NCBI GenBank assembly: GCA_024401295.1 | Contig: JAKSLG010000005.1 | Location: 1 to 64,000 of the forward strand | Source of the DNA: Bacteroidales bacterium | GTDB taxonomy: Bacteria; Bacteroidota; Bacteroidia; Bacteroidales; Marinilabiliaceae | Length of the DNA: 64,000 nt | Direction of reading: 5' to 3' | In this document: positions 1-64,000 of the stretch, one piece after another | Numbering within the stretch: position 1 is the first letter of the stretch | Layout of the letters: every line of letters starts with the position of its first letter | Position numbers and translations under genes: made by a program | The notes under the pieces: model-generated | What the model saw: the letters and a program-made list of their open reading frames with translations, nothing else | The model's database searches: none | What the model was told of the DNA's origin: nothing

Positions 1-12
1 TATATATTTATA

Positions 13-20
13 TATATTTG
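13..20 (+). promoter_or_regulatory. Probable -7 box for the secreted repeat protein
   Basis: TATATTTG matches the Bacteroidota -7 consensus TAnnTTTG and lies 25 bases before the ATG at 46. The -33 element would fall outside the window, so only half the promoter can be judged. Confidence 0.45.
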
Positions 21-45
21 TGCCGAACTTTAAAGAACATGTTTT

Positions 46-1131
46 ATGAAAAAAATTATTACTCTTTTGACCATCTTCATGATGGCTTTGACAGCTTCGG
101 CTGCAGATTTGCTCACAGAACTTACCACTGCTTTGGGCAACGACATTTTTACAAATGCCGGCAGTTCCCAGATAATGGTAAATGCTGACGGAAACGTTGT
201 GTTTGTCAACGGCGAGAAGACTGTTGTGCTCAACCAGGAGTACACGATTAAGAAATCCGGCTCTCGTTACACTTTCGATGATAAGGACGGTAGTACCAGG
301 TTTGCATTCCAAGTCGATGCCGAATCTGGCAAGGTTGTCAGCATTCGTGACTCCTCTTTCGCTTCCTGGTTTGAAAAAACGAAAATGGAAGCATCGCTGG
401 CACTCGAAGCAGAGTTAGTCGAACTGCTAGGTACAGACATGTATGGCTTAAGGGAAGATAGTTATCCTTTTCCAGTCGGCCTGATCTCTGTATCAGACGG
501 TCATGTTTACGTATCGGAAGGACCAATGTTTTTAAGGGCAACGAATGCTTCGCTCATTGAGAAGGACGGTGACGTCTATAAAATTGGTAAAATGCACATA
601 AGCACCGTCAGTGGTGCCATTGACAAAATTGTCGCTTACGGAGGCATGGAGTTCCAGAAGATTCCGGAAGACGAATCTCTTGCATCGCCATTGGAAGCCG
701 AAATTGTCGCACTCATGGGCTCTAATGAATATGCGGCTTCAGAAGCCATCTCTGCTCCATTGGGCGAGATTTCGATACGTGTTTTCAATGGCATGGTATG
801 CATGGTAAACAATGTCAACGGATACGAAATGATTGTTGCCGAGGGCATGTTAGCGTCGGTGTCTAAATCTGACGCCAACTATGTTTTCACCGTTAGTAAC
901 GGTGACGGTAGCGATGAATTAACCTTTGTAGTGGAAGATAACCAGATCACAAAGATTGAAATATCAGGAAGTTCTGTTGTGTTCTTGCCAAAGGAACAGC
1001 CATCAACGCCTACAGCTATCAAGGACATCAACGCCGGTTCAGAGAAAGCTGTCAAGACCATCGAGAACGGCAAGGTTGTCATCATCCGTGATGGCGTGAA
1101 GTATGATCTTAGCGGCAGAGCTGTCAAGTAA
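46..1131 (+). CDS. Secreted protein with three tandem ~95-residue repeats
   Basis: A 361-aa exported protein of unknown function. Residues 1-19 form a Sec signal peptide ending ASA-A, with no lipobox cysteine. The mature part contains three diverged copies of one module, starting near residues 22, 117 and 215. Each begins with a helix-like stretch (LTELTTALGND, LEAELVELLGTD, LEAEIVALMGSN) followed by beta-rich sequence. The C-terminus (about residue 325 on) is a short basic tail with ENGKVVIIRDG and KYDLSGRAVK. Tails of this type recur on secreted Prevotella and relatives and resemble short type IX-style sorting or anchoring tails; that role is inference. No enzymatic motif was seen. Confidence 0.75.
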   Translation: MKKIITLLTIFMMALTASAADLLTELTTALGNDIFTNAGSSQIMVNADGNVVFVNGEKTVVLNQEYTIKKSGSRYTFDDKDGSTRFAFQVDAESGKVVSIRDSSFASWFEKTKMEASLALEAELVELLGTDMYGLREDSYPFPVGLISVSDGHVYVSEGPMFLRATNASLIEKDGDVYKIGKMHISTVSGAIDKIVAYGGMEFQKIPEDESLASPLEAEIVALMGSNEYAASEAISAPLGEISIRVFNGMVCMVNNVNGYEMIVAEGMLASVSKSDANYVFTVSNGDGSDELTFVVEDNQITKIEISGSSVVFLPKEQPSTPTAIKDINAGSEKAVKTIENGKVVIIRDGVKYDLSGRAVK

Positions 1132-1179
1132 TCACGAAACGGAAGAAATCAAAGAGAGAGCTGCTCCGGTTTGGGGAAT

Positions 1180-1356
1180 GGCTCTTTTTTTGTTTCTTAG
1201 GATCAGCTGCCTGTATGGGTCCCACTGGTTTTCGTTATCCATGGTTATCCCTGTGGACACGAAGACCCTACAGTCCACTCACTTGTAAACCTCCAGTTCT
1301 ATATTCAGAGGGTACTGCTTCCGCCTCCCTAATATGAGCTTATATTTTGCTTTCAT
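1180..1356 (-). pseudogene. Remnant of a tyrosine recombinase (integrase) N-terminus
   Basis: Reading down from an ATG at 1356 gives MKAKYKLILGRRKQYPLNIE, then a TGA, then in the same frame VFVSTGITMDNENQWDPYRQ. This has the layout of the arm-binding N-terminal domain of Bacteroidota phage-type integrases (a basic beta strand, then STGI, then a W-D pair). The internal stop and the absence of any core or catalytic domain mean it cannot be functional. It sits directly before the AT-rich accessory cassette at 1.5-3.8 kb, so it may mark the scar of a past integration. The identification rests on pattern recognition of about 50 residues. Confidence 0.45.
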
Positions 1357-1549
1357 AATGCGTAGAATTGCCTTGATACGTGTATCAAACCCGTATCATT
1401 TTTTCAGCAAAACTACGCAATCATTTGAAATTAAAGCCAATTTTTGGAGTAAAATTTTTAGGCGCTATTTTGAGCCGTAATCTTTGTGTATCAATATTTT
1501 ATGTGCATATCGTCGCTCATAAAAGCGTATCGTTGCGGATGGTGGTGTA

Positions 1550-2087
1550 ATGAATGTCATCAACAAAGCCATGTATAAAAACACCGTCTCTCTTTTAGAT
1601 ATAACCGAAAATGACAACATTCTGGATATCGGATACGGAAACGGCTATTTGCTTGAATGCATTTATAAAAAGACGAAGGCAAACCTATATGGTATAGATG
1701 TCTCTGAAGACATGAAGATGGAGGCGACTAAAAGAAATCAGGTCGCAATGCGTGATGGAAAGTTGTTTCTTGAGACCGGTGATTGCTGTGATTTGAAATA
1801 TTCAGACAATCACTTCGGGGCTATCACATCAATCAACACAATATATTTCTGGAGCGATGCTGTAAGAGGACTGAAAGAAATACACAGGGTATTAAAAGAC
1901 GGATCTTCGTTTTATAATGTCGCTTACACAAAAAAATTGGCTCGACAAGCTTTCTTATACCGAAAAGGGATTTAAGAAATACGAACAGAAACAACTGATA
2001 GAATTTGGCAAAAAAGCAGGCTTTGAAGATGTAAGAATCAAGGATATCGTAAAAGGAAAGAGCTTTGTTGTGATTTATAAAAAATGA
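1550..2087 (+). pseudogene. Class I SAM-dependent methyltransferase, frameshifted
   Basis: The first part reads as a UbiE/Methyltransf_11-type enzyme: SAM motif I ILDIGYGNGYLL near residue 25, GIDVS as motif II, and a FYNVAYTK strand. At an A7 run (1930-1936) the frame breaks. Read as given, the protein ends at 1975 after 141 aa with an unrelated tail. One base later the frame continues sensibly (WLDKLSYTEKGFKKYEQKQL) to a TGA at 2085-2087. This could be a true inactivating frameshift, programmed slippage or a sequencing error in the homopolymer. Even restored, the N-terminus is short for the family. The substrate is unknown. Confidence 0.65.
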
Positions 2088-2152
2088 AATTGAAATACTG
2101 ATTTCAAATCATTACGAAAGTATTCGCATGAGTGGAATCATTACTGATCTAT

Positions 2153-2620
2153 ATGAATATAAGAAAGTTAAGACAGGAAGAAGTAAAAGTATTAGACAAG
2201 TTCTTGTATGAGGCAATATTCGTTCCGGAAGGAGTAGCGGCACCACCAATGGAAATAATCAATCAACCAGAGCTGCAGGTTTATGTTGATGGATTTGGAA
2301 CCAGAAATGGTGATATTTGTTTTGTTGCTGAAACCGATGGAGTTATAGTTGGTGCTGTATGGGTTCGCATCATGAATGATTATGGTCATGTTGATGATGA
2401 AACGCCATCGTTTGCCATTTCACTCTTGAAAGAACATCGTGGAAACGGCATTGGTACAGAACTCATGAAGAAGATGCTTGATGAATTAAAAAAATGTGGA
2501 TATAAGAAAGCGTCATTGGCTGTTCAGAAACAGAATTATGCTGTGAAGATGTATAAAAATGTAGGATTTGAAATAGTCGATGAAAACGAAGAAGAATACA
2601 TAATGGTTTGCCAGTTGTAG
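2153..2620 (+). CDS. GNAT-family N-acetyltransferase
   Basis: A cytoplasmic acyl-CoA-dependent acetyltransferase of about 155 aa. The acetyl-CoA pyrophosphate-binding motif is visible as EHRGNGIGTELMKKM, and the later strand-helix AVKMYKNVGFEIV is typical of the fold's C-terminus. I prefer the ATG at 2153 (MNIRKLRQEE), which begins at the usual first beta strand, over the upstream GTG at 2132. The substrate cannot be told from sequence. It belongs to an AT-rich run of small accessory genes all on the plus strand. Confidence 0.8.
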   Translation: MNIRKLRQEEVKVLDKFLYEAIFVPEGVAAPPMEIINQPELQVYVDGFGTRNGDICFVAETDGVIVGAVWVRIMNDYGHVDDETPSFAISLLKEHRGNGIGTELMKKMLDELKKCGYKKASLAVQKQNYAVKMYKNVGFEIVDENEEEYIMVCQL

Positions 2621-2648
2621 TGGCAAAATTCCAGTTTTATAAACAAAA

Positions 2649-3284
2649 ATGGCAAGGTCAGTTATGAGCGAGAGACCAGAATTAAAAAAGGGACTCAAAG
2701 GAGAAACCTTCAGGAGCTACTACTTCCTCAAAGAGGAATTAGTCGATTTTTGCAGAAAGAACAATCTGCCGATATCCGGCGGCAAAATAGAACTTACAGA
2801 TAGAATTGCGACTTTTCTTAATACGGGAAATGTAGTGGTATCTAAAAAGGTATCGAAGAAAGCAACTTTGGATGTCGGAGAATTAACAGAACAAACAGTG
2901 ATTGAGAATGATTTTGTGTGCTCAGAAAGACACAGAGCATTCTTCAAAGAAAAGATCGGAAAAGGTTTTTCGTTCAATGTTCAATTCCAAAAGTGGTTAA
3001 AGAATAATTCAGGAAAGAATTATGGCGATGCTATTGAAGCATATTATCAAATCTTGGAGGAAAAGAAACATGGTAAAACGGTAATAGACAAGCAATTTGA
3101 ATACAATACCTACATTCGGGATTTCTTTGAAGACAACAAAGGGAAAAGTCTTGAAGAAGCGATTATATGCTGGAAATATAAAAAGAGTCTGCAAGGACAT
3201 AATCGATATGAACAGTCGGATTTGATTGCATTGAGTCAGACAATTTTCAAGGAGAATCGTAATGAAGACAGAATTGCTGAATAA
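2649..3284 (+). CDS. SAP-domain / DUF6434-like protein
   Basis: A 211-aa protein. Residues about 10-55 (ELKKGLKGETFRSYYFLKEE ending in GGKIELTDRIATFL) look like a SAP-type helix-extension-helix motif, usually linked to DNA binding. The C-terminal half, with two similar segments (FSFNVQFQKWLKNNSGKNYG and YIRDFFEDNKGKSLEEAI), matches my memory of DUF6434. Function is unknown. The second ATG at 2667 (MSERPELKKG) is an equally likely start. Its 3' end overlaps the next gene by 23 bases, suggesting translational coupling. Confidence 0.6.
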   Translation: MARSVMSERPELKKGLKGETFRSYYFLKEELVDFCRKNNLPISGGKIELTDRIATFLNTGNVVVSKKVSKKATLDVGELTEQTVIENDFVCSERHRAFFKEKIGKGFSFNVQFQKWLKNNSGKNYGDAIEAYYQILEEKKHGKTVIDKQFEYNTYIRDFFEDNKGKSLEEAIICWKYKKSLQGHNRYEQSDLIALSQTIFKENRNEDRIAE

Positions 3285-3507
3285 TATAGAGAAGATACAC
3301 ACGACAGAACTGGGCGCTGTGAGAATAAAGAGGAATCTTTCGATAGATGCGGCAGATGTCGTTGAATGGTGCAAGGCGAAAGTACAATCCGAAAACGCGA
3401 TTATCACGCGAAATGGCAAGAATTGGTACGTGACCATAGATGGTTCTATAATCACGATAAACGCAAATAGCTATACGATTATAACAGCGCACAAAGAGAA
3501 GAAGTGA
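3262..3507 (+). CDS. DUF3781-like small protein
   Basis: An 81-aa protein beginning MKTELLNNIEKIHTTELGAV, with a central basic region (RIKRNLSIDAADVVEWCKAK) and a terminal strand pair (NWYVTIDGSIITINANSYTI). This pattern fits the DUF3781 family, whose function is not known. It begins inside the preceding gene (23-base overlap) and is followed 19 bases later by the tautomerase gene, so the three probably share one transcript. Confidence 0.6.
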   Translation: MKTELLNNIEKIHTTELGAVRIKRNLSIDAADVVEWCKAKVQSENAIITRNGKNWYVTIDGSIITINANSYTIITAHKEKK

Positions 3508-3526
3508 AATTTAAAGTTGAAAATAT

Positions 3527-3760
3527 ATGCCACATGTTGATTTGAAATGCGTTGTCGGAAGATCTGACGCGCAAAAGACGGAATGTGCAGAAAAGATTGC
3601 AAAAGTCATTGCAGAGACATTGGGATGCGAAACTTCAAGTGTTTCTGTCGCCATCAAAGACATAAATGGCGACGATTGGAAGTCTGAGGTTTGGGACAAA
3701 CAGATTGTTCCCGACGAAAAGTATCTTTATAAGAAACCTGGCTATTCCTACAACGACTGA
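3527..3760 (+). CDS. 4-oxalocrotonate tautomerase-family enzyme
   Basis: A 77-aa protein in which Pro2 directly follows the initiator Met; it would become the catalytic N-terminal proline after Met removal. The layout PHVDLKCVVGRSDAQKTECA, then ETLGCETSSVSVAIKD, then a C-terminal KKPGYSYND matches the small PptA/4-OT-like tautomerases. Such proteins catalyse keto-enol tautomerisation of 2-oxo acids; the physiological substrate here is unknown. It is the last gene of the accessory cassette and is followed by a strong shared terminator. Confidence 0.75.
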   Translation: MPHVDLKCVVGRSDAQKTECAEKIAKVIAETLGCETSSVSVAIKDINGDDWKSEVWDKQIVPDEKYLYKKPGYSYND

Positions 3761-3776
3761 TGTCTTTGGACAAAAA

Positions 3777-3816
3777 AAAGAAAGTCGCCAACCCGTCTGA
3801 GTTAGCGACTTTCTTT
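3777..3816. terminator. Bidirectional intrinsic terminator
   Basis: Perfect 12-base inverted repeat AAAGAAAGTCGC / GCGACTTTCTTT with a 16-base loop, T-rich on either strand. It lies between the convergent tautomerase and PPDK_N genes and probably serves both. Confidence 0.8.
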
Positions 3817-3829
3817 ATCTATTTGAAAA

Positions 3830-6800
3830 TCACATTTTTATTGCAGCTTTCCTGTCTTTACCATTCATGCTGATCTTGAGCGGTTTATCGCTTCGGACAT
3901 GACGGAAATATTGTGTCTGCTCGACAATCGGCATATTTCGCAGGTTATTCCATTCAATAAAGTCGGTAATGGAAGAATCCTGAATGCTAAGATAGCCAAT
4001 GTTCATGGAAGTCACATTGTGGAAGAAATGAGATCCGAGAGAGGAATCGAGTGGGAATCCCGGCAAGCTCATTTCGACAATCACCTTAGCCATTGATATT
4101 TGCGACCACTGAACCGGAATGCCAATGAATCGGTCACGAGTGCCCCAGCGACCAGCTCCAATCAATACGTAGCGACGTTCAGCTGTGAGCATCTTGGAAT
4201 TGAGATACTCGATTTCTTTGGCCATCTGCTCGGTTTGCATCTTGTCGAAAAGTTCAGGATCGACATAAATGATGTCGTAGATGTCATTAATTTCGCCATT
4301 TCCGAGGCTCTGTTCTGTATAAAGAATAGCCTCATCGTGTGATGGCTTTTCGACGACGACACTTGAACTTTGCAGTTGCGTGATGATTGGCTTCATCTGA
4401 AGCAGATAGAAGGATGGTAAACCATTTTCGGCTTCGTTCAGGTTGACAGCCCATTCTATTTCAACCGGTGAACCGAGAGCATCTTTTGCCGTGTTCAAAA
4501 GCAAACTCAATAGACTTGGCAATGGTATGTAGTTGTATTTGAGTATGTCGGCAAAATTGACGACTCGAGGTCCATAGGCATCATTACCGGCTTCAAGCGT
4601 ATCGTTATCAGGATTGTACACCGACAAGCAGTGGCGTAATGTGCCATGCTTTTCGGCATCGTAGATGTCAAGCGTTGCAAGCGGCGCATGTTCGCCTTCA
4701 TGGACATAATCGAGATTCGTCTTGCTGAGATCTATCGCAAGCATGTCAACTTGTGTATTCTTGACCTGATCTTTTGTTGACGCGGTATCAATTGCCGGCC
4801 AAACAGGTGAGAAACGGAAAGCTTTTGAACCGCCGACGACATAATAACCGAGACCGACAGCAGCAACCGCGAAGCCTTCTTCTGGCTTCATGTGAGCCAC
4901 TGGATAGTAGTTGAACGACTGGGCTGTTCCGCTGACATGCGGGTAGAAATAACCAGAATGTTCGCTGCCGACAAGCACCTGAATTACAACAGCCATCTGC
5001 TCATCATCAATGCTGTGGTGAATTGTCTGAAAATATGTGCGGGATGTCTCGGAATAGATTGAAGCATAAACCATCTTGATTGCCGTCATCACATTTTCGG
5101 CATTTTCCTCGATTGTTGGCGCATTATTCGGCACGAGATATGTATCAAACACTCCAGCAAACGGCTGATTCATAGAATCTTCCGACAAACTAGACGAACG
5201 GACGGCAAGCGGTCCATTGATTTTTCCAAGGAAACGCTTGATGCGATCAATCAGAACATCACTGAGCGGCACGGCGGCAAAACGTTCTCGCAATTCCTCA
5301 TATGGTGGAACGGTTGCCACATACGGATACAGATTGCCTCGTTCCATGAAACGCACAAATTCATCTGTGCCAACGATGGCAGTAATCGGCATTCTGACAT
5401 TTATTTCCTTATCAAATGCCGATGTATCAGTATTTTGAATCAGCATGCTGATGAACGCCAGACCTCTACCCTTACCGCCTAGCGAACCTGATGCAAGCGT
5501 CAGCACGTTCTTCTCGTTTGGTGTGTCAACCTGGTCGAAGTCTAGTATCTTACCGCGACGTCGATTCTGGCGATAATCATCCATGATCTGCAAAAGGTCC
5601 GAACGGAATTGCTCCGGCGATTCATAATCATCGAATCGGATCGGATTTATCATTCGCGCAAGCGGAATCTCACCGCGTGACATGAGCCATGACGAAATGC
5701 GATTATCGCTGCAATATTCACCTAAAAGTTCCGATGGAATATTTCTGAAAATAGTTTCAAACTCTGTGATGCCCTTGGCTTGGGCCAACGGACGTCCGTA
5801 GTGGTTGCGGAATATAAAATCGCCAAAGCCGAGTCGGCTCGTCAAGAACTCAACGAGATCCGACGACAGCGTTTCTGAATCCTTGTTGATGAATTCGACA
5901 CCCATCTGTTCGGCTTCGATTCGGTTTTCCGCCTCTGAACTCTGGATGATAACCGGCAATGTCGGAAGCTGTGAGAGAGCGTGACGCACGAACCTGAATC
6001 CAGCCTTTGGATCGGCCTTGCCATCGCGATCAAATTCAACATCGGAGATGACGCACAAAATATTGTCTTTGTATTTTTCGAAAATGCACATGGCATCCTC
6101 ATAGTTTCGCGCATGGAGAATTTTAGGTCTCTGGCGCATCTTACTGATTTTGTTGATTTCGTTGCGTTCAACATCAGCATCGCCAAGAAGCTGCTGAACC
6201 TGATTGAACACAATCGAGAACAGCAATTGCAAGTAGCGCGAATAATATATCGGTGAATCTTCGATGAGAAGAATCACTCGCACAAGACCTATCTGCGTGT
6301 CATTCTCGACATTGGCACTATCCTCAATGCTCTTAACGATCGAGAATAAAATCTGTGAATTTCCGCCCCAAACAAACAGTTTGTCAACCGATGGCAATTG
6401 GTCGACCATAGCTTCGAACCGTTTGACGTCATTCTTCTGATTCAAAAGCAGATAGACAGGCATATCGCTCTGTCGGGCCTTGATGTTCTGGCTCAGCTCG
6501 ATTGTCGTTTTCGTGTCGAGTCCGACCATAAGAATTGCAAGGTCAAAACGCGTGCTCTCCATCAATTCAAGTGCCTCTTCCGGCGATGTTACGCCTGTGA
6601 TTCGTGGCAACGAGAAAAGCGAATACTGGTATATTTCGCCCATGAATTGCTCGAAGAACGAGTCATCATTTTCGAGCGCAAAAGCATCAAATAGTGTCGC
6701 GACAAAAAGTATATTTTTAATCTTATACTTCATCATGTCGAGATAGACATACTTCTCGAGAATCTGCTTGTTGAAAAAGAGTTGCAGCGGCTGTTTGTCA

Positions 6801-7594
6801 CGCGTCAGTGTCTTGCGGAAATCCTCGCTCGACGCCGCCTGTGCTGGCACATCCGTGTGAGCAGTACCGAGAAAAAGTCCACGCGCTTTTTGGTTGTTTA
6901 TGTAGCCGCAAACCATTTTCGAAATGTTCGACAACAGTTCGCACTCCTCCTTGAGGAATGGTCCGTCATAAGCCTGCGGGCGTTCCTCGCGATAATAAAT
7001 GTCTATAATTCCCTTTTTGTTGTCAAAAGGCACGAATGATTCAGAAATGTGCCATGGCGTCTCAATGAAATCATCCGACACGTACTTATTGCCTTCATAA
7101 GTAATTCGTGCACATGTGATTTCAGGATATTGCCACGATTTTGGCAAGACGCGAACCGTCTCCTGCAATGTCGGCTCAATCGGCATTTCCTTGTTGATGG
7201 TGCTCAGCACATCGTTCATTCCGAGCAGCTCTTTGCGACGCTCTCGATGCTCATACGACACATGGCTGAGCTTGATTTCGCTGACATATCCGCGAATGAG
7301 CGCAAACGCCACGTCGAGCGAGCCATCTTCAACCTTTTCGCGATAACGTGCATCGCCATCCGACACGAAATTGAATTCCATGACAATTCCGCCATCAATC
7401 TGCTGGCTTTCAACCTTTTCACCCTTGCAAAATCCCTCGCACGGAAACCACTCTCCTTCAATAGACATTCTGACAGAAACGCATCCGCACATATCGCGCA
7501 TGACTGAGCATATCTGACTGATTGCCAGGTCGCTTTTGATTCCCGATTTTGTTATATCAATTATTCGATTGTAATACATGACAAATTGTTTCAA
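3830..7594 (-). CDS. GAF-like / double receiver / PEP-pyruvate-binding (PPDK_N) protein
   Basis: A 1254-aa cytoplasmic multidomain protein. The N-terminus (about 1-240) looks like two GAF-type sensory regions. Residues about 290-430 resemble a degenerate response-regulator receiver, and 437-590 a second one with the acidic start LLIEDS and a likely phosphoacceptor Asp518 (CVISDVEF). The rest is an ATP-grasp PEP/pyruvate-binding domain of pyruvate phosphate dikinase type: GGKGRG at 706-711 and the downstream AVRSSSLSED signature. The swivelling phosphohistidine domain and the PEP-utilising barrel are absent, so it cannot carry out the full PPDK or PEP synthase reaction. Bacteroidota carry related large proteins, often annotated as PEP synthase; a signalling or phosphotransfer role is inference. 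Confidence 0.75.
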   Translation of the reverse strand: MKQFVMYYNRIIDITKSGIKSDLAISQICSVMRDMCGCVSVRMSIEGEWFPCEGFCKGEKVESQQIDGGIVMEFNFVSDGDARYREKVEDGSLDVAFALIRGYVSEIKLSHVSYEHRERRKELLGMNDVLSTINKEMPIEPTLQETVRVLPKSWQYPEITCARITYEGNKYVSDDFIETPWHISESFVPFDNKKGIIDIYYREERPQAYDGPFLKEECELLSNISKMVCGYINNQKARGLFLGTAHTDVPAQAASSEDFRKTLTRDKQPLQLFFNKQILEKYVYLDMMKYKIKNILFVATLFDAFALENDDSFFEQFMGEIYQYSLFSLPRITGVTSPEEALELMESTRFDLAILMVGLDTKTTIELSQNIKARQSDMPVYLLLNQKNDVKRFEAMVDQLPSVDKLFVWGGNSQILFSIVKSIEDSANVENDTQIGLVRVILLIEDSPIYYSRYLQLLFSIVFNQVQQLLGDADVERNEINKISKMRQRPKILHARNYEDAMCIFEKYKDNILCVISDVEFDRDGKADPKAGFRFVRHALSQLPTLPVIIQSSEAENRIEAEQMGVEFINKDSETLSSDLVEFLTSRLGFGDFIFRNHYGRPLAQAKGITEFETIFRNIPSELLGEYCSDNRISSWLMSRGEIPLARMINPIRFDDYESPEQFRSDLLQIMDDYRQNRRRGKILDFDQVDTPNEKNVLTLASGSLGGKGRGLAFISMLIQNTDTSAFDKEINVRMPITAIVGTDEFVRFMERGNLYPYVATVPPYEELRERFAAVPLSDVLIDRIKRFLGKINGPLAVRSSSLSEDSMNQPFAGVFDTYLVPNNAPTIEENAENVMTAIKMVYASIYSETSRTYFQTIHHSIDDEQMAVVIQVLVGSEHSGYFYPHVSGTAQSFNYYPVAHMKPEEGFAVAAVGLGYYVVGGSKAFRFSPVWPAIDTASTKDQVKNTQVDMLAIDLSKTNLDYVHEGEHAPLATLDIYDAEKHGTLRHCLSVYNPDNDTLEAGNDAYGPRVVNFADILKYNYIPLPSLLSLLLNTAKDALGSPVEIEWAVNLNEAENGLPSFYLLQMKPIITQLQSSSVVVEKPSHDEAILYTEQSLGNGEINDIYDIIYVDPELFDKMQTEQMAKEIEYLNSKMLTAERRYVLIGAGRWGTRDRFIGIPVQWSQISMAKVIVEMSLPGFPLDSSLGSHFFHNVTSMNIGYLSIQDSSITDFIEWNNLRNMPIVEQTQYFRHVRSDKPLKISMNGKDRKAAIKM

Positions 7595-7752
7595 ACCTGT
7601 ACTTTTCTTTGCTTTTACACCACAAAAATAGCAAAATTATTGACATTGATGTCAACTTTCAATAAAACACGGACTTATGTTTCTTTTTTTAATGATTTAT
7701 TGCTAATTTCGCGCCCGGATTATAAGCATAACGTTTTTTACTGAAAAATAAC

Positions 7753-9648
7753 ATGAAAAAATTTCTCGGCATTGCCATCATTCTGGGCACATTGCTAACG
7801 GCTGCGACAGCCAACGCACAACGATTAAGCCGTAAGAATATGCGTAAGTTCGACCTCGCATACGCATTGGCAGAAGAGAGCAACAACCGCAAGGCTATCG
7901 ACCTTCTTCAAGAGATTTACAAGACAAACCCTGACAATATCGATGTGGTTTACAATCTCGGACTCTGCTACATGAACATGAGCGGAAACCCTGACTCTGC
8001 ACTTTTTTTCCTCGAAAAAACACTCAAGCTCGATACTGATCCTTGGAGCGATGCAACGAGCGAGCTCAAAATGGCCATTGCACGCGTAAAGCAGATGAAA
8101 TATGACTACGATGGAGCATTGAAAATATATAAGCAAGTCGAAAGACATGACAAAGAGAAGATCTGGGCAGAAGCTATCGAACACGAACGCAGCATTTGCG
8201 AAAACGCCAAGGTTTTGATTACAAACCCAGTACGTCTTGAAATCGAAAAACTTAGCGATAATGTAAATAGCGAATTCAACGACTATCGCCCTGTTATTTC
8301 GGCAGATCAGAATACGATTTTCTTCACATCTCGACGCAAGAACAAAGTCAAGGAGATTTTCGATGATGGCGAAAACGAAGAGCAGACATACGTCAGCAAC
8401 CGTCAGGAAGACGGAACTTGGAGCGAAGCAACACGCATAGACGGACTCTTCAGCAGCAAAGGTCAAGTAACTGCAACTTGTGTCCATGACAACGAACTCT
8501 ACATCGTCCGCGATGGTGACATCTACATTTCACGACGCGACAGCGCTAACGGCAATTGGAACAAGGCTACAACACTTGGCCCGACAATCAACAGCTCAAG
8601 CGACGAACGTTATGCATTCGTATCGGCTGATGGCAGCGAACTATATTTTTCATCAAATCGCGAAGGTGGTTTTGGAGGTTTTGATATCTATCACAGTTAT
8701 CGTTTGCCAAACGGACAGTGGGGCATTCCTCGCAACCTTGGCAGCGTAATCAACACAGAATATGACGAAGATTCTCCTGTGATGCATGCTGAAAAGCCTG
8801 TTCTTTATTTCAGCTCGAATGGCCACAACTCAATGGGTGGCTATGACATCTTCTTCTCAATCAAGAACGAAAACGACTCAGCCTTCCAAGCTGTTCAAAA
8901 TATTGGTTATCCAATCAACACCCCGGATGATGATCTTTACTTCGTTCCTACGACAGAGAAGGACATGGCTTATTATGCAAGCATAAACTGGGATAAGAAA
9001 GGCCAGGACTTCACTGGCTATGACATCTATGAAGTGACATATGACGAGCCAGAAATCAACACTCTCGCCATTTTGAGTGGCCACATCAAAAGTCTTGATG
9101 TTTCGGGCATCACGGTTACAGCCCTTCAAGACGGCGAACCAATTGGACGCTATACGCCGAATGCTGAAACTGGAAAGTTTGTAATCATCGTTGAGGAAGA
9201 TAGCGAATACACGATTGAAATCCAGTCAGACGTGAAGACCGAAAAAATCGTTGTCAGCACACACACCGGCGACAGCTATTTCAAACTTGGCCACACTATC
9301 GAATTGGATAAGATCGACTTTACTGAAGCTGAAATGGCTGCAGCACAAGCTGCAAAAGAGAAAGAGAAGCGTTCAAATGGCAGACCTGAATATGTGGAAG
9401 GAAAGACATATTACACAGTACAGATCCTGACGCTCTACGACACACTCAAGGTTGACCTCGATCTCGATGAAGATATGATTTATCATCACAAGACTCCAGA
9501 ATGGCATGTTTATAGCTATGGCGTTTTTGACAATCTTGAAGATGCACGCGAAGCTCAGAAACTTGTTGGTGAAAAGACTCCAATAAGCGATGCATTCATC
9601 CGCAAACTCAAGTCATACGACATCTTCGTCAATCGTGCTATAAAGTAA
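7753..9648 (+). CDS. Exported TPR / PD40-repeat protein with SPOR-like C-terminus
   Basis: A 631-aa protein with a signal peptide (cleavage near ANAQ, residues 20-23). Residues about 25-150 form TPR-like helices (AIDLLQEIYKTNPDNIDVVY). Residues about 170-430 hold WD40-like PD40 strands with repeated signatures such as NTIFFTSRR, ELYFSSNREGGFGGFDIY and VLYFSSNGHNSMGGYDIF. A carboxypeptidase-regulatory-like segment follows, and the last 90 residues (TYYTVQILTLYD, then SYGVFDNLEDAREAQKLV) look SPOR-like. This resembles PorE-type periplasmic proteins, but the OmpA peptidoglycan-binding domain is missing. A cell-envelope scaffold role is likely; direct involvement in type IX secretion is not shown. 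Confidence 0.7.
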   Translation: MKKFLGIAIILGTLLTAATANAQRLSRKNMRKFDLAYALAEESNNRKAIDLLQEIYKTNPDNIDVVYNLGLCYMNMSGNPDSALFFLEKTLKLDTDPWSDATSELKMAIARVKQMKYDYDGALKIYKQVERHDKEKIWAEAIEHERSICENAKVLITNPVRLEIEKLSDNVNSEFNDYRPVISADQNTIFFTSRRKNKVKEIFDDGENEEQTYVSNRQEDGTWSEATRIDGLFSSKGQVTATCVHDNELYIVRDGDIYISRRDSANGNWNKATTLGPTINSSSDERYAFVSADGSELYFSSNREGGFGGFDIYHSYRLPNGQWGIPRNLGSVINTEYDEDSPVMHAEKPVLYFSSNGHNSMGGYDIFFSIKNENDSAFQAVQNIGYPINTPDDDLYFVPTTEKDMAYYASINWDKKGQDFTGYDIYEVTYDEPEINTLAILSGHIKSLDVSGITVTALQDGEPIGRYTPNAETGKFVIIVEEDSEYTIEIQSDVKTEKIVVSTHTGDSYFKLGHTIELDKIDFTEAEMAAAQAAKEKEKRSNGRPEYVEGKTYYTVQILTLYDTLKVDLDLDEDMIYHHKTPEWHVYSYGVFDNLEDAREAQKLVGEKTPISDAFIRKLKSYDIFVNRAIK

Positions 9649-9665
9649 CGTAAACGACATAACAC

Positions 9666-9702
9666 AAAAAAAGCGTCGGCAGAAATGTCGACGCTTTTTT
9701 TT
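9666..9702. terminator. Bidirectional intrinsic terminator
   Basis: AAAGCGTCG / CGACGCTTT arms flanked by A7 on the left and T8 on the right. It sits between the convergent PD40 gene and the PfkB kinase gene. Confidence 0.85.
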
Positions 9703-9721
9703 ATATTGCCATGCAAGGCTT

Positions 9722-10621
9722 TCAACGTTTGGCTATGTAGTTATCCAAGCTCTGACAGACTTCCGTTGCAAACTCAACGCCAAACTTCATTGCCTGCGCA
9801 AGCTGACTCGCATTGGCGATATCACTTCGTTTAATATCCTTTTTCCAAAGGCCATAAACGGTCCCGGCATTAAAGCTATCACCCGCACCGATTGTGCTGA
9901 CAGGAGTGATCTTTTGACCGTCCACATGGACCTCTCCTTCTGGAGTAATCACGGTTGCGCCTTTTGCTCCTTCCGTACAGATGAATGTCGTGCAATATGG
10001 TGCAATCCGGTCTTCATAAACTGCTCGCCAATCATTCTGTGCGAACATATTTCTGAAATCCTCGTCCGATCCCTTTACGACATCGGCAAGCTGGAAATTC
10101 TCAACCAGAGTTGGCATCAGATCTTCAACTTCATGACTGTGCGACGATCGGAAATTAACGTCATAATACAGAATCGCACCATTATCCTTTGCATATCGCA
10201 GGAATTCATAGACTTCATTGCGCAGCACCGGATTCAATGCAAAATACGAGCCGAAAATCACAATGTCTTCAGGATTGATATGTGGCCGCACAATGTGCAG
10301 TTTCTGCGATTTATAATCTTTGTAGAACGAATATTGCGCATTCTTGTTTTCATCAAGAAACGCCAATGCAAGCGGACTTTTACTGTCAGGATGAACATAT
10401 ACGCCACCCGTGCCGACGCCATTATCTCTAAGGAAATTGCAGATTATCTCGCCTACCCTGTCGTCGCCTACCTCACTGATGAATTCGCATGGGACATTTT
10501 TCCTTCCCAGCGAAATCAGGGCATTGTACACAGAGCCACCAGGCTTACCACTGACCGGATGGTTGGCCGAATCAAAAACGATGTCGAGCACAGTCTCGCC
10601 AATGCCTATAATCTTCCTCAT
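9722..10621 (-). CDS. PfkB-family carbohydrate kinase (fructokinase-like)
   Basis: A 299-aa cytoplasmic ribokinase-fold kinase that phosphorylates a sugar or nucleoside with ATP. The first PfkB signature is the glycine-rich KPGGSVYNALISLGR near residue 30. The second is STIGAGDSFNAG near 245, whose Asp is the catalytic base. The overall shape is that of Bacteroidota fructokinase-like proteins, but substrate specificity cannot be fixed from sequence. It lies downstream of the guaB terminator and so is probably transcribed independently. Confidence 0.8.
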   Translation of the reverse strand: MRKIIGIGETVLDIVFDSANHPVSGKPGGSVYNALISLGRKNVPCEFISEVGDDRVGEIICNFLRDNGVGTGGVYVHPDSKSPLALAFLDENKNAQYSFYKDYKSQKLHIVRPHINPEDIVIFGSYFALNPVLRNEVYEFLRYAKDNGAILYYDVNFRSSHSHEVEDLMPTLVENFQLADVVKGSDEDFRNMFAQNDWRAVYEDRIAPYCTTFICTEGAKGATVITPEGEVHVDGQKITPVSTIGAGDSFNAGTVYGLWKKDIKRSDIANASQLAQAMKFGVEFATEVCQSLDNYIAKR

Positions 10622-10640
10622 AACCTATCGAATATCGATT

Positions 10641-10673
10641 AAAAAGAGCCGCAGGCTATAGCCCACGGCTCTT
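10641..10673 (-). terminator. Intrinsic terminator after guaB
   Basis: AAGAGCCG / CGGCTCTT arms enclosing the inner palindrome GGCTATAGCC. On the minus strand it ends in a T5 run, between guaB and the PfkB kinase gene. Confidence 0.75.
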
Positions 10674-10697
10674 GACATTTATCTTCTATAGCACGAA

Positions 10698-12182
10698 TTA
10701 TCCACGTGAATAGTTTGGAGCCTCCTGAGTGATTGCCACGTCGTGTGGATGGCTCTCCTGCATACCAGATGCTGTGATGCGAGTAAACTTGGCATTGTGG
10801 AGACCTTCGATTGTTGCAGCGCCACAATAACCCATACCAGAACGGATACCGCCGATAAGCTGGTAGATAACCTCATAGAGGCTTCCTTTGTAAGGAACGC
10901 GAGCCGAAATACCTTCAGGAACGAGCTTCTTCACATCATCCTCTGCATCCTGGAAGTAACGGTCCTTAGAACCCTTCTGCATTGCCTCAAGCGAACCCAT
11001 ACCACGGTATGACTTGAACTTACGGCCATTGTAGATGATTGTATCGCCTGGCGACTCTTCGCAACCTGCGAAAAGCGAACCACACATCACACATGAGCCA
11101 CCTGCAGCCAATGCCTTCACAAGGTCGCCAGAGTAGCGCAAACCGCCATCGGCGATAACTGGAATGTTGCCATAGCCATTGTCGCGAAGCGTCTTAGCTA
11201 CGTCATAGATAGCAGTAAGCTGTGGAACACCAACACCGGCAATGATACGGGTTGTACAGATTGAACCAGGACCGATACCGACCTTTACTGCATCTGCACC
11301 AGCCTTTACAAGAGCAAGAGCAGCTTCGCCTGTAGCGATGTTACCAACAACGATGTCAATCTGAGGATATTTCTCACGAGCCTTCTTCAATGTCTCGATA
11401 ACGCCATGGCTATGACCATGAGCTGTATCAATGACAATGGCATCAACATTTGCCTTTACAAGAGCATCGATGCGCTCGAAAGTATTGTATGTTACACCAA
11501 CACCTGCAGCAACGCGCAAACGGCCTTTGCTGTCCTTGCAAGCGAGTGGCTTATCCTTTGCCTTCGTTATATCTTTATATGTCACCAAACCAAGGAGTTT
11601 GAAGTTCTTGTCAACAACAGGCAACTTTTCAATCTTGTTCTGCTGAAGAATTTCTGCAGCCTGCTCAAGATCCGTTGTCTGATCTGTTGTTATCAGATTC
11701 TCCTTTGTTGTCATCACATCTGCGATATTCTTTGACATATCGTGCTCAAAACGCAAATCGCGATTTGTCACGATACCAACCAAATAGCCATACTCATCAA
11801 CGACTGGAATGCCGCCGATTTTGTATTCCTTCATGAGTGCGAGAGCATCGCCAACAGTGCGATCCTTAACAATTGAAACCGGATCGTAGATCATGCCGTT
11901 TTCGGCACGTTTAACAATCTCGACCTGCTTTGCCTGTTCCTCAATCGTCATGTTCTTGTGGATAACACCTATACCACCTTCGCGTGCAATGGCAATAGCC
12001 AAACGAGCCTCTGTAACAGTGTCCATGGCAGCTGATACGATAGGCGCATTGAGCTTGATGTTGCGTGAGAAGTTAGTGCTAAGAGAAACCTCGCGTGGAA
12101 GAACTTCCGAGTAGGCCGGTACTAAAAGTACGTCGTCGAATGTGAGGCCATCCGATACGATTCTATCTTCAATGAATGACAT
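10698..12182 (-). CDS. guaB: Inosine-5'-monophosphate dehydrogenase
   Basis: Oxidises IMP to XMP with NAD+, the committed step of guanine nucleotide synthesis. The 494-aa length is standard. The catalytic barrel is split by two CBS domains at about residues 95-205. The active-site loop [15 protein letters not shown] places the nucleophile at Cys309, and the flap Arg-Tyr region follows in [11 protein letters not shown]. It is transcribed alone from a perfect upstream promoter and closed by its own terminator. Confidence 0.97.
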
Positions 12183-12217
12183 TATATTGTAATTTTATAT
12201 TTTTCTAAAATTACGCG

Positions 12218-12248
12218 CAAATCTATGAAATTTCCGCGTTAATTCAAA
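12218..12248 (-). promoter_or_regulatory. guaB promoter, exact Bacteroidota consensus
   Basis: On the minus strand TTTG (12248-12245), 19 bases, then TAGATTTG (12225-12218), an exact match to TTTG-N19-TAnnTTTG. The start codon is 35 bases further on. Confidence 0.8.
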
Positions 12249-12281
12249 AACGCAGTTGGATATTTTAGTTTTTTAAACTTT

Positions 12282-13319
12282 TCAGTTCAGCAATTCACGG
12301 AATCCATCGCTGAAGAGTTCCTTTCTGTTTCCTGTTTCGTCCTCATATATCATGTAGGCTTCGACATCTTCAAAGGATTCGACGAACTGCATTGCGCTGT
12401 CTGGACCAATCACCATGCACGAGGTCGAAATGGCATCTGTTGTCATTGTGTTCGGACCAACTATCGTCACGCTCAGCATTCCATGTTCAACCGGACGGCC
12501 GACACGAGGATCAATCGTATGCTGAAGACGTCGGCCGTCTGCCGTGCGATAGAACTGGCGATAACTGCCAGATGTCGATATTGCGCAATTTGTCACATTT
12601 ATGAGCGTTTGAGATGTACGCGTAAGTTCGTTGCTTTTGTCATCCGGACGGTCGATTGAAACGCGCCATTTGCGGCCATTTGGATTAAGGCCCTTGATAT
12701 GCATCTCGCCGCCAATTTCGACCATATAGTCACTCACGCCATAGTCGTCAAAGACCGATGCGGCAACGTCTATGCCATAACCCTCGGCAAGTGCAGCTGC
12801 CTCAAGACATATCCGCTCATCGTCTTTCACCAGACGATTATTTTCAATACGTGTCTTGTCAAAACCTATGAATTCGCGGACACTATCGACCTTGGCAAGA
12901 ATTTCGTCATAAAGCTCCACGCTTATCGTGTCCGGCGTATCTCCTCCGAATTTCCACAAGCGGCTGAGTGGCTTGATTGTGATATCAAAGCGATGCCCCG
13001 AAAGCTCATAGAACTCTTTTGCCTTGTTATATACCGTCACAAAAAAGGAGTCGAGCTCGACATCTTCATTGCGGTTTATCTTACTGATGACCGAATTCTT
13101 GTTATATGTGGACAGCGAATTGTCGTATGCCCTCAAACGCTCGAGCATTTCACTCTCGAGGCTTCGGTCATACCGATATGTTATGTGATAGGTTGTTCCA
13201 AAGACAAAACCCGTCTCCTTGATATAGCGCATCTCGCCTGACTCGCCGTTTTTACGACACGAGACAAATGACAGACTGCACACGAGCAATACCAATGGAA
13301 TCAATATGAATCTTTTCAT
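12282..13319 (-). CDS. apbE: FAD:protein FMN transferase, lipoprotein
   Basis: Attaches FMN covalently to threonine residues of periplasmic flavoproteins such as the RnfG/NqrC subunits, using FAD as donor. The start chosen is the ATG at 13319 (MKRFILIPLV), which puts a lipobox FVSC at a normal distance; an in-frame ATG at 13349 would bury the signal. ApbE hallmarks are AYDNSLSTYNKNSVISKINR early on, AEGYGIDVAASVFDDYG, and the GGEMHIKG and SGSYRQF segments, with a TDAISTSCMV metal/flavin region near the C-terminus. It is the last gene of a long minus-strand operon; no target flavoprotein gene lies in the window. Confidence 0.9.
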   Translation of the reverse strand: MKRFILIPLVLLVCSLSFVSCRKNGESGEMRYIKETGFVFGTTYHITYRYDRSLESEMLERLRAYDNSLSTYNKNSVISKINRNEDVELDSFFVTVYNKAKEFYELSGHRFDITIKPLSRLWKFGGDTPDTISVELYDEILAKVDSVREFIGFDKTRIENNRLVKDDERICLEAAALAEGYGIDVAASVFDDYGVSDYMVEIGGEMHIKGLNPNGRKWRVSIDRPDDKSNELTRTSQTLINVTNCAISTSGSYRQFYRTADGRRLQHTIDPRVGRPVEHGMLSVTIVGPNTMTTDAISTSCMVIGPDSAMQFVESFEDVEAYMIYEDETGNRKELFSDGFRELLN

Positions 13320-13367
13320 CTGAACATAAAAAAGGAAAAGGCCACCCACATGAGGCAGCCTTTGTTT

Positions 13368-13781
13368 CTACATCTGCTGATAAGGATAGACCGCAAGCGT
13401 CTCTGCTATTTTGTCAACAGCCTCCTGAAGCTTACTGCCGACCATCATCCGCATCATCATGTTAAGCTCGACTTTCATCGTCACCTTGATGCGCGATTCG
13501 TATGGCGCAACCTCTTTCAACTGAACCCAAAGATTGAAGTTGAATGGCGTTGAACCGTCTGCGGTATATTTTATCAAGCTATTTTCTTGTCTCTCTGCAA
13601 TGCGCACACCCATCTCCGGCATTTTTTCGACCGAGAAACGGCATGTGTCTTCCGTCGATTCCCAATTCTGAATCTTGTCGCGAGGAACGATGTTGTCGAG
13701 ATTTTTCAAATTCGACAACTTCGAATAGACGAGATTTGCGCTATTACAGACTACTTTTATTTTGCTTTCGTATGTCTCCAT
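13368..13781 (-). CDS. SRPBCC-fold protein
   Basis: A 137-aa protein starting METYESKIKVV at 13781. The pattern (N-terminal strand, helix VYSKLSNLKNLDNIV, antiparallel strands, long C-terminal helix EAVDKIAETLAVY) fits the START/polyketide-cyclase-like SRPBCC fold, which forms a hydrophobic ligand pocket. The ligand is unknown. Its start is one base after the pyrE stop; to my knowledge this pairing with pyrE is common in Bacteroidales. A run of five Met residues occurs near residue 110. Confidence 0.7.
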   Translation of the reverse strand: METYESKIKVVCNSANLVYSKLSNLKNLDNIVPRDKIQNWESTEDTCRFSVEKMPEMGVRIAERQENSLIKYTADGSTPFNFNLWVQLKEVAPYESRIKVTMKVELNMMMRMMVGSKLQEAVDKIAETLAVYPYQQM

Positions 13782-13782
13782 A

Positions 13783-14415
13783 TTACTTTCCCCATTCCGA
13801 AGGGTTCTTGCGCCACTCCTGGAGTGTTGCGATGTCTGCCTCAGAGACATAGCCCTGCTCAACAGCTGCGCCGATCATCTCCTGGTAGTTGCTGAGTGTT
13901 GTGAGTTCCACGCCTGCTGCCTTGAATGCCTCTTCTGCAACAGGGAAACCGTATGTGAAGATTGCGAGCATGCCAACGACAGTGCACTGTGCATTGCGAA
14001 GAGCATCTACAGCCTTAAGAGAGCTGCTTCCTGTCGAAATAAGGTCTTCAATCACGAGAACTTTCTGACCTGCCTTGATATCACCTTCAATGAGGTTTGC
14101 CAAGCCATGATCTTTTGGTGCAGAACGTACATAGACAAATGGCTTGCCAAGAAGATCCGCAACAAGAGCGCCCTGAGCAATTGCACCAGTAGCAACACCT
14201 GCAACGACATCAATGTCTGAATACATTTCGCGTGCAAGATCAGCAAAAGCTGTCTTTATGTATGTGCGCACGTCTGGAAATGAAAGTGCCTTGCGGTTGT
14301 CACAATAGATAGGAGACTTCCAGCCTGATGCCCATGTGAAAGGATTGTTTGGCTGAAGCTTGATAGCTTTGATGTCGAGAAGTTGCTTTGCAACTGTTAT
14401 TGAATATTTGCCCAT
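13783..14415 (-). CDS. pyrE: Orotate phosphoribosyltransferase
   Basis: Transfers the phosphoribosyl group from PRPP to orotate to form OMP in pyrimidine synthesis. The 210-aa protein carries the PRPP-binding motif VLVIEDLISTGSSSLKAVD (about residues 115-133) and the N-terminal substrate region FTWASGWKSPIYCDNR. The next enzyme, OMP decarboxylase, is encoded about 15 kb away in this window at 29706-30521. Confidence 0.95.
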   Translation of the reverse strand: MGKYSITVAKQLLDIKAIKLQPNNPFTWASGWKSPIYCDNRKALSFPDVRTYIKTAFADLAREMYSDIDVVAGVATGAIAQGALVADLLGKPFVYVRSAPKDHGLANLIEGDIKAGQKVLVIEDLISTGSSSLKAVDALRNAQCTVVGMLAIFTYGFPVAEEAFKAAGVELTTLSNYQEMIGAAVEQGYVSEADIATLQEWRKNPSEWGK

Positions 14416-14446
14416 GATTATATTGTTTCGTTTTTATTGTGCAAAA

Positions 14447-15103
14447 TTAGTCATCAAACGTAAATAGAACACTATCTTGTGTCGATTTTATTTTCTTGCG
14501 GCGTGTTGTTTTTGGTTTTGGCTTCGGAGCGCCGAATGTCAGACGATGCAATTCTGTCGGTCCGAACTTTGCAACAGCGTCGCGATGTGCCTGCGTTGGA
14601 TAGCCTTTGTTTGTCTTCCAATCATACTGTGGATACTGCTCGTCGAGTTTCATCATCAACTCGTCGCGATGTGTCTTCGCCAATATCGAAGCCGCGGCAA
14701 TCGACATGTATTTTCCATCGCCCTTGACCACCGTCTGATGCGGAATATCCTCAAAAGGCTTGAATTTATTACCGTCAACAATAATAAACTCCGGCTTGAC
14801 ACTTAGCTCAGCCAAAGCCAGATGCATCGCCTTTATCGAGGCATTGAGTATGTTTATCTCATCAATCTCATGGTTATCGACCATCGCCACAGCCCAGGCA
14901 AGTGCCTCTTTCTCGATTATCGGGCGCAATGCATCTCTCTGGCGCTCTGTCAGTTGCTTCGAATCGTTCAGAAGCGGATTGCTGTATCCTTCTGGAAAAA
15001 TCACCGCAGCAGCAACCACTGGACCGGCCAGACAGCCTCGCCCGGCTTCGTCGCATCCGGCTTCTATGCGGCCACTCTCAAGATATGGAAGCAACTGTGC
15101 CAT
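14447..15103 (-). CDS. rnhB: Ribonuclease HII
   Basis: Cleaves RNA of RNA-DNA hybrids, including single ribonucleotides left in DNA. The hallmark GCDEAGRGCLAGPVVAAAV near residue 17 supplies the first Asp and Glu of the DEDD site; IIVDGNK and AAASILAKTHRDE follow. The C-terminus has a basic tail (KPKPKTTRRKKIKS). Its ATG directly follows the glutaminyl-cyclase stop, indicating one transcript. Confidence 0.93.
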   Translation of the reverse strand: MAQLLPYLESGRIEAGCDEAGRGCLAGPVVAAAVIFPEGYSNPLLNDSKQLTERQRDALRPIIEKEALAWAVAMVDNHEIDEINILNASIKAMHLALAELSVKPEFIIVDGNKFKPFEDIPHQTVVKGDGKYMSIAAASILAKTHRDELMMKLDEQYPQYDWKTNKGYPTQAHRDAVAKFGPTELHRLTFGAPKPKPKTTRRKKIKSTQDSVLFTFDD

Positions 15104-16096
15104 TTATCGCTCGTTGTAAACCACATACAACAATGTGCGCCCGACGGCTTCAAGCGTCCGCGGATCAAGCTTGTCCGCTGTGTCATTATGAGTATGCCAA
15201 TGTTCATAGAAGCTTGTGCCTGAATTCGGATCATACTGAATGATGTCTATGCAAGGCACTTTGGCCAATGTGCTGACATAATAGTGGTCGTCGGTTATAT
15301 ATCCGCCGTTGTCATCGACAAAATAGTTGCCATAGCCAATCTCGCTTGCTGATTTCCAGACCTTGTCAACCAGAGGTTGCGCAATTGATTTTGAATAATA
15401 TTCCTGATGGAACTGTGCACCTGGAGCACCGACCATATCGAGCAATATGCCATATCGGATATCGCTGTTGCGACCCAGATCGCTCTTTGCCCAATACTGA
15501 CTTCCCAAGCACCATGTATCTGCGACATACGTCTTCTGACTGATATGGTCCGGCGTACCGCAATCCTCTGTGTCAAAGAATATTATATCAATACCTATTG
15601 TCGGCTTCTTAATCTGGAGCTGGCGTGCAATCTCGATGAGAACGCCGACACCGCTTGCACCATCATTTGCGCCATCAATCGGCTTATTGTGATATGAAGC
15701 ATCTGCATCATGATCGGCAAACGGACGACTATCCCAGTGAGAGCATAGCATCACTCTGTTCGCCTTCGATGGATTAATCTTCGCTATGATATTCCTGACC
15801 GGCAGATTCGATTCGTCGAACGAACGACCAAAGCCTTCCTGAACTTCAACCTCGGCGCCCATTCTCTTCATCGACGCGACAAGGTAGTCAAGACATTTTG
15901 CATGGCTCTCGCTTCCTGGCACTCGTGGGCCGAAAGCCGTCTGTTCACAAACATAACGATAAGCCGAATCGGCTGAAAACTCAATCTCTGAGGCCGCAAC
16001 GAGCTGCTTCTTCTGTGGCTGCTTTGGTGCCGCCGACGAGCAACCCATCAATACAGCCGACGCCGAAATTGCGGCAATTATAAATTTCAATTTCAT
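15104..16096 (-). CDS. M28-family glutaminyl-peptide cyclotransferase-like lipoprotein
   Basis: An envelope zinc enzyme of about 330 aa. The start is MKLKFIIAAI at 16096, giving a lipobox LMGC; upstream ATGs at 16105 and 16120 would run into bioD. Zinc-site signatures are SHWDSRPFAD, DGANDGASGVGVLIEIAR, FFDTEDCG and the C-terminal EHWHTHNDT. The long tryptophan- and aspartate-rich loops match the animal-like type II glutaminyl cyclases known from Porphyromonas and Prevotella, which convert N-terminal Gln exposed by signal peptidase into pyroglutamate. A plain aminopeptidase cannot be excluded by eye. Confidence 0.8.
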   Translation of the reverse strand: MKLKFIIAAISASAVLMGCSSAAPKQPQKKQLVAASEIEFSADSAYRYVCEQTAFGPRVPGSESHAKCLDYLVASMKRMGAEVEVQEGFGRSFDESNLPVRNIIAKINPSKANRVMLCSHWDSRPFADHDADASYHNKPIDGANDGASGVGVLIEIARQLQIKKPTIGIDIIFFDTEDCGTPDHISQKTYVADTWCLGSQYWAKSDLGRNSDIRYGILLDMVGAPGAQFHQEYYSKSIAQPLVDKVWKSASEIGYGNYFVDDNGGYITDDHYYVSTLAKVPCIDIIQYDPNSGTSFYEHWHTHNDTADKLDPRTLEAVGRTLLYVVYNER

Positions 16097-16101
16097 AATC
16101 A

Positions 16102-16770
16102 TCATATCTCTGCATCCCAAAAGCTGTCAGAACTACGGAAATCAATAACCTGCGCATGAGGGAACTGCATTGCTGCATATTTCTTTATCTGAGCAAGAGC
16201 ATCATCTGCCATCACTTTATCTTCATTCGGCAAGTGATTAAAGACAATCGTATGAAGATCAACCCCACGCGAAACGCAGGCCTCAATGCTCAGCAGCGCA
16301 TGATTGATTCCACCAAGCTTCGATGTCGTAACCAAAACGAGAGGCAGACGGCGCGATGCGATATAATCTATCGTGAGCATCTCATCGTTGAGCGGAACCA
16401 TCAGACCACCAGCGCCCTCAACAAGAACAACATCATAGCGGTCGAGCAGGTAGCGTGTGTCACGATCGATCTTTTCCGGATCAATCACGACTCCTTCAAG
16501 ACGCGCTGCCAGACTTGGCGATGCAGGTTTCTTGAAAAGATATGAGCATGTTCTACCCTCCTTGTCCTCCGGCAGAATACCGCTACCCATCACTTTGCGG
16601 TGTTCAACGAGGTCATCTGCAACTGTTGTACATCCTGTCTGAACAGGTTTCTGCGTGATGACCGAAACGCCTCTGTGACGCAGGTAGGCAGCCATGCGGG
16701 CGGTGACATACGTCTTGCCACTGTCGGTGTCCACTCCACTAACAAAGTAGGCTCCGTTTCTGTGTTCCAT
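16102..16770 (-). CDS. bioD: Dethiobiotin synthetase
   Basis: Closes the ureido ring of dethiobiotin from 7,8-diaminopelargonate, CO2 and ATP. Walker A is seen as SGVDTDSGKTYVTARMAAYL at residues 11-30, with QKPVQTGC and VEGAGGLMVPL downstream, all typical of BioD. The 222-aa length is normal. No other biotin genes are in the window, so the pathway is completed elsewhere. It lies in an operon between the 212-aa secreted protein and the glutaminyl cyclase-like lipoprotein. Confidence 0.92.
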   Translation of the reverse strand: MEHRNGAYFVSGVDTDSGKTYVTARMAAYLRHRGVSVITQKPVQTGCTTVADDLVEHRKVMGSGILPEDKEGRTCSYLFKKPASPSLAARLEGVVIDPEKIDRDTRYLLDRYDVVLVEGAGGLMVPLNDEMLTIDYIASRRLPLVLVTTSKLGGINHALLSIEACVSRGVDLHTIVFNHLPNEDKVMADDALAQIKKYAAMQFPHAQVIDFRSSDSFWDAEI

Positions 16771-16791
16771 TATCCTATGCTTTTGCTTTGA

Positions 16792-17430
16792 TTAATCTTC
16801 GTCGTCATCGTCGCTGTCACGACGGTTCTTCTTGTCCTTCTTGTCTTTCTTTGCCTTCTTCGACTCCGACTTTGCCGCAGAAACGCGTTCTGCAGCCTGG
16901 CCTGTCAGCTGCTCATACTTTTCAGCAGCTTCGTCAAACTTGGCTTCGGCAGCCTCAATTGCAGCCATATTGGCTTTCTTTGCGCCTTCGCCTTTTGCAA
17001 TGTTCTGCTGACCCTTGAGCTTTTTCTTCTGCTCCATCGCAATCGACTTGTCGATAGCCTTGAGGCTGTCGGCCGACTGCTTGTCAAGAGCCTTGATATC
17101 CTTCTGAGCCTGCTTTACGATGTTCATATCCTCGTCTTTGAGGAATTTGTTGTATGCCTTTCGGTCCTCAGCGAACTGCTTTACTGCAGCCTTTCGGTCT
17201 TCGCCGAGCTGCTTGATATTTGCATCAGCCTCTTCAACCATTGCCTGACCTGCCTCAACGAGCGAATCGCTGACGAAGGCCTTGCGATTGACAGCCTCAA
17301 GTTTCTTCTTTGCTGCCTCATACGATGCTGTTGCCTTCTGCTTGGCTGCTTCTACTTTATCCTGCGCAGTCTGCGCCTGAACGCCGATTCCAAATGCCGC
17401 CATCAAGGCTATTACGATATACTTTTTCAT
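16792..17430 (-). CDS. Exported Ala/Lys-rich coiled-coil protein
   Basis: A 212-aa protein with a signal peptide (cleavage at VQAQ, about residue 19). The mature chain is almost entirely predicted helix with heptad-like repeats of Ala, Lys, Asp and Glu. It ends in a basic block (KKAKKDKKDKKNRRDS) followed by an acidic run DDDDED. No catalytic motif is seen. It may be a periplasmic structural or spacer protein. It is the first gene of the operon leading to bioD and has an exact promoter upstream. Confidence 0.7.
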   Translation of the reverse strand: MKKYIVIALMAAFGIGVQAQTAQDKVEAAKQKATASYEAAKKKLEAVNRKAFVSDSLVEAGQAMVEEADANIKQLGEDRKAAVKQFAEDRKAYNKFLKDEDMNIVKQAQKDIKALDKQSADSLKAIDKSIAMEQKKKLKGQQNIAKGEGAKKANMAAIEAAEAKFDEAAEKYEQLTGQAAERVSAAKSESKKAKKDKKDKKNRRDSDDDDED

Positions 17431-17472
17431 TGCTATTCAATTATCAATTTCACAAACTTTGACCTTGTATTG

Positions 17473-17503
17473 CAAAATTAGGAATTATGCACAATTCTGC
17501 AAA
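17473..17503 (-). promoter_or_regulatory. Promoter of the coiled-coil/bioD/pyrE operon
   Basis: Minus-strand TTTG (17503-17500), N19, TAATTTTG (17480-17473): exact consensus. It probably drives the genes from 17430 down to 12282, which have small gaps and no obvious internal terminator. Confidence 0.8.
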
Positions 17504-17651
17504 CATACATGATATATATGTTTACGCAGCAGGCAATAAAATGGTTCTTTCCGGCATTGCACAAGAGAACAAAAATTCAGCCTTTTTATCGGATATCAAT
17601 GTCCTCCGGACATTTCATGGACAAATATCATTCCATAGTTTCTGAAAAAAC

Positions 17652-17690
17652 AAAAAAACTGCGGGCGTGCTCCTAAGAACACGCCCGCAG
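17652..17690 (-). terminator. Intrinsic terminator after the outer-membrane protein gene
   Basis: Perfect 11-base stem CTGCGGGCGTG / CACGCCCGCAG followed on the minus strand by T7. Confidence 0.88.
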
Positions 17691-17723
17691 AAATCAATAA
17701 CTCAATATTCTAAAAAATGAACT

Positions 17724-18545
17724 TTAGAATCTGAAACCAAGTTTCAGGCATGGGTTTGAGAGGAATTTCATCGCATGGTGATTAGCCTTGTACGTCTGAA
17801 AACCTGTTGGACCAACCTGATAGATTGAATACTGGTAAGCTACTGGAGAGACCTCGATACCGATTACGAGACCACAGTTTGTCTGAGCTGCAATACCGCC
17901 CACGAGAGCGCCCTGAATGCCCATTACCTGACCTGCCTGTGACTGTACTTTGTACAATACCTCTGATCCATCCTGATCACCTACGTAAGGATTGGAAGTC
18001 TGAATGCGAGCCATCTGATAACCAACAGTTGCACCTGCATAGGCGTTCATGTTGTTGTTTCTGCCAACACGGAAGTGATAGTCACCACCTACGTTAGCCT
18101 GAAGGTTCGACTGCAGACGTCCCTGGATGTAGCGCTGCGCTGGAACTGCTACTGGCTTCGATGCAACACCCTCAACATAGTCCTTCGAAGGAGTTACGTT
18201 GATGTTCATTGCGAACGACAAGTTCACGTCGATATTTGGAGCCAAGAAATAACGTCCCTGGATACCAGCCATGTTCATGATGTTGTTCACACCAACCTGC
18301 GAGAGGTTGAGGTACAAACCTGGATCTTCTGACTGGCTGCTTCCATACGCGTAGCCTAATCCTGTACCTGGGGTGTCGCTTGTGTTGTCATACTCTGGGA
18401 GAAGGTAGATGTTCTGATTGTTCTGCTGGAACATCGTACCATTACCAAGTATGAGCGAGACCTCGATATTTCCTGCTTCCTGAGCCATGGCACATGGTGC
18501 CACAGCAAGGAGGAGGGATGTTAGGACTTTGCTAATACGTTTCAT
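17724..18545 (-). CDS. Outer-membrane beta-barrel protein
   Basis: A 273-aa protein with a cleavable signal peptide (cleavage near AMAQ, residue 21). The mature chain alternates short hydrophobic strands with Asn/Gly-rich turns and ends in LKLGFRF, with a terminal Phe typical of BAM-assembled porin-like proteins. No specific family was recognised. It follows a coiled-coil lipoprotein gene by 41 bases and shares its terminator, so the two may act together in the outer membrane. Confidence 0.7.
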   Translation of the reverse strand: MKRISKVLTSLLLAVAPCAMAQEAGNIEVSLILGNGTMFQQNNQNIYLLPEYDNTSDTPGTGLGYAYGSSQSEDPGLYLNLSQVGVNNIMNMAGIQGRYFLAPNIDVNLSFAMNINVTPSKDYVEGVASKPVAVPAQRYIQGRLQSNLQANVGGDYHFRVGRNNNMNAYAGATVGYQMARIQTSNPYVGDQDGSEVLYKVQSQAGQVMGIQGALVGGIAAQTNCGLVIGIEVSPVAYQYSIYQVGPTGFQTYKANHHAMKFLSNPCLKLGFRF

Positions 18546-18586
18546 TAAATTCGTTTTTTATACGAGATTCTGATTACACCCGTAAA

Positions 18587-19705
18587 TTACTTGTAAGCTG
18601 CAACTGTTGCATCATAAACAGCCTTCAACTGAGCTGCCTGAGCCTTAGCCTCTTCGAGGTCAATCTTAGCCTTGTCGAGTTTATCTTCTGCTGCATCTAC
18701 AGAAGTCCACGAACCATTCTTGAGCTGCTCAACAGCAACCTTAGCATCATCAACCTTCTTCTGGAGTGAATTGAAGATCTTCTCAACATTTGCCTCTGTA
18801 AGACCACCAGTGATAGACTCTGTTGCGATTGTTGTAAGATAAGTATTATATGCTGTCTTCTCTGCACTAAGAGAACTCTCCTGCTTAGCGATGCTTGAGA
18901 TCTGGTCTGCAAGATCAGACAACAATGCAGCATCTGCATCAGTACCCTTAGCAGCTTCAATGTCTTTCTTAGCATTAAGAGCAGCCTTCTTAACCTTCAA
19001 AGATTCAAGCTTAGTGTCAATTTCATCACACTTCTTTGCATATGCTTCAACATCAGTGCCAACAGACTTAGCGTCTGCAAGAGCCTTCTCAGCAGCCTTC
19101 AAATCTGTTTCCTTCTCAACGATAGCTGCAGCAATAACTACAGGTGTAGTTTCTTCGGTCTTTGGATTAAGCTTTGCATCAGCGAGTTCAACTTCAGCCT
19201 TAGCTACTTCAGCTTCCTTCTCGATAACTGCCTTCTGTGCCTTAGCATACAATGTGTAAACACCCTTAGTACCATCATAGAGAGCTTCGTAAAGACCATT
19301 GCCAATGATCAAAGCATTGTCAGCCATCTTTTTCTTGGCATTCTTTATAGCCTCGTCAAGATCAGCGAGAGCTGACTGCAAAGCCTTTTCTTTTGCAGCG
19401 GTTGTTGCCTTCTTATCTGCCAATGAAGCAGCCAAATCCTCAGCAGCCAAACCCTGCTCCTTAGCGAGAGCGATCTTCTTACTCTCGAGTGTTACTTCCT
19501 CTTCTGCAGCAAGGAATTCCTGCTTAGCAGCTTCTGCCTTTCTGTAGAGTGCATCCATCTCAACCTTGTGAGCATTTGCAATGATTTCCTCAGCCTTTGC
19601 GTTACGCAAGTTTGCTACGCTTTCTGGCTCTTCGTTGTCGATACAGCTTGTCATGCCCATTGAGAGAGCAACAAGAGCTGATACATAAAGAACTTTCTTG
19701 TTCAT
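18587..19705 (-). CDS. Coiled-coil lipoprotein
   Basis: A 372-aa lipoprotein with lipobox MTSC (Cys21). The mature chain (about residues 30-372) is a long Ala/Glu/Lys-rich coiled coil with many heptads, for example EAAKQEFLAAEEEVTLESKK and DKAKIDLEEAKAQAAQLKAV. It most likely extends from the membrane as a rod. There is no enzymatic motif. It forms a two-gene unit with the downstream beta-barrel protein. Its upstream region has direct repeats (19829-19908). Confidence 0.7.
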   Translation of the reverse strand: MNKKVLYVSALVALSMGMTSCIDNEEPESVANLRNAKAEEIIANAHKVEMDALYRKAEAAKQEFLAAEEEVTLESKKIALAKEQGLAAEDLAASLADKKATTAAKEKALQSALADLDEAIKNAKKKMADNALIIGNGLYEALYDGTKGVYTLYAKAQKAVIEKEAEVAKAEVELADAKLNPKTEETTPVVIAAAIVEKETDLKAAEKALADAKSVGTDVEAYAKKCDEIDTKLESLKVKKAALNAKKDIEAAKGTDADAALLSDLADQISSIAKQESSLSAEKTAYNTYLTTIATESITGGLTEANVEKIFNSLQKKVDDAKVAVEQLKNGSWTSVDAAEDKLDKAKIDLEEAKAQAAQLKAVYDATVAAYK

Positions 19706-19828
19706 TTTTTTTCTAATTGATTTAATTAATTTTTAAATAGTGCAAGACATTGTTGTTTTGCGATTACAAAGTTCCGAAAAATGATTTTTTGCCACCAACA
19801 AATCATCCATTTTTTTGACGAAAATCAC

Positions 19829-19908
19829 CCAACTGGTGACGAACGGCGCAAAAAAAGTGACGAACGGCGATTTTTGCCAAACCAACTGGTGACGAACGGC
19901 GCAAAAAA
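19829..19908. repeat. Direct repeats upstream of the lipoprotein gene
   Basis: CCAACTGGTGACGAACGGCG followed by an A run occurs at 19829-19856 and again at 19882-19908. A partial third copy, GTGACGAACGGCGA, lies between them at 19857-19870. The block is intergenic, between the lipoprotein start and the FKBP terminator. Confidence 0.75.
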
Positions 19909-19920
19909 GGAGACGAGAGA

Positions 19921-19956
19921 AAAAGAAAAATCCCCTGCGAAACGATTCGCAGAGGA
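19921..19956 (-). terminator. Intrinsic terminator after the FKBP genes
   Basis: CTGCGAA / TTCGCAG stem with a tight loop, followed on the minus strand by TTTTTC. It lies just downstream of the FKBP lipoprotein stop. Confidence 0.7.
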
Positions 19957-19983
19957 CTATACATATATTATATAAGGATTTTT

Positions 19984-20802
19984 TTACTCAGCGATCTCGA
20001 CAAGTTCAATGTCGAAGATGAGGGCAGAGTTGCCAGGGATATTCTCGCCGGCACCACGCTCGCCATAGCCAAGCTCAGAAGGGATATAGATTGTCCATTT
20101 TGAACCTACAGGCATGAGCTGAAGAGCTTCAGTCCAACCCCTGATTACGCCGTTGAGACCGAGAGTTACAGGCTCGCCGCCATGATTGTCTGTCGAGTCG
20201 AACACAGTTCCGTCGATGAGCTTGCCCGTGTAGAGAACCTTCACGCGATCTGTTGCAGCAGGTTTCTTGCCAGTTCCCATTGTGACAACTTCATACTGAA
20301 GGCCACTCTCCGTAACAGTAACACCTTCGCGCTTTGCGTTCTCAGCCAAGAAATTCAAGCCATCAGCGAGACACTTCTGAGCCTTTTCCTGACGCTCAGC
20401 TTCCTTGCGTGCGCGAACTTCGTTGAACTTCGACTGGCAGATTGAGTTTGCCATTGTCTCGTCAATCTGACCTTCACCCTTTACGAGAGTTGTGTGGAAG
20501 CCATAGTAGAATGCTTCGAGGCTGATTGTATCGAACTGCTCCTTGCGAGCTGCGAGATAATCGTCAACGAGCTTGCTGTTAGCAAACGCATTTGAGAACT
20601 TAGCGAAGTCGAGGGTATCGAAAGGAATGCGAGCCATTGCCTGGTGGAAACCCTTTGCCTCGAAAAGGCCAAGGCAGTAGCTGACGCTATCAACTTCGTT
20701 GGCGAGCTTGCACTTGCCTACATAGTTTTTCTGGCAAGAAGTTGCCATGAATGCTGCAACTGCGAAAGATGCAACAACAGCGATTTTAGAAACAAATTTC
20801 AT
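19984..20802 (-). CDS. FKBP-type peptidyl-prolyl isomerase, lipoprotein
   Basis: A 272-aa periplasm-facing lipoprotein (lipobox ATSC) that should speed cis-trans isomerisation at prolines during folding of exported proteins. The N-terminal helical region (about 30-150) is of FkpA/Mip dimerisation type. The C-terminal FKBP domain shows VKVLYTGKLIDGTVFDST, VIRGWTEALQLMPVGSKWTI and the loop LGYGERGAGENIPGNSALIF. It follows a second FKBP gene by 28 bases; the two probably form one operon. Confidence 0.9.
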   Translation of the reverse strand: MKFVSKIAVVASFAVAAFMATSCQKNYVGKCKLANEVDSVSYCLGLFEAKGFHQAMARIPFDTLDFAKFSNAFANSKLVDDYLAARKEQFDTISLEAFYYGFHTTLVKGEGQIDETMANSICQSKFNEVRARKEAERQEKAQKCLADGLNFLAENAKREGVTVTESGLQYEVVTMGTGKKPAATDRVKVLYTGKLIDGTVFDSTDNHGGEPVTLGLNGVIRGWTEALQLMPVGSKWTIYIPSELGYGERGAGENIPGNSALIFDIELVEIAE

Positions 20803-20830
20803 ATCCGAATTTTTTTATTGAATTTCTTAA

Positions 20831-21415
20831 TTAGAGAATCTCGAGCAATTCGACCTCGAAAATAAGAGTTGTGTATGGCGGGATAGACTCACCAGCGCCA
20901 CGTGCACCATATCCGAGATCATAAGGGATGAAAAGCTTCCACTTAGAGCCTACAGGCATGAGCTGAAGCGCCTCGACCCAACCCTGGATAACGCCATTGA
21001 CAGGGAAATCTGCTGGTTCACCGCGCTGAACAGAGCTGTCGAAAACAGTTCCGTCGATGAGTGTGCCATGATAGTGGCAACGAACCTTGTCTGTAGCCTT
21101 TGGCTTCTTGCCATTGCCTTCGCGCATGATTTCATACTGAAGACCGCTTGGAAGTGTGACAACCTCCTTGCGTTCCTTGTTTGCAGCGAGGAATGCGGCT
21201 CCGTCTTCCATATTCTGCTTAGCCTGGCTCTGCTGAAGTTCTGTGAAGAACTTATTGAGGATTGGACCTACTTCCTTTGGATCGACTTCAGGCTTTGCTC
21301 CACTGAGCACAGCGTCGATACCTTCTGCGAAAGCCTTGCTGTCGAGGCTCTTCAGACCAGACTGCTTGAGCTGGGCGGCGATATTCATGCCAAGGGCATA
21401 ACTAACTTTTCTCAT
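20831..21415 (-). CDS. FKBP-type peptidyl-prolyl isomerase (FklB/Mip-like)
   Basis: A 194-aa protein without a signal peptide, beginning MRKVSYALGMNIAAQLKQSG, the N-terminal dimerisation helices of the FklB/FkpA group. The FKBP domain (about 90-194) has VRCHYHGTLIDGTVFDSSVQ, VIQGWVEALQLMPVGSKWKL and LGYGARGAGESIPPYTTLIF. It is a likely cytoplasmic partner of the lipoprotein paralogue encoded just downstream; the FKBP domains are clearly related, suggesting duplication. Confidence 0.9.
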   Translation of the reverse strand: MRKVSYALGMNIAAQLKQSGLKSLDSKAFAEGIDAVLSGAKPEVDPKEVGPILNKFFTELQQSQAKQNMEDGAAFLAANKERKEVVTLPSGLQYEIMREGNGKKPKATDKVRCHYHGTLIDGTVFDSSVQRGEPADFPVNGVIQGWVEALQLMPVGSKWKLFIPYDLGYGARGAGESIPPYTTLIFEVELLEIL

Positions 21416-21417
21416 TT

Positions 21418-21530
21418 ATGTTTTAGGTTTTAAGTTCTAAGTTGTAAGCCTTAAGTTGTAAGTTGTAAGTTTTGAGTTTTGAGTTTATAAACTCTCAGCT
21501 ACAAGCTCTCAACTCTCTGCTATATCATGT
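21418..21530. repeat. Degenerate 7-base tandem repeats with an inverted continuation
   Basis: From about 21420 the sequence falls into 7-base units of the type TTGTAAG/TTTTAAG/TTTTGAG (about nine). It passes through the palindrome GAGTTTATAAACTC (21481-21494) and continues as roughly the reverse complement (ACTCTCA, GCTACAA, GCTCTCA). The block can fold into a long imperfect hairpin. It lies just upstream of the FKBP genes. Confidence 0.65.
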
Positions 21531-21708
21531 GCATTCGAGGTTAATCATGAGCCTGAGCAAACAAACAGGACTCAAGAAATAGCCTGAATCGGCTGCGTGA
21601 AGCAACAGATGGAGCACATATCTGGTGCGAAGTTACAACATTATTGCGAATTAGAGCAAAAAAAAGAGTCATCTATCTACATTATCAATCCACTAATGAA
21701 TGCAGACA

Positions 21709-21891
21709 AAAAAAAAAGCTGCCCCGAAACGAGACAGCCAAACAATCAATTTTCCAATTAACTAATGATTTCAATTAACCCGAACAACCTGTTTACACTT
21801 GTTTTTTGGCTAATAATAAGAGCTTTACACTGATAGACTTATTAGTCGTTTGACATAGATTATTTTGATAGATTGTTGTCAGTATTGATAG
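21709..21891 (-). ncRNA. Candidate small RNA in the FKBP-mutS gap
   Basis: A minus-strand promoter-like pair is followed about 180 bases later by a strong intrinsic terminator: GCTGTCTCG / CGGGGCAGC (nine pairs with two wobbles, 3-base loop) then T10. No credible open reading frame lies between. An internal hairpin (CTAATAATAAG with CTTATTAG, about 21808-21845) also suggests a structured transcript. Readthrough from mutS is an alternative. The rest of the 860-base gap, 21900-22140, shows nothing recognisable. Confidence 0.4.
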
Positions 21892-21897
21892 ACAATG

Positions 21898-21928
21898 CAA
21901 AGTTATGAATGCCTATCCAAGGAGCAGA
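21898..21928 (-). promoter_or_regulatory. Promoter of the candidate small RNA
   Basis: Minus strand TCTG (21928-21925), N19, TAACTTTG (21905-21898). The -7 box is an exact consensus match and the -33 box matches three of four positions. Confidence 0.45.
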
Positions 21929-22146
21929 ACCGCGCGGTTATAATTTGCGGAACAATTTGTTATATGACCAAAAAGTTTCATTCGAGTATCATTCACAGAC
22001 ACATTTACTTACGATTATATCCACCATTTATTAATAAAACGACAATAACCTAGTTGGATTTATCTCGTAGAACGGGAAAGAATGTGTGGAAATGGTTCAA
22101 GCAATGGCCAACATAGAATGAACAAAAGTCACTTTATTGGAAATAA

Positions 22147-22262
22147 AGGAGCACGATTAACATTTATGACAATGCTCCTTCTGCAAAAAAACAGAAAATA
22201 GCTTTTTCATATAAGAAGAGTTCGCCCGACCTCCGCAAATGGAAGTGGGCGAACTCTATTTT
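22147..22262. terminator. Two hairpins downstream of mutS
   Basis: GAGTTCGCCC / GGGCGAACTC (22218-22256) is a perfect 10-base stem with a T-rich stretch on the plus side only. A second hairpin, AAGGAGCA / TGCTCCTT, lies at 22146-22180. They probably end or protect the mutS transcript, although the T tract favours the other strand. Confidence 0.5.
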
Positions 22263-22274
22263 TTATCTCTACTG

Positions 22275-24890
22275 TTATTTCACGCCAATAAGTCTTTTGA
22301 TATCGTTGAGCTTATTGAGCGCTTCAAGTGGTGTCAAGTTATTGATATCGAGACCTTGTATTTCGTCACGGATCTGGCTCAAGACAGGATCGTCCAACTG
22401 AAAGAAGCTCAACTGCATTCCCGGCTCAATTGTTTCGGTGGCAGCCGCCTGGCCATTTCCCTGATGAGCATTCTCGAGCTGGCGAAGAATTTCGCCTGCG
22501 CGGCTCACGACGACCTTTGGCATGCCGGCAAGCTTAGCCACATGAATACCGAAACTATGCTCGCTACCGCCTTCGACAAGCTTGCGCATGAAAATCACCT
22601 TGCCGTCAATCTCCTTGACCGAGACATTGAAATTGCGTATGCGGCCATATTTTTCCTGCATTTCGTTGAGCTCGTGATAGTGCGTTGCGAAGAGCGTCTT
22701 GGCTTGCGCACGCTCATTGTTGTGGAGATATTCAACAATGGACCATGCGAGTGAGATGCCATCGTATGTGCTCGTGCCACGGCCCAATTCATCGAAAAGG
22801 ACGAGGCTTCGTGGCGTCACGTTGTTGAGGATATTGGCAGCCTCCGTCATCTCGACCATGAACGTAGATTCGCCTTGCGAGATATTATCGCTTGCTCCGA
22901 CACGTGTAAAAATCTTATCAACGATGCCGATATGTGCCTCTGTTGCAGGGACAAACGAACCTATCTGCGCCATCAAAACGATGAGCGCCGTCTGGCGAAG
23001 CAAAGCACTCTTGCCGGCCATATTCGGACCGGTAATGATGATGATCTGCTGTTCACGACGATCGAGATGTATGCTGTTGGCAATATAGCTCTCGCCATCG
23101 GCCATCAGACGTTCGATGACAGGATGTCGGCCGTCGGTAATGTCAAGATCTTCGCCATCATTGACTTCCGGACGACAATAGCCATTTGCATCAGCAACAA
23201 TGCGGAACGACAAGAGCACATCAATCTCGGACAGTATCGAAGCATTGCGCTGTATCTCACCGAGACGTCCGCAGACATATAATATAAGGTCGTTGAAAAT
23301 CTGCTGCTCGAGACGCATGATGTTTTCGTCGGCGTGCAGAATCTTCTCTTCGTATTCCTTGAGTTCCGTTGTTATGTATCGTTCGGCATTGGCGAGCGTC
23401 TGTTTGCGAATCCACTCTTCCGGAACTTTGTCCTTGTGGGTATTACGCACCTCGATATAGTAGCCGAAGACATTGTTGAACCCGACTTTAAGACTCGTTA
23501 TTCCCGTCTCGTTGATGAGACGCTCCTGCATTTCATTGAGATAGTCCTTGCTCGACGAAGATATATGACGGAGCATATCAAGCTCTTCGTTGACGCCATT
23601 GGCAATGGCACCACCTTTGGCGATCGTTGTAGGAGCTTCGGGAGATATCTCATGCTCTATCCTTTCGCGCATCTCAATGCATTCACTGAGACTTGCCGCA
23701 AGGTCTCGCATGTGTTTAGCCGAAGAGTTCGAGAGCATCTGGCGAATTGGCGTAACTGAAAAAAGCGTTCGCTTGAGCTGAAGCATTTCACGCGGAGTGA
23801 TGCGCATCGTTGATGCCTTGCCAGCAAGTCGCTCAAGGTCACCGATCGAAGCCAGTATCTCGTCGAGTTGATCTCTATATGAACCATTCGCATCTTCATC
23901 TGTACCGAGCGACCATACAGAATCCAGACGATTTTCAATTATGTTTCTGTCTTTTTGCGGCAACGACATCCAACGTCGCAGCATACGCGCTCCCATTGGC
24001 GTGTGCGTCTTGTCCATGATGTCGAACAACGATGTTGTTCCGTCGATGCCTGAAGGGAAAAGCTCAAGATTCCTGACCGTAAACCTGTCAAGCCAGACGT
24101 AATTGTCGCCTTCGATACGCGTCAACTTGTTTATATGCTTGAGCCTGTCATGTTCCGTGATGTCAAGATAGTGCATTATTGCGCCTGCGGCTGTCGTACC
24201 AAGTGCGATACCTTCGACGCCAAAACCCTTAAGCGACTGCGTTTCGAATTGTTTTACAAGTCGCTGGCGAGCACTACTCGGCTCGAATGCCCAATCGTCA
24301 AAAGGATATGTGAGCCATTTTGTTCCGAAAAGTTCCATGAAAGCCTGACGCTTCCCTTTTTCATAGAGGACCTCCTTCGGTTTGAACGTTGCAAGAATTC
24401 TATCGGCATAATCGGCGCTACCCTCTCCGACAAGAAATTCGCCTGTTGAAATATCGAGAAAAGCTATGCCGACATTGTTGCGATCAATATGGACACAGCC
24501 AAGAAAATTATTTTCCTTGATTTCCAGGACATTATCGCTAATGGCCACACCCGGAGTCACAAGTTCCGTGATGCCTCGCTTGACGATGCCTTTTGCCATT
24601 TTCGGATCTTCAAGCTGATCACAAATGGCTACGCGCTGACCGGCTCTGACGAGTTTAGGCAGATAGGTCTCGAGCGCATGGTGAGGAAAACCAGCGAGTT
24701 CAACAGCAGAAGCATAGCCGTTATTGCGCGATGTCAGCGTGATACCGAGTATGCCAGACGTCTTTATGGCATCATCGCCAAACGTCTCGTAGAAATCACC
24801 CACACGAAACAGCAGAATGGCATCCGGATGCTTAGCCTTAATGCTGTTGTACTGCCCCATCAGCGAGTTGTCTTCTGTTGTTCGTGCCAT
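22275..24890 (-). CDS. mutS: DNA mismatch repair protein MutS
   Basis: Recognises mismatches and small loops and starts repair with MutL. The 871-aa length is normal for MutS1. The N-terminal mismatch-binding domain includes [10 protein letters not shown] with the conserved Phe-X-Glu wedge ([12 protein letters not shown]). The ATPase Walker A is [15 protein letters not shown], followed by [11 protein letters not shown] and the Walker B region [13 protein letters not shown]. It is the last gene of a cysS-holA-mutS run with gaps of 26 and 22 bases. Confidence 0.97.
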
Positions 24891-24912
24891 ATCAATATAT
24901 GTTGATTATCAA

Positions 24913-25947
24913 TCAGTTCAATATTTTAAAAACAAGTTCCTGGAGCGCGTCGCCAGACGATATTTGCGGATAATTATAGCCCTTCGACTTCAAATCATAT
25001 TCACGCAAATAACCGATGATTGCAAGACATTTGCCCGCGCTGTATAATCTTGATGCCGGCTCATAGGTCTTGCGGATGACAAATTCCGATCTCTCGCCAA
25101 TTGCCGAAAGGATCTCATTTATGCTCTTGTTTTTCACATAGTGATAGTGAAAAAGCTTGGCAAATGTGCCATAGAGCGTAGCAACAACCATTTGAATCGG
25201 ATATTGCTTGTCGTTATTTCCAAAGACCTTGACAATACGGTTGACCTTAGCGACATTTCGCATCAGCAAAGCCGAACGAAGTTCAAGAATGTTATATTCG
25301 TTGCTGATGCCGACATGTTTTGTCACCATCTCGACGCTGATAGACTTCAAGCCTTCGCTTTCGCATACGATCTTGAGTTTCTCGACAGTAGCGGCAACTA
25401 CGGACATCTTTGCGCCGATGTGTTCAGCCATCAGTTCTGCCGCCTTCGGATCTATTCCGAGACCCTGTTCGCGTACGAATTGAGTCACGTAGGCCGGCAT
25501 CTGATCGTCCCATATCTTAGGCGAGACCATCGTACAACCGACTTTATCGATTGTCTTGAAGAGCTTGCCTCGCTTGTCAACCTCATCGTACTTGTAGCAA
25601 AGCACAAGAATGGTTGACTCCATCAGATGCTCCGCATATTTGGCAAAATCCTGAAAATGAGCCTTGTCGCCAGCATTCGTATTGAGTTCCTGAGCCTCCT
25701 TGACAATCACGAGACGTCTTTCGGCCATCATCGGATACTGCTCCGCCTCATGGATGATATCGACGACTTTGGCATCTTTGCCATAGAAGATTGTCTGGTT
25801 GAAAACCTTGTCTGCTTCGCTCAGGGCATTCTGCTCGATAAATGAGGCAACGGCATCGATATAATAAGGTTCCTCGCCCATGAGCAAGTATATCGGACGA
25901 TACTTGCCGCTGCGAAGCTCCGTCATTATATCATTATAAACCAGCAT
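24913..25947 (-). CDS. holA: DNA polymerase III subunit delta
   Basis: The clamp-loader subunit that opens the sliding clamp. The 344-aa protein begins MLVYNDIMTELRSGKYRPIY and has LMGEEPYYIDAVASFIEQNA and LVIVKEAQELN, standard for bacterial HolA. C-terminal helices include VVATLYGTFAKLFHYHYVK. It lies between cysS and mutS with short gaps, consistent with one transcript. Confidence 0.9.
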   Translation of the reverse strand: MLVYNDIMTELRSGKYRPIYLLMGEEPYYIDAVASFIEQNALSEADKVFNQTIFYGKDAKVVDIIHEAEQYPMMAERRLVIVKEAQELNTNAGDKAHFQDFAKYAEHLMESTILVLCYKYDEVDKRGKLFKTIDKVGCTMVSPKIWDDQMPAYVTQFVREQGLGIDPKAAELMAEHIGAKMSVVAATVEKLKIVCESEGLKSISVEMVTKHVGISNEYNILELRSALLMRNVAKVNRIVKVFGNNDKQYPIQMVVATLYGTFAKLFHYHYVKNKSINEILSAIGERSEFVIRKTYEPASRLYSAGKCLAIIGYLREYDLKSKGYNYPQISSGDALQELVFKILN

Positions 25948-25973
25948 CTTGTCTTATTATAAAAGCATCAATC

Positions 25974-27440
25974 TCAGAGTGACCACTCGAAGCCGTCTTT
26001 CGTGTCTTTCACATTGAAACCGAGAGCGGCCATCTCATTGCGGATCTTGTCGCTTGTAGCCCAATCTTTGTTCTGCTTTGCCTGCTGGCGAATGCTGAGC
26101 AGAAGGTCGATAGCCTTATGATAAGCCTCGTTGTTCGAGCCGTTTGCCTCTTCGATCTGAAGGCCGAGAATTTCGATTGCGAACGTATTGAACACGCTAC
26201 GCAATTCGTCAAGATCAGCCTGACTGATTGTGCCTTTGCCATCGCTGACAATATTGATTGCCTTAGCAGCTTCAAAAAGATTAGAAATAACAACCGGCGT
26301 ATTGAGATCGTCGAGCATCGCCTCTTCGCATTTCTCACGAAGATTACCTATTTCAACGGTCGATTTGTCGCTTGCCTTCAACTTCATCAGTCGTGCGTAT
26401 GCTTCAGCCATCTTCTGGAAGCCCTTTTCGGCAGCCTGCAAAGCCTCATTGCTGAAGTCAACTGTAGAACGATAATGTGCCTGAAGAATGAAGAAGCGGA
26501 TCGTCATCGGCGAATATGGCTGAGTGAGCAACTTGTGCGAGCCTGTGAAGAACTCGTCAAGCGTGATGAAGTTGCCGAGCGACTTACCCATTTTCTGACC
26601 ATTGATTGTGATCATATTATTGTGCATCCAATAGCGCACAGAATCGTGTCCGAGTGCAGCTGCCGACTGCGCAATTTCGCTCTCATGATGTGGGAAGACG
26701 AGGTCCATGCCGCCACCGTGAATATCGAATTCTTCACCGAGATACTTACAGCCCATTGCCGAGCACTCGATATGCCAGCCTGGGAAACCGTCGCTCCATG
26801 GCGATGGCCAACGCATAATATGCTCTGGCTGAGCCTTTTTCCACAACGCGAAGTCACACGTCTTGCGTTTTTCGCTCTGTCCGTCAAGTTCACGAGTCGT
26901 CTCGAGCATATCCTCAACCTTACGCTGAGAGAGCTTGCCATAGTGGAAATCCTTGCTGTATTTCTCAACGTCGAAATATACAGAGCCATTGCTCTCATAG
27001 GCATAACCCTTATCGAGAATCTTCTTGACAAACTCAATCTGCTCAATGATATGTCCCGACGCACGAGGTTCGATTGTTGGAGGAAGGACATTGAGCTTCT
27101 TCATTGCCTCATGGTAACGAAGAGTATAGTTCTGGACGACTTCCATTGGCTCAAGCTGCTCAAGACGAGCCTTCTTTGCAATCTTATCCTCGCCTTCGTC
27201 CGCATCATGCTCAAGGTGACCGACATCCGTGATATTGCGCACATAGCGTACCTTATAGCCTAAATTCAGAAGGAATCTATAAAGGATGTCAAATGTTATG
27301 GCAGGACGTGCATGGCCCAAATGGCCATCGCCATAAACCGTAGGACCGCATACATACATGCCGACGCGACCTTCAACGAGCGGACGAAACGCCTCCTTGC
27401 GGCGTGTCAGCGTATTATAAACCAAGAGTGTCTTATCCAT
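25974..27440 (-). CDS. cysS: Cysteinyl-tRNA synthetase
   Basis: Charges tRNA-Cys. The 488-aa class I synthetase shows the HIGH-type motif in [20 protein letters not shown], where the Cys also binds the active-site zinc, and the KMSKS-type motif as KMGKSLGNF. The zinc-site EHIMRW and WHIECSAM elements are present. The GQKMGKS variant (Gly for Ser) is a minor deviation. It is the first gene of the cysS-holA-mutS run. The upstream gap contains the small palindrome TTCGCA-N5-TGCGAA. Confidence 0.95.
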
Positions 27441-27541
27441 TTTCTTTATATATTTTCACAGCACAATGCTCTTCGCACGGCATATGTCTTTTGTTACAAT
27501 TATTCTTGTTCGCAGAACTTGCGAATGTATGATATTTTTAG

Positions 27542-28090
27542 CTATTTTCCAAACTTCATTTGGCGAAACATCTCCCACAAAACGATGCCGGTCGTAACCG
27601 ACACGTTGAACGAATGCTTTGTGCCAAATTGCGGAATCTCAATGCACATGTCGCTTCCGTCAACGACCTCCTGCTGAACGCCTTTGACCTCGTTGCCCAT
27701 GACAATCGCATAGCGCTTACCGGCATCGACCTTCAGTTCCTGAAGAGCCACACTTCCTTTTGCCTGCTCGATGCTGCAAACCACATAGCCCTCACCACGA
27801 AGCTTATCGATGGCTGCCATCGTATCTTCCGCATATTCCCAGTCAACAGAATCCTCTGCGCCAAGTGCAGTCTTGTGAATTTCAATACTTGGAGGACATG
27901 CCGTGATGCCGCACAACACAATCTTTTCAATCAGCATTGCATCGCAAGTGCGGAATATCGAGCCAACATTATTGAGGCTTCTTATGTTGTCGAGAACAAC
28001 CACGATAGGCGTCTTGCGCTCGTTCTTAAACTGCTCAACGCTCAAGCGCCCCATCTCGTCAATTTTCAGTTTTCTGTGCTTCTCCATCAT
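27542..28090 (-). CDS. TrmH/SpoU-family RNA 2'-O-methyltransferase
   Basis: A 182-aa SPOUT methyltransferase. Knot motifs are VVVLDNIRSLNNVGSIFRTC (motif 1), AIVMGNEVKGVQQEVVDGSD (motif 2) and CIEIPQFGTKHSFNVSVTTG (motif 3). It lacks the extra N-terminal RNA-binding domain of larger relatives, as do many short SpoU proteins. The target (tRNA or rRNA ribose) cannot be inferred. It follows queE by 8 bases and probably shares its transcript. Confidence 0.88.
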   Translation of the reverse strand: MMEKHRKLKIDEMGRLSVEQFKNERKTPIVVVLDNIRSLNNVGSIFRTCDAMLIEKIVLCGITACPPSIEIHKTALGAEDSVDWEYAEDTMAAIDKLRGEGYVVCSIEQAKGSVALQELKVDAGKRYAIVMGNEVKGVQQEVVDGSDMCIEIPQFGTKHSFNVSVTTGIVLWEMFRQMKFGK

Positions 28091-28098
28091 TTTTCTTG

Positions 28099-28920
28099 TT
28101 AAACACCCTCCTTGCTCCCAAACAGGTCAATATGCAAGCGAGGTGTATATCGCCAGCCATTGCGCAGACACATTTCGATGACGATCTTATTGCTTTCGGC
28201 GATGTCCGCAGCCGTAGCACCAAGTGGCATCAGAAAGATGCGCTCATTATCCACAATTTGCGTCAATGACGCAAAACTTGTCTGTATTTCAGACTCATCG
28301 GCTCTGTTGCCAACCACAAATTTCAGCTGAACTCTTCCCGACGCCGCTTCAACACATTTTTTTATCACGTCGATCTGACTGATAACGTCTTCATGACGTC
28401 GCGTCGCGCCATCTGCTTTTATTCCCAACTGCTCCAATTTATTGTCGTTGGGTATGCTCGATTTGAGTTTTGGCGAGATACTCAGCAGATCGCAGTTGTC
28501 AATAACGTCTCTGTCAAATATCGTTCCGTTCGTCTCGACGGTTGTCGTCCAACCCTTTCTTTTACAACGTCTTAGCAATTCTGCTAGTTCTTTCGCCTGA
28601 AGCATCGGCTCGCCACCCGTCACGACGACATGACGCAGATTCCCGCTCATGTTTTTCCGCAACGTCTCCATCACATCATCGACGGTTGTTGCAATCGGAT
28701 TTCCCGGGCCAAACGACGTGTGCGCCGTATCGCAAAGACAGGCTTTACCATTCTGATCTGTCCAGATGCATCGAAGATTACACCCTTGAAGACGGACAAA
28801 CATCGACGGCATTCCGGCATAGAATCCTTCGCCCTGAAGCGTTCCAGCAATGGACAGCCCCGTAGCTCCATTGGCCACAGGGAAAACTCCTTCGCGCGAT
28901 AACAATATTGGCAAATTCAT
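28099..28920 (-). CDS. queE: 7-carboxy-7-deazaguanine synthase (radical SAM)
   Basis: Converts carboxytetrahydropterin to 7-carboxy-7-deazaguanine in queuosine synthesis. Typical QueE features are SIAGTLQGEGFYAGMPSMFV and RLQGCNLRC, then HVVVTGGEPMLQ. The cluster motif is unusual: Cys-X3-Cys-X9-Cys-X-Cys (GCNLRCIWTD then ACLCDT) instead of the common CX3CX2C. The position usually holding the third Cys of CxWCD is Thr, and the Cys-Asp-Thr triplet sits after an insertion, as in the CX14CX2C type known from Burkholderia. Its start overlaps the queC stop (ATGA), supporting the assignment. Confidence 0.88.
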   Translation of the reverse strand: MNLPILLSREGVFPVANGATGLSIAGTLQGEGFYAGMPSMFVRLQGCNLRCIWTDQNGKACLCDTAHTSFGPGNPIATTVDDVMETLRKNMSGNLRHVVVTGGEPMLQAKELAELLRRCKRKGWTTTVETNGTIFDRDVIDNCDLLSISPKLKSSIPNDNKLEQLGIKADGATRRHEDVISQIDVIKKCVEAASGRVQLKFVVGNRADESEIQTSFASLTQIVDNERIFLMPLGATAADIAESNKIVIEMCLRNGWRYTPRLHIDLFGSKEGV

Positions 28921-29600
28921 CGTGGCAGCGGACGATAGATCGAAGTATCAACAACCCCGGCCTCCTTGAACGCTTTTGCACGCAAAAGGCAACTGTCGCA
29001 TGTGCCACAAGGCTTTTCGCCGCCTCGATAACAGCTCCATGTCAAGCCGAAATCAACGCCAAGTTTTTCGCCAAGACGTATCTCATCGGCTTTCGTCATG
29101 TTGATGAAGGGAGCATGCACTTCTATCTTCTGACCACGCTCTGCGCTCATCACGGTTCCAAGGTTGATGGCTTTCTCCATCGCATCGATAAACACCTTGC
29201 GACAATCGACATAACCCGAATAGTCAACCTGGCTAACACCTATATATATATGTTGTGCGCCAACGGCTTCTGCCATCGAAGCAGCCACCGACAGAAACAC
29301 CATGTTGCGTGCCGGCACGTATGTCATCGGAATATCGTTGCGATCAACATCGCCATCTTCGATTGCCATTTTTTCATCTGTCAGCGATGAGCCGCCCCAC
29401 AGACTAAGGTTCAGGCTCACCACCTGATGCGAAACCACGCCGACCTTCTCGGCCACGCGTCGCGCACTCTCAAGTTCACGGCTATGCTTTTGGCCATAGT
29501 CAAACGAAATGGCATAAACTTCGTGACCTTCGCTTTTGGCCAGATAGAGGGCAGTCGTCGAATCCAGACCACCCGAAAGAAGTACTACTGCTTTGCTCAT
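28917..29600 (-). CDS. queC: 7-cyano-7-deazaguanine synthase
   Basis: ATP-dependent conversion of 7-carboxy-7-deazaguanine to preQ0 in queuosine synthesis. The 227-aa protein has the PP-loop SGGLDSTTALYLAKSEG at residues 9-25 and the zinc-binding cluster WSCYRGGEKPCGTCDSCLLR near the C-terminus. It overlaps queE by four bases, a tight translational coupling that matches consecutive pathway steps. Confidence 0.96.
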   Translation of the reverse strand: MSKAVVLLSGGLDSTTALYLAKSEGHEVYAISFDYGQKHSRELESARRVAEKVGVVSHQVVSLNLSLWGGSSLTDEKMAIEDGDVDRNDIPMTYVPARNMVFLSVAASMAEAVGAQHIYIGVSQVDYSGYVDCRKVFIDAMEKAINLGTVMSAERGQKIEVHAPFINMTKADEIRLGEKLGVDFGLTWSCYRGGEKPCGTCDSCLLRAKAFKEAGVVDTSIYRPLPR

Positions 29601-29705
29601 TTTAGTTTTGTTTATAGACAGGATTTTGCGAACTGTCTTTATATGTAAAAGTCTGAGCCATCAGACGTCACCTTCAGTCTAAAGGCTCAAACTTCTTTTC
29701 GTATC

Positions 29706-30521
29706 TTATTTCAACAATGCGGCCATCTGTTCCTGAACCTTCTTTGCCTCTTGTGCTGCCACTTCGGCAAATTTCTCAGTCTTGTCAGCATAGATGATAG
29801 CACGACTTGAGTTGACGATCAGACCACAGTCTTTTGTCATGCCATATTTGCAGACCTCCTCAAGTGAACCGCCTTGTGCACCAATGCCCGGAACGAGCAA
29901 GAAGTGGTTTGGAACAATCTTGCGAATGTCCTCGAACATCTTGCCTTGAGTTGCACCAACGACATACATCATGTTTTCGTCGTTGCCCCATTTTTGGCTT
30001 GTACGGAGCACCTTCTCGAAGAGACGCTCGCCCTCGGCATCTGCCGTAAGCTGAAAATCATGCGAACCCTTATTACTTGTAAGTGCAAGAAGAATGACCC
30101 ACTTGCCCTCGTATGCGAGGAACGGGCTGACCGAATCCTCGCCCATGTATGGCGCAACTGTGAGCGAATCGATGTTCATCTCCTCAAAGAATGTGCGGGC
30201 ATACATTGCACTAGTATTGCCGATATCGCCACGCTTTGCATCGGCGATGATGAAGTGGTTCGCATAGTTCTTATTGAGATATTCGATTGTCTTCTCAAAC
30301 GAAATCCATCCCTTCACGCCCATCGACTCATAGAAAGCCAAATTTGGCTTGTAAGCTACGCAATACGGAGCTGTCGCATCGATAATCTGCTTGTTGAAAG
30401 CAAAAATTGGATCTTCTTCCTTGAGCAAATGCTCTGGAATCTTCTTTATGTCGGTATCCAAACCAACGCAGAGGAACGATTTCTTCTGACGAATCTGTTC
30501 AATAAGTTGCTGCTTATTCAT
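29706..30521 (-). CDS. pyrF: Orotidine-5'-phosphate decarboxylase
   Basis: Decarboxylates OMP to UMP. The 271-aa form is the longer PyrF type; the catalytic Lys-X-X-X-Asp region is seen as [15 protein letters not shown]. Other features are FLCVGLDTD near the start and [17 protein letters not shown] near the end. It is transcribed separately from pyrE. In many Bacteroidales, as I recall, pyrF sits beside prfA-purM; here a FISUMP gene separates them. Confidence 0.94.
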
Positions 30522-30794
30522 GACTAATCTTTTTGTTTATGGATGCAAAATTAGCTTTTTATCTCGAAACGAGAAAAACAAACTCATGTCTATCACATAA
30601 GCATGTCAAATTTGGCTCTTCCAAGCCTTCGACAATCATAAGGCAATCCTTCGGGATGCCTTCGAGATCCGTTCGAGATGAGAGCCACACGAAATGATGC
30701 TCAACTGGAGAATCGCAATAGTCATCGCCATGACACTATGTTACAAAAAAACTACACAAACGGACAGCTTCATGCGATTCATAACATTGACTTG

Positions 30795-31643
30795 TTATTT
30801 TGTACCATGACAGACAGGGCGAACCGAGAACCCGCAGTAGCGGCTGCTGACGCCCCAAGGGTTGACGTCGCCCGTGTCGAAGTAGAGATCCCACGCGTAG
30901 GCCGGGCCGTCCTCGCTAAGCGAATTCGACCAGTAGTCGCCGTCGTAGCCCACGTAGTCGAGATCTGTATCCCAGCGGATGCCCGCGGCAGGGAGGAAAA
31001 TATGGACATCAGAAAGTGTGTATGATGATGATGGAGTATTGCCATCATAGACAATAGTTCCCTTGTCATCAGCCTCTTTCGCCTTATAGACGATATAGCC
31101 ATGAACGCTTGTGCCATTATAATCGTTGGTCCATACCCAATAGCATTCGTTGTAGAGTTCCTCCTGCTGGGCGTGTGTTGGGACTACCCAACTGCCACCC
31201 CATGTCTGTGAGGCCACGTCGTCGGCATCTTCAAGTTCGGTCTTGTTGTCAACCGTGCAGTATGAACTGCTTGTACAGTATTTGGTCTGCGTATCATACG
31301 AACCATTGCACCACTTGTATGTGCTCCAGTTGTAGCCTGCCGAATAGCCATCCTTCCATGTAGGGGTGTCGGTGTTGCCACCTGCTGAATAGTGGGTAGT
31401 TACTTCGCCCCACGCGTAGTAATCACCTGAGTCAGAAGCATTTGTTGCGCCGATATTATGGTCGGCCCAAAGAGTGCCGCTTGGAAGCCCAAGATCTACG
31501 GTGTGACCCACAGTACCATTAAACGGAGCGTTGTTCACGTCCTGTGTTTGATCTGATTGGACACTTTCGTCATTGTTAAATGACACCAAACCGAAGCATA
31601 GAGCGACTGCGGCCAAGGCCAATATTTTGTTGAAATGTTTCAT
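30795..31643 (-). CDS. Secreted FISUMP (Fibrobacter major paralogous domain) protein
   Basis: A 282-aa exported protein with a Sec signal (about residues 1-22). From residue 45 it has the FISUMP signature: HTVDLGLPSGTLWADHNIGA, DYYAWGEV, SWVVPTHAQQEELYNECYW and the closing DYWSNSLS with CGFSVRPVC. The family is surface-exposed and often multi-copy in Bacteroidales; its end resembles the C-type-lectin fold. The last ~60 codons are strikingly GC-rich: 39 G/C of 60 at both 30841-30900 and 30901-30960, against 24 and 26 of 60 at 31021-31080 and 31081-31140. This points to a separate origin of the 3' part. No clear promoter was found. Confidence 0.82.
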   Translation of the reverse strand: MKHFNKILALAAVALCFGLVSFNNDESVQSDQTQDVNNAPFNGTVGHTVDLGLPSGTLWADHNIGATNASDSGDYYAWGEVTTHYSAGGNTDTPTWKDGYSAGYNWSTYKWCNGSYDTQTKYCTSSSYCTVDNKTELEDADDVASQTWGGSWVVPTHAQQEELYNECYWVWTNDYNGTSVHGYIVYKAKEADDKGTIVYDGNTPSSSYTLSDVHIFLPAAGIRWDTDLDYVGYDGDYWSNSLSEDGPAYAWDLYFDTGDVNPWGVSSRYCGFSVRPVCHGTK

Positions 31644-31901
31644 TTGACTTTGTGTTTATTGATATTCTGTCGATATTTACCGCAGACGAGCATTGCTCTT
31701 GAAGGTCAAAACGGCTTTCAGGACAAAATATCTTTTCGTACGAAATCATATTTGGGCATAAAGTTACGAAAAAACACAAATCGATTGAGCGTGAAAGAGC
31801 ATGTGGCCCAACAAAGCTAAAAAACAGCCTCGCCTCTTCACATTTTATCAGATTTTTTGTGGACAAAACACAGTTAATCGCGTTAACTATCGCAAAAATG
31901 C

Positions 31902-31932
31902 TTTGTCAGTTATCAATTATGACGTATCTTTG
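31902..31932 (+). promoter_or_regulatory. purM promoter, exact Bacteroidota consensus
   Basis: TTTG (31902-31905), 19 bases, TATCTTTG (31925-31932). Transcription should begin about 31939, roughly 20 bases before the GTG start. Confidence 0.85.
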
Positions 31933-31958
31933 CAGACAAACCATAAATATTAATAGTC

Positions 31959-33125
31959 GTGAGTTCTGAAAGATATAACCTGCGAGGCGTATCGGCATCA
32001 AAAGAAGATGTGCATAACGCTATCAAAAACATCGACAAAGGCCTTTATCCAAAGGCATTCTGCAAGATAATACCGGATATTCTGGGCGGCGACCCTGACT
32101 ACTGCAACATCATGCACGCCGATGGTGCAGGCACGAAATCGTCACTTGCCTACATGTATTGGAAAGAGACGGGCGACCTCAGCGTATGGAAAGGCATTGC
32201 GCAGGACGCACTCATCATGAACATCGACGACCTCCTATGCGTCGGCGCAGTTGACAACATTCTTGTCAGCTCAACTATCGGACGCAACAAGATGCTCGTT
32301 CCGGGCGAGGTGATTTCGGCCATCATCAATGGCACGGATGAACTTCTTGCCGAGCTCCGCGAAATGGGCGTTGGCGTATATGCAACAGGTGGCGAGACTG
32401 CCGACGTGGGCGACCTTGTCCGCACGATCATCGTCGATTCGACTGTCACTTGCCGCATGAAGCGCTCCGACGTGATCAACAACGCAAACATCAAGGCAGG
32501 CGATGTCATCGTAGGCCTTGCATCATTCGGACAGGCGACATACGAGAAGGAATACAACGGCGGCATGGGCTCAAACGGCCTCACAAGCGCCCGTCATGAC
32601 GTTTTCGCAAAATATCTCGCAAAGAAATATCCTGAGAGCTATGATGCTGCCGTGCCAGAAGACCTCGTTTACTCAGGCGGTCTCAAGCTGACAGACAACG
32701 TTGAGGGTTCACCTATCAACGCCGGCAAGCTCGTTCTTTCACCAACCCGCACTTATGCACCAGTTGTCAAGAAGTTGCTCGACGAGCTTCGTCCACGCAT
32801 CCATGGCATGGTACATTGCTCGGGCGGTGCACAGACAAAGGTTCTCCATTTCGTTGAGAATGTTCACGTCGTGAAGGACAACCTGTTCCCTGTTCCACCA
32901 CTCTTCAAGACAATCAAGGAGCAGAGCGGAACAGACTGGAAAGAGATGTATAAGGTATTCAACATGGGCCACCGTCTGGAGGTTTATCTTGATCAGGCCG
33001 ATGCTCAGAAGGTTATTGAGACAAGCAAATCATTCGGCATCGATGCTCAGGTCATTGGTCGCGTCGAGGCATCGGACAAGACTTCGCTCACAATCAAGAG
33101 CGAGTTCGGCACATTCGAATATTGA
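31959..33125 (+). CDS. purM: Phosphoribosylformylglycinamidine cyclo-ligase (AIR synthetase)
   Basis: Closes the imidazole ring of AIR from FGAM with ATP in purine synthesis. The 388-aa protein is the longer Bacteroidota PurM form. Motifs include HADGAGTKSSLAYMYWKETG, the metal/ATP-site IAQDALIMNIDDLLCVGA and VGVYATGGETADVGDLVRTI. The GTG at 31959 is chosen because it directly precedes SSERYNLRGVSASKEDV and lies just after an exact promoter. prfA follows by 15 bases. Confidence 0.94.
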   Translation: MSSERYNLRGVSASKEDVHNAIKNIDKGLYPKAFCKIIPDILGGDPDYCNIMHADGAGTKSSLAYMYWKETGDLSVWKGIAQDALIMNIDDLLCVGAVDNILVSSTIGRNKMLVPGEVISAIINGTDELLAELREMGVGVYATGGETADVGDLVRTIIVDSTVTCRMKRSDVINNANIKAGDVIVGLASFGQATYEKEYNGGMGSNGLTSARHDVFAKYLAKKYPESYDAAVPEDLVYSGGLKLTDNVEGSPINAGKLVLSPTRTYAPVVKKLLDELRPRIHGMVHCSGGAQTKVLHFVENVHVVKDNLFPVPPLFKTIKEQSGTDWKEMYKVFNMGHRLEVYLDQADAQKVIETSKSFGIDAQVIGRVEASDKTSLTIKSEFGTFEY

Positions 33126-33140
33126 TATTAGATACTTGAT

Positions 33141-34250
33141 ATGGCAGAAAATACGATACTTAGCAAACTCGAAGGACTAATGTCGCGTTTCGATGAAGTT
33201 TCGACTCTCATCACCGACCCTGGCGTAATTGCCGATCAGAAACGCTACGTCAAGTTGTCGAAGGAATACAAGGATCTTGGCGACATCTTGAAAGTCCGCG
33301 AGGAGTATATCAAGGCGCTCAACGGTCTTGAAGAGGCAAAGAACATACTTGCCAACGAGAGCGATCCGGACATGAAGGAGATGGCTCGAGAAGAGGCCAA
33401 CGACTGCGAAAAGCGCATTCCGGAGCTTGAAGAGGAGATAAAACTGCTCCTCATTCCAGCCGATCCTCAGGATGATCGCAATGCCGTTCTTGAAATTCGT
33501 GGCGGCACGGGTGGCGATGAAGCCGCAATCTTCGCCGGCGATCTCTTCCGCATGTATTCGAAGTATTGTGAAATGAAGGGATGGACGCTCACCGTCTCAT
33601 CTGCATCAGAAGGCGCAGCCGGCGGCTATAAGGAAATAATCTGTTCCGTGACTGGCGAAAAAGTCTATGGAACATTGAAATATGAATCAGGAGTTCATCG
33701 CGTGCAGCGAGTTCCTGCGACAGAGACACAGGGACGTGTCCATACTTCGGCTGCATCCGTTGCCGTCTTGCCGGAAGCGCAAGAATTTGATGTCGTCATC
33801 AATGAAGGCGAAATCAAGTGGGATACATTCCGAAGCTCTGGTGCCGGCGGTCAGAACGTGAACAAGGTCGAGTCCGGTGTGCGCTTGCGCTACAACTGGA
33901 AGAACCCGAACACTGGCGTTGTTGAGGAGATTCTCATCGAATGTACCGAGACACGAGACCAGCCAAAGAACAAGGAGCGTGCTTTGAGCCGTTTGCGTAC
34001 ATTCATCTACGACAAGGAGCACCAGAAATATATTGACGACATTGCTGCAAAACGCAAGACAATGGTCTCAACCGGCGACCGTTCTGCAAAAATACGCACA
34101 TACAATTACCCTCAAGGTCGTATCACCGATCATCGCATCAATTATACAATATATAATTTAGGTGTGTTTATGGATGGTGATATTCAAGAGTGCATCGACA
34201 AACTCATCGTTGCCGAAAATGCAGAGCGACTCAAAGAAAGCGAACTGTAA
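33141..34250 (+). CDS. prfA: Peptide chain release factor 1
   Basis: Terminates translation at UAA and UAG. The 369-aa protein has the codon-reading tripeptide Pro-Ala-Thr in HRVQRVPATETQGRVHTSAA, which marks RF1 rather than RF2, and the catalytic GGQ in GAGGQNVNKVESGVRL. It is cotranscribed with purM. Confidence 0.97.
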   Translation: MAENTILSKLEGLMSRFDEVSTLITDPGVIADQKRYVKLSKEYKDLGDILKVREEYIKALNGLEEAKNILANESDPDMKEMAREEANDCEKRIPELEEEIKLLLIPADPQDDRNAVLEIRGGTGGDEAAIFAGDLFRMYSKYCEMKGWTLTVSSASEGAAGGYKEIICSVTGEKVYGTLKYESGVHRVQRVPATETQGRVHTSAASVAVLPEAQEFDVVINEGEIKWDTFRSSGAGGQNVNKVESGVRLRYNWKNPNTGVVEEILIECTETRDQPKNKERALSRLRTFIYDKEHQKYIDDIAAKRKTMVSTGDRSAKIRTYNYPQGRITDHRINYTIYNLGVFMDGDIQECIDKLIVAENAERLKESEL

Positions 34251-34331
34251 AAGAAAGACAATATCAGATTGGCACGGGATTTTCCCGTGCCTTCCTTATA
34301 TATAATAGTACGAGACTCAATCTTCAATGCT

Positions 34332-37148
34332 ATGAAAAAAATCGCAATACTCCTATTTCTCTCGCTTATACTCTTCTCGTGTGCAGAAGAGCCTATAGCA
34401 CAGCGTATTCGCATTGACCTCAGCGGAGAGTGGCAAACAGAATTCGGAGCTATAAACCTGCCGGGAACAACCGACGAAGCATTGTTTGGCGACGAGCCTG
34501 CCGACACGACGGCAACAGGGCAACTCACGAGACGCCATTCAATTGCCAAAGCAATAACATATTCGCGTGAGATTGAGATTCCTGATACGATGGCCGACAT
34601 GCGCATTATCCTCCACATGGAAAAGACCAAGCCATCGACGCTCTCGATTGACGGCATGGATATAGAATCGTACGGACATCTGCACACGCCACATGTCTAT
34701 GACCTTACGTATTTTGCTACTCCAGGCAAACATCTTTTCGAGATAAAAATCGACAATAGCGAACGGGCAATACCACAAGAGATAAGTGGTTCGCACGCGA
34801 TATCCGAAGCAACACAGACAAATTGGAACGGCATACTCGGCGATTTCTACATCGAGGCCATGCCTAAGACTTCCATAGAAAGCATCATGCCTTATCCTGA
34901 TGTTGACAACAAGAACGTCATGATGAAAGTCGTCACTCAAAGCGAGTCAGAGTGCGTCATAATCGTAAACATCAAAGGCAAGACCTTCAACACCGACAAG
35001 AAATTCACGTTCGAACGTGAGCAGAAATTCCGTATCAGAGGCGGCAAGGATGCCGTCTTGATGGAGATACCGATGGACGGCTGCCCATTGTGGAGCGAAC
35101 ACAATCCAGCACTTTGTGAGGCCGTTGTTACACTCCGCAGCTTGCAGGGAACCGACGTGCAGAAAACGACTTTCGGCATGCGAAAGTTCGCCACAGACGG
35201 AACACAATTCACAATCAACAACAAGCCGACATTCCTTCGAGGCAAACACGATGCATGCGTTTTCCCGCAAACTGGATACGCGCCAATGGATGTCGAATCG
35301 TGGCTCAAGATATTCAAAACGGCAAAGGCATACGGCATCAACCACTACCGTTTCCACTCATGGTGTCCACCAGAAGCTGCATTCGAAGCCGCAGACTTAG
35401 TCGGCATCTATCTGCAGCCAGAATTGCCATTTTGGGGATGCTTCGAAAAAGACAAATTCAGACTAAACAGATTTCTCTATAACGAAGGCATAGAGATTCT
35501 TGACAAATTCGGCTCACATCCTTCATTTGTCATGATGGCATTGGGCAACGAGCTGTGCGGCGACGTGAATATCATGCGCCAATGGAAAGAAGAATTCCAC
35601 CAGCGCGATGACAGACATCTTTATGCTTTCGGTTCAAACAACAACCTTGGATGGCAGGGACAACAGGAAGGTGAAGACTTCCTCGTCACATGCAGAATTG
35701 GCGGAGAAGAGCCGGAAAAATACAACACACATGTTCGTGCATCATTCTCCTTTGCCGATGCATTTGAAGGCGGCATCCTCAACGGAACATACCCGAACAC
35801 ACGTATGAATTTCGACAATGCGCTGAAGGCATCCACTGTGCCAGTCGTAAGTCATGAGACTTGCCAGTTCCAGATATATCCGGACTTTGCAGAGGAAGCC
35901 AAATACACTGGAGTGCTGGCGCCAATGAATCTTCGCGAATTCCGCCGACGTCTTGGCAAGCAGTTTGAAAATGCCGACGAAATGAGCAAAAAGTTCCACA
36001 TGGCATCAGGAAAACTTGCAATGCTCTGCTACAAAGCCGATATCGAAATGTGTCTCCGCTCACATAACATGGGAGGTTTCCAAATGCTCGATTTGCAAGA
36101 TTACCCAGGACAAGGCACAGCACTTGTTGGAGTGCTCGACGCATTCATGGAATCGAAAGGACTCATCGAAGAAGAGGAGTTCAGAGGATTCTGCTCCGAC
36201 ATCGTGCCACTTGCGCTCATGGACAAATACACATGGACGACAAACGAACATTTCGTAGCCGATATCGCCATTGCGAACTATTCGGAGCAGGATTTCGGCA
36301 AAAGTGTTGAATGGACGATCTCCGACAAAGAGCAAAACAACATTGCCAAAGGAACATTTGACAAAAAAGAGATAAAGAGTGGCAAAGTCGAAAACGTCGG
36401 ACATATCGACATCGATCTCTCTAAGACAGGTGGCATCAACGCCCCATCGATGATGACACTTTCGCTCAACTGCGACAACCGATGCAATACATATAATATA
36501 TATGTATATAGCGACGACGACAAGTCGTGGGAGAATATCCGATACGCGACAGAACTCAACGACAGCGTAAAGGCTCTTCTTGAAAACGGCGAGACCGTTA
36601 TCTTTTCGCCAAAGCATGCCGACATCGAAAACGTCAGCGTTGGTGGAATGTTCACTCCAGACTACTGGAACTATGCAATGTTCAAAAACATTTCGCAAAT
36701 CGTAAACAAACCAGTCTCACCTGGAACACTCGGCTACCTCATCGACGACAAGAACGCAACGCTGACAAACAATTTCCCTACGCAGTTCCACAGCGACTGG
36801 CAATGGTGGACAATTGCCAAGAACACCCGTCCGATAATTATCGACGGCACAGCTATCACGCCAGATGTCATGGCCATAGACAACATAGACCGAGCCCACA
36901 AACTTGGAGTATTGTTCAGCCTCAGCATTGGAAAAGGACATCTCGTTGTCTGCATGACAGATCTGAAAGCCATAACCGACAAGCCGGAAGGCCGACAGTA
37001 CATACGAATGATTGGCCAATATGCCAAAGAGAAGAAAAATGCGACAGAAATGAGTTGGGAAAATGTCGTAGAACTTTTCAGCAGGACAATCGACGAAGAA
37101 GAAATTGCCGGCATCGACAACATTTCAGACTATTCAGAGAAAAGATAA
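34332..37148 (+). CDS. Glycoside hydrolase family 2-like lipoprotein
   Basis: An envelope lipoprotein of about 938 aa. The start at 34332 (MKKIAILLFL) yields the lipobox LFSC; the ATG 63 bases upstream does not. The N-terminal jelly-roll GH2 sugar-binding domain is followed by a beta-sandwich and a TIM-barrel region with KHDACVFPQTGYAPMDVESW and INHYRFHSWCPPEAAFEAAD. The likely acid/base Glu is in MALGNELCGD and the likely nucleophile in VVSHETCQFQIYP. The substrate (a beta-galactoside, glucuronide or mannoside) is unknown. No SusC/D partner is nearby, so this is not a full polysaccharide utilisation locus. Confidence 0.8.
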   Translation: MKKIAILLFLSLILFSCAEEPIAQRIRIDLSGEWQTEFGAINLPGTTDEALFGDEPADTTATGQLTRRHSIAKAITYSREIEIPDTMADMRIILHMEKTKPSTLSIDGMDIESYGHLHTPHVYDLTYFATPGKHLFEIKIDNSERAIPQEISGSHAISEATQTNWNGILGDFYIEAMPKTSIESIMPYPDVDNKNVMMKVVTQSESECVIIVNIKGKTFNTDKKFTFEREQKFRIRGGKDAVLMEIPMDGCPLWSEHNPALCEAVVTLRSLQGTDVQKTTFGMRKFATDGTQFTINNKPTFLRGKHDACVFPQTGYAPMDVESWLKIFKTAKAYGINHYRFHSWCPPEAAFEAADLVGIYLQPELPFWGCFEKDKFRLNRFLYNEGIEILDKFGSHPSFVMMALGNELCGDVNIMRQWKEEFHQRDDRHLYAFGSNNNLGWQGQQEGEDFLVTCRIGGEEPEKYNTHVRASFSFADAFEGGILNGTYPNTRMNFDNALKASTVPVVSHETCQFQIYPDFAEEAKYTGVLAPMNLREFRRRLGKQFENADEMSKKFHMASGKLAMLCYKADIEMCLRSHNMGGFQMLDLQDYPGQGTALVGVLDAFMESKGLIEEEEFRGFCSDIVPLALMDKYTWTTNEHFVADIAIANYSEQDFGKSVEWTISDKEQNNIAKGTFDKKEIKSGKVENVGHIDIDLSKTGGINAPSMMTLSLNCDNRCNTYNIYVYSDDDKSWENIRYATELNDSVKALLENGETVIFSPKHADIENVSVGGMFTPDYWNYAMFKNISQIVNKPVSPGTLGYLIDDKNATLTNNFPTQFHSDWQWWTIAKNTRPIIIDGTAITPDVMAIDNIDRAHKLGVLFSLSIGKGHLVVCMTDLKAITDKPEGRQYIRMIGQYAKEKKNATEMSWENVVELFSRTIDEEEIAGIDNISDYSEKR

Positions 37149-37198
37149 GCGCATTTAGACGGCACACCCCATAAAAACAGGGGATAATACATAAACAT

Positions 37199-37241
37199 AA
37201 GGCAATCTATAGCTAAAAACTATAAGATTGCCTTTTTTTTT
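37199..37241 (+). terminator. Intrinsic terminator after the GH2 gene
   Basis: GGCAATCT / AGATTGCC outer arms with CTATAG / CTATA inner pairing, followed by T9. Confidence 0.85.
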
Positions 37242-37582
37242 GCACACGCACGAGCAGCAAAAATACATATTGCCAGAACACACCCCCTATTTTTAAAGGG
37301 TACATATCAAAATTACAATTTATTCAAAAAGGCGCCATTCAACTTACATTTCTTTAGTTTTTGGAGGCAAAATATTAATTTAACTCTAAATTTTCTATAA
37401 AATTTCGCAATTTACTTGCAGATTATAATTTTTATATCTACTTTTGTTTCGAATTATAAAACGAGCACCAAATATTCGAAAATAATTCAAAACAACAGAT
37501 ACCCCCATTTTAACGATGGGCATGTACAAGAAAAGAGATTTTAGAAGAATAAATAAAAACAATAATACTAAAAACATCATTT
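37242..37582 (+). other. glnN upstream region
   Basis: About 340 bases of AT-rich sequence with no gene. It holds two short C/G-run hairpins (37283-37300 and 37504-37520), similar in form to one at 37168-37184. No exact consensus promoter was found. Given the gene downstream, nitrogen-responsive control is plausible but not shown. Confidence 0.4.
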
Positions 37583-39769
37583 ATGGCAACACTTAGATTT
37601 AAGGCGTTAAGCGATTTGATGGGCAAGAAAGCTCTTCAGATGCAGTGGCCAGAGAAGAGAGTAAGCGAATTCTACGGCGAGCTTACTTTTAACGACGAAG
37701 CAATGAAGAAGTATCTTCAGACTTCAGTCTATAAGCAGGTGAAGGCAGCAATGGCAAGTGGCGAACCAATCGACCGCAAGATTGCCGATGGCGTAGCAGC
37801 AGGTATGAAGGCTTGGGCTATCGATCATGGAGCTGTTCACTATACTCACTGGTTCCAGCCATTGACTGATGGTACCGCTGAGAAGCATGATGGTTTCATC
37901 AACTATGGACCAGACGGCAAGGTTATCGAAGAGTTCGCTGGCAAGCACCTCGCACAGCAGGAGCCTGACGCATCTTCATTCCCTAATGGTGGTATTCGTG
38001 CTACTTTCGAGGCACGTGGCTATACTGCATGGGACGTTTCGTCACCAGCATTCATCGTAGGTTCTACTCTTTGTATCCCTACAATCTTTATCTCATACAC
38101 AGGTGACGCTCTTGACTACAAGACACCTCTCTTGAAGGCACTCCACGCAGTTGACAAGGCTGCCGTTGACGTTTGCCAGTACTTCGACAAGAACGTAACT
38201 AAGGTATACTCATACCTCGGATGGGAACAGGAATACTTCCTCGTTGACCAGAGCCTCTATATGGCTCGTCCAGACCTTATGCTTACTGGCCGTACTTTGC
38301 TCGGTAACAACTCTGCAAAGAACCAGCAGCTCGAGGACCACTACTTCGCACAGATTCCTGAGCGTGTAGCAGTATTCATGCGTGACCTTGAGGTAGAGTG
38401 CCAGCGTCTCGGCATTCCAGTCAAGACTCGCCACAATGAGGTTGCTCCAAACCAGTTCGAGCTCGCTCCAATCTACGAAGAGGTTAACTTGGCAAACGAC
38501 CACAACCTCTTGGTTATGGATACTATGAAGCGTATCGCTAAGCACCATGGCTTTGAGGTTCTCCTCCACGAGAAGCCTTTCGCTGGTGTGAACGGTTCTG
38601 GTAAGCACAATAACTGGTCACTCGGTACAAATACAGGTGTTAACCTCTTCGCTCCTGCCAAGAATCCAAAGGGCAACATGCTCTTCCTCACATTCTTGAC
38701 TAACGTGATGGCTGCTGTATACAAAGGACAGGATCTCCTCCGTTCTATGATCCTCAACTCTTCCAACCAGCACCGTCTCGGCGCTAACGAGGCACCACCA
38801 TCAATCATCTCTATCTTCCTCGGCACTCAGCTCACAGCTATGCTCGACTCTATCGTTGAGAAGGTTTCTGACGCTAAGATGACACCAGAGGAAAAGACAG
38901 CTCTCAAGCTCGGCATCGGCCGTCTCCCTGAGATCCTTGTTGATAATACTGACCGTAACCGTACTTCGCCATTCGCATTTACTGGCGACCGTTTCGAGTT
39001 CCGTGCTGTAGGTTCACAGGCTAACTGCGCAGGCGCCATGACTGCAATCAACGCAATGGTTGCTGAGCAGCTCGTAGAGTTCAAGAAGAGCGTAGATGCA
39101 CTTATCGCTAAGGGCGTTAAGAAAGACGAAGCTATCTTCCAGGAGATTCGTCGACTCATCATCGAGTCTGCACCTATCCACTTCGATGGCAACGGTTACT
39201 CTGATGAATGGAAGGCTGAGGCTGCTAAGCGTGGCTTGACTAACATCACAAGCGTACCAGAGTCAATCTCTAAGATGGTTGCTCCTCACGCAAAGAAGGT
39301 TCTTGTTGAAAGCGGCATCCTTACTGATCGTGAGCTCGAGGCTCGTGCTGACGTAGAATATGAAAAGTATGTATTGAAGGAGCAGATCGAGGCTCGTGTA
39401 ATGGGTGAAATCGTTATCAACCACATCGTTCCTACTGCCCTCAAGTATCAGAATACTCTCATCAGCAACGTTAAGGGTATGAAGGACGTACTCGGCGCAG
39501 AAGCTGATGCTCTCACAGAGAACGAGAAGGAACTCATCCGCAAGATTTCTGAGCACGTAACTGTAATCCGCAAGGAGACACAGGCTATGATTGATGCTCG
39601 TAAGGCTGCTAACAACCTCGATGGTGCTGAGGCAAAGGCTATCGCATATCATGACAACGTTCATCCACATCAGGATGTCATCCGTTACCATGTTGACAAG
39701 CTCGAGCTTATCATCGACAACGAGATGTGGCCATTGCCAAAGTATCGTGAACTTCTCTTCTTCCGTTAA
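37583..39769 (+). CDS. glnN: Glutamine synthetase type III
   Basis: Assimilates ammonia by making glutamine from glutamate and ATP. The 728-aa length is typical of the GSIII hexamers of Bacteroidota, against about 470 aa for GSI. Recognisable elements are the N-terminal WPEKRVSEFYGELTFND, the glutamate/ATP-site GVNGSGKHNNWSLGTNTGVN, and RNRTSPFAFTGDRFEFRAVG. Codon use looks biased as for a highly expressed gene (many CTC, CGT and AAG codons). It has its own terminator and is probably monocistronic. Confidence 0.97.
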   Translation: MATLRFKALSDLMGKKALQMQWPEKRVSEFYGELTFNDEAMKKYLQTSVYKQVKAAMASGEPIDRKIADGVAAGMKAWAIDHGAVHYTHWFQPLTDGTAEKHDGFINYGPDGKVIEEFAGKHLAQQEPDASSFPNGGIRATFEARGYTAWDVSSPAFIVGSTLCIPTIFISYTGDALDYKTPLLKALHAVDKAAVDVCQYFDKNVTKVYSYLGWEQEYFLVDQSLYMARPDLMLTGRTLLGNNSAKNQQLEDHYFAQIPERVAVFMRDLEVECQRLGIPVKTRHNEVAPNQFELAPIYEEVNLANDHNLLVMDTMKRIAKHHGFEVLLHEKPFAGVNGSGKHNNWSLGTNTGVNLFAPAKNPKGNMLFLTFLTNVMAAVYKGQDLLRSMILNSSNQHRLGANEAPPSIISIFLGTQLTAMLDSIVEKVSDAKMTPEEKTALKLGIGRLPEILVDNTDRNRTSPFAFTGDRFEFRAVGSQANCAGAMTAINAMVAEQLVEFKKSVDALIAKGVKKDEAIFQEIRRLIIESAPIHFDGNGYSDEWKAEAAKRGLTNITSVPESISKMVAPHAKKVLVESGILTDRELEARADVEYEKYVLKEQIEARVMGEIVINHIVPTALKYQNTLISNVKGMKDVLGAEADALTENEKELIRKISEHVTVIRKETQAMIDARKAANNLDGAEAKAIAYHDNVHPHQDVIRYHVDKLELIIDNEMWPLPKYRELLFFR

Positions 39770-39794
39770 TAGAGGAATCTGAATAGATACACAA

Positions 39795-39838
39795 AATGAG
39801 GGGAACTGCGAAACTGTGGTTCCCCTCATTGTTTTTTT
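39795..39838 (+). terminator. Intrinsic terminator after glnN
   Basis: AATGAGGGGAAC / GTTCCCCTCATT perfect 12-base stem followed by GTTTTTTT. Confidence 0.92.
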
Positions 39839-39951
39839 GCATAAATAAATGCTATTTAAAGCAAAAAAATCATGTTTTTCGCGTAACATTATGCAAAAAC
39901 ACGACGTAAAAAGCTCAAAATAAAAACAAACTCTAAATTATTATCGTTAAA

Positions 39952-40608
39952 ATGAAAATTGTAAACTTTCTTGCTTGTGCTGCTGCAACAGTAGCATTTG
40001 CATCTTGCTCTTGCAACAGCAACAAAGCTGCAGAAGGCACATGTGATCAGGACTCAACAGCAACAGAGGTTGCTGAAGGTGAAGAAGTAGTAGCAGACTC
40101 TGCTGCAATTGCTGAAGCTGCAGAAATGGCTGAAGCTCCTGCCGTAAAGGGTACTATCAAGGAAATCAACGGCAATGACATCACAATCGCTACTGATGGC
40201 GAGGATGTTATCGTAACAATCGACAACGCAAAGGACGAACTCATCGAAGGTTCACCTATCGAAGTTAAGTACAAGGAAGTTGACGGCAAGCTCGTTGCTT
40301 ACAAGAACGGCGTAGAAGTTCCTGGCTTCAAGTATGCTAACCTCCTCGGCAAGTGGGGTACTGAAGGCAACGCTATCACAATCGAGCTCCGTAAGCGCGG
40401 TCGTGCAAGCAGCCTTGGTCACAAGAACCTCGACTTCAAGCACTGGGATCTCAACGGCGACACAATCAACATTCTCGTTAAGCCTGCTGGTGGCACAAAC
40501 GAGTTCGTTATGAACTGGCTCATCGCAGAGAACGACACTAACAAGCTCGTTCTTACTCAGGGTACTACTACTCTCGACATGAACCGTATCGACGCAGAAC
40601 GCGAATAA
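39952..40608 (+). CDS. Lipoprotein with lipocalin-like C-terminal domain
   Basis: A 218-aa lipoprotein (lipobox FASC, Cys19 followed by SCN). Residues about 25-60 are an acidic Ala/Glu linker. Two beta-rich parts follow: about 63-125 with VKGTIKEINGNDITIATDGE, an OB- or SH3-like small domain, and about 128-215 starting LLGKWGTEGNAITIELRKRG, which resembles lipocalin-like small-ligand domains. Function is unknown. The codon bias is as strong as in glnN, suggesting abundant expression. Confidence 0.7.
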   Translation: MKIVNFLACAAATVAFASCSCNSNKAAEGTCDQDSTATEVAEGEEVVADSAAIAEAAEMAEAPAVKGTIKEINGNDITIATDGEDVIVTIDNAKDELIEGSPIEVKYKEVDGKLVAYKNGVEVPGFKYANLLGKWGTEGNAITIELRKRGRASSLGHKNLDFKHWDLNGDTINILVKPAGGTNEFVMNWLIAENDTNKLVLTQGTTTLDMNRIDAERE

Positions 40609-40630
40609 TTTCTTTTATATTTACAACCAT

Positions 40631-40672
40631 AGAATCTCTGACAGATATTGCTCTGTCGGAGATTCTTTTTTT
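40631..40672 (+). terminator. Intrinsic terminator after the lipoprotein gene
   Basis: GAATCTCTGACAGA / TCTGTCGGAGATTC stem (one wobble) followed by T7. Confidence 0.9.
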
Positions 40673-40760
40673 ATGCCTCCATCAAAAAAAACGGCCGAGA
40701 TTCACAATTGTGGTCCAAATATTTTAAAGATTCAACAATTATTTCCATATTTGTCATAAA

Positions 40761-42440
40761 ATGAAAAACGCCATGACAGATATTGAAATAGCAAATTCGG
40801 CAACCATGCAGCCAATCACAGAGATTGGCGCTAAAATCGGCGTATCAGCCGATGACATGGAGATGTATGGAAAACACAAAGCCAAGCTTCCTCTATCATT
40901 AATCGACTATAACAAAATACAACAGTCGAATCTAGTGCTCGTAACTGCTATTTCGCCAACACCGGCTGGAGAAGGCAAGACAACAGTTTCGATCGGTCTT
41001 TCAGATGCACTCACAAGACTCGGCAAGAAAACCATAGCCGTTCTTCGCGAACCTTCACTCGGACCTGTCTTTGGCATCAAAGGCGGCGCAACAGGTGGCG
41101 GCTATTCACAAGTGCTACCGATGGAAGACATAAACCTGCATTTCACAGGAGATTTCAACGCCATCGAGAAAGCGCACAATCTGCTTGCCGCTCTCATCGA
41201 CAATAATCTGCAAAATCAAGAGCCAAATCTCAACCTCGACCCAAGAACCATAACTTGGAAACGTGTCATGGACATGAACGATCGCGCCCTCAGACACATA
41301 ACAATAGGACTTGGCGGCACGTCGAACGGCGTTCCTCGCGAAAGCGGATTCGACATTACTGCGGCATCAGAAGTGATGGCAATCCTTTGTCTTGCAGACA
41401 ACATGGCCGACCTCAAGCGCCGACTTAGCAATATATATATAGGTCAGACATACGGCGGCAAACCTATATATGCCCGAGACCTGAAAGCAGAGGGCGCAAT
41501 GGCAACACTCTTGAAAGATGCCATCAAGCCGAATCTTGTGCAGACAATCGGAAAGACTCCAGCCATTATTCATGGCGGTCCATTCGCCAATATTGCACAA
41601 GGAACGAACACCGTTATTGCAACAAGGATGGGACTCTCCCTCGCCGACTATGTCGTCACAGAAGCAGGCTTTGCTTCAGACTTGGGCGCAGAAAAATTCT
41701 TCGACATCAAGTGCGTTCAAGCCAAGCTGAAGCCGAAAGCCGTTGTTCTCGTTGCAACCGCCCGTGCACTTAAATATCATGGCGGTATCGATGCGGCAAA
41801 TCTCAAGAAGGAGAACCTCAGCGCACTTCTTCGCGGCATGGCCAATCTCGAAAAACATATCGAAAACATGCGCAAATTCAACGTCACGCCTATCGTAGCT
41901 ATCAACCATTTCAATGACGATACCGACAGCGAGATTCATGCAATCAAGACACGATGCAAAGAGATTGGCGTAGAAGCCGTTGTTGCCGATGCTTGGGCAA
42001 AGGGAGGCGAAGGAACAGAAGACTTGGCAAAAGCCGTTATTGAGACTATCGACAGAAATGAAAGCGACTTCCGCCCAATATATGACTGGAACGAAGCTGT
42101 CGAGAAAAAAATAACGCGAATTGCTACTGAAATTTACGGCGCAGACGGCGTGGAATTTCAGGCAAAGGCAAGAAAAGACATACAGCGCATCAACGAACTC
42201 GGCCTATCCGGACTGCCTGTATGCATAGCCAAGACACAAAAATCACTCTCGGACGACCCTAAGAAAATCGGCAGACCTACAGGATTCACGATTACTGTTC
42301 GCAACATTGAAATTGCAGCCGGAGCCGGATTCATTGTTCCGCTGACAGGCGAGATGATGCGAATGCCTGGCCTCACAGCACATCCTGCTGCCGAGAATAT
42401 CGATATCGACGACGACTCAAAGATCAAGGGACTTTTCTAA
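40761..42440 (+). CDS. fhs: Formate-tetrahydrofolate ligase
   Basis: ATP-dependent formation of 10-formyltetrahydrofolate from formate, feeding purine synthesis and one-carbon metabolism. The 559-aa protein has the P-loop ISPTPAGEGKTTVSIGLSDA near residue 63, plus IKGGATGGGYSQVLPMEDIN and FANIAQGTNTVIATRMGLSL. A -7-like box CATATTTG ends about 10 bases before the ATG, so the mRNA may have almost no leader; this is inference. A terminator follows. Confidence 0.96.
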   Translation: MKNAMTDIEIANSATMQPITEIGAKIGVSADDMEMYGKHKAKLPLSLIDYNKIQQSNLVLVTAISPTPAGEGKTTVSIGLSDALTRLGKKTIAVLREPSLGPVFGIKGGATGGGYSQVLPMEDINLHFTGDFNAIEKAHNLLAALIDNNLQNQEPNLNLDPRTITWKRVMDMNDRALRHITIGLGGTSNGVPRESGFDITAASEVMAILCLADNMADLKRRLSNIYIGQTYGGKPIYARDLKAEGAMATLLKDAIKPNLVQTIGKTPAIIHGGPFANIAQGTNTVIATRMGLSLADYVVTEAGFASDLGAEKFFDIKCVQAKLKPKAVVLVATARALKYHGGIDAANLKKENLSALLRGMANLEKHIENMRKFNVTPIVAINHFNDDTDSEIHAIKTRCKEIGVEAVVADAWAKGGEGTEDLAKAVIETIDRNESDFRPIYDWNEAVEKKITRIATEIYGADGVEFQAKARKDIQRINELGLSGLPVCIAKTQKSLSDDPKKIGRPTGFTITVRNIEIAAGAGFIVPLTGEMMRMPGLTAHPAAENIDIDDDSKIKGLF

Positions 42441-42473
42441 AAAAAGAGAATACTCAATATCAAAACAAGGCAC

Positions 42474-42503
42474 AGATGTCTCCACACAAGGAGGCATCTT
42501 TTT
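42474..42503 (+). terminator. Intrinsic terminator after fhs
   Basis: AGATG-T-CTCC pairs with GGAG-G-CATCT, followed by T6. Confidence 0.8.
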
Positions 42504-42520
42504 TATTAGAAAAAGCATAT

Positions 42521-42586
42521 AACTATTTTTTTTAGTTGAAAAACTATATAAAATAGTTGCATTTAAAAAAAATATAGTTAGCTTTG
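42521..42586 (+). promoter_or_regulatory. blaI promoter with phased operator sites
   Basis: Two 17-base dyads, AACTATTTTTTTTAGTT (42521-42537) and AACTATATAAAATAGTT (42542-42558), are centred 21 bases apart. A third half-site ATAGTT (42574-42579) lies another 21 bases on. The promoter GTTG (42556-42559), N19, TAGCTTTG (42579-42586) overlaps the second dyad and third half-site. This geometry fits autorepression by the BlaI-type dimer encoded next. Confidence 0.7.
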
Positions 42587-42612
42587 CATTGTCAGGTTAA
42601 TACAAACACGAC

Positions 42613-42972
42613 ATGAAGAAATTGACAAATAAAGAAAACGAGCTCATGGAGCTGTTTTGGTCTGAGGGCGCAATGTTCGTCAAAGACCTTTTGGAAAAAT
42701 ATGACGAGCCAAAACCACACTTCAATACGCTATCAACTATGGTACGCACACTTGAGGCAAACGGATATTTGGCACACAAGGCGTATGGAAACACCTATCA
42801 ATACTACCCTATCGTAACGAAAGAAGAGTATGGTGGTACTTCTATATGCAACATGGTGACGAACTTCTTCAATGGTTCATACATGGATGCCGTTTCAGCC
42901 TTCATAAAAGACGAAAAGATCTCAATAGACGAGCTGGAAGCACTCATAGAACAAGTGAAGAAAGGAAACTAA
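42613..42972 (+). CDS. BlaI/MecI-family transcriptional repressor
   Basis: A 119-aa winged-helix repressor. The recognition region LTNKENELMELFWSEGAMFV, FNTLSTMVRTLEANGYLAHK and AYGNTYQYYPIV match BlaI/MecI. The C-terminal helices (FFNGSYMDAVSAFIKDEKIS) mediate dimerisation. In the classical system the repressor is inactivated after its membrane metalloprotease partner senses a signal; that partner is the next gene. The upstream dyads are the likely binding sites. No beta-lactamase gene lies nearby, so the ligand and regulon are open. Confidence 0.92.
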   Translation: MKKLTNKENELMELFWSEGAMFVKDLLEKYDEPKPHFNTLSTMVRTLEANGYLAHKAYGNTYQYYPIVTKEEYGGTSICNMVTNFFNGSYMDAVSAFIKDEKISIDELEALIEQVKKGN

Positions 42973-42997
42973 GCTTAACATCAAACCACACACAATC

Positions 42998-44959
42998 ATG
43001 ATTACCACAATATTAACATACGAGCTGAAGGTCGCCATTCTGCTAGCAGTATTCTATATGTTCTATAGACTTTTGCTCAGCAAGGAGACGTTCCACATGG
43101 TGAACAGAGCGATACTTCTATTCACAGCTATTGCATCGTTTGTACTGCCGTTCTGCGTGATAACGACAACAGAAATTGCTACAATCAAAGCAGAAGTCAA
43201 ACCGCTTATATTGGGTAATTTCGACGGAAGCGGGATTGTTACAGAAATTGCAGAAGCAACCACGGAGTACAACTATCAGGAACTGTGGCAAATTTCATTG
43301 CTGGCAGCAATGATTGTGGGTGCTATCATCGTGAGCATAAAAACTATATGGTCAATAATTTCCGTCAGTAGAATAATAAGGAAGGGAACAAAAAAAGTCC
43401 TTGCCGATGGAACCGAGATTATCGTTTCGGACAAGGCCAAGAGCGGTCCGTTCAGCTGGATGAATTTCATAGTTCTTTCCGAGGAAGACTTGAATGAGCC
43501 ATATAAATCAATAATACTTCATGAGCAGGGACATATTGCCTATGGTCATTCGTGGGATATCATCATTACAGATTTGCTTACATCTCTCCAATGGTTTAAT
43601 CCTGCAATATGGATGCTAAGATCAGACCTTCGCGCATTGCATGAATATCAAGCAGACGACTATGCCCTGAGAGGTGGTATCAATGCCAAGGAATATCAAT
43701 TACTTTTAATAAAAAAGGCCATCAGCATGAGCGGCTACTCTGTTGCTAATGGCTTCAATCACAGTATACTTAAAAATCGAATCACTATGATGCTTTCAAA
43801 AAAGTCATCGGTACGTGGTCTTGTGAAGACCTTGTACCTAATCCCTGCTGTCGGGATCAGTTTGGCAGCATTCGCAGAGACCAAGACCATCTACGTTGCT
43901 GCGGAAGAAGAGGTTACGAATCCAGTAACCGAGGACAAAGTTACAGAGAATCTTGCTATTGTGCAAGAAGAGACAGCTCCAATCATCGAAGAGAAAGTTC
44001 CAGAAGCTGTAGAACAGCAAGACGGAGACGAGGAAGAAGTCTTCATGGTTGTGGAAGAGATGCCTGAATTTCCTGGCGGTGAAGAGGCGCTAGTAAAGTA
44101 CGTGGTAGAATCTGTTAGATACCCAGAAGAAGCGAAGAACAAGAACATTCAAGGCAGGGTATTTGTACATTTTGTCATCGACAAAGAAGGCCGCGTAAAG
44201 GATGAAAAAGTAGCGAAAGAAGTTGACCCTCTACTTGACGCAGAAGCTGTGCGCGTGGTATCAGCTATGCCAAAGTGGAAACCTGGAAAACATAGAGGAC
44301 AGGCGGTGAATACTGCTTTCACAATCCCTATCACATTCGCACTCACGGAAGGCGGATGGAAGAACGGCGAGAAAGAGAATGCATCGCAAGGACCTAACCC
44401 GAACATGGCCGACTGGACATTCGTAATAGACGGCAAGAAGGGCACCATTGAAGACATGAAAAAAGTGGACAAGAGTCAGATTGTACTCATAGACGTGAAG
44501 GCAGAAGAAAAGACCGCATACGTCTACCTGAAGAATCCGAATGGTCCTACAAAGGTCGGGGACATATCCACTGCGAGCTACCCTGGCGGTTACACTGAGA
44601 TGAGAAAGTATTTAGCAGAGAATGTCAAATATCCATCGGAGGCACAAAAGAAAAGGTTGACAGGAACACTCTTTGTACAATTCAGGATAAATGAAGACGG
44701 CAGCCTAGACAATGTGGAAGTTATTGGAAAAGATGTCGCACAGATATTGAAGGACGAGGCCGTACGAGTAGTAAAGTCGATGGGCAAGTTCATTCCAGCC
44801 ACTAGAGACGGCAAAAACGTATGGGCATATATGGGCATATATTTCAAATTTGCTCTTCAGGACGAGCATTGCAACTTGATATGTCAAGATAATTCAACGC
44901 TAAATGCGACAGGTGCTGAGGAGATCATAGTTGTGGCTACGGAGCACATGAAAATGTGA
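42998..44959 (+). CDS. BlaR1-type M56 metalloprotease with two TonB C-terminal domains
   Basis: A 653-aa inner-membrane protein. The N-terminal part has transmembrane segments at about 5-27, 35-58 and 98-125. The gluzincin motif HEQGH is at 175-179, with the third ligand probably in HEYQADDYAL. Another hydrophobic stretch lies near 285-305. The periplasmic part carries two TonB C-terminal modules: FPGGEEALVKYVVESVRYPE (about 355 on) and YPGGYTEMRKYLAENVKYPS (about 530 on). The penicillin-sensor domain of classical BlaR1 is replaced by these. It starts 25 bases after blaI. In Bacteroidota such proteins are common, but what they sense is not established. Confidence 0.88.
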   Translation: MITTILTYELKVAILLAVFYMFYRLLLSKETFHMVNRAILLFTAIASFVLPFCVITTTEIATIKAEVKPLILGNFDGSGIVTEIAEATTEYNYQELWQISLLAAMIVGAIIVSIKTIWSIISVSRIIRKGTKKVLADGTEIIVSDKAKSGPFSWMNFIVLSEEDLNEPYKSIILHEQGHIAYGHSWDIIITDLLTSLQWFNPAIWMLRSDLRALHEYQADDYALRGGINAKEYQLLLIKKAISMSGYSVANGFNHSILKNRITMMLSKKSSVRGLVKTLYLIPAVGISLAAFAETKTIYVAAEEEVTNPVTEDKVTENLAIVQEETAPIIEEKVPEAVEQQDGDEEEVFMVVEEMPEFPGGEEALVKYVVESVRYPEEAKNKNIQGRVFVHFVIDKEGRVKDEKVAKEVDPLLDAEAVRVVSAMPKWKPGKHRGQAVNTAFTIPITFALTEGGWKNGEKENASQGPNPNMADWTFVIDGKKGTIEDMKKVDKSQIVLIDVKAEEKTAYVYLKNPNGPTKVGDISTASYPGGYTEMRKYLAENVKYPSEAQKKRLTGTLFVQFRINEDGSLDNVEVIGKDVAQILKDEAVRVVKSMGKFIPATRDGKNVWAYMGIYFKFALQDEHCNLICQDNSTLNATGAEEIIVVATEHMKM

Positions 44960-45031
44960 GTACACACCCTTCCAAGGATTACGCCAGAAGGTTAATTCTG
45001 GCAAATCAAAACATCACAATTATGATATGCA

Positions 45032-45067
45032 AGAGACGACAAGAGAACCTTGTCGCCTCTTTTTTTT
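45032..45067 (+). terminator. Intrinsic terminator after the blaI-blaR1 operon
   Basis: AGAG-A-CGACAAG pairs with CTTGTCG-C-CTCT, followed by T8. Confidence 0.88.
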
Positions 45068-45161
45068 GCATGAACGTGCACAAAAAAGTTGACCGTTCAA
45101 AAAGAATCACTCCTTATGAACGGTCGAAAGATATCTATGTGGAAAGTCTCAATCAGATTTT

Positions 45162-45815
45162 TCAGCAAGCCATCGGCTCGAGAGTTGAGCGACGGTTGCA
45201 CATATGCTCCTGCCACAATGCATAGAGATCATGATTTGCGACGCGGGCATTTCCTTCGATTTGCACAAGTTTGCTACGACGTGCAACGATAAGCGAAACG
45301 CTGTCGTTATCGGAAGCAATCATGAAATCAATGCCGAGTCGATTGATGTCGTTCATCGCGAGCTTGTCGCTAGTATTATCGACGATCAATGAACGCTTAT
45401 AATCGCGAACAACACGTCCGATGATGTCCATCGTTTCGCTACTACGGCTCGAACTGCAAATCACATGTGTAATATGCGAGTTTGTCTTGAGAATGGCATT
45501 GAGCGCTGCCTCTATATCGTTTTCCGTATCTTGTACGTCGATGACAGAAACATTGATCGACAAATCGAGACACGTCTTGCGCCAAGCGGAACAGATTTCA
45601 CTGTTGCCAACAATCAGCAACTCACCATCGAATGGGATGACCGATGAGATGACCGTCTCGCCGATGGCAGAACGGCTACTTTCAAAACAAAGCTGCTCAA
45701 AACCAGTCTGATAGAATCGATCAGCATTATATGAGCCGTTGTCGATTACACGCATGAAGCGTTTTGCTGGCATGTTTACCAAGGTGTCGATAGAAAGCAT
45801 TCTCATAGTAGTCAT
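45162..45815 (-). CDS. PhnW-like class V aminotransferase homologue lacking the PLP lysine
   Basis: A 217-aa protein (start MTTMRMLSID at 45815). Segments align by eye with 2-aminoethylphosphonate-pyruvate aminotransferase: ETVISSVIPFDGELLIVGNS, SLIVDNTSDKLAMNDINRLG, IDFMIASDND and RRSKLVQIEGNARVANHDLY. Where PhnW has the lysine that binds PLP (SSNKC followed by a GVPG loop), this sequence has SDNDSVS and the loop is deleted. The glycine-rich cofactor region and the C-terminal domain are also missing (217 versus about 365 aa). It is therefore a decaying gene or a pseudoenzyme. No phosphonate gene lies nearby. Confidence 0.6.
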   Translation of the reverse strand: MTTMRMLSIDTLVNMPAKRFMRVIDNGSYNADRFYQTGFEQLCFESSRSAIGETVISSVIPFDGELLIVGNSEICSAWRKTCLDLSINVSVIDVQDTENDIEAALNAILKTNSHITHVICSSSRSSETMDIIGRVVRDYKRSLIVDNTSDKLAMNDINRLGIDFMIASDNDSVSLIVARRSKLVQIEGNARVANHDLYALWQEHMCNRRSTLEPMAC

Positions 45816-45888
45816 GTTGTCTGTTTGAATACAAGACAATCGAGAAGGCAAAAACACGTATCGAAAAACGAAGTTTTTTCAAAAAAAA

Positions 45889-46620
45889 TCAGAAAAGTTG
45901 CGTTCGCCATTTTCTGACCTCACGCTCAAATTCTGCTTCACGTCCGTTTTCGATGGAATTGAGCAGTTTATGAAAGCGCGTGCCATGATTCATCTCGACG
46001 GTATGGCACAACTCATGAAGGATGATATGGTCAATCAGATGGTCGGGAAGCCTCATCAATTGGACATTAAGACAAATCTCGCCATTTGTCGAGCAACTAC
46101 CCCATCGTGATTTCAAATCCTTGAACGACAAGGTCTTAAATTTAAATCCATGAAGATCGGCGAGATCGCGGACACGTTGCGGCAAGAATTTCTGTGCTTC
46201 GACCTTGAGTGCAAAAGCGATGCCCTTGCGGGCAAGTTCCTGAACGACATCACTTTCCGTCGGATTGACATCGGACGGATATATCACGCTTATCAATCCA
46301 GGAGACACCTTCAGATGTGCACGATTATCGGGTGATGTAGATGACAACTGCAATTCGTGCTGACGTGTGGAAAAAGGCGTTTGTGGTGAGAACAATGTCT
46401 TCTGATGGCCACGGCTATCAATTTTAACGATGCTTTTCTCTATCCAATCTGTCTGGTTGTCAATGAATTCCAGTATTTCGGCTTTGCTCGTCCCGGGTCT
46501 TACCGTCACGCGAATGACACCGCCCTCATGAATTCGCAAGGAGAGTCCTCGCGCATCACGTCGTTCAAGGACTTCAAGGTCACCAAAAGTCTCATGTTCA
46601 AGAATATACGTAGCAGCCAT
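45889..46620 (-). CDS. YgjP-like M48-type metallopeptidase
   Basis: A 243-aa soluble protein of the DUF45/YgjP group. The zinc motif is HELCH in LIDHIILHELCHTVEMNHGT, with the downstream ligand in NHGTRFHKLL. The N-terminal region contains the typical RWGSCS segment (SRWGSCSTNGEICLNVQLMR). Substrates are unknown. It begins 5 bases after the MMPL-PlsC gene and is the last member of that run. Confidence 0.85.
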   Translation of the reverse strand: MAATYILEHETFGDLEVLERRDARGLSLRIHEGGVIRVTVRPGTSKAEILEFIDNQTDWIEKSIVKIDSRGHQKTLFSPQTPFSTRQHELQLSSTSPDNRAHLKVSPGLISVIYPSDVNPTESDVVQELARKGIAFALKVEAQKFLPQRVRDLADLHGFKFKTLSFKDLKSRWGSCSTNGEICLNVQLMRLPDHLIDHIILHELCHTVEMNHGTRFHKLLNSIENGREAEFEREVRKWRTQLF

Positions 46621-46625
46621 ATCGC

Positions 46626-49600
46626 TTATCGATAGACGTTGTTGAGAAAATCGACGCAGTTGTAATATGGATTTTCTGGCGTATCGTATTCCTTGCGGAT
46701 TTCGTCGTACTGCTGTCTGAAATAGTTCGCAGTGGCACGAGCCATAGCTTTATATTCATGTCGGTCAATAGATTCGCCATTCACTGTCCACGCATCATTT
46801 TCAATTGTCAATCGAGGCAGGAATTTATTGACGAGCCATCCATCTTTGATATTGAATGGCTGCATTTTTGAAGCGACCATGCCATTTCCGAAAATAACCA
46901 TTGGCGAAATGTCGAGACCGAGCTGCTCAGCAAGGAAGAATGCTCCATTGTGGAATCGATGAATCTGGCCATCCACGCTACGAGTTCCCTCCGGGAAGAC
47001 AACGATTGAATAGCCGTCAGCGACAAGAGGTCGCATTTTTTCAACCATATTAGCCCATCCATCTTCAACATTATAAGAGTCACAATAACGAGTCAGAATG
47101 CCAAATATCGGTGAATTGGCCGCCCACGATTTCGTTATGCAGACAATCTTTGGCGACAATGCCAAGACATTGATTATATCGACAAAAGACTGGTGATTGG
47201 CAATGATGACACTCGGATGCTCAAGGTCGATTTCCCCAATGCGTGTCTGTGGAAATATCCGTCCGATAACGCGAAAAAAGAAATTCATATAACTATACGT
47301 ACCCGAATGAGCAATACGCTTTTTCGTTGACAATTTGAATGGCAGAATCAAGATGGCGCCAAGAACGATATAGCCCAAAATGCAACCAAAGAGGAACATG
47401 GAATAGAAAAATGCTGAACGCATCAACGTGAACAAAGTGTACGGATGTCCTTTCTTTGAGGCATTTGTGACAAGGATGCGGAAGAGTATCGGCTGAACCG
47501 TGTATGATGTCAGAATGACCGCAACAAGGCCAAAAATGCTCAGCATTCCGATAGACTTACAACCCGGATGCTCGGCAAAAACCTGCACTCCGAGGCCGAC
47601 AAAAATCGCAAATGCAGAGAGCGCAATGGCCGTTTTATGAGAGTTCAGTATCTCCTTTCCATTTCGATATTTCTCCAGAAGTCCGTCCATGATGAAGATG
47701 CTGAAATCATCACCAACGCCAAAGATGAATGTCGAGAGAATGATGTTGACAATATTGAATTCTATGCCGAAGATGGCCATCAGCCCCAATATGATGACCC
47801 AACTTATGCACATCGGGAGGAACGTCAAAAGGAAAAGTTCGATGCGTCCATACGAGATAAACAACACGAGTCCGACAAGAATCGAGCTGACAGCAAGAAT
47901 GAAGTTGAAATTGTCAACAATACCTTGCGTTGCCTTGCGCACGAAATAGCCCATGTCGGCAACAACGGCATTGCGGCTTTCGTCGAAACGCTGCATGACA
48001 TAATCCTTTTTGTCATCATGTACTGCAATGTTCGCATAGAGCATGTAATGACCATCACGATTCGAAATCCACTGCTTAAGCAAAGCCGATTTCTCGATTT
48101 CTACATCCGTAGGCTGCGATGGGGAATAATCCTTGGTAACAATCTGACAGAAAGAATCAAAGGCATCCGAACGGAATCCATTTTGCTGTCCATATTTTTC
48201 GACGTCGGCAAGAACCTGTTTCTTCTTATCGGAAGTCCAAAAGGCATTCCATCTGTCGATTCGTTTCTGCTGGACCTCATCGGCAACAAGGAAATCAGGC
48301 GCTATCGACGAATATTCTACAAGTCCTTCATCACGCAAGCTATCGGCTTTTTCGGCAAGACGAACACTATTTGCCGCCAGTTGCGACACGCTTTCGCCGG
48401 TTGCCACAATCGTCGAATGATGAAGCGTATCAATCTGCAGGATATTCTCCATCTTCGATTTCGAAGTCTCAATCCAGTCATCGCCACGATAGTTGAGATT
48501 GTTCATATCCGCTTCAAAACGGACATCGGTAAAGAAGAAAAATCCGACAACCGTAAGGACAACTATTGAGCCGACAAGCCACTTGTTCGACGCATAATCA
48601 TAGCTTGAGATACGCTGAATAAGCTTCATCGTGCGGCTATGGCCGTCCTCTTCCGTCACAATAAAATGCGGAAGGAATATCATGCAGAACAGGAGCGTCC
48701 CGACGAGGGTCATCGAGGCAAAAAGTCCGAGATCCTGAAGGATTTTCGAATCAGTAAACATCAATGCTAGAAAGGCACCAATCGTCGTAATGCTGCCTAC
48801 CGTCATCGGATATGCCATATCCTCAATGAGCTGTTCTGTTGAACCGGAGTGGAGGCTATGTGTCAGCATGTGAATCGAATAGCTCATGGCAAGGCCAAGC
48901 ACTGTGGCACCTGCACCAATCGAAATGAGCGAGAGTTCCTTGCCCAGCAAACCGATGATTGCGAAGGCAAAAAGGCCGCCAAAGAGCACAGGGAGCATAA
49001 TGATCAAAACAGAGCGTTTGCGACGGAATGCGAGCAAGAACACCAACGCCGTGATTATCAATGCGATGCTGACGGTTATTGTCTCATCTTTTTTCACCTG
49101 AGACGAATTGCTTACGGCCACTATCGGTGCTCCATAAGCATATATCTTTGTATTGGTATGCTGAGCAATATTCTCAGAAGCCGAACGAATATGCTTGACA
49201 AGTTGCTCATTATCACCAGTATTACCAAAATCATTACCGACATTCACGAACATGACAACCGTCGAATGGTCATGGCTAACGAGGCTGCCTTCAAACATAT
49301 CAAGCTGCGCGTCTGTGCCAAACTTCTGGAGCCTCATCAGGGCATTTCCGGCAATGCCAATCGGATCACTTGGCAATATCATCGTCAAGCCCGTACTCAT
49401 TGGGCTGAGCATCATTTCGGCATTCTGCGCCATGCGATTTCCAATGGCCTCCGATGATGTCAGACTGTCCAATTCATCATAATCGCTATCGGTCATCAAT
49501 ACCGGCAAACGATTGAAGAGGTCCTGCATAACCTCCTCGGCCACAGAATCATCATAGAACAAATCGATTGTAGCGACATCGCCAATCAACATGTCAAGTG

Positions 49601-49880
49601 TGTCGGCAAGCTCTGTTGCCGCATCGATAAGCTCATATATATCATCGGAATCTTCTTCGCCATGCGAAACCATGACGGCAATCTTGTCCATTGCCTTCAT
49701 GTTGCTCATGACAAAATCCGTCTCGTCATCGCTCGAAGGGAAAAAACTCGAAATATTCTCGTCGAGCCTCACTCGTGATGCGGCAATGGCAGCAACGGCC
49801 ACGACAACAACAAGCGACAGCCACATAAGCCATTGCCTGTCACAAAAAAAGCGATATATCGAGAGGAAAAACTTCTTCAT
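46626..49880 (-). CDS. MMPL/RND transporter fused to a PlsC-type acyltransferase
   Basis: A 1084-aa inner-membrane protein. Residues about 1-800 form an MMPL-type exporter: one transmembrane helix near the start, a periplasmic domain, six helices around 240-420, a second periplasmic domain, and helices around 640-800. After a further membrane segment (near 810) a glycerolipid acyltransferase domain begins. Its HX4D motif is in ANHQSFVDIIN and its phosphate-binding motif is FPEGTRS. The fusion implies that acylation and export of a lipid are coupled. Its start overlaps the glycosyltransferase stop (ATGA). Exporters and acyltransferases of these types occur together in aryl polyene and flexirubin clusters. 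Confidence 0.88.
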   Translation of the reverse strand: MKKFFLSIYRFFCDRQWLMWLSLVVVVAVAAIAASRVRLDENISSFFPSSDDETDFVMSNMKAMDKIAVMVSHGEEDSDDIYELIDAATELADTLDMLIGDVATIDLFYDDSVAEEVMQDLFNRLPVLMTDSDYDELDSLTSSEAIGNRMAQNAEMMLSPMSTGLTMILPSDPIGIAGNALMRLQKFGTDAQLDMFEGSLVSHDHSTVVMFVNVGNDFGNTGDNEQLVKHIRSASENIAQHTNTKIYAYGAPIVAVSNSSQVKKDETITVSIALIITALVFLLAFRRKRSVLIIMLPVLFGGLFAFAIIGLLGKELSLISIGAGATVLGLAMSYSIHMLTHSLHSGSTEQLIEDMAYPMTVGSITTIGAFLALMFTDSKILQDLGLFASMTLVGTLLFCMIFLPHFIVTEEDGHSRTMKLIQRISSYDYASNKWLVGSIVVLTVVGFFFFTDVRFEADMNNLNYRGDDWIETSKSKMENILQIDTLHHSTIVATGESVSQLAANSVRLAEKADSLRDEGLVEYSSIAPDFLVADEVQQKRIDRWNAFWTSDKKKQVLADVEKYGQQNGFRSDAFDSFCQIVTKDYSPSQPTDVEIEKSALLKQWISNRDGHYMLYANIAVHDDKKDYVMQRFDESRNAVVADMGYFVRKATQGIVDNFNFILAVSSILVGLVLFISYGRIELFLLTFLPMCISWVIILGLMAIFGIEFNIVNIILSTFIFGVGDDFSIFIMDGLLEKYRNGKEILNSHKTAIALSAFAIFVGLGVQVFAEHPGCKSIGMLSIFGLVAVILTSYTVQPILFRILVTNASKKGHPYTLFTLMRSAFFYSMFLFGCILGYIVLGAILILPFKLSTKKRIAHSGTYSYMNFFFRVIGRIFPQTRIGEIDLEHPSVIIANHQSFVDIINVLALSPKIVCITKSWAANSPIFGILTRYCDSYNVEDGWANMVEKMRPLVADGYSIVVFPEGTRSVDGQIHRFHNGAFFLAEQLGLDISPMVIFGNGMVASKMQPFNIKDGWLVNKFLPRLTIENDAWTVNGESIDRHEYKAMARATANYFRQQYDEIRKEYDTPENPYYNCVDFLNNVYR

Positions 49881-51025
49881 TTACGGAATATCTTAATCAG
49901 TCCCCACGCGATAATTCCGAAGGCAAATCCAAAAAACAAGGCCAAAGGAATGGCACCAACCACATATTGCAGAAAATCGCTCATCGCGTTTTCTATCGTA
50001 AGATTGTCCATGTCGAGAGACGTCTCGCGACCGAGAATCATACCGCCAAGACTTATTCCGCCATACAAAATGAAAGGGATGAAAGGCGGGAGACTGACAT
50101 TCGAAAATGCCAGAACGACGATTTTGTTGAGTTTCAAAAGATGCGCTATGGCCAATGCCGTTATCATCTGAAAACCCCATATCGGCATCATACCCATTGC
50201 CGTGCCGACACCTACGGCACAAGCCATGCGCTCCGCACTTTCTGTCGAATGGATCAACGTCCGGTCTATCCATCGAGCAAAGCATTTAGGATAGAAATAG
50301 AAGAGAGCGCATATAACCAGGACGGTGTTGAGAATGCTGATTCGCGTAAAATCGCGCAACGGGCGGAAATGCGAAACCCGATCTTCCGGATAAACGACAT
50401 GAATAGGCACATTCATGACTTTCACATCGCGCCAAGCCATGCGCACAATCGACTCGACCTCGAATTCATAGCGAGGCGTAAAGAAATGCATTCCCTGCAT
50501 TTTCTGCAATGGATAGAGGCGATAGCCACTCTGCGTATCGGCAAGACGCTGGAATGTCTCAACGAGAAACCAAAAGTTCGAAAACTTGTTGGCAAAGGTA
50601 TTCTTGCCAGGCATTCCATCAGCATTCAGGTTACGGGCACCGATTATCATTGCATCAGGATTACTCTCTGCACACTCGACGAGTACAGGAAGATCGCTTG
50701 CAAAATGTTGTCCATCGGAGTCCATCGTAATGGCTCGTTCAAAACCCATCTCCGATGCCTTCTTGAGAGCAGTCTTGAGCGCATAGCCCTTGCCCCTATT
50801 CTGTCCATCGGGATATTCTATCAGAGTGAGACGTCCTTCCGCGGCAATTTCTGTAAGTATGTCGTGCGTATTGTCCGTCGAACCATCGTTGACCACCAGA
50901 ACATCGTCAGTCCATGTCATCACATCGCGCACGACATCAGCTATCGTCTTCCCATTATTGTACGTAGGCAAGACGACGCAGCAACGCAACGATGCAAGTT
51001 TCTGACGACACTCTTCTCTGTTCAC
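49877..51025 (-). CDS. GT2 glycosyltransferase with DUF2062 membrane domain
   Basis: A 382-aa protein. Residues about 12-235 form a GT-A domain of dolichol-phosphate-mannose-synthase type: VVLPTYNNGKTIADVV, VVNDGSTDNTHDIL and the metal-binding ITMDSDGQH. The C-terminal third is a DUF2062 domain with transmembrane helices (GVGTAMGMMPIWGFQMITAL and later AIPLALFFGFAFGIIAWGLI). It probably transfers a sugar to a lipid or polyene head group at the inner membrane. Overlap with the MMPL-PlsC gene and a 6-base gap to the dehydratase gene show strict cotranscription. Confidence 0.87.
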   Translation of the reverse strand: MNREECRQKLASLRCCVVLPTYNNGKTIADVVRDVMTWTDDVLVVNDGSTDNTHDILTEIAAEGRLTLIEYPDGQNRGKGYALKTALKKASEMGFERAITMDSDGQHFASDLPVLVECAESNPDAMIIGARNLNADGMPGKNTFANKFSNFWFLVETFQRLADTQSGYRLYPLQKMQGMHFFTPRYEFEVESIVRMAWRDVKVMNVPIHVVYPEDRVSHFRPLRDFTRISILNTVLVICALFYFYPKCFARWIDRTLIHSTESAERMACAVGVGTAMGMMPIWGFQMITALAIAHLLKLNKIVVLAFSNVSLPPFIPFILYGGISLGGMILGRETSLDMDNLTIENAMSDFLQYVVGAIPLALFFGFAFGIIAWGLIKIFRK

Positions 51026-51031
51026 GACAAA

Positions 51032-51373
51032 TCAGTTGAGGGTTCCCTTCATTTTCATCAGCAATTCGCCATCGGCTGAGGCAATTTCGCCGCTCACCGT
51101 CTTGTCTGCACAAGTCAGATTGACAGTCAACGGGCGGCCGTTTGGAATAATTGGCTGAAGATATTTAATCTCCTTGACGCTGCCAAAATACGACTCATAG
51201 CCGAGCATCTTCTCCGCACAGCGGCGCACCATCAACAGGCTGACTACGCCAGGCAGCACCGGATTGTTTGGAAAATGGCCGTCGAACACACGATGGCTAC
51301 CGTCAATCTCTACGGAGAACTGTGCACCAGACTCTGTTGTCTGCATGCTCTTTATGCTGAAAATTGTATTCAT
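51032..51373 (-). CDS. FabZ-like hotdog dehydratase
   Basis: A 113-aa hotdog-fold protein with the active-site region RVFDGHFPNNPVLPGVVSLL (catalytic His in GHFP), as in 3-hydroxyacyl-ACP dehydratases. It is shorter than housekeeping FabZ (about 145 aa) and resembles the dehydratase-like proteins of aryl polyene clusters. No acyl carrier protein or ketosynthase gene lies in the window, so its carrier is encoded elsewhere or it has another thioester substrate. Confidence 0.8.
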   Translation of the reverse strand: MNTIFSIKSMQTTESGAQFSVEIDGSHRVFDGHFPNNPVLPGVVSLLMVRRCAEKMLGYESYFGSVKEIKYLQPIIPNGRPLTVNLTCADKTVSGEIASADGELLMKMKGTLN

Positions 51374-51383
51374 ATCTTTGTGT

Positions 51384-51986
51384 TTATTTCATTTCGATGT
51401 TTGAATAGCGATACTCCGAATAGTCGCCAGAGCCCTCTTCGAGTCTCATCATGCGCAACGAATTGTCTGCATTGCTGAATCGGAGTACAATCTGACGCAT
51501 GAATTTACGAACGCGGGCATTGCGAGGTTCTATGACAATCGTAAAAAGATCGCCAGTCGAAAAACAGCGCATCTCATTGTGATTGCCCAAAGCATCAAAA
51601 TTACCAGTCAAACAAGCTGTTATCATGTTAAGAAGCTGGGCTGCCGCAGGATTCTTCGAAGCATTCACCGACGTCGTCTTACCAGCCGTCGTAACGCTAA
51701 ACACTCCTGCCTTCATGGCTATGCCACTACCCTTCGGCTCGTCAAAATCAAGAGTCAGGCTTTCGCCAGCCTTGCTATATGCCATGCGGCCCTTGCCATG
51801 CTGCTCCGCAGCAAGCATCTTCACGCTTTTCGTCATATCAAAATCGGCCTTGATTTGCTCCAAAGCCGAGTTAGCACTCTTCAACTGTGCAAGGCGTGCA
51901 GACGCATCAGCCATTGCCTCGCCCCATTGTTGGGCATTGGCAACAGACGCGAACAACACCATCATCAAAAGCGCCAGATGCTTCAT
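51384..51986 (-). CDS. LolA-like periplasmic lipid or lipoprotein carrier
   Basis: A 200-aa exported protein (start MKHLALLMMV at 51986; signal cleavage at ANAQ). The pattern of strands (IKADFDMTKSVKMLAAEQHG, GRMAYSKAGESLTLDFDEPK) and a C-terminal half with PRNARVRKFMRQIVLRFS fits the LolA half-barrel. LolA-like proteins of this variety accompany MMPL exporters and acyl-processing enzymes in polyene pigment clusters, where they may carry lipid across the periplasm. It is therefore probably not the housekeeping LolA. Confidence 0.72.
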   Translation of the reverse strand: MKHLALLMMVLFASVANAQQWGEAMADASARLAQLKSANSALEQIKADFDMTKSVKMLAAEQHGKGRMAYSKAGESLTLDFDEPKGSGIAMKAGVFSVTTAGKTTSVNASKNPAAAQLLNMITACLTGNFDALGNHNEMRCFSTGDLFTIVIEPRNARVRKFMRQIVLRFSNADNSLRMMRLEEGSGDYSEYRYSNIEMK

Positions 51987-51997
51987 AAACAACATTT

Positions 51998-52804
51998 TTA
52001 TTTATTCTCGTCAGGCGATTCGCCAATCTCATATACGAGACCCGCCTCGAAACGGCTGGCATGCATGACTCGAATATGATCCGTAAACTCCTCAAATGCC
52101 TTTTTCGCTATCAGCGGATGATTGTTATCCGCACTCAAATGCGACAGTATCAGCGTGTGCAGATGCGGAGGATTGACCTCACGGACAATGGCTGCAGCCT
52201 GAACATTCGACAGATGCCCCCGGTCCGAAGCCACTCGCTCCTTCAGATATTGCGGATACTTGCCCTTCCAAAGCATCTCCTCGTCATAATTCGATTCGAG
52301 GAACGCCGCATGGCAAAGTGCAAGATGCTTGCGTAAACCCTCACACGAACAACCGATATCCGTAAACACGCCTATACTGATGCCGTGAGCCTCAACGCGA
52401 AAACTGCAAGGCTGCTCAACATCGTGAGACTTCTCGAAGCAATATACAGTAAACGGGCCAATCTTTGTCTCGCTGTCATAATTTATTGCAATCGCTGGCT
52501 TCTGAGGCAAATAAAACTGTCGGCTTTTTGCGGCCGTTCCCGCTGTCATATATGAATCCACCCCATATTTTTCACAAAAAGACCGCAAACCACGTATGTG
52601 ATCGGAATGTTCATGCGTTACAAAAACCGCCTTCACATTCCGCAAGTCAATCTTCTGCCTCTTTGCGCGTATGCTAATCTGCCTGCAGCTCAGTCCGCAA
52701 TCCACAAGAATTGCCTGACCGTCAGCCTCAATATAATAGGCGTTGCCGTTGCTCCCCGATGCCAAAGAACATATCTTTACTTTTTTGCATTCAGCTTGAT
52801 TCAT
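51998..52804 (-). CDS. Metallo-beta-lactamase-fold hydrolase (YycJ/WalJ-like)
   Basis: A 268-aa hydrolase with the two-zinc motif THEHSDHIRG near residue 65, the N-terminal ICSLASGSNGNAYYIEADGQ strand typical of the YycJ group, and HLSNVQAAAIVREVNPPHLH near the C-terminus. Relatives act as 5'-3' nucleases or in DNA repair; the function here is unproven. It is followed 11 bases later by the LolA-like gene, so it heads this part of the operon. A TAAATTTG -7-like box lies upstream without a clear -33 box. Confidence 0.85.
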   Translation of the reverse strand: MNQAECKKVKICSLASGSNGNAYYIEADGQAILVDCGLSCRQISIRAKRQKIDLRNVKAVFVTHEHSDHIRGLRSFCEKYGVDSYMTAGTAAKSRQFYLPQKPAIAINYDSETKIGPFTVYCFEKSHDVEQPCSFRVEAHGISIGVFTDIGCSCEGLRKHLALCHAAFLESNYDEEMLWKGKYPQYLKERVASDRGHLSNVQAAAIVREVNPPHLHTLILSHLSADNNHPLIAKKAFEEFTDHIRVMHASRFEAGLVYEIGESPDENK

Positions 52805-52885
52805 GTCTATTCCAAAAATACTGGTGCAAATTTAACAAAAATCGAACCGAACTGCGAGAAAATAGCAGACATTCATTGACAAAGG

Positions 52886-53119
52886 TCAAAATTTATCGGC
52901 TTCATCCGCATTTTCCTCATCAGAATATTCAAGGATATCTCCTGGCTGACAATTCAATGCCTTGCATATAGCATCCAACGTGCTGAAGCGTATCGCCTTG
53001 GCCTTGCCAGTCTTGAGAACTGACAGATTGACAGGAGTTATGCCCACCTTTTCTGCCAATTCCTGCGACGACATTTTTCTCTTGGCCAACATCACATCTA
53101 CGTTAACTATTATAGCCAT
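52886..53119 (-). CDS. Small XRE-family (YozG-like) transcriptional regulator
   Basis: A 77-aa helix-turn-helix protein: MLAKRKMSSQELAEKVGITP, VNLSVLKTGKAKAIRFSTLD and CKALNCQPGDILEYSDEENA. It is of the short Cro/C1 type usually paired with a DUF2975 membrane protein, as here (gap 11 bases). It is the probable ligand of the two identical palindromes upstream of the pair. Confidence 0.88.
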   Translation of the reverse strand: MAIIVNVDVMLAKRKMSSQELAEKVGITPVNLSVLKTGKAKAIRFSTLDAICKALNCQPGDILEYSDEENADEADKF

Positions 53120-53130
53120 ATTCTCTGTTT

Positions 53131-53892
53131 CTAAATTGTCAAATCCTGATCTTCCTTCAAATCCTTACCCATCAAGAAAATCTGCGACAAGAGCATGAGA
53201 CCTGTGCCGAGAAGCAACTCCGTCTTTGATATTACGCCGAATGTCACTTGATAGTCATGGAAGCCATAGTTGCTTGAGACATATAGGTAAAATACGACCT
53301 GCAAGAGAAGACGGACAAAAAACATCACAGCAAAAAACTTTCCAACCGTCTCAATATTCTTGATTACTTCAGACACAAAGATGTTGTTTCTCCTGATGTT
53401 GCGAAGCGTGCGAATCACCAGAATCACAATCCATCCATAGCATGAAAGCGTAGCCATGCCCAATACGACAATCGCAATGAGAGTCCATGTCGGCAATGCA
53501 CCTGCGCCAAAGACAAGAGTCGCTTCATTGATGATCAGTTCGCCCTGTTCACTGTCGTTGTATATTCTTATGAAGCTGTTGTCATCAACTTCATGATTGC
53601 AACGACGAAGCGAAACGTTCTGCGTAAATACCAAATTCTGATTGGAACGGCTATCGGAACCGAACGTTGCACCAGTAGTCAAAAATACCCGTTCGAGATT
53701 GTTGACGTGAGCGGTTGAATCGACAGTCGAAACGACTTCCATCTTGAAATCCTTGTCGTCAAAATGCGAATGCTTATCAAATATGATGTGGACCGGTGAT
53801 AATGTATCCTCCGGAGTGAATGTAGCCACAACAAATGAGACCACAATCGACAGAAAGAAGAATCTTGTGTAAGTGTTCAGTTTCTTATTCAT
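53131..53892 (-). CDS. DUF2975 membrane protein
   Basis: A 253-aa protein with four hydrophobic segments (about 8-25, 135-160, 182-205 and 222-242) and an insert of about 100 mainly extracytoplasmic residues after the first. The NIRRNNIFVSEVIKNIETVG segment is typical of DUF2975, which occurs with small XRE regulators in Firmicutes and Bacteroidota. The role is unknown, possibly sensing for the partner regulator. It is the first gene of the pair. Confidence 0.75.
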   Translation of the reverse strand: MNKKLNTYTRFFFLSIVVSFVVATFTPEDTLSPVHIIFDKHSHFDDKDFKMEVVSTVDSTAHVNNLERVFLTTGATFGSDSRSNQNLVFTQNVSLRRCNHEVDDNSFIRIYNDSEQGELIINEATLVFGAGALPTWTLIAIVVLGMATLSCYGWIVILVIRTLRNIRRNNIFVSEVIKNIETVGKFFAVMFFVRLLLQVVFYLYVSSNYGFHDYQVTFGVISKTELLLGTGLMLLSQIFLMGKDLKEDQDLTI

Positions 53893-53918
53893 AACTTTAA
53901 TGTATTAGAATTAATAAT

Positions 53919-53999
53919 TATCGTTTTTCGATATGCAAAGCTAAAACAGATTTTTTAATCCACCAAATAAAAACATATATTTTTTATCGTTTTTCGATA
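53919..53999 (-). promoter_or_regulatory. Promoter and twin operators of the DUF2975-XRE operon
   Basis: The 15-base palindrome TATCGTTTTTCGATA occurs at 53919-53933 and identically at 53985-53999. Between them, on the minus strand, lie TTTG (53967-53964), N20 and TAGCTTTG (53943-53936). One operator therefore covers the transcription start and the other lies just upstream of the -33 box, a classic autorepression layout. Confidence 0.75.
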
Positions 54000-54084
54000 A
54001 TTATTTATCCCAGCAGATAAAACACAGGGAGTTAATGCAAAAACAAGCAACGGAATCATAGAGACTTATCACAATTCGCCGATT

Positions 54085-54115
54085 TTTGCAGATATAAAAA
54101 AAAGAGATACATTTG
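54085..54115 (+). promoter_or_regulatory. Promoter of the methyltransferase/DUF262-HNH operon
   Basis: TTTG (54085-54088), N19, TACATTTG (54108-54115), an exact consensus match. The predicted start near 54122 leaves a leader of about 290 bases before the ATG at 54415. Confidence 0.75.
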
Positions 54116-54156
54116 CGAAAAAGAAAAACAGACATAATTTATAACATACAGCATTA

Positions 54157-54358
54157 GCTATTATTCGCGTTCGAAACAAAAGCCTAGGAAACTGTTGTTT
54201 TCAAGAACATCGGGATAAGCTAATTCACGAGTAGCATCTCTTGGGGTGATTGCTCGTTATACCTCGTATCGTTAATGCTCGCACCGCTTGGTGTGGGCTA
54301 TCTTCTATGAGGTATAACGGGGTTCTTCCTAGGCTCCTCGTGAACGCGGTAGAATGGC
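54157..54358 (+). ncRNA. Highly structured leader or non-coding RNA
   Basis: Nested complementary arms: CGCGTTC (54166-54172) with GAACGCG (54342-54348); AGCCTAGGAA (54181-54190) with TTCCTAGGCT (54326-54335); AAGAAC (54203-54208) with GTTCTT (54322-54327); CGTTATACCTC (54255-54265) with GAGGTATAACG (54309-54319). Inside is a nine-pair stem GCTCGCACC / GGTGTGGGC with a 4-base loop. Weak pairing outside the first stem suggests the fold extends to 54157-54358. No open reading frame fits. It matches no RNA family I recognise. Confidence 0.55.
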
Positions 54359-54387
54359 TCACGCCTTTCTTTTTGCCCGATAGCGAT

Positions 54388-54410
54388 TGATAGTTGTGCA
54401 AAAACTATCA
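54388..54410 (+). promoter_or_regulatory. Hairpin or operator just before the methyltransferase start
   Basis: TGATAGTT / AACTATCA, 8-base arms with a 7-base loop, ends 4 bases before the ATG. It could mask the ribosome-binding region or bind a regulator. Confidence 0.5.
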
Positions 54411-54414
54411 GTCT

Positions 54415-55512
54415 ATGGCAGGGAATAAAAACCTTCATGCAGCCAACAAAGCCAAGCAGGATGAGTTCTATACCCAGTTGGGTGATATAGAAAACGAACT
54501 GAGGCACTATCGCAAGCATTTTCAGGGTAAGACTGTATTCTGTAATTGCGATGACCCATACGAGAGTAATTTCTTCAAGTATTTTGCTATGAACTTCAAC
54601 CAGCTTGGTTTGAAAAAACTTATTGCAACTTGTTATGACGGGTCTCCTGTGGCAAGTAGCCAGTTGTCGCTGTTCGATAACGAAGAAGAAAAAACAGAAC
54701 GAACAAGAGTGCCACACAAGATTGTCATTAACGAAGTTACTGACGTCAACGGCGATGGTGCTATCGATTTGGCTGATGTAGAGTGGCTAATAAAAAACGA
54801 CAAGAATGTATTGACGCGACTGGAAGGGAATGGTGATTTTCGTAGTGATGAATGTGTGGAGTTGCTGAAAGAAGCAGATATAGTGGTCACTAATCCTCCG
54901 TTTTCGCTTTTTAGAGAATACATTGCACAACTGATAGAGTACAAAAAGCAGTTCCTGATAGTCGGAAATCAAAATGCAATCACATACAAAGAGGTTTTCA
55001 AACTAATAAAGTCCAATGAGGTTTGGATGGGTTATAAATGTGGACACACTTTGTTTGAAGTGCCGCAGAGTTATTCAATTCCAGACTTTTATGACAAAAC
55101 AGACAAAAGCAAACTACGGTCAAATGGCTATATCGTAGATGAGAATGGTAAGCTTTGGCGAAATCTGGGAAATATCTGTTGGTTTACTAATCTTGACCAT
55201 AAAAAGCGTCATGAATTCTTAGACTTATTCAAACACTACACTCCTGAAGACTATCCAAAGTACGATAATTACGATGCGATTAATTGTGACTTGGTCGTAA
55301 ATATTCCTGACGATTATGATGGTGTGATTGGTGTTCCGATTTCTTTCTTGGATAAATATAATCCTGAGCAGTTTGAGTTACTTGATGCAAGAGATTTCAC
55401 AAATGTAGAAAGACTTAAAAACAAACAATATGGTTTAATAAAAGACGCAGACGGCGCAATAAATGGGAAACCTAAATACGCTCGCATCCTCATCCGCAAG
55501 AAATCCAATTAG
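54415..55512 (+). CDS. EcoRI-type adenine-specific DNA methyltransferase
   Basis: Predicted N6-adenine methyltransferase of about 365 aa. It has FYTQLGDIENELRHYRKHFQ, FCNCDDPYESNFFKYFAMNF and the catalytic motif IV DIVVTNPPFSLFREY (NPPF), as in the M.EcoRI family. ATG 54415 (MAGNKNLHAANKAK) is preferred over the TTG at 54394. It is followed 21 bases later by a DUF262-HNH nuclease gene and preceded by a structured leader. A modification role in a restriction-modification pair is likely; the recognition sequence is unknown. Confidence 0.85.
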   Translation: MAGNKNLHAANKAKQDEFYTQLGDIENELRHYRKHFQGKTVFCNCDDPYESNFFKYFAMNFNQLGLKKLIATCYDGSPVASSQLSLFDNEEEKTERTRVPHKIVINEVTDVNGDGAIDLADVEWLIKNDKNVLTRLEGNGDFRSDECVELLKEADIVVTNPPFSLFREYIAQLIEYKKQFLIVGNQNAITYKEVFKLIKSNEVWMGYKCGHTLFEVPQSYSIPDFYDKTDKSKLRSNGYIVDENGKLWRNLGNICWFTNLDHKKRHEFLDLFKHYTPEDYPKYDNYDAINCDLVVNIPDDYDGVIGVPISFLDKYNPEQFELLDARDFTNVERLKNKQYGLIKDADGAINGKPKYARILIRKKSN

Positions 55513-55533
55513 TAAACTTAATACCAATAAATT

Positions 55534-56649
55534 ATGCAGATAGAACTTCAAGAAATAGCCATACGCGACTTGGTGGCAGATTATGAGAACAACGACGAAC
55601 AGGGCGTTTCGGCTTACAGTGGTAAATTGGATATTCGTCCGCCATATCAGCGCGAATTTGTATATAAGGAAGAACAGCAAAAGGCCGTCATACAAACCAT
55701 ATCAAAGGGATTTCCGCTCAACGTGATGTATTGGGCCACACGTGAAGACGGCACATTTGAGGTGATTGACGGACAGCAACGAACCATGTCCATTTGCGAA
55801 TACGTAGGAAAAAATGCAGAAGGAGGTAATTTCTCTGTGGTGTTCGATGACGACAAGAACCCTAAGACATTCAACAATCTCACAGGTGACAAGCAAAAAC
55901 AGATACTCGACTACAAGCTGACTATCTACAAATGTACCGGAACCGACAGCGAAAAACTCGACTGGTTCCGCACCATCAATATTGCAGGCGAACGACTGAC
56001 AGATCAGGAGTTGCGCAACGCTGTTTATGCCGGACCATTTACGGCTGATGCCAAAAAGAAATTCAGCAAGACTGGTTGTGTCGCCTATAAGTTGGGCAAC
56101 AAACTCCTGAACGGAAACTGCATTCGTCAGGAATATCTCGAAACAGCCATAGAATGGATAAACAATGGTGATGTGTCGGCATATATGTCTAAACACCAAA
56201 AGGACAGCAATGCAGATGAGTTATGGACATACTTCAAGAATGTAATAGATTGGGTGAACCTGAAATTCAACAAATATCGCAAGGAGATGAAGGGTGTTGC
56301 CTGGGGTAAACTCTACAACAAGCACAAAGATGATAAACTCGACGCCAACGAACTTGAAAAGAAGATTGCTGAACTGATGAAAGACAGCGATGTGCAGAAG
56401 AAGTCGGGCATATATGCATACGTGCTCGATGGCGACGAACATCATCTTGGCATCCGAGCTTTCGACGACAACACAAAACGAGAAGTCTACGAGAAACAGA
56501 ACGGAATCTGCAAAATTTGTGGCAAGCACTTCGAAATAGAACAGATGGAAGCGGACCACATAACCCCTTGGAAAGAAGGAGGACGCACCATTGCCGAGAA
56601 CTGTCAGATGCTCTGCCGAGAATGCAACAGGAGAAAGAGTTCTAAGTAA
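55534..56649 (+). CDS. DUF262-HNH nuclease (GmrSD-like single chain)
   Basis: A 371-aa protein. Residues about 15-130 form the ParB-like NTPase/DUF262 domain: RPPYQREFVYKEEQQKAVIQ and FEVIDGQQRTMSI (DGQQR motif). The C-terminal HNH domain (about 318-371) has CKICGKHF, the catalytic EADHITPWKEGG and MLCRECNRRK, with four zinc cysteines. DUF262-HNH proteins relate to the GmrSD type IV enzymes that cut modified DNA in an NTP-dependent way. Being encoded next to a methyltransferase suggests it instead serves as the cutting half of a restriction-modification system, or attacks DNA with foreign modification. Confidence 0.85.
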   Translation: MQIELQEIAIRDLVADYENNDEQGVSAYSGKLDIRPPYQREFVYKEEQQKAVIQTISKGFPLNVMYWATREDGTFEVIDGQQRTMSICEYVGKNAEGGNFSVVFDDDKNPKTFNNLTGDKQKQILDYKLTIYKCTGTDSEKLDWFRTINIAGERLTDQELRNAVYAGPFTADAKKKFSKTGCVAYKLGNKLLNGNCIRQEYLETAIEWINNGDVSAYMSKHQKDSNADELWTYFKNVIDWVNLKFNKYRKEMKGVAWGKLYNKHKDDKLDANELEKKIAELMKDSDVQKKSGIYAYVLDGDEHHLGIRAFDDNTKREVYEKQNGICKICGKHFEIEQMEADHITPWKEGGRTIAENCQMLCRECNRRKSSK

Positions 56650-56669
56650 AAACAATCACATACAAAAGT

Positions 56670-56709
56670 CCCCCGTTCGGCGTAGGCTCCCGCCTACGCC
56701 GAACGGGGG
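56670..56709. repeat. Long GC-rich perfect palindrome
   Basis: An 18-base stem (56670-56687 with 56692-56709, arms starting CCCCCGTTCGGCG) and a TCCC loop, GC-rich within AT-rich surroundings. No T tract follows, so it is not a normal intrinsic terminator. It may be a REP-like element, and it ends the methyltransferase/nuclease unit. Confidence 0.8.
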
Positions 56710-56875
56710 GAAATAAAACAAGCTCATCCCATACAAATGGAATGTTGACTGTCTTTATCAAGTGCGTCACTTATAGTTTGAACAATTGATATTTCTTGCT
56801 GATGATTCTACTGGTTTTTATTCGTATCCACATTCCTCGCTAATGCATAACGTTTTACACCTTAGGCACAATTGT

Positions 56876-57283
56876 CTAGTATTCATCACCTTCTTCATCC
56901 ACTATGGGTTTACAGGTGACATTGACCATCTTCACCAAATAGCCACAAAAGTTTTTTGATTTGTCGTTAGGTTCTGGTTCGCTTTCCCATCCATCAGCTT
57001 CATTGAGTGAAATGTATGTTTCACGCTTATTCTTATTCTCGTCCAACTGGACTATCTCCGCCTCAATACTTACAACCGTACCCTCAATCGACAGACTTAA
57101 AATATCATGATGCTCTTCAATAAAGCTAACCTTGTGCCCATTGGCCACACATCCTCTTCCTGCTTTCCTTGCACCCCAAACCACATGGTCGCCCACTTTA
57201 AACGGTTCGCCACAACATTGTATCTGCCACGAGCTATAATAAACGTAGCACTCTTCTAGAGTTTTCTCTGTTACCAATACCAT
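56876..57283 (-). CDS. DUF6578-like protein
   Basis: A 135-aa protein with no signal peptide. The segment SSWQIQCCGEPFKVGDHVVW near residue 17 resembles DUF6578 proteins, better known from Actinobacteria. The C-terminus is acidic (DEEGDEY). Function is unknown. The gene is isolated on the minus strand between the palindrome at 56.7 kb and the imperfect one at 57.3 kb. Confidence 0.5.
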   Translation of the reverse strand: MVLVTEKTLEECYVYYSSWQIQCCGEPFKVGDHVVWGARKAGRGCVANGHKVSFIEEHHDILSLSIEGTVVSIEAEIVQLDENKNKRETYISLNEADGWESEPEPNDKSKNFCGYLVKMVNVTCKPIVDEEGDEY

Positions 57284-57312
57284 TTTGCATTTAAATTATA
57301 GTTACATCTATT

Positions 57313-57390
57313 AGTGTCAAGGGAAGTCCAATTGTTACAACATAAAAAAATTTTCTTGCATTATGTAACAAACAACGGAACAATGACACT
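57313..57390. repeat. 78-base imperfect palindrome
   Basis: Ends are perfect (AGTGTCA 57313-57319 with TGACACT 57384-57390). Inside, TTGTTACAACATAA (57332-57345) nearly pairs with TTATGTAACAA (57361-57371). It could be a miniature mobile element or a regulatory hairpin in the 230-base gap between the DUF6578-like gene and the sigma operon. Confidence 0.55.
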
Positions 57391-57517
57391 ATATGTATGA
57401 TTGTTGTTGGACAGGGAAAGGTCTGTCTGCAAAACCGAACTCACGCCAATCCTTAGAGCGGTAACAAGATTCTTCGGCATCAGCCATTCATTTATGGCTG
57501 GTGCTTTCTTTATTAGG

Positions 57518-57865
57518 CTATTTGTCGTCAAGCAGATAAGCCTTTAGTATATCGATTGGTGGTACAGGGCTACCATAATTAGGTGAAGAATCGTCTATCT
57601 TGCCACCTCGTCCTGTCCTGTGCAATTTTGGCATGGTAACCGATATGTTGCGACGAGCAGGACGACCTTTGATATTCGTAGCGTTAATCTCTTCTTCCAT
57701 GATGGCAAAGTTCCGCGTATCGAGTTCGCCAGCAGCTCGTTTCTCCATCAACTGCAACACATTAAATGTCAGGATAAAGTCTTCTGCAAGTTCGTCTCGC
57801 ACCGTCTGTTTCTGTTCTGAATTAAGGCGGAGATATACGTAGTCTATAAGTTGTTCTCGTTTCAT
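57518..57865 (-). CDS. Small anti-sigma-like protein
   Basis: A 115-aa protein with no transmembrane helix. Residues 1-45 (MKREQLIDYVYLRLNSEQKQ, then DELAEDFILTFNVLQLM) have the helix pattern of the anti-sigma domain of ZAS-type proteins, without the zinc Cys/His residues. The rest is basic and probably disordered (KGRPARRNISVTMPKLHRTG), ending in PPIDILKAYLLDDK. Its ATG overlaps the sigma-factor stop (ATGA), the usual sigma/anti-sigma arrangement. The assignment rests on pattern and context only. Confidence 0.45.
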   Translation of the reverse strand: MKREQLIDYVYLRLNSEQKQTVRDELAEDFILTFNVLQLMEKRAAGELDTRNFAIMEEEINATNIKGRPARRNISVTMPKLHRTGRGGKIDDSSPNYGSPVPPIDILKAYLLDDK

Positions 57866-58452
57866 AATGCAGATTTTTCTATTTCTATCACCAACTTCTT
57901 GATTTTTTGTTTGAGACGTGTTCGCATGACACGAAGGTAGCCATCAGATATGTGAAGAATCGATGTGAGCGATATATTTTCAGCAGAATGTGCAATTCCG
58001 GCTTTTTCAATCAAGTCGTAAAAGAATATAATTCTTTCAGGAGCAGAATATGTCTCGTTCACTTTTTCAAAGAGGAGAATAGCCGTGTGCTTCTGCATCT
58101 CGGAAACGACTGTATCGTTCTCCTCGTACCTGTCATGAGCGACTTCGAACTTGTCAGTCGGCATCTTTTTTTGCCTGCGCAACACATTGCTTGATATATA
58201 GTTGAAAAGTGTAGTTTTCAACCAGCTGCATCGAGCTCCGTCACTGTCCATCCTGATGGTGTGGAATGATGCGAATGGCCCTTTTTTGTCCTCACGCAGA
58301 TAGAGGAAGAAGTCCATAAGCGTATCTTCAAAATCTTCAATACTGATTCCTTCGGAGCGCATTACTTGTTCCAACGCAGTGCGAAATTTGTCTGTGATGA
58401 GATTGTATACATATCCTTCTTCTGTGTGCAGTATGTCGTCAATATACATCAT
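57862..58452 (-). CDS. Divergent ECF-like sigma factor
   Basis: About 196 aa; ATG 58452 is preferred over an in-frame TTG at 58461. The sigma region 2 pattern is FEDTLMDFFLYLRE and WLKTTLFNYISSNVLRRQKK. Region 4 appears as ENISLTSILHISDGYLRVMR, a helix-turn-helix, then TRLKQKIKKLV. It is clearly diverged from housekeeping ECF factors. It lies between a caspase-like peptidase gene (5-base gap) and a small anti-sigma-like gene (4-base overlap), so all three are translationally linked. Confidence 0.6.
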   Translation of the reverse strand: MMYIDDILHTEEGYVYNLITDKFRTALEQVMRSEGISIEDFEDTLMDFFLYLREDKKGPFASFHTIRMDSDGARCSWLKTTLFNYISSNVLRRQKKMPTDKFEVAHDRYEENDTVVSEMQKHTAILLFEKVNETYSAPERIIFFYDLIEKAGIAHSAENISLTSILHISDGYLRVMRTRLKQKIKKLVIEIEKSAL

Positions 58453-58457
58453 AGCAA

Positions 58458-59012
58458 TCAATAGTGGATGAATCCGAGTTTGTCTCGCAACCCTGCATAA
58501 AGAAGGTCGTAGTTCTTAAATATAGTCTGAGTGGTTGAGTATTTGAGGTATTCGGAAAAGAATGCAACATCATTTATGGCGGCAAGCGATTCTTCAACAC
58601 TCTTGGTATATCCAGAGACTATAAATGCCTCACTTTCATATTTGAAATCCCGTATAACATCCTCGTCGGCAGATAGAGTCTGGCAACTGCTGAAGTGCAC
58701 CAGCTTGTCACGAAAGATTGTGCCGCCCATGTCGAGCAATTCTGGCATCGTGATTTTGTAATCTTCTCCTTCAAGGCATATCCCGCCCTTGTCGCCATGC
58801 AGACTGAACATGATGATGTTGTATGAACTGTATTTCCGAAGTTGCTTAAGATAGTATTGCAATTCGTTGCGAGTAGCTACACGACGATATATTGTGTTGA
58901 TATCGTGCATCTCCTTTAGAAACTGCATCAATGGTTCTGAATTGAGGTTGAGACGGTTCTCCTTGTCTGTCAGTAAGAAATCCGACTCTATGCATATTAT
59001 ACCTTGCTTCAT
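58458..59012 (-). CDS. Caspase-like DUF6642-type peptidase
   Basis: A 184-aa cytoplasmic protein. A His-Cys dyad sits in the caspase-fold arrangement: His72 in IMFSLHGDKGGICLEG and Cys110 in KLVHFSSCQTLSADED. The N-terminus MKQGIICIES and the segment YRRVATRNELQYYLKQLRKY match what I recall of DUF6642, a CHAT/caspase-related family. It has no fused sensor domain. It is the first gene of a three-gene operon with a sigma factor and an anti-sigma-like protein, suggesting that it cleaves a partner to alter transcription; this is inference. Confidence 0.6.
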   Translation of the reverse strand: MKQGIICIESDFLLTDKENRLNLNSEPLMQFLKEMHDINTIYRRVATRNELQYYLKQLRKYSSYNIIMFSLHGDKGGICLEGEDYKITMPELLDMGGTIFRDKLVHFSSCQTLSADEDVIRDFKYESEAFIVSGYTKSVEESLAAINDVAFFSEYLKYSTTQTIFKNYDLLYAGLRDKLGFIHY

Positions 59013-59266
59013 GAGTAGTGAATAGAAGAGTTTTCGGTAGTAATCTATTAAGAGGTTTGACTATTTGTCCCATTCTGTTGCAGAATATGGCGACATAGTC
59101 CCCTTTTTGTACGACGAGAACAAAAATATGTTGTTTTTTTTCAAAACAGGCGACAAGTCGTCCGTTAATGAGGATGTGAGCATTTTTTTTGAGGCAAGTT
59201 GTAACAAGCGAACAAACACTGACACTTTATGATTGAAAAACAAATTAACACAAAAGACGAGATAAT

Positions 59267-60802
59267 ATGTGGCGACTTGAACATTTTCTTAGAATCGAAT
59301 ATCCGTATAGAGACACAGATACAACTAAATGTGCCATAATTCTGTGGTTGTCTTCATCAAGACAACTGCTGATTGATCCGCTACAACTGCATAAGACAAT
59401 TATAGCTAAACCAGATTTTGGAGAATTTTTGATCACTGACAAAATCAATGATTCGTACACAATCCATGTGACACATGATGCCATCAACATATACTGGACT
59501 GTAGTAACAACCGCTTTCAAAATGCCCAGAGTATTCTATTGCTCACGCCGCGAATATCTCAAGCAATGTGTCAAGATGATGTCGTTGTTGTGCGATAATA
59601 TCAAAAAGGGGAAAGAAACAGATTATACTAGACAACAGCTCTCTGAATTCAAAAGAAAGCTATGGAACAGGAAGTTTGTCGTGTATGGCCTAAGTCACAA
59701 TGATCCAGAGAGCATGGCCGACATGGCTTATGGCGTTTTCGATTTAAAGATAAAGACAGAATACGATCACGATTCAGACGTATGTTATAACATAAGTGTT
59801 GGACCTTTGAATTATTGCAGTGCTATAATTGATTATTCCACATTCCCACCTCTTCGCAACCAGCTTGAAAATGCCGTTTATTGTTATGGAGAAGAATGTC
59901 GCCTTCGATTCATTTACGAATACTTTGGCGAGTCTACATATCTTGATTTTAAGGAAGGAATGCTTTATATTACGCATCCTGAAGGCTTTCGACTCAATGA
60001 TCTTGTTGCGTACATTGGCAGTTGTTATGGTATTATCAGGAACGTTTATTGCCACTTGCTCTCCTATGCAGTGTACAGATGGCGAAAATACACTTCTCTC
60101 AACGACAGACCCAATGGTGAGGCTCTCTACAATCAAATGAAATCAGTTGTCATAGAGAGATATCTGCAGGGAATACGCCTTTCTGATGATGACACATCCA
60201 CAGAGCATGCCTATAAGATAAATCACGTGTTGACGATGAAGGCTGGAAACAACGGCCTGACTGATGAATTTGGCAATTGCTATGTCATAGAAAACGACAC
60301 AATATGTCTCGACAGACTTGTCCGAAGGCCCTTGACTATAAAAGTCAGCGACTTGTCGCTATGGCTGACACGTTACGACCCTCAGAACTTGAAACTACTA
60401 CGTGGATGGTGGTTTAGCAAAGGTGAAAAAATTATGAAAAAGATAAAGGCACAGCTGCCGTCAGACATCGACCTGTGGCTCGCTCCTGCCGAAGGTAGCG
60501 AGTGGCCATTCCTCGATTTCCCCAAATTGTACATGACGCAGCACAAGCCATGTTACATGGATTTGAAACAAAAAATAATGTTTGAACTAGAAGGCTTCAA
60601 TCTGCTAAATAAAAAAGAACAGGAATCGGTGCAAAGGTTTATAGGTCGGCACTTTCATAGCTGTACAAAGGCTTACAATGATTATCCATCATTCGATATC
60701 CAGCGCGACAGGTCAACGGATATCACAAAAATCACTATACATTGCAAGAATTGCGACTCACGCGAAGACATTACAGATTATTCGAGTTGGCAGCTTGAAT
60801 AA
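59267..60802 (+). CDS. Large protein of unknown function
   Basis: A 511-aa protein with no signal peptide, clear transmembrane helix or family motif that I recognise. It is rich in Tyr, Cys and Trp. The C-terminus has paired cysteines and histidines (RHFHSCTKAYND, then HCKNCDSREDI) that might bind zinc. It is divergent from the caspase/sigma operon across a 254-base gap and is followed 91 bases later by a WG-repeat protein. Composition is AT-rich, fitting acquired DNA. Confidence 0.6.
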   Translation: MWRLEHFLRIEYPYRDTDTTKCAIILWLSSSRQLLIDPLQLHKTIIAKPDFGEFLITDKINDSYTIHVTHDAINIYWTVVTTAFKMPRVFYCSRREYLKQCVKMMSLLCDNIKKGKETDYTRQQLSEFKRKLWNRKFVVYGLSHNDPESMADMAYGVFDLKIKTEYDHDSDVCYNISVGPLNYCSAIIDYSTFPPLRNQLENAVYCYGEECRLRFIYEYFGESTYLDFKEGMLYITHPEGFRLNDLVAYIGSCYGIIRNVYCHLLSYAVYRWRKYTSLNDRPNGEALYNQMKSVVIERYLQGIRLSDDDTSTEHAYKINHVLTMKAGNNGLTDEFGNCYVIENDTICLDRLVRRPLTIKVSDLSLWLTRYDPQNLKLLRGWWFSKGEKIMKKIKAQLPSDIDLWLAPAEGSEWPFLDFPKLYMTQHKPCYMDLKQKIMFELEGFNLLNKKEQESVQRFIGRHFHSCTKAYNDYPSFDIQRDRSTDITKITIHCKNCDSREDITDYSSWQLE

Positions 60803-60893
60803 GTGTGGAATTTTGCAGATAAATTCCAATGCGCAAAAAGATCGCATAGCCAGCATATACATTTGTATTCAAACATCACAAAAACACAAGATT

Positions 60894-62501
60894 ATGGAAC
60901 AGAATGAAGACTTGCTTAAAAAGTTAGAAGAGTCACTGCCGACTCCAGACATCATGAGAAAAAGAGGACCAAATATCCGCTCAAAATACGAGAAAGCCCG
61001 TTCGGGTGTCGTTTTTGAAGAGAATGGCCTATGGGGTATTAAAGATTCAAACGGCGATATTGTTTATAAGCCGGAATTCAAATTGATATCAAAAAGTTCA
61101 TCTTCCGTATTTTTTCTTAAACCCGATGGGGCATACATCAAGATAAAAAATGGTTGCGAGGAACAAGGGCGCTTAATGGAGGACGAGATGCCATATATAG
61201 TCAATGGCAAGGTGGGATTCGTGGAGAACAATGTGGTTATCGTTCCTCCTGTATACGACAACGTTAGCCAAAGGTTAGGAAGTCTTTTGGTGGCAGAAAA
61301 AGATGGTGAATACACATATTACGATATGTCAGGCAAGCAGGTCCTCCACAATTTAAGACGATTTGATGGTGACGACATTCCTGAATCCAGAATATACTTA
61401 CGTACTAATGCGTTTGACAAATTTACTACCTGCAGATTCGTTGGACAACAAGAGATCAACAATCCTAATGTTGTTAAAGTTCGTGACGAATGGGTTGAAC
61501 TGGAGCGATACAGCAAAGATGAAATACTTTCGATGCTGATTGACCCGAACGATGATTTAGCTTTGACCGCAGAAAACATATCACTATTGACCAACGAGTT
61601 CTCGTATGAGTATAGTGTTTATTTCACTCAGTCGAACAGTCCTAATCCACTGCAAGATTGTCTTGATCAACTTGCCAGAATGAAGACTTTCTGCAATTCA
61701 TGGTATTATGTTGTAAAAATATGGCAGGCTCCAGGCGAACATGTCAATGCTTCCGAGTTAAGACATTTCAGGCACAAGCTGAATGAAACAAGACAATTGG
61801 GAGAGTTGACCATTGCAGTCGGTCATGATGCTTCACTTAAATCTGGCGAGGTGCGTATGCTCTTTATAACACATTATCACGAACGTTGCTTCCCTGCAGA
61901 TTTCGAATTTGAATGGAGGAAGAAATGTCGTACATTGTCAATTAGTGAGTTGAAGGATGCCGTTCCTGAATTAAAGGAGGCAATCAAAGATGAAATATTG
62001 GAGAAAAATCAAGCCGAAGTGTATCAGGACCAGCTATTGCCTGTTCTGGAAAACATTAGGTATTCCGATAACATTTCATGGGAAAAAACTGAAAATGCAC
62101 TGGAGTTTTTTGTGGCAGAAGGCAGTCCAGTGAAATTGACACTATTATACTCTTTGTTTGACGCCGTTAATCGAATCAGACACAACGACATTGAAGCTGC
62201 ACTATTCCATATCCGCGTCTCCTTATGGGCCTTGAAACATGGTTCTTCTGTAACCGCTGTGTATAAGGATATGACACCATGGGATTATACGATGGAAGTG
62301 TCAAGAAACCACAATGCCAATAAACTTGGTGCCCCACTCCTCGAGTTAAAGACCGCATTGTTGACCGTCGGTGCAAAATCGTGCGCTCAGCTCAAACTGG
62401 AAGAGAGAACCAACAGCGACTATTACAAAGAGTTGGACTACATGCGTTTGGATGACTTTTCAAGCAAAGATATGCCGTCGTTTTGCTATGCAAAGCTTTA
62501 G
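60894..62501 (+). CDS. WG-repeat protein of unknown function
   Basis: A 535-aa protein starting MEQNEDLLKKLEESLPTPDI. Two to three WG-type repeats occupy about residues 40-155: GLWGIKDSNGDIVYKPEFKL, GKVGFVENNVVIVPPVYDNV and a third with YTYYDMSGKQVL. The remaining ~370 residues show no known motif. WG repeats usually form beta-rich binding surfaces. The start is ATG 60894, since upstream in-frame sequence lies inside the previous gene. A perfect -7 box TACATTTG (60858-60865) precedes it but lacks a good -33 box. Confidence 0.65.
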   Translation: MEQNEDLLKKLEESLPTPDIMRKRGPNIRSKYEKARSGVVFEENGLWGIKDSNGDIVYKPEFKLISKSSSSVFFLKPDGAYIKIKNGCEEQGRLMEDEMPYIVNGKVGFVENNVVIVPPVYDNVSQRLGSLLVAEKDGEYTYYDMSGKQVLHNLRRFDGDDIPESRIYLRTNAFDKFTTCRFVGQQEINNPNVVKVRDEWVELERYSKDEILSMLIDPNDDLALTAENISLLTNEFSYEYSVYFTQSNSPNPLQDCLDQLARMKTFCNSWYYVVKIWQAPGEHVNASELRHFRHKLNETRQLGELTIAVGHDASLKSGEVRMLFITHYHERCFPADFEFEWRKKCRTLSISELKDAVPELKEAIKDEILEKNQAEVYQDQLLPVLENIRYSDNISWEKTENALEFFVAEGSPVKLTLLYSLFDAVNRIRHNDIEAALFHIRVSLWALKHGSSVTAVYKDMTPWDYTMEVSRNHNANKLGAPLLELKTALLTVGAKSCAQLKLEERTNSDYYKELDYMRLDDFSSKDMPSFCYAKL

Positions 62502-62589
62502 GTTTTATTATGAATTCTATCTGAACAAAACAGTTTTCGCCACATCCTTTTGTGCCTAAACATTGCTTGTAGACTTGCATTAACAATAG

Positions 62590-62674
62590 GAAAGAATTGG
62601 AGGATATCCAAAGCGTTGCAAGACGTAAAGATCGGGGCAGTTTGCATCGAACCGTTGGAAGAACCAATTCTTTC
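62590..62674 (+). terminator. Long stem-loop after the WG-repeat gene
   Basis: GAAAGAATTGG (62590-62600) pairs perfectly with CCAATTCTTTC (62664-62674); inner pairing between TCCAAAGCGTTGCAA and TTTGCATCGAACCGTTGGA is plausible. A T-rich stretch (TTTGTTTTTAC) follows. It may be a terminator or part of a structured RNA. Confidence 0.5.
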
Positions 62675-62766
62675 TTTGTTTTTACTTGATATGCATGGTT
62701 CCGAAAATTAAAGGCCTCGTGCTTATTCTTATTTTTTTTGTTGATCTAAGAGTTTTATCTGTCTTT

Positions 62767-62797
62767 TTTGCCATACGTAAAGATATTTGTACATTTG
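62767..62797 (+). promoter_or_regulatory. Orphan promoter, exact Bacteroidota consensus
   Basis: TTTG (62767-62770), N19, TACATTTG (62790-62797). No gene starts downstream on this strand; a terminator follows within about 60 bases. Confidence 0.75.
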
Positions 62798-62803
62798 CAA
62801 TGC

Positions 62804-62868
62804 AATCAAACGATTGACTACATGCCGGGGGTTTCCAGAGATGGATCCCCCGGTTCCTCTTTTTTAGA
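62804..62868 (+). ncRNA. Candidate ~65-nt small RNA
   Basis: It runs from the predicted start of the orphan promoter to an intrinsic terminator, CCGGGGG (62825-62831) / CCCCCGG (62847-62853) followed by TTCCTCTTTTTT. An alternative is a 38-codon reading frame from ATG 62822 that reads through the terminator, which is unlikely. The remaining intergenic sequence, 62502-63108, holds a stem-loop before and tandem repeats after this element, and otherwise nothing I recognise. Confidence 0.55.
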
Positions 62869-62940
62869 AGGCTACTGTTATAGGCAATCTTCTTGTTTTG
62901 AATTCCTAATGCAGTTAATCACTCAGCTAAGATGTTGACC

Positions 62941-63032
62941 CTAAAAACAATCTTGGAAAGTCTTTTTTAGCTCTAAAAACAATCTTCCAACGTCTTTTTT
63001 TGCTAAAAAATCAATCTTGGAGAGTCTTTTTT
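62941..63032. repeat. Three tandem ~30-base repeats
   Basis: Units begin at 62941, 62973 and 63003. Each reads CTAAAAA, then a few bases, CAATCTTGG or CAATCTTCC, then GTCTTTTTT. Unit lengths are 32, 30 and about 30 bases, and each ends in a T6 or T7 run. They lie between the small RNA and the GH3 terminator. Confidence 0.8.
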
Positions 63033-63047
63033 GAAGAGAGTAGCAAC

Positions 63048-63086
63048 AAAAAAAAATCGGGCCGCATGAATATGCGAACCCGATTT
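63048..63086 (-). terminator. Intrinsic terminator after the GH3 gene
   Basis: On the minus strand AATCGGG, then CGCAT / ATGCG, then CCCGATT, followed by a run of nine T. Confidence 0.85.
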
Positions 63087-63108
63087 CTGTTTTTATGTCA
63101 AGACGAGA

Positions 63109-64000
63109 TTAGATCTCGACTTCAATTTCAGCCGCAATATTGTTTGATGCTGTGCCAACATATACGACATACGTGCCTTTCTCAACCTCCCAAGACTGAG
63201 TCTCCTCGTTAAAGAATGCGAGTTTGTCTGTTGGGATGTCGATGCTGATGGTCTGCTGTGCGCCAGCCTCAAGAGTGGTCTTCTTGAAGCCCTTGAGCTC
63301 CTTCTGAGCACGGAGGACACGCGAATCTTTCTTGCCGACATACACCTGAAGAACCTCAGCACCACTGCAATCACCAGTATTCTTGACAGTTGCCTTGGCT
63401 GTAAGTTTCTTGCCACTCATCTTAGCTTCGATTCCCGAAAGTTCAAACGAAGTGTAGCTGAGTCCATAACCGAAAGCGAAGAGCGGTGCTATGTTCTTTG
63501 TGTCGTGCCAACGATAGCCCACGAGGATATCTTCCTTATAGAACTCCTTGCTATCGCTCTCGAAGCGGCCAGGATAGACCTCGGCACTTTCGAAGCTGTG
63601 AGCACCATTGTCCGTAAGCTTGACAGGGAACGTGAAAGGCAATTTGCCCGATGGGTTGACTTTTCCCGTCAGGACATCAGCAATAGCTTCGCCAGCCTGG
63701 CAGCCACCATACCAAGCCTGAACGATAGCCGGCATTCTGTCAATCCATGGCATTGCAAATGCATTTCCAGTAACAAAGACGCCGACGATATTTGGATTGA
63801 TTTCCATCACCTTTTCGATGAGTTCATTCTGGTTGAATGGCAATTCAAGACCGACGCGGTCACCTGCCTCGCAATCCTGCTCATGAGCCTTTGTCAGACC
63901 GCCGACATAAATCACGAGGTCGGCACCCTTGACAGTCTCGAGTGCCGCATTCATAAGGCTGTCGGCATTGAGCTTCGATGGCAATACACGGCCGAACATT
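63109..64000 (-). CDS. GH3 beta-glucosidase, C-terminal part (5' end outside window)
   Basis: Only the last ~296 residues are visible; the gene continues past 64000, so no start is called. The alpha/beta sandwich domain (GADLVIYVGGL, EQDCEAGDRVGLELPFNQ, GVFVTGNAFAMPWIDRMPAI, GKLPFTFP) and the fibronectin-III-like tail (YGLSYTSFELSG to LKGFKKTTLEAG) match GH3 beta-glucosidases and xylosidases. The EQDCEAGDR segment is near the usual acid/base loop; the nucleophile Asp lies upstream, outside the window. It probably releases terminal beta-linked sugars. Its terminator is at 63048-63086. Confidence 0.92.
   Translation of the reverse strand, partial: MFGRVLPSKLNADSLMNAALETVKGADLVIYVGGLTKAHEQDCEAGDRVGLELPFNQNELIEKVMEINPNIVGVFVTGNAFAMPWIDRMPAIVQAWYGGCQAGEAIADVLTGKVNPSGKLPFTFPVKLTDNGAHSFESAEVYPGRFESDSKEFYKEDILVGYRWHDTKNIAPLFAFGYGLSYTSFELSGIEAKMSGKKLTAKATVKNTGDCSGAEVLQVYVGKKDSRVLRAQKELKGFKKTTLEAGAQQTISIDIPTDKLAFFNEETQSWEVEKGTYVVYVGTASNNIAAEIEVEI

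Follow-up and report, generated by a model that had tools for sequence, protein, structure and literature searches.

A compact operon of three genes on the minus strand of a 64,000-nt stretch of a Bacteroidales genome (contig JAKSLG010000005.1, positions 1 to 64,000, here called the window) encodes a DUF6642 protein predicted to be a caspase/CHAT-like peptidase (P), a probable divergent ECF-type sigma factor (S) and a small soluble protein that is a candidate anti-sigma factor (A). Our preferred reading, held tentatively and at a little less than even confidence, is that P-S-A forms a local peptidase-gated ECF sigma switch with a regulon of three promoters, in a neighbourhood with no CRISPR genes. 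In the resting state S would be held by A, acting as a cytosolic anti-sigma factor, and P, once triggered, would inactivate A, most simply by cutting it. The freed S would direct RNA polymerase to TGTAAC-N17-CACT promoters, three of which lie locally and would drive a possibly defensive response consisting of a DUF6578 protein, a structured RNA of ~115 nt and a 511-aa protein together with its WG-repeat neighbour.

The initial annotation had described three reading frames separated by a 5-base gap and a 4-base overlap, all of which were confirmed on the minus strand, and the operon is real. The gene order is P-S-A, with P (58458..59012, minus strand, 184 aa) as the first gene, followed after 5 nt by S (57862..58452, minus strand, 196 aa when read from the ATG at 58452; a TTG at 58461 is an in-frame alternative start), which overlaps A (57518..57865, minus strand, 115 aa) by 4 nt. 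That the arrangement is more than chance follows from the presence of S homologues in other genomes and from A being found only beside S. The host assembly comprises 40 contigs and 2.3 Mb and is estimated to be 75% complete. Other defence genes had also been claimed for the region, and a probable restriction-modification pair was indeed found at 54394-56649, consisting of an EcoRI-type adenine methylase and then a GmrSD/HNH protein matching the type II restriction enzymes of PADLOC; the HNH part of the latter shows a weak likeness to Cas9d/IscB, far under the cut-off. As for the claim that the three parts occur without CRISPR, it holds for the nine proteins covered by the scan (those of the operon and of six neighbouring genes), for which Pfam, NCBIfam and PADLOC gave no CRISPR-related match above cut-off.

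When S was searched directly, no Pfam match above cut-off and no NCBIfam or PADLOC match was obtained, and the Pfam models Sigma70_r2/r4 showed no direct match to S or to six of its relatives, S being very divergent. A profile of seven S relatives compared by hhalign with 17 ECF sigma factors revealed homology over 173 columns (prob 98.9, E 1.1e-17) covering both region 2 and region 4, the two regions by which ECF sigma factors are recognised. The best PDB sequence matches of S are to E. coli sigma-E (E 0.025 and 0.033). The structural model of S is poor (pLDDT 63.5, pTM 0.42) and its Foldseek matches are topped by sigma-E at E 0.096, none reaching E 0.001; places one to seven are all taken by chain F, the sigma subunit, of RNA polymerase initiation complexes, and the top three are named for sigma-E, -H and -L. 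With a threshold of E 0.001 the same profile matched 77 of 393 genomes, with six strong matches in five genomes, and 25 loci translated from the tail of this search were mostly ordinary ECF sigma factors (three Pfam-confirmed with regions 2 and 4), which in itself shows the homology of S to this group; the ECF-like tail was left out of the S family counts. In the neighbouring sigma clade a Sigma70_r4 Pfam match at or above cut-off was found in five of six proteins tested. S is thus well supported by sequence as a divergent ECF-type sigma factor, as the initial annotation had proposed, and the match to sigma factors that it had suggested looking for in its 199-aa protein is given by the profile comparison. 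Single-sequence searches with S recovered few relatives, in 2 of 71 genomes of the window's own family and in 5 of 393, a scan of genome contigs gave two loci (G059 and G091), and no match was found in the phage, plasmid and viral-contig collections.

Reading of the intergenic DNA revealed the motif TGTAACAA-N12-TGACACT, present in exactly three copies in the 2.3-Mb assembly, all less than 1 kb from S. Site 1 (57313..57339, minus strand) ends 29 nt before the start codon of the DUF6578 gene, site 2 (57364..57390, plus strand) precedes a candidate non-coding RNA and site 3 (59200..59226, plus strand) ends 40 nt before the start codon of the gene for the 511-aa protein; all three are exact matches. 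With one mismatch the motif does not occur in the assembly and with two it occurs nine times, which is the chance level, since the total of 12 at up to two mismatches compares with 11 for a reversed control. An AAC in the -35 element is a feature of ECF promoters, and the motif flanking the operon, itself well supported, fits S, which probably reads it. The 388 nt upstream of P contain no such site, the best having 2 mismatches out of 10 and lying 311 nt away, and since P lacks an S-type site and shares its operon with S and A it would suit the part of a regulator better than that of a target.

The first of the predicted S targets, the DUF6578 protein (56876..57283, minus strand, 135 aa), matches Pfam PF20218 with 62.2 bits and has site 1 upstream. 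Behind site 3 lies the 511-aa protein (59267..60802, plus strand), for which neither a Pfam match above cut-off nor a PHROG or PDB match was found; like the DUF6578 protein it had no plasmid match. Located 91 nt behind its gene, and perhaps on the same transcript, is a gene for a WG-repeat-like protein (60894..62501, plus strand, 535 aa from its inferred start; a longer open reading frame exists), with a weak match to WG_beta_rep of 19.3 bits, below the cut-off of 25.6. The candidate RNA behind site 2 (57397..57515, plus strand, ~115 nt, its ends chosen by the analyst) is convergent with A and ends in a terminator-like hairpin (57476-57505). Its folding gave an MFE of -36.3 kcal/mol and a z of -3.0, with one in 200 shuffles as good, and Rfam gave only two chance-like matches, neither inside the candidate RNA. 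A reading frame of 23 codons (57393-57464 of the window) begins 3 nt behind site 2 and overlaps the candidate RNA.

An architecture of the form TGTAAC-N16/17-YACY adjoins S relatives in the genus of the window (G059) and in three other families. In 41 other S loci (433 kb) TGTAAC and [TC]ACT are found 28 times at spacers of 16 or 17 as against six times at the 14 other spacers between 10 and 25, the corresponding numbers being one and six in 34 control loci (196 kb) and zero and one in six loci of the neighbouring clade. When the end is loosened to [TC]AC[TC] the S loci hold 35 sites, of which five stand before a vWA gene (one of them a broken copy) and six before S; others precede an RNA-ligase-like protein, a DUF1016_N protein (start codon uncertain) and AAA ATPases, and several look like chance. 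In the analyst's judgement a convincing site is present in 19 of the 41 loci and none in 22, which counts against the preferred reading, as does the lack of sites at spacers 16/17 in the neighbouring clade. A matrix made from 25 of the 35 foreign sites, after ten had been removed on inspection because they were near-duplicates or did not look like promoters, ranks the three sites of the window 1-3 with 19.3-20.2 bits, the next scoring 16.0, and among 500 shuffled windows one site this good was seen in 48 and two or more in none. The matrix test has some dependence on the window, from which the search pattern for the foreign sites had been taken, and the spacer preference is the cleaner of the two tests. 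At 8871-9497 of locus L026 the RNA-ligase-like gene (phrog_968, E 2e-26), truncated where the stretch ends, lies behind an S-type promoter, and the outputs of the sigma family may include RNA repair.

P belongs to the Pfam family DUF6642 (PF20347) with 58.3 bits against a cut-off of 27. The family was found at 11 places in 393 genomes of the order, and in the ten proteins aligned (L032 was omitted) His72, Gly73 and Cys110 of P are invariant, in agreement with the DUF6642-type His72/Cys110 peptidase named by the initial annotation. A His-Gly and a Cys placed at strand ends are the mark of caspase/CHAT-type (clan CD) cysteine peptidases, and P has this dyad: in its AlphaFold model, an alternating alpha/beta fold of middling confidence (pLDDT 68, alignment of two sequences), His72 follows the strand 66-70 and Cys110 the strand 104-107. 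Foldseek ranks an azoreductase first for this model, a SAVED-CHAT protein (PDB 8tl0) second and procaspase-1 fifth, and the predicted fold is compatible with, but no proof of, a caspase/CHAT peptidase. P has no sensor domain, which speaks against the preferred reading, and its 184 aa are covered by DUF6642 with no space for SAVED. A literature search found no paper that mentions DUF6642. In the phage, plasmid and viral-contig collections P matched one viral contig and one plasmid, with no match among phage records. On the viral contig (L070, 4998-7026), as in a Bacteroidales genome (L036, 6981-9009), the DUF6642 gene is followed by what by eye seem to be the same two genes, perhaps a mobile cassette, and on the plasmid, from Brevibacterium (L071, 1657-4483), a gene annotated as abortive infection family lies near it.

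A gave no Pfam match above cut-off and no NCBIfam or PADLOC match, its profile showed no sequence similarity to solved structures, and inspection of its sequence revealed no obvious membrane segment. It was found in 2 of 393 genomes and in G059, in all cases beside S. The anti-sigma-like N-terminus ascribed to it earlier stands as a moderate likeness: residues 2-37 align by hhalign with the N-termini of four proteins whose genes follow sigma genes in the neighbouring clade (prob 59, P 9.2e-5, none of 200 column shuffles as good). These comparators owe the name anti-sigma to their position and appearance, and a single one of them (L069) has a zf-HC2 match, which is below cut-off. The sequence evidence argues moderately for A as an inhibitor of S.

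To follow the recurrence of the three genes, 41 S loci besides that of the window were surveyed with their flanks, 31 of them from one genus and so not independent. Core S genes are present in the families of G360 (7 of 15 genomes), G269 (31 of 173) and G091 (1 of 9). The 41 loci carry a separate A in two cases, P in none and a vWA gene in ten (one broken), and no S was found within the flanks fetched at the ten other DUF6642 loci. Some of these flanks are short at contig ends (in L035 P ends ~0.1 kb from the end, in L118 S starts ~0.1 kb from it), so that a partner gene could be missed there. P, S and A thus stand together once among 42 S loci and once among 11 DUF6642 loci, unique in the sample; the initial annotation had named a lack of recurrence of the trio as a result that would refute it, and its interpretation is supported in part. 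The recurring partner of S is instead vWA. The idea that P has replaced vWA as partner of S was dropped, since in five of the ten vWA loci the vWA gene (one copy broken) stands behind an S-type promoter and so looks like a target; the assembly of the window gave no match to one such vWA protein. At L120 (5646-6461) S has as its neighbour a vWA gene broken in two, in front of which stands an S-type promoter match. Among five loci of the neighbouring sigma clade scanned (L142 was left out) C39-like peptidase domains were found in two, L068 and L143, where they belong to anti-sigma-like proteins, a C14 caspase protein beside the sigma gene in one, L144, and a TIR and STAND pair in one, L069, where an anti-sigma-like protein accompanies the TIR and nSTAND1 genes.

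This distribution bears most on the part of P, whose proposed action on A is suggested by its position in the operon and by precedent. With the three genes together only once in either set of loci P could be a passenger, and it is possible, if on the doubtful side, that S, A and the three local promoters make up a true sigma/anti-sigma switch on which P has no bearing through A, being either a co-transcribed effector or an arrival from a mobile pool of DUF6642 genes. The absence of S from 10 of 10 other DUF6642 loci and of P from 41 of 41 other S loci, within the flanks fetched, agrees with this, as do the DUF6642 genes on a viral contig and on a plasmid and the one in L028 that adjoins a gene reading by eye like a tyrosine recombinase. 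The tight packing of the operon with P in the control position points the other way, as do the proteins with C39-like or C14 peptidase domains at three of five loci scanned in the next sigma clade.

The part of A may also be read differently. The S frames are long and carry a C-terminal extension in 39 of 42 loci (38 open reading frames of 276-375 aa and an open frame of 314 aa in L111), loci which have no separate A, and vWA, not P, accompanies the free A of two other loci; A might on these grounds be an accessory part of the sigma factor, the split-off counterpart of the extension and not an inhibitor, with activation by another route. We consider this unlikely, as a comparison of A with the extensions by hhalign lent it no support (best prob 9.2, P 0.0036) and the likeness to anti-sigma-like N-termini (prob 59) lends some to inhibition. 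Still less probable, in fact very improbable, is that the three repeats are operators of another DNA-binding protein and not S promoters. All 15 fixed bases are common to the three copies, and two copies stand back to back (57313-57390) as operators can do, but the geometry is directional, two copies being followed by start codons at distances of 29 and 40 nt, the -35 element has the AAC of the ECF type and beside S relatives a spacer of 16 or 17 is preferred.

Compared with known systems, the peptidase-gated sigma switch that we prefer for P-S-A has its closest precedents in type III CRISPR. According to the available text on CalpL/CalpT/CalpS (PMC11417357) a protease, an anti-sigma factor and an ECF sigma factor form a tripartite unit in which CalpL, a SAVED-Lon protein, is switched on by cA4. 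P-S-A resembles it in uniting a protease, a (here candidate) anti-sigma factor and an ECF sigma factor, and differs in that P is a bare DUF6642 domain, while the scan of the nine proteins gave no match to Lon or SAVED. In the Craspase system of type III-E (Csx29/Csx30/CASP-sigma), the accessible part of PMC10028731 describes a CHAT-type protease, Csx29, which is a TPR-CHAT protein bound to Cas7-11, together with a sigma inhibitor, an ECF sigma factor and predicted binding motifs inside the locus. The window has a like set, with a predicted CHAT-type protease, a candidate inhibitor, an ECF sigma factor and motifs in its own locus, and lacks gRAMP/Cas7-11 and TPR-CHAT among the nine proteins scanned; A would be the counterpart of Csx30 by role, and its profile showed no sequence similarity to any solved structure. 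With their defining parts absent among these nine proteins, P-S-A does not appear to be a member of type III-E or of CalpL/T/S, and it plausibly works, by analogy, like both.

Outside CRISPR, the EACC2-caspase systems are predicted conflict neighbourhoods in which a caspase domain occurs together with ECF sigma genes (PMC8195603, in the portion available), as the predicted caspase-type domain of P occurs together with the sigma gene here. Unlike P-S-A the EACC2 proteins are multidomain and accompanied by a gene for a TPR protein, and that portion of PMC8195603 describes no separate small anti-sigma gene. The SAVED-CHAT protein matched by the P model, as far as it is covered by the accessible text of PMC11229360, differs from P in the SAVED domain for which P has no room. 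A literature search on caspase/CHAT proteins with ECF sigma and anti-sigma factors, by titles and the beginnings of abstracts, found no paper on this operon.

In two kinds of CRISPR system the output arm has lately turned out to be a protease-released sigma factor, and a CRISPR-free version would show what this arm is like by itself. The reading proposed here would give DUF6642 and DUF6578 their first functional hypothesis and a promoter code to a sigma family unrecognised by Pfam, and a set of three genes and three reporters would be enough to test it, given candidate promoters known to base precision and a local regulon. It is possible, rather than probable, that P-S-A is a free-standing peptidase/anti-sigma/ECF-sigma alarm without a CRISPR front end, in which DUF6642 would be the activating protease, three promoters, one of them making a small RNA, would constitute a self-contained regulon, and the sigma family would be an exchangeable output module that serves other partners elsewhere.
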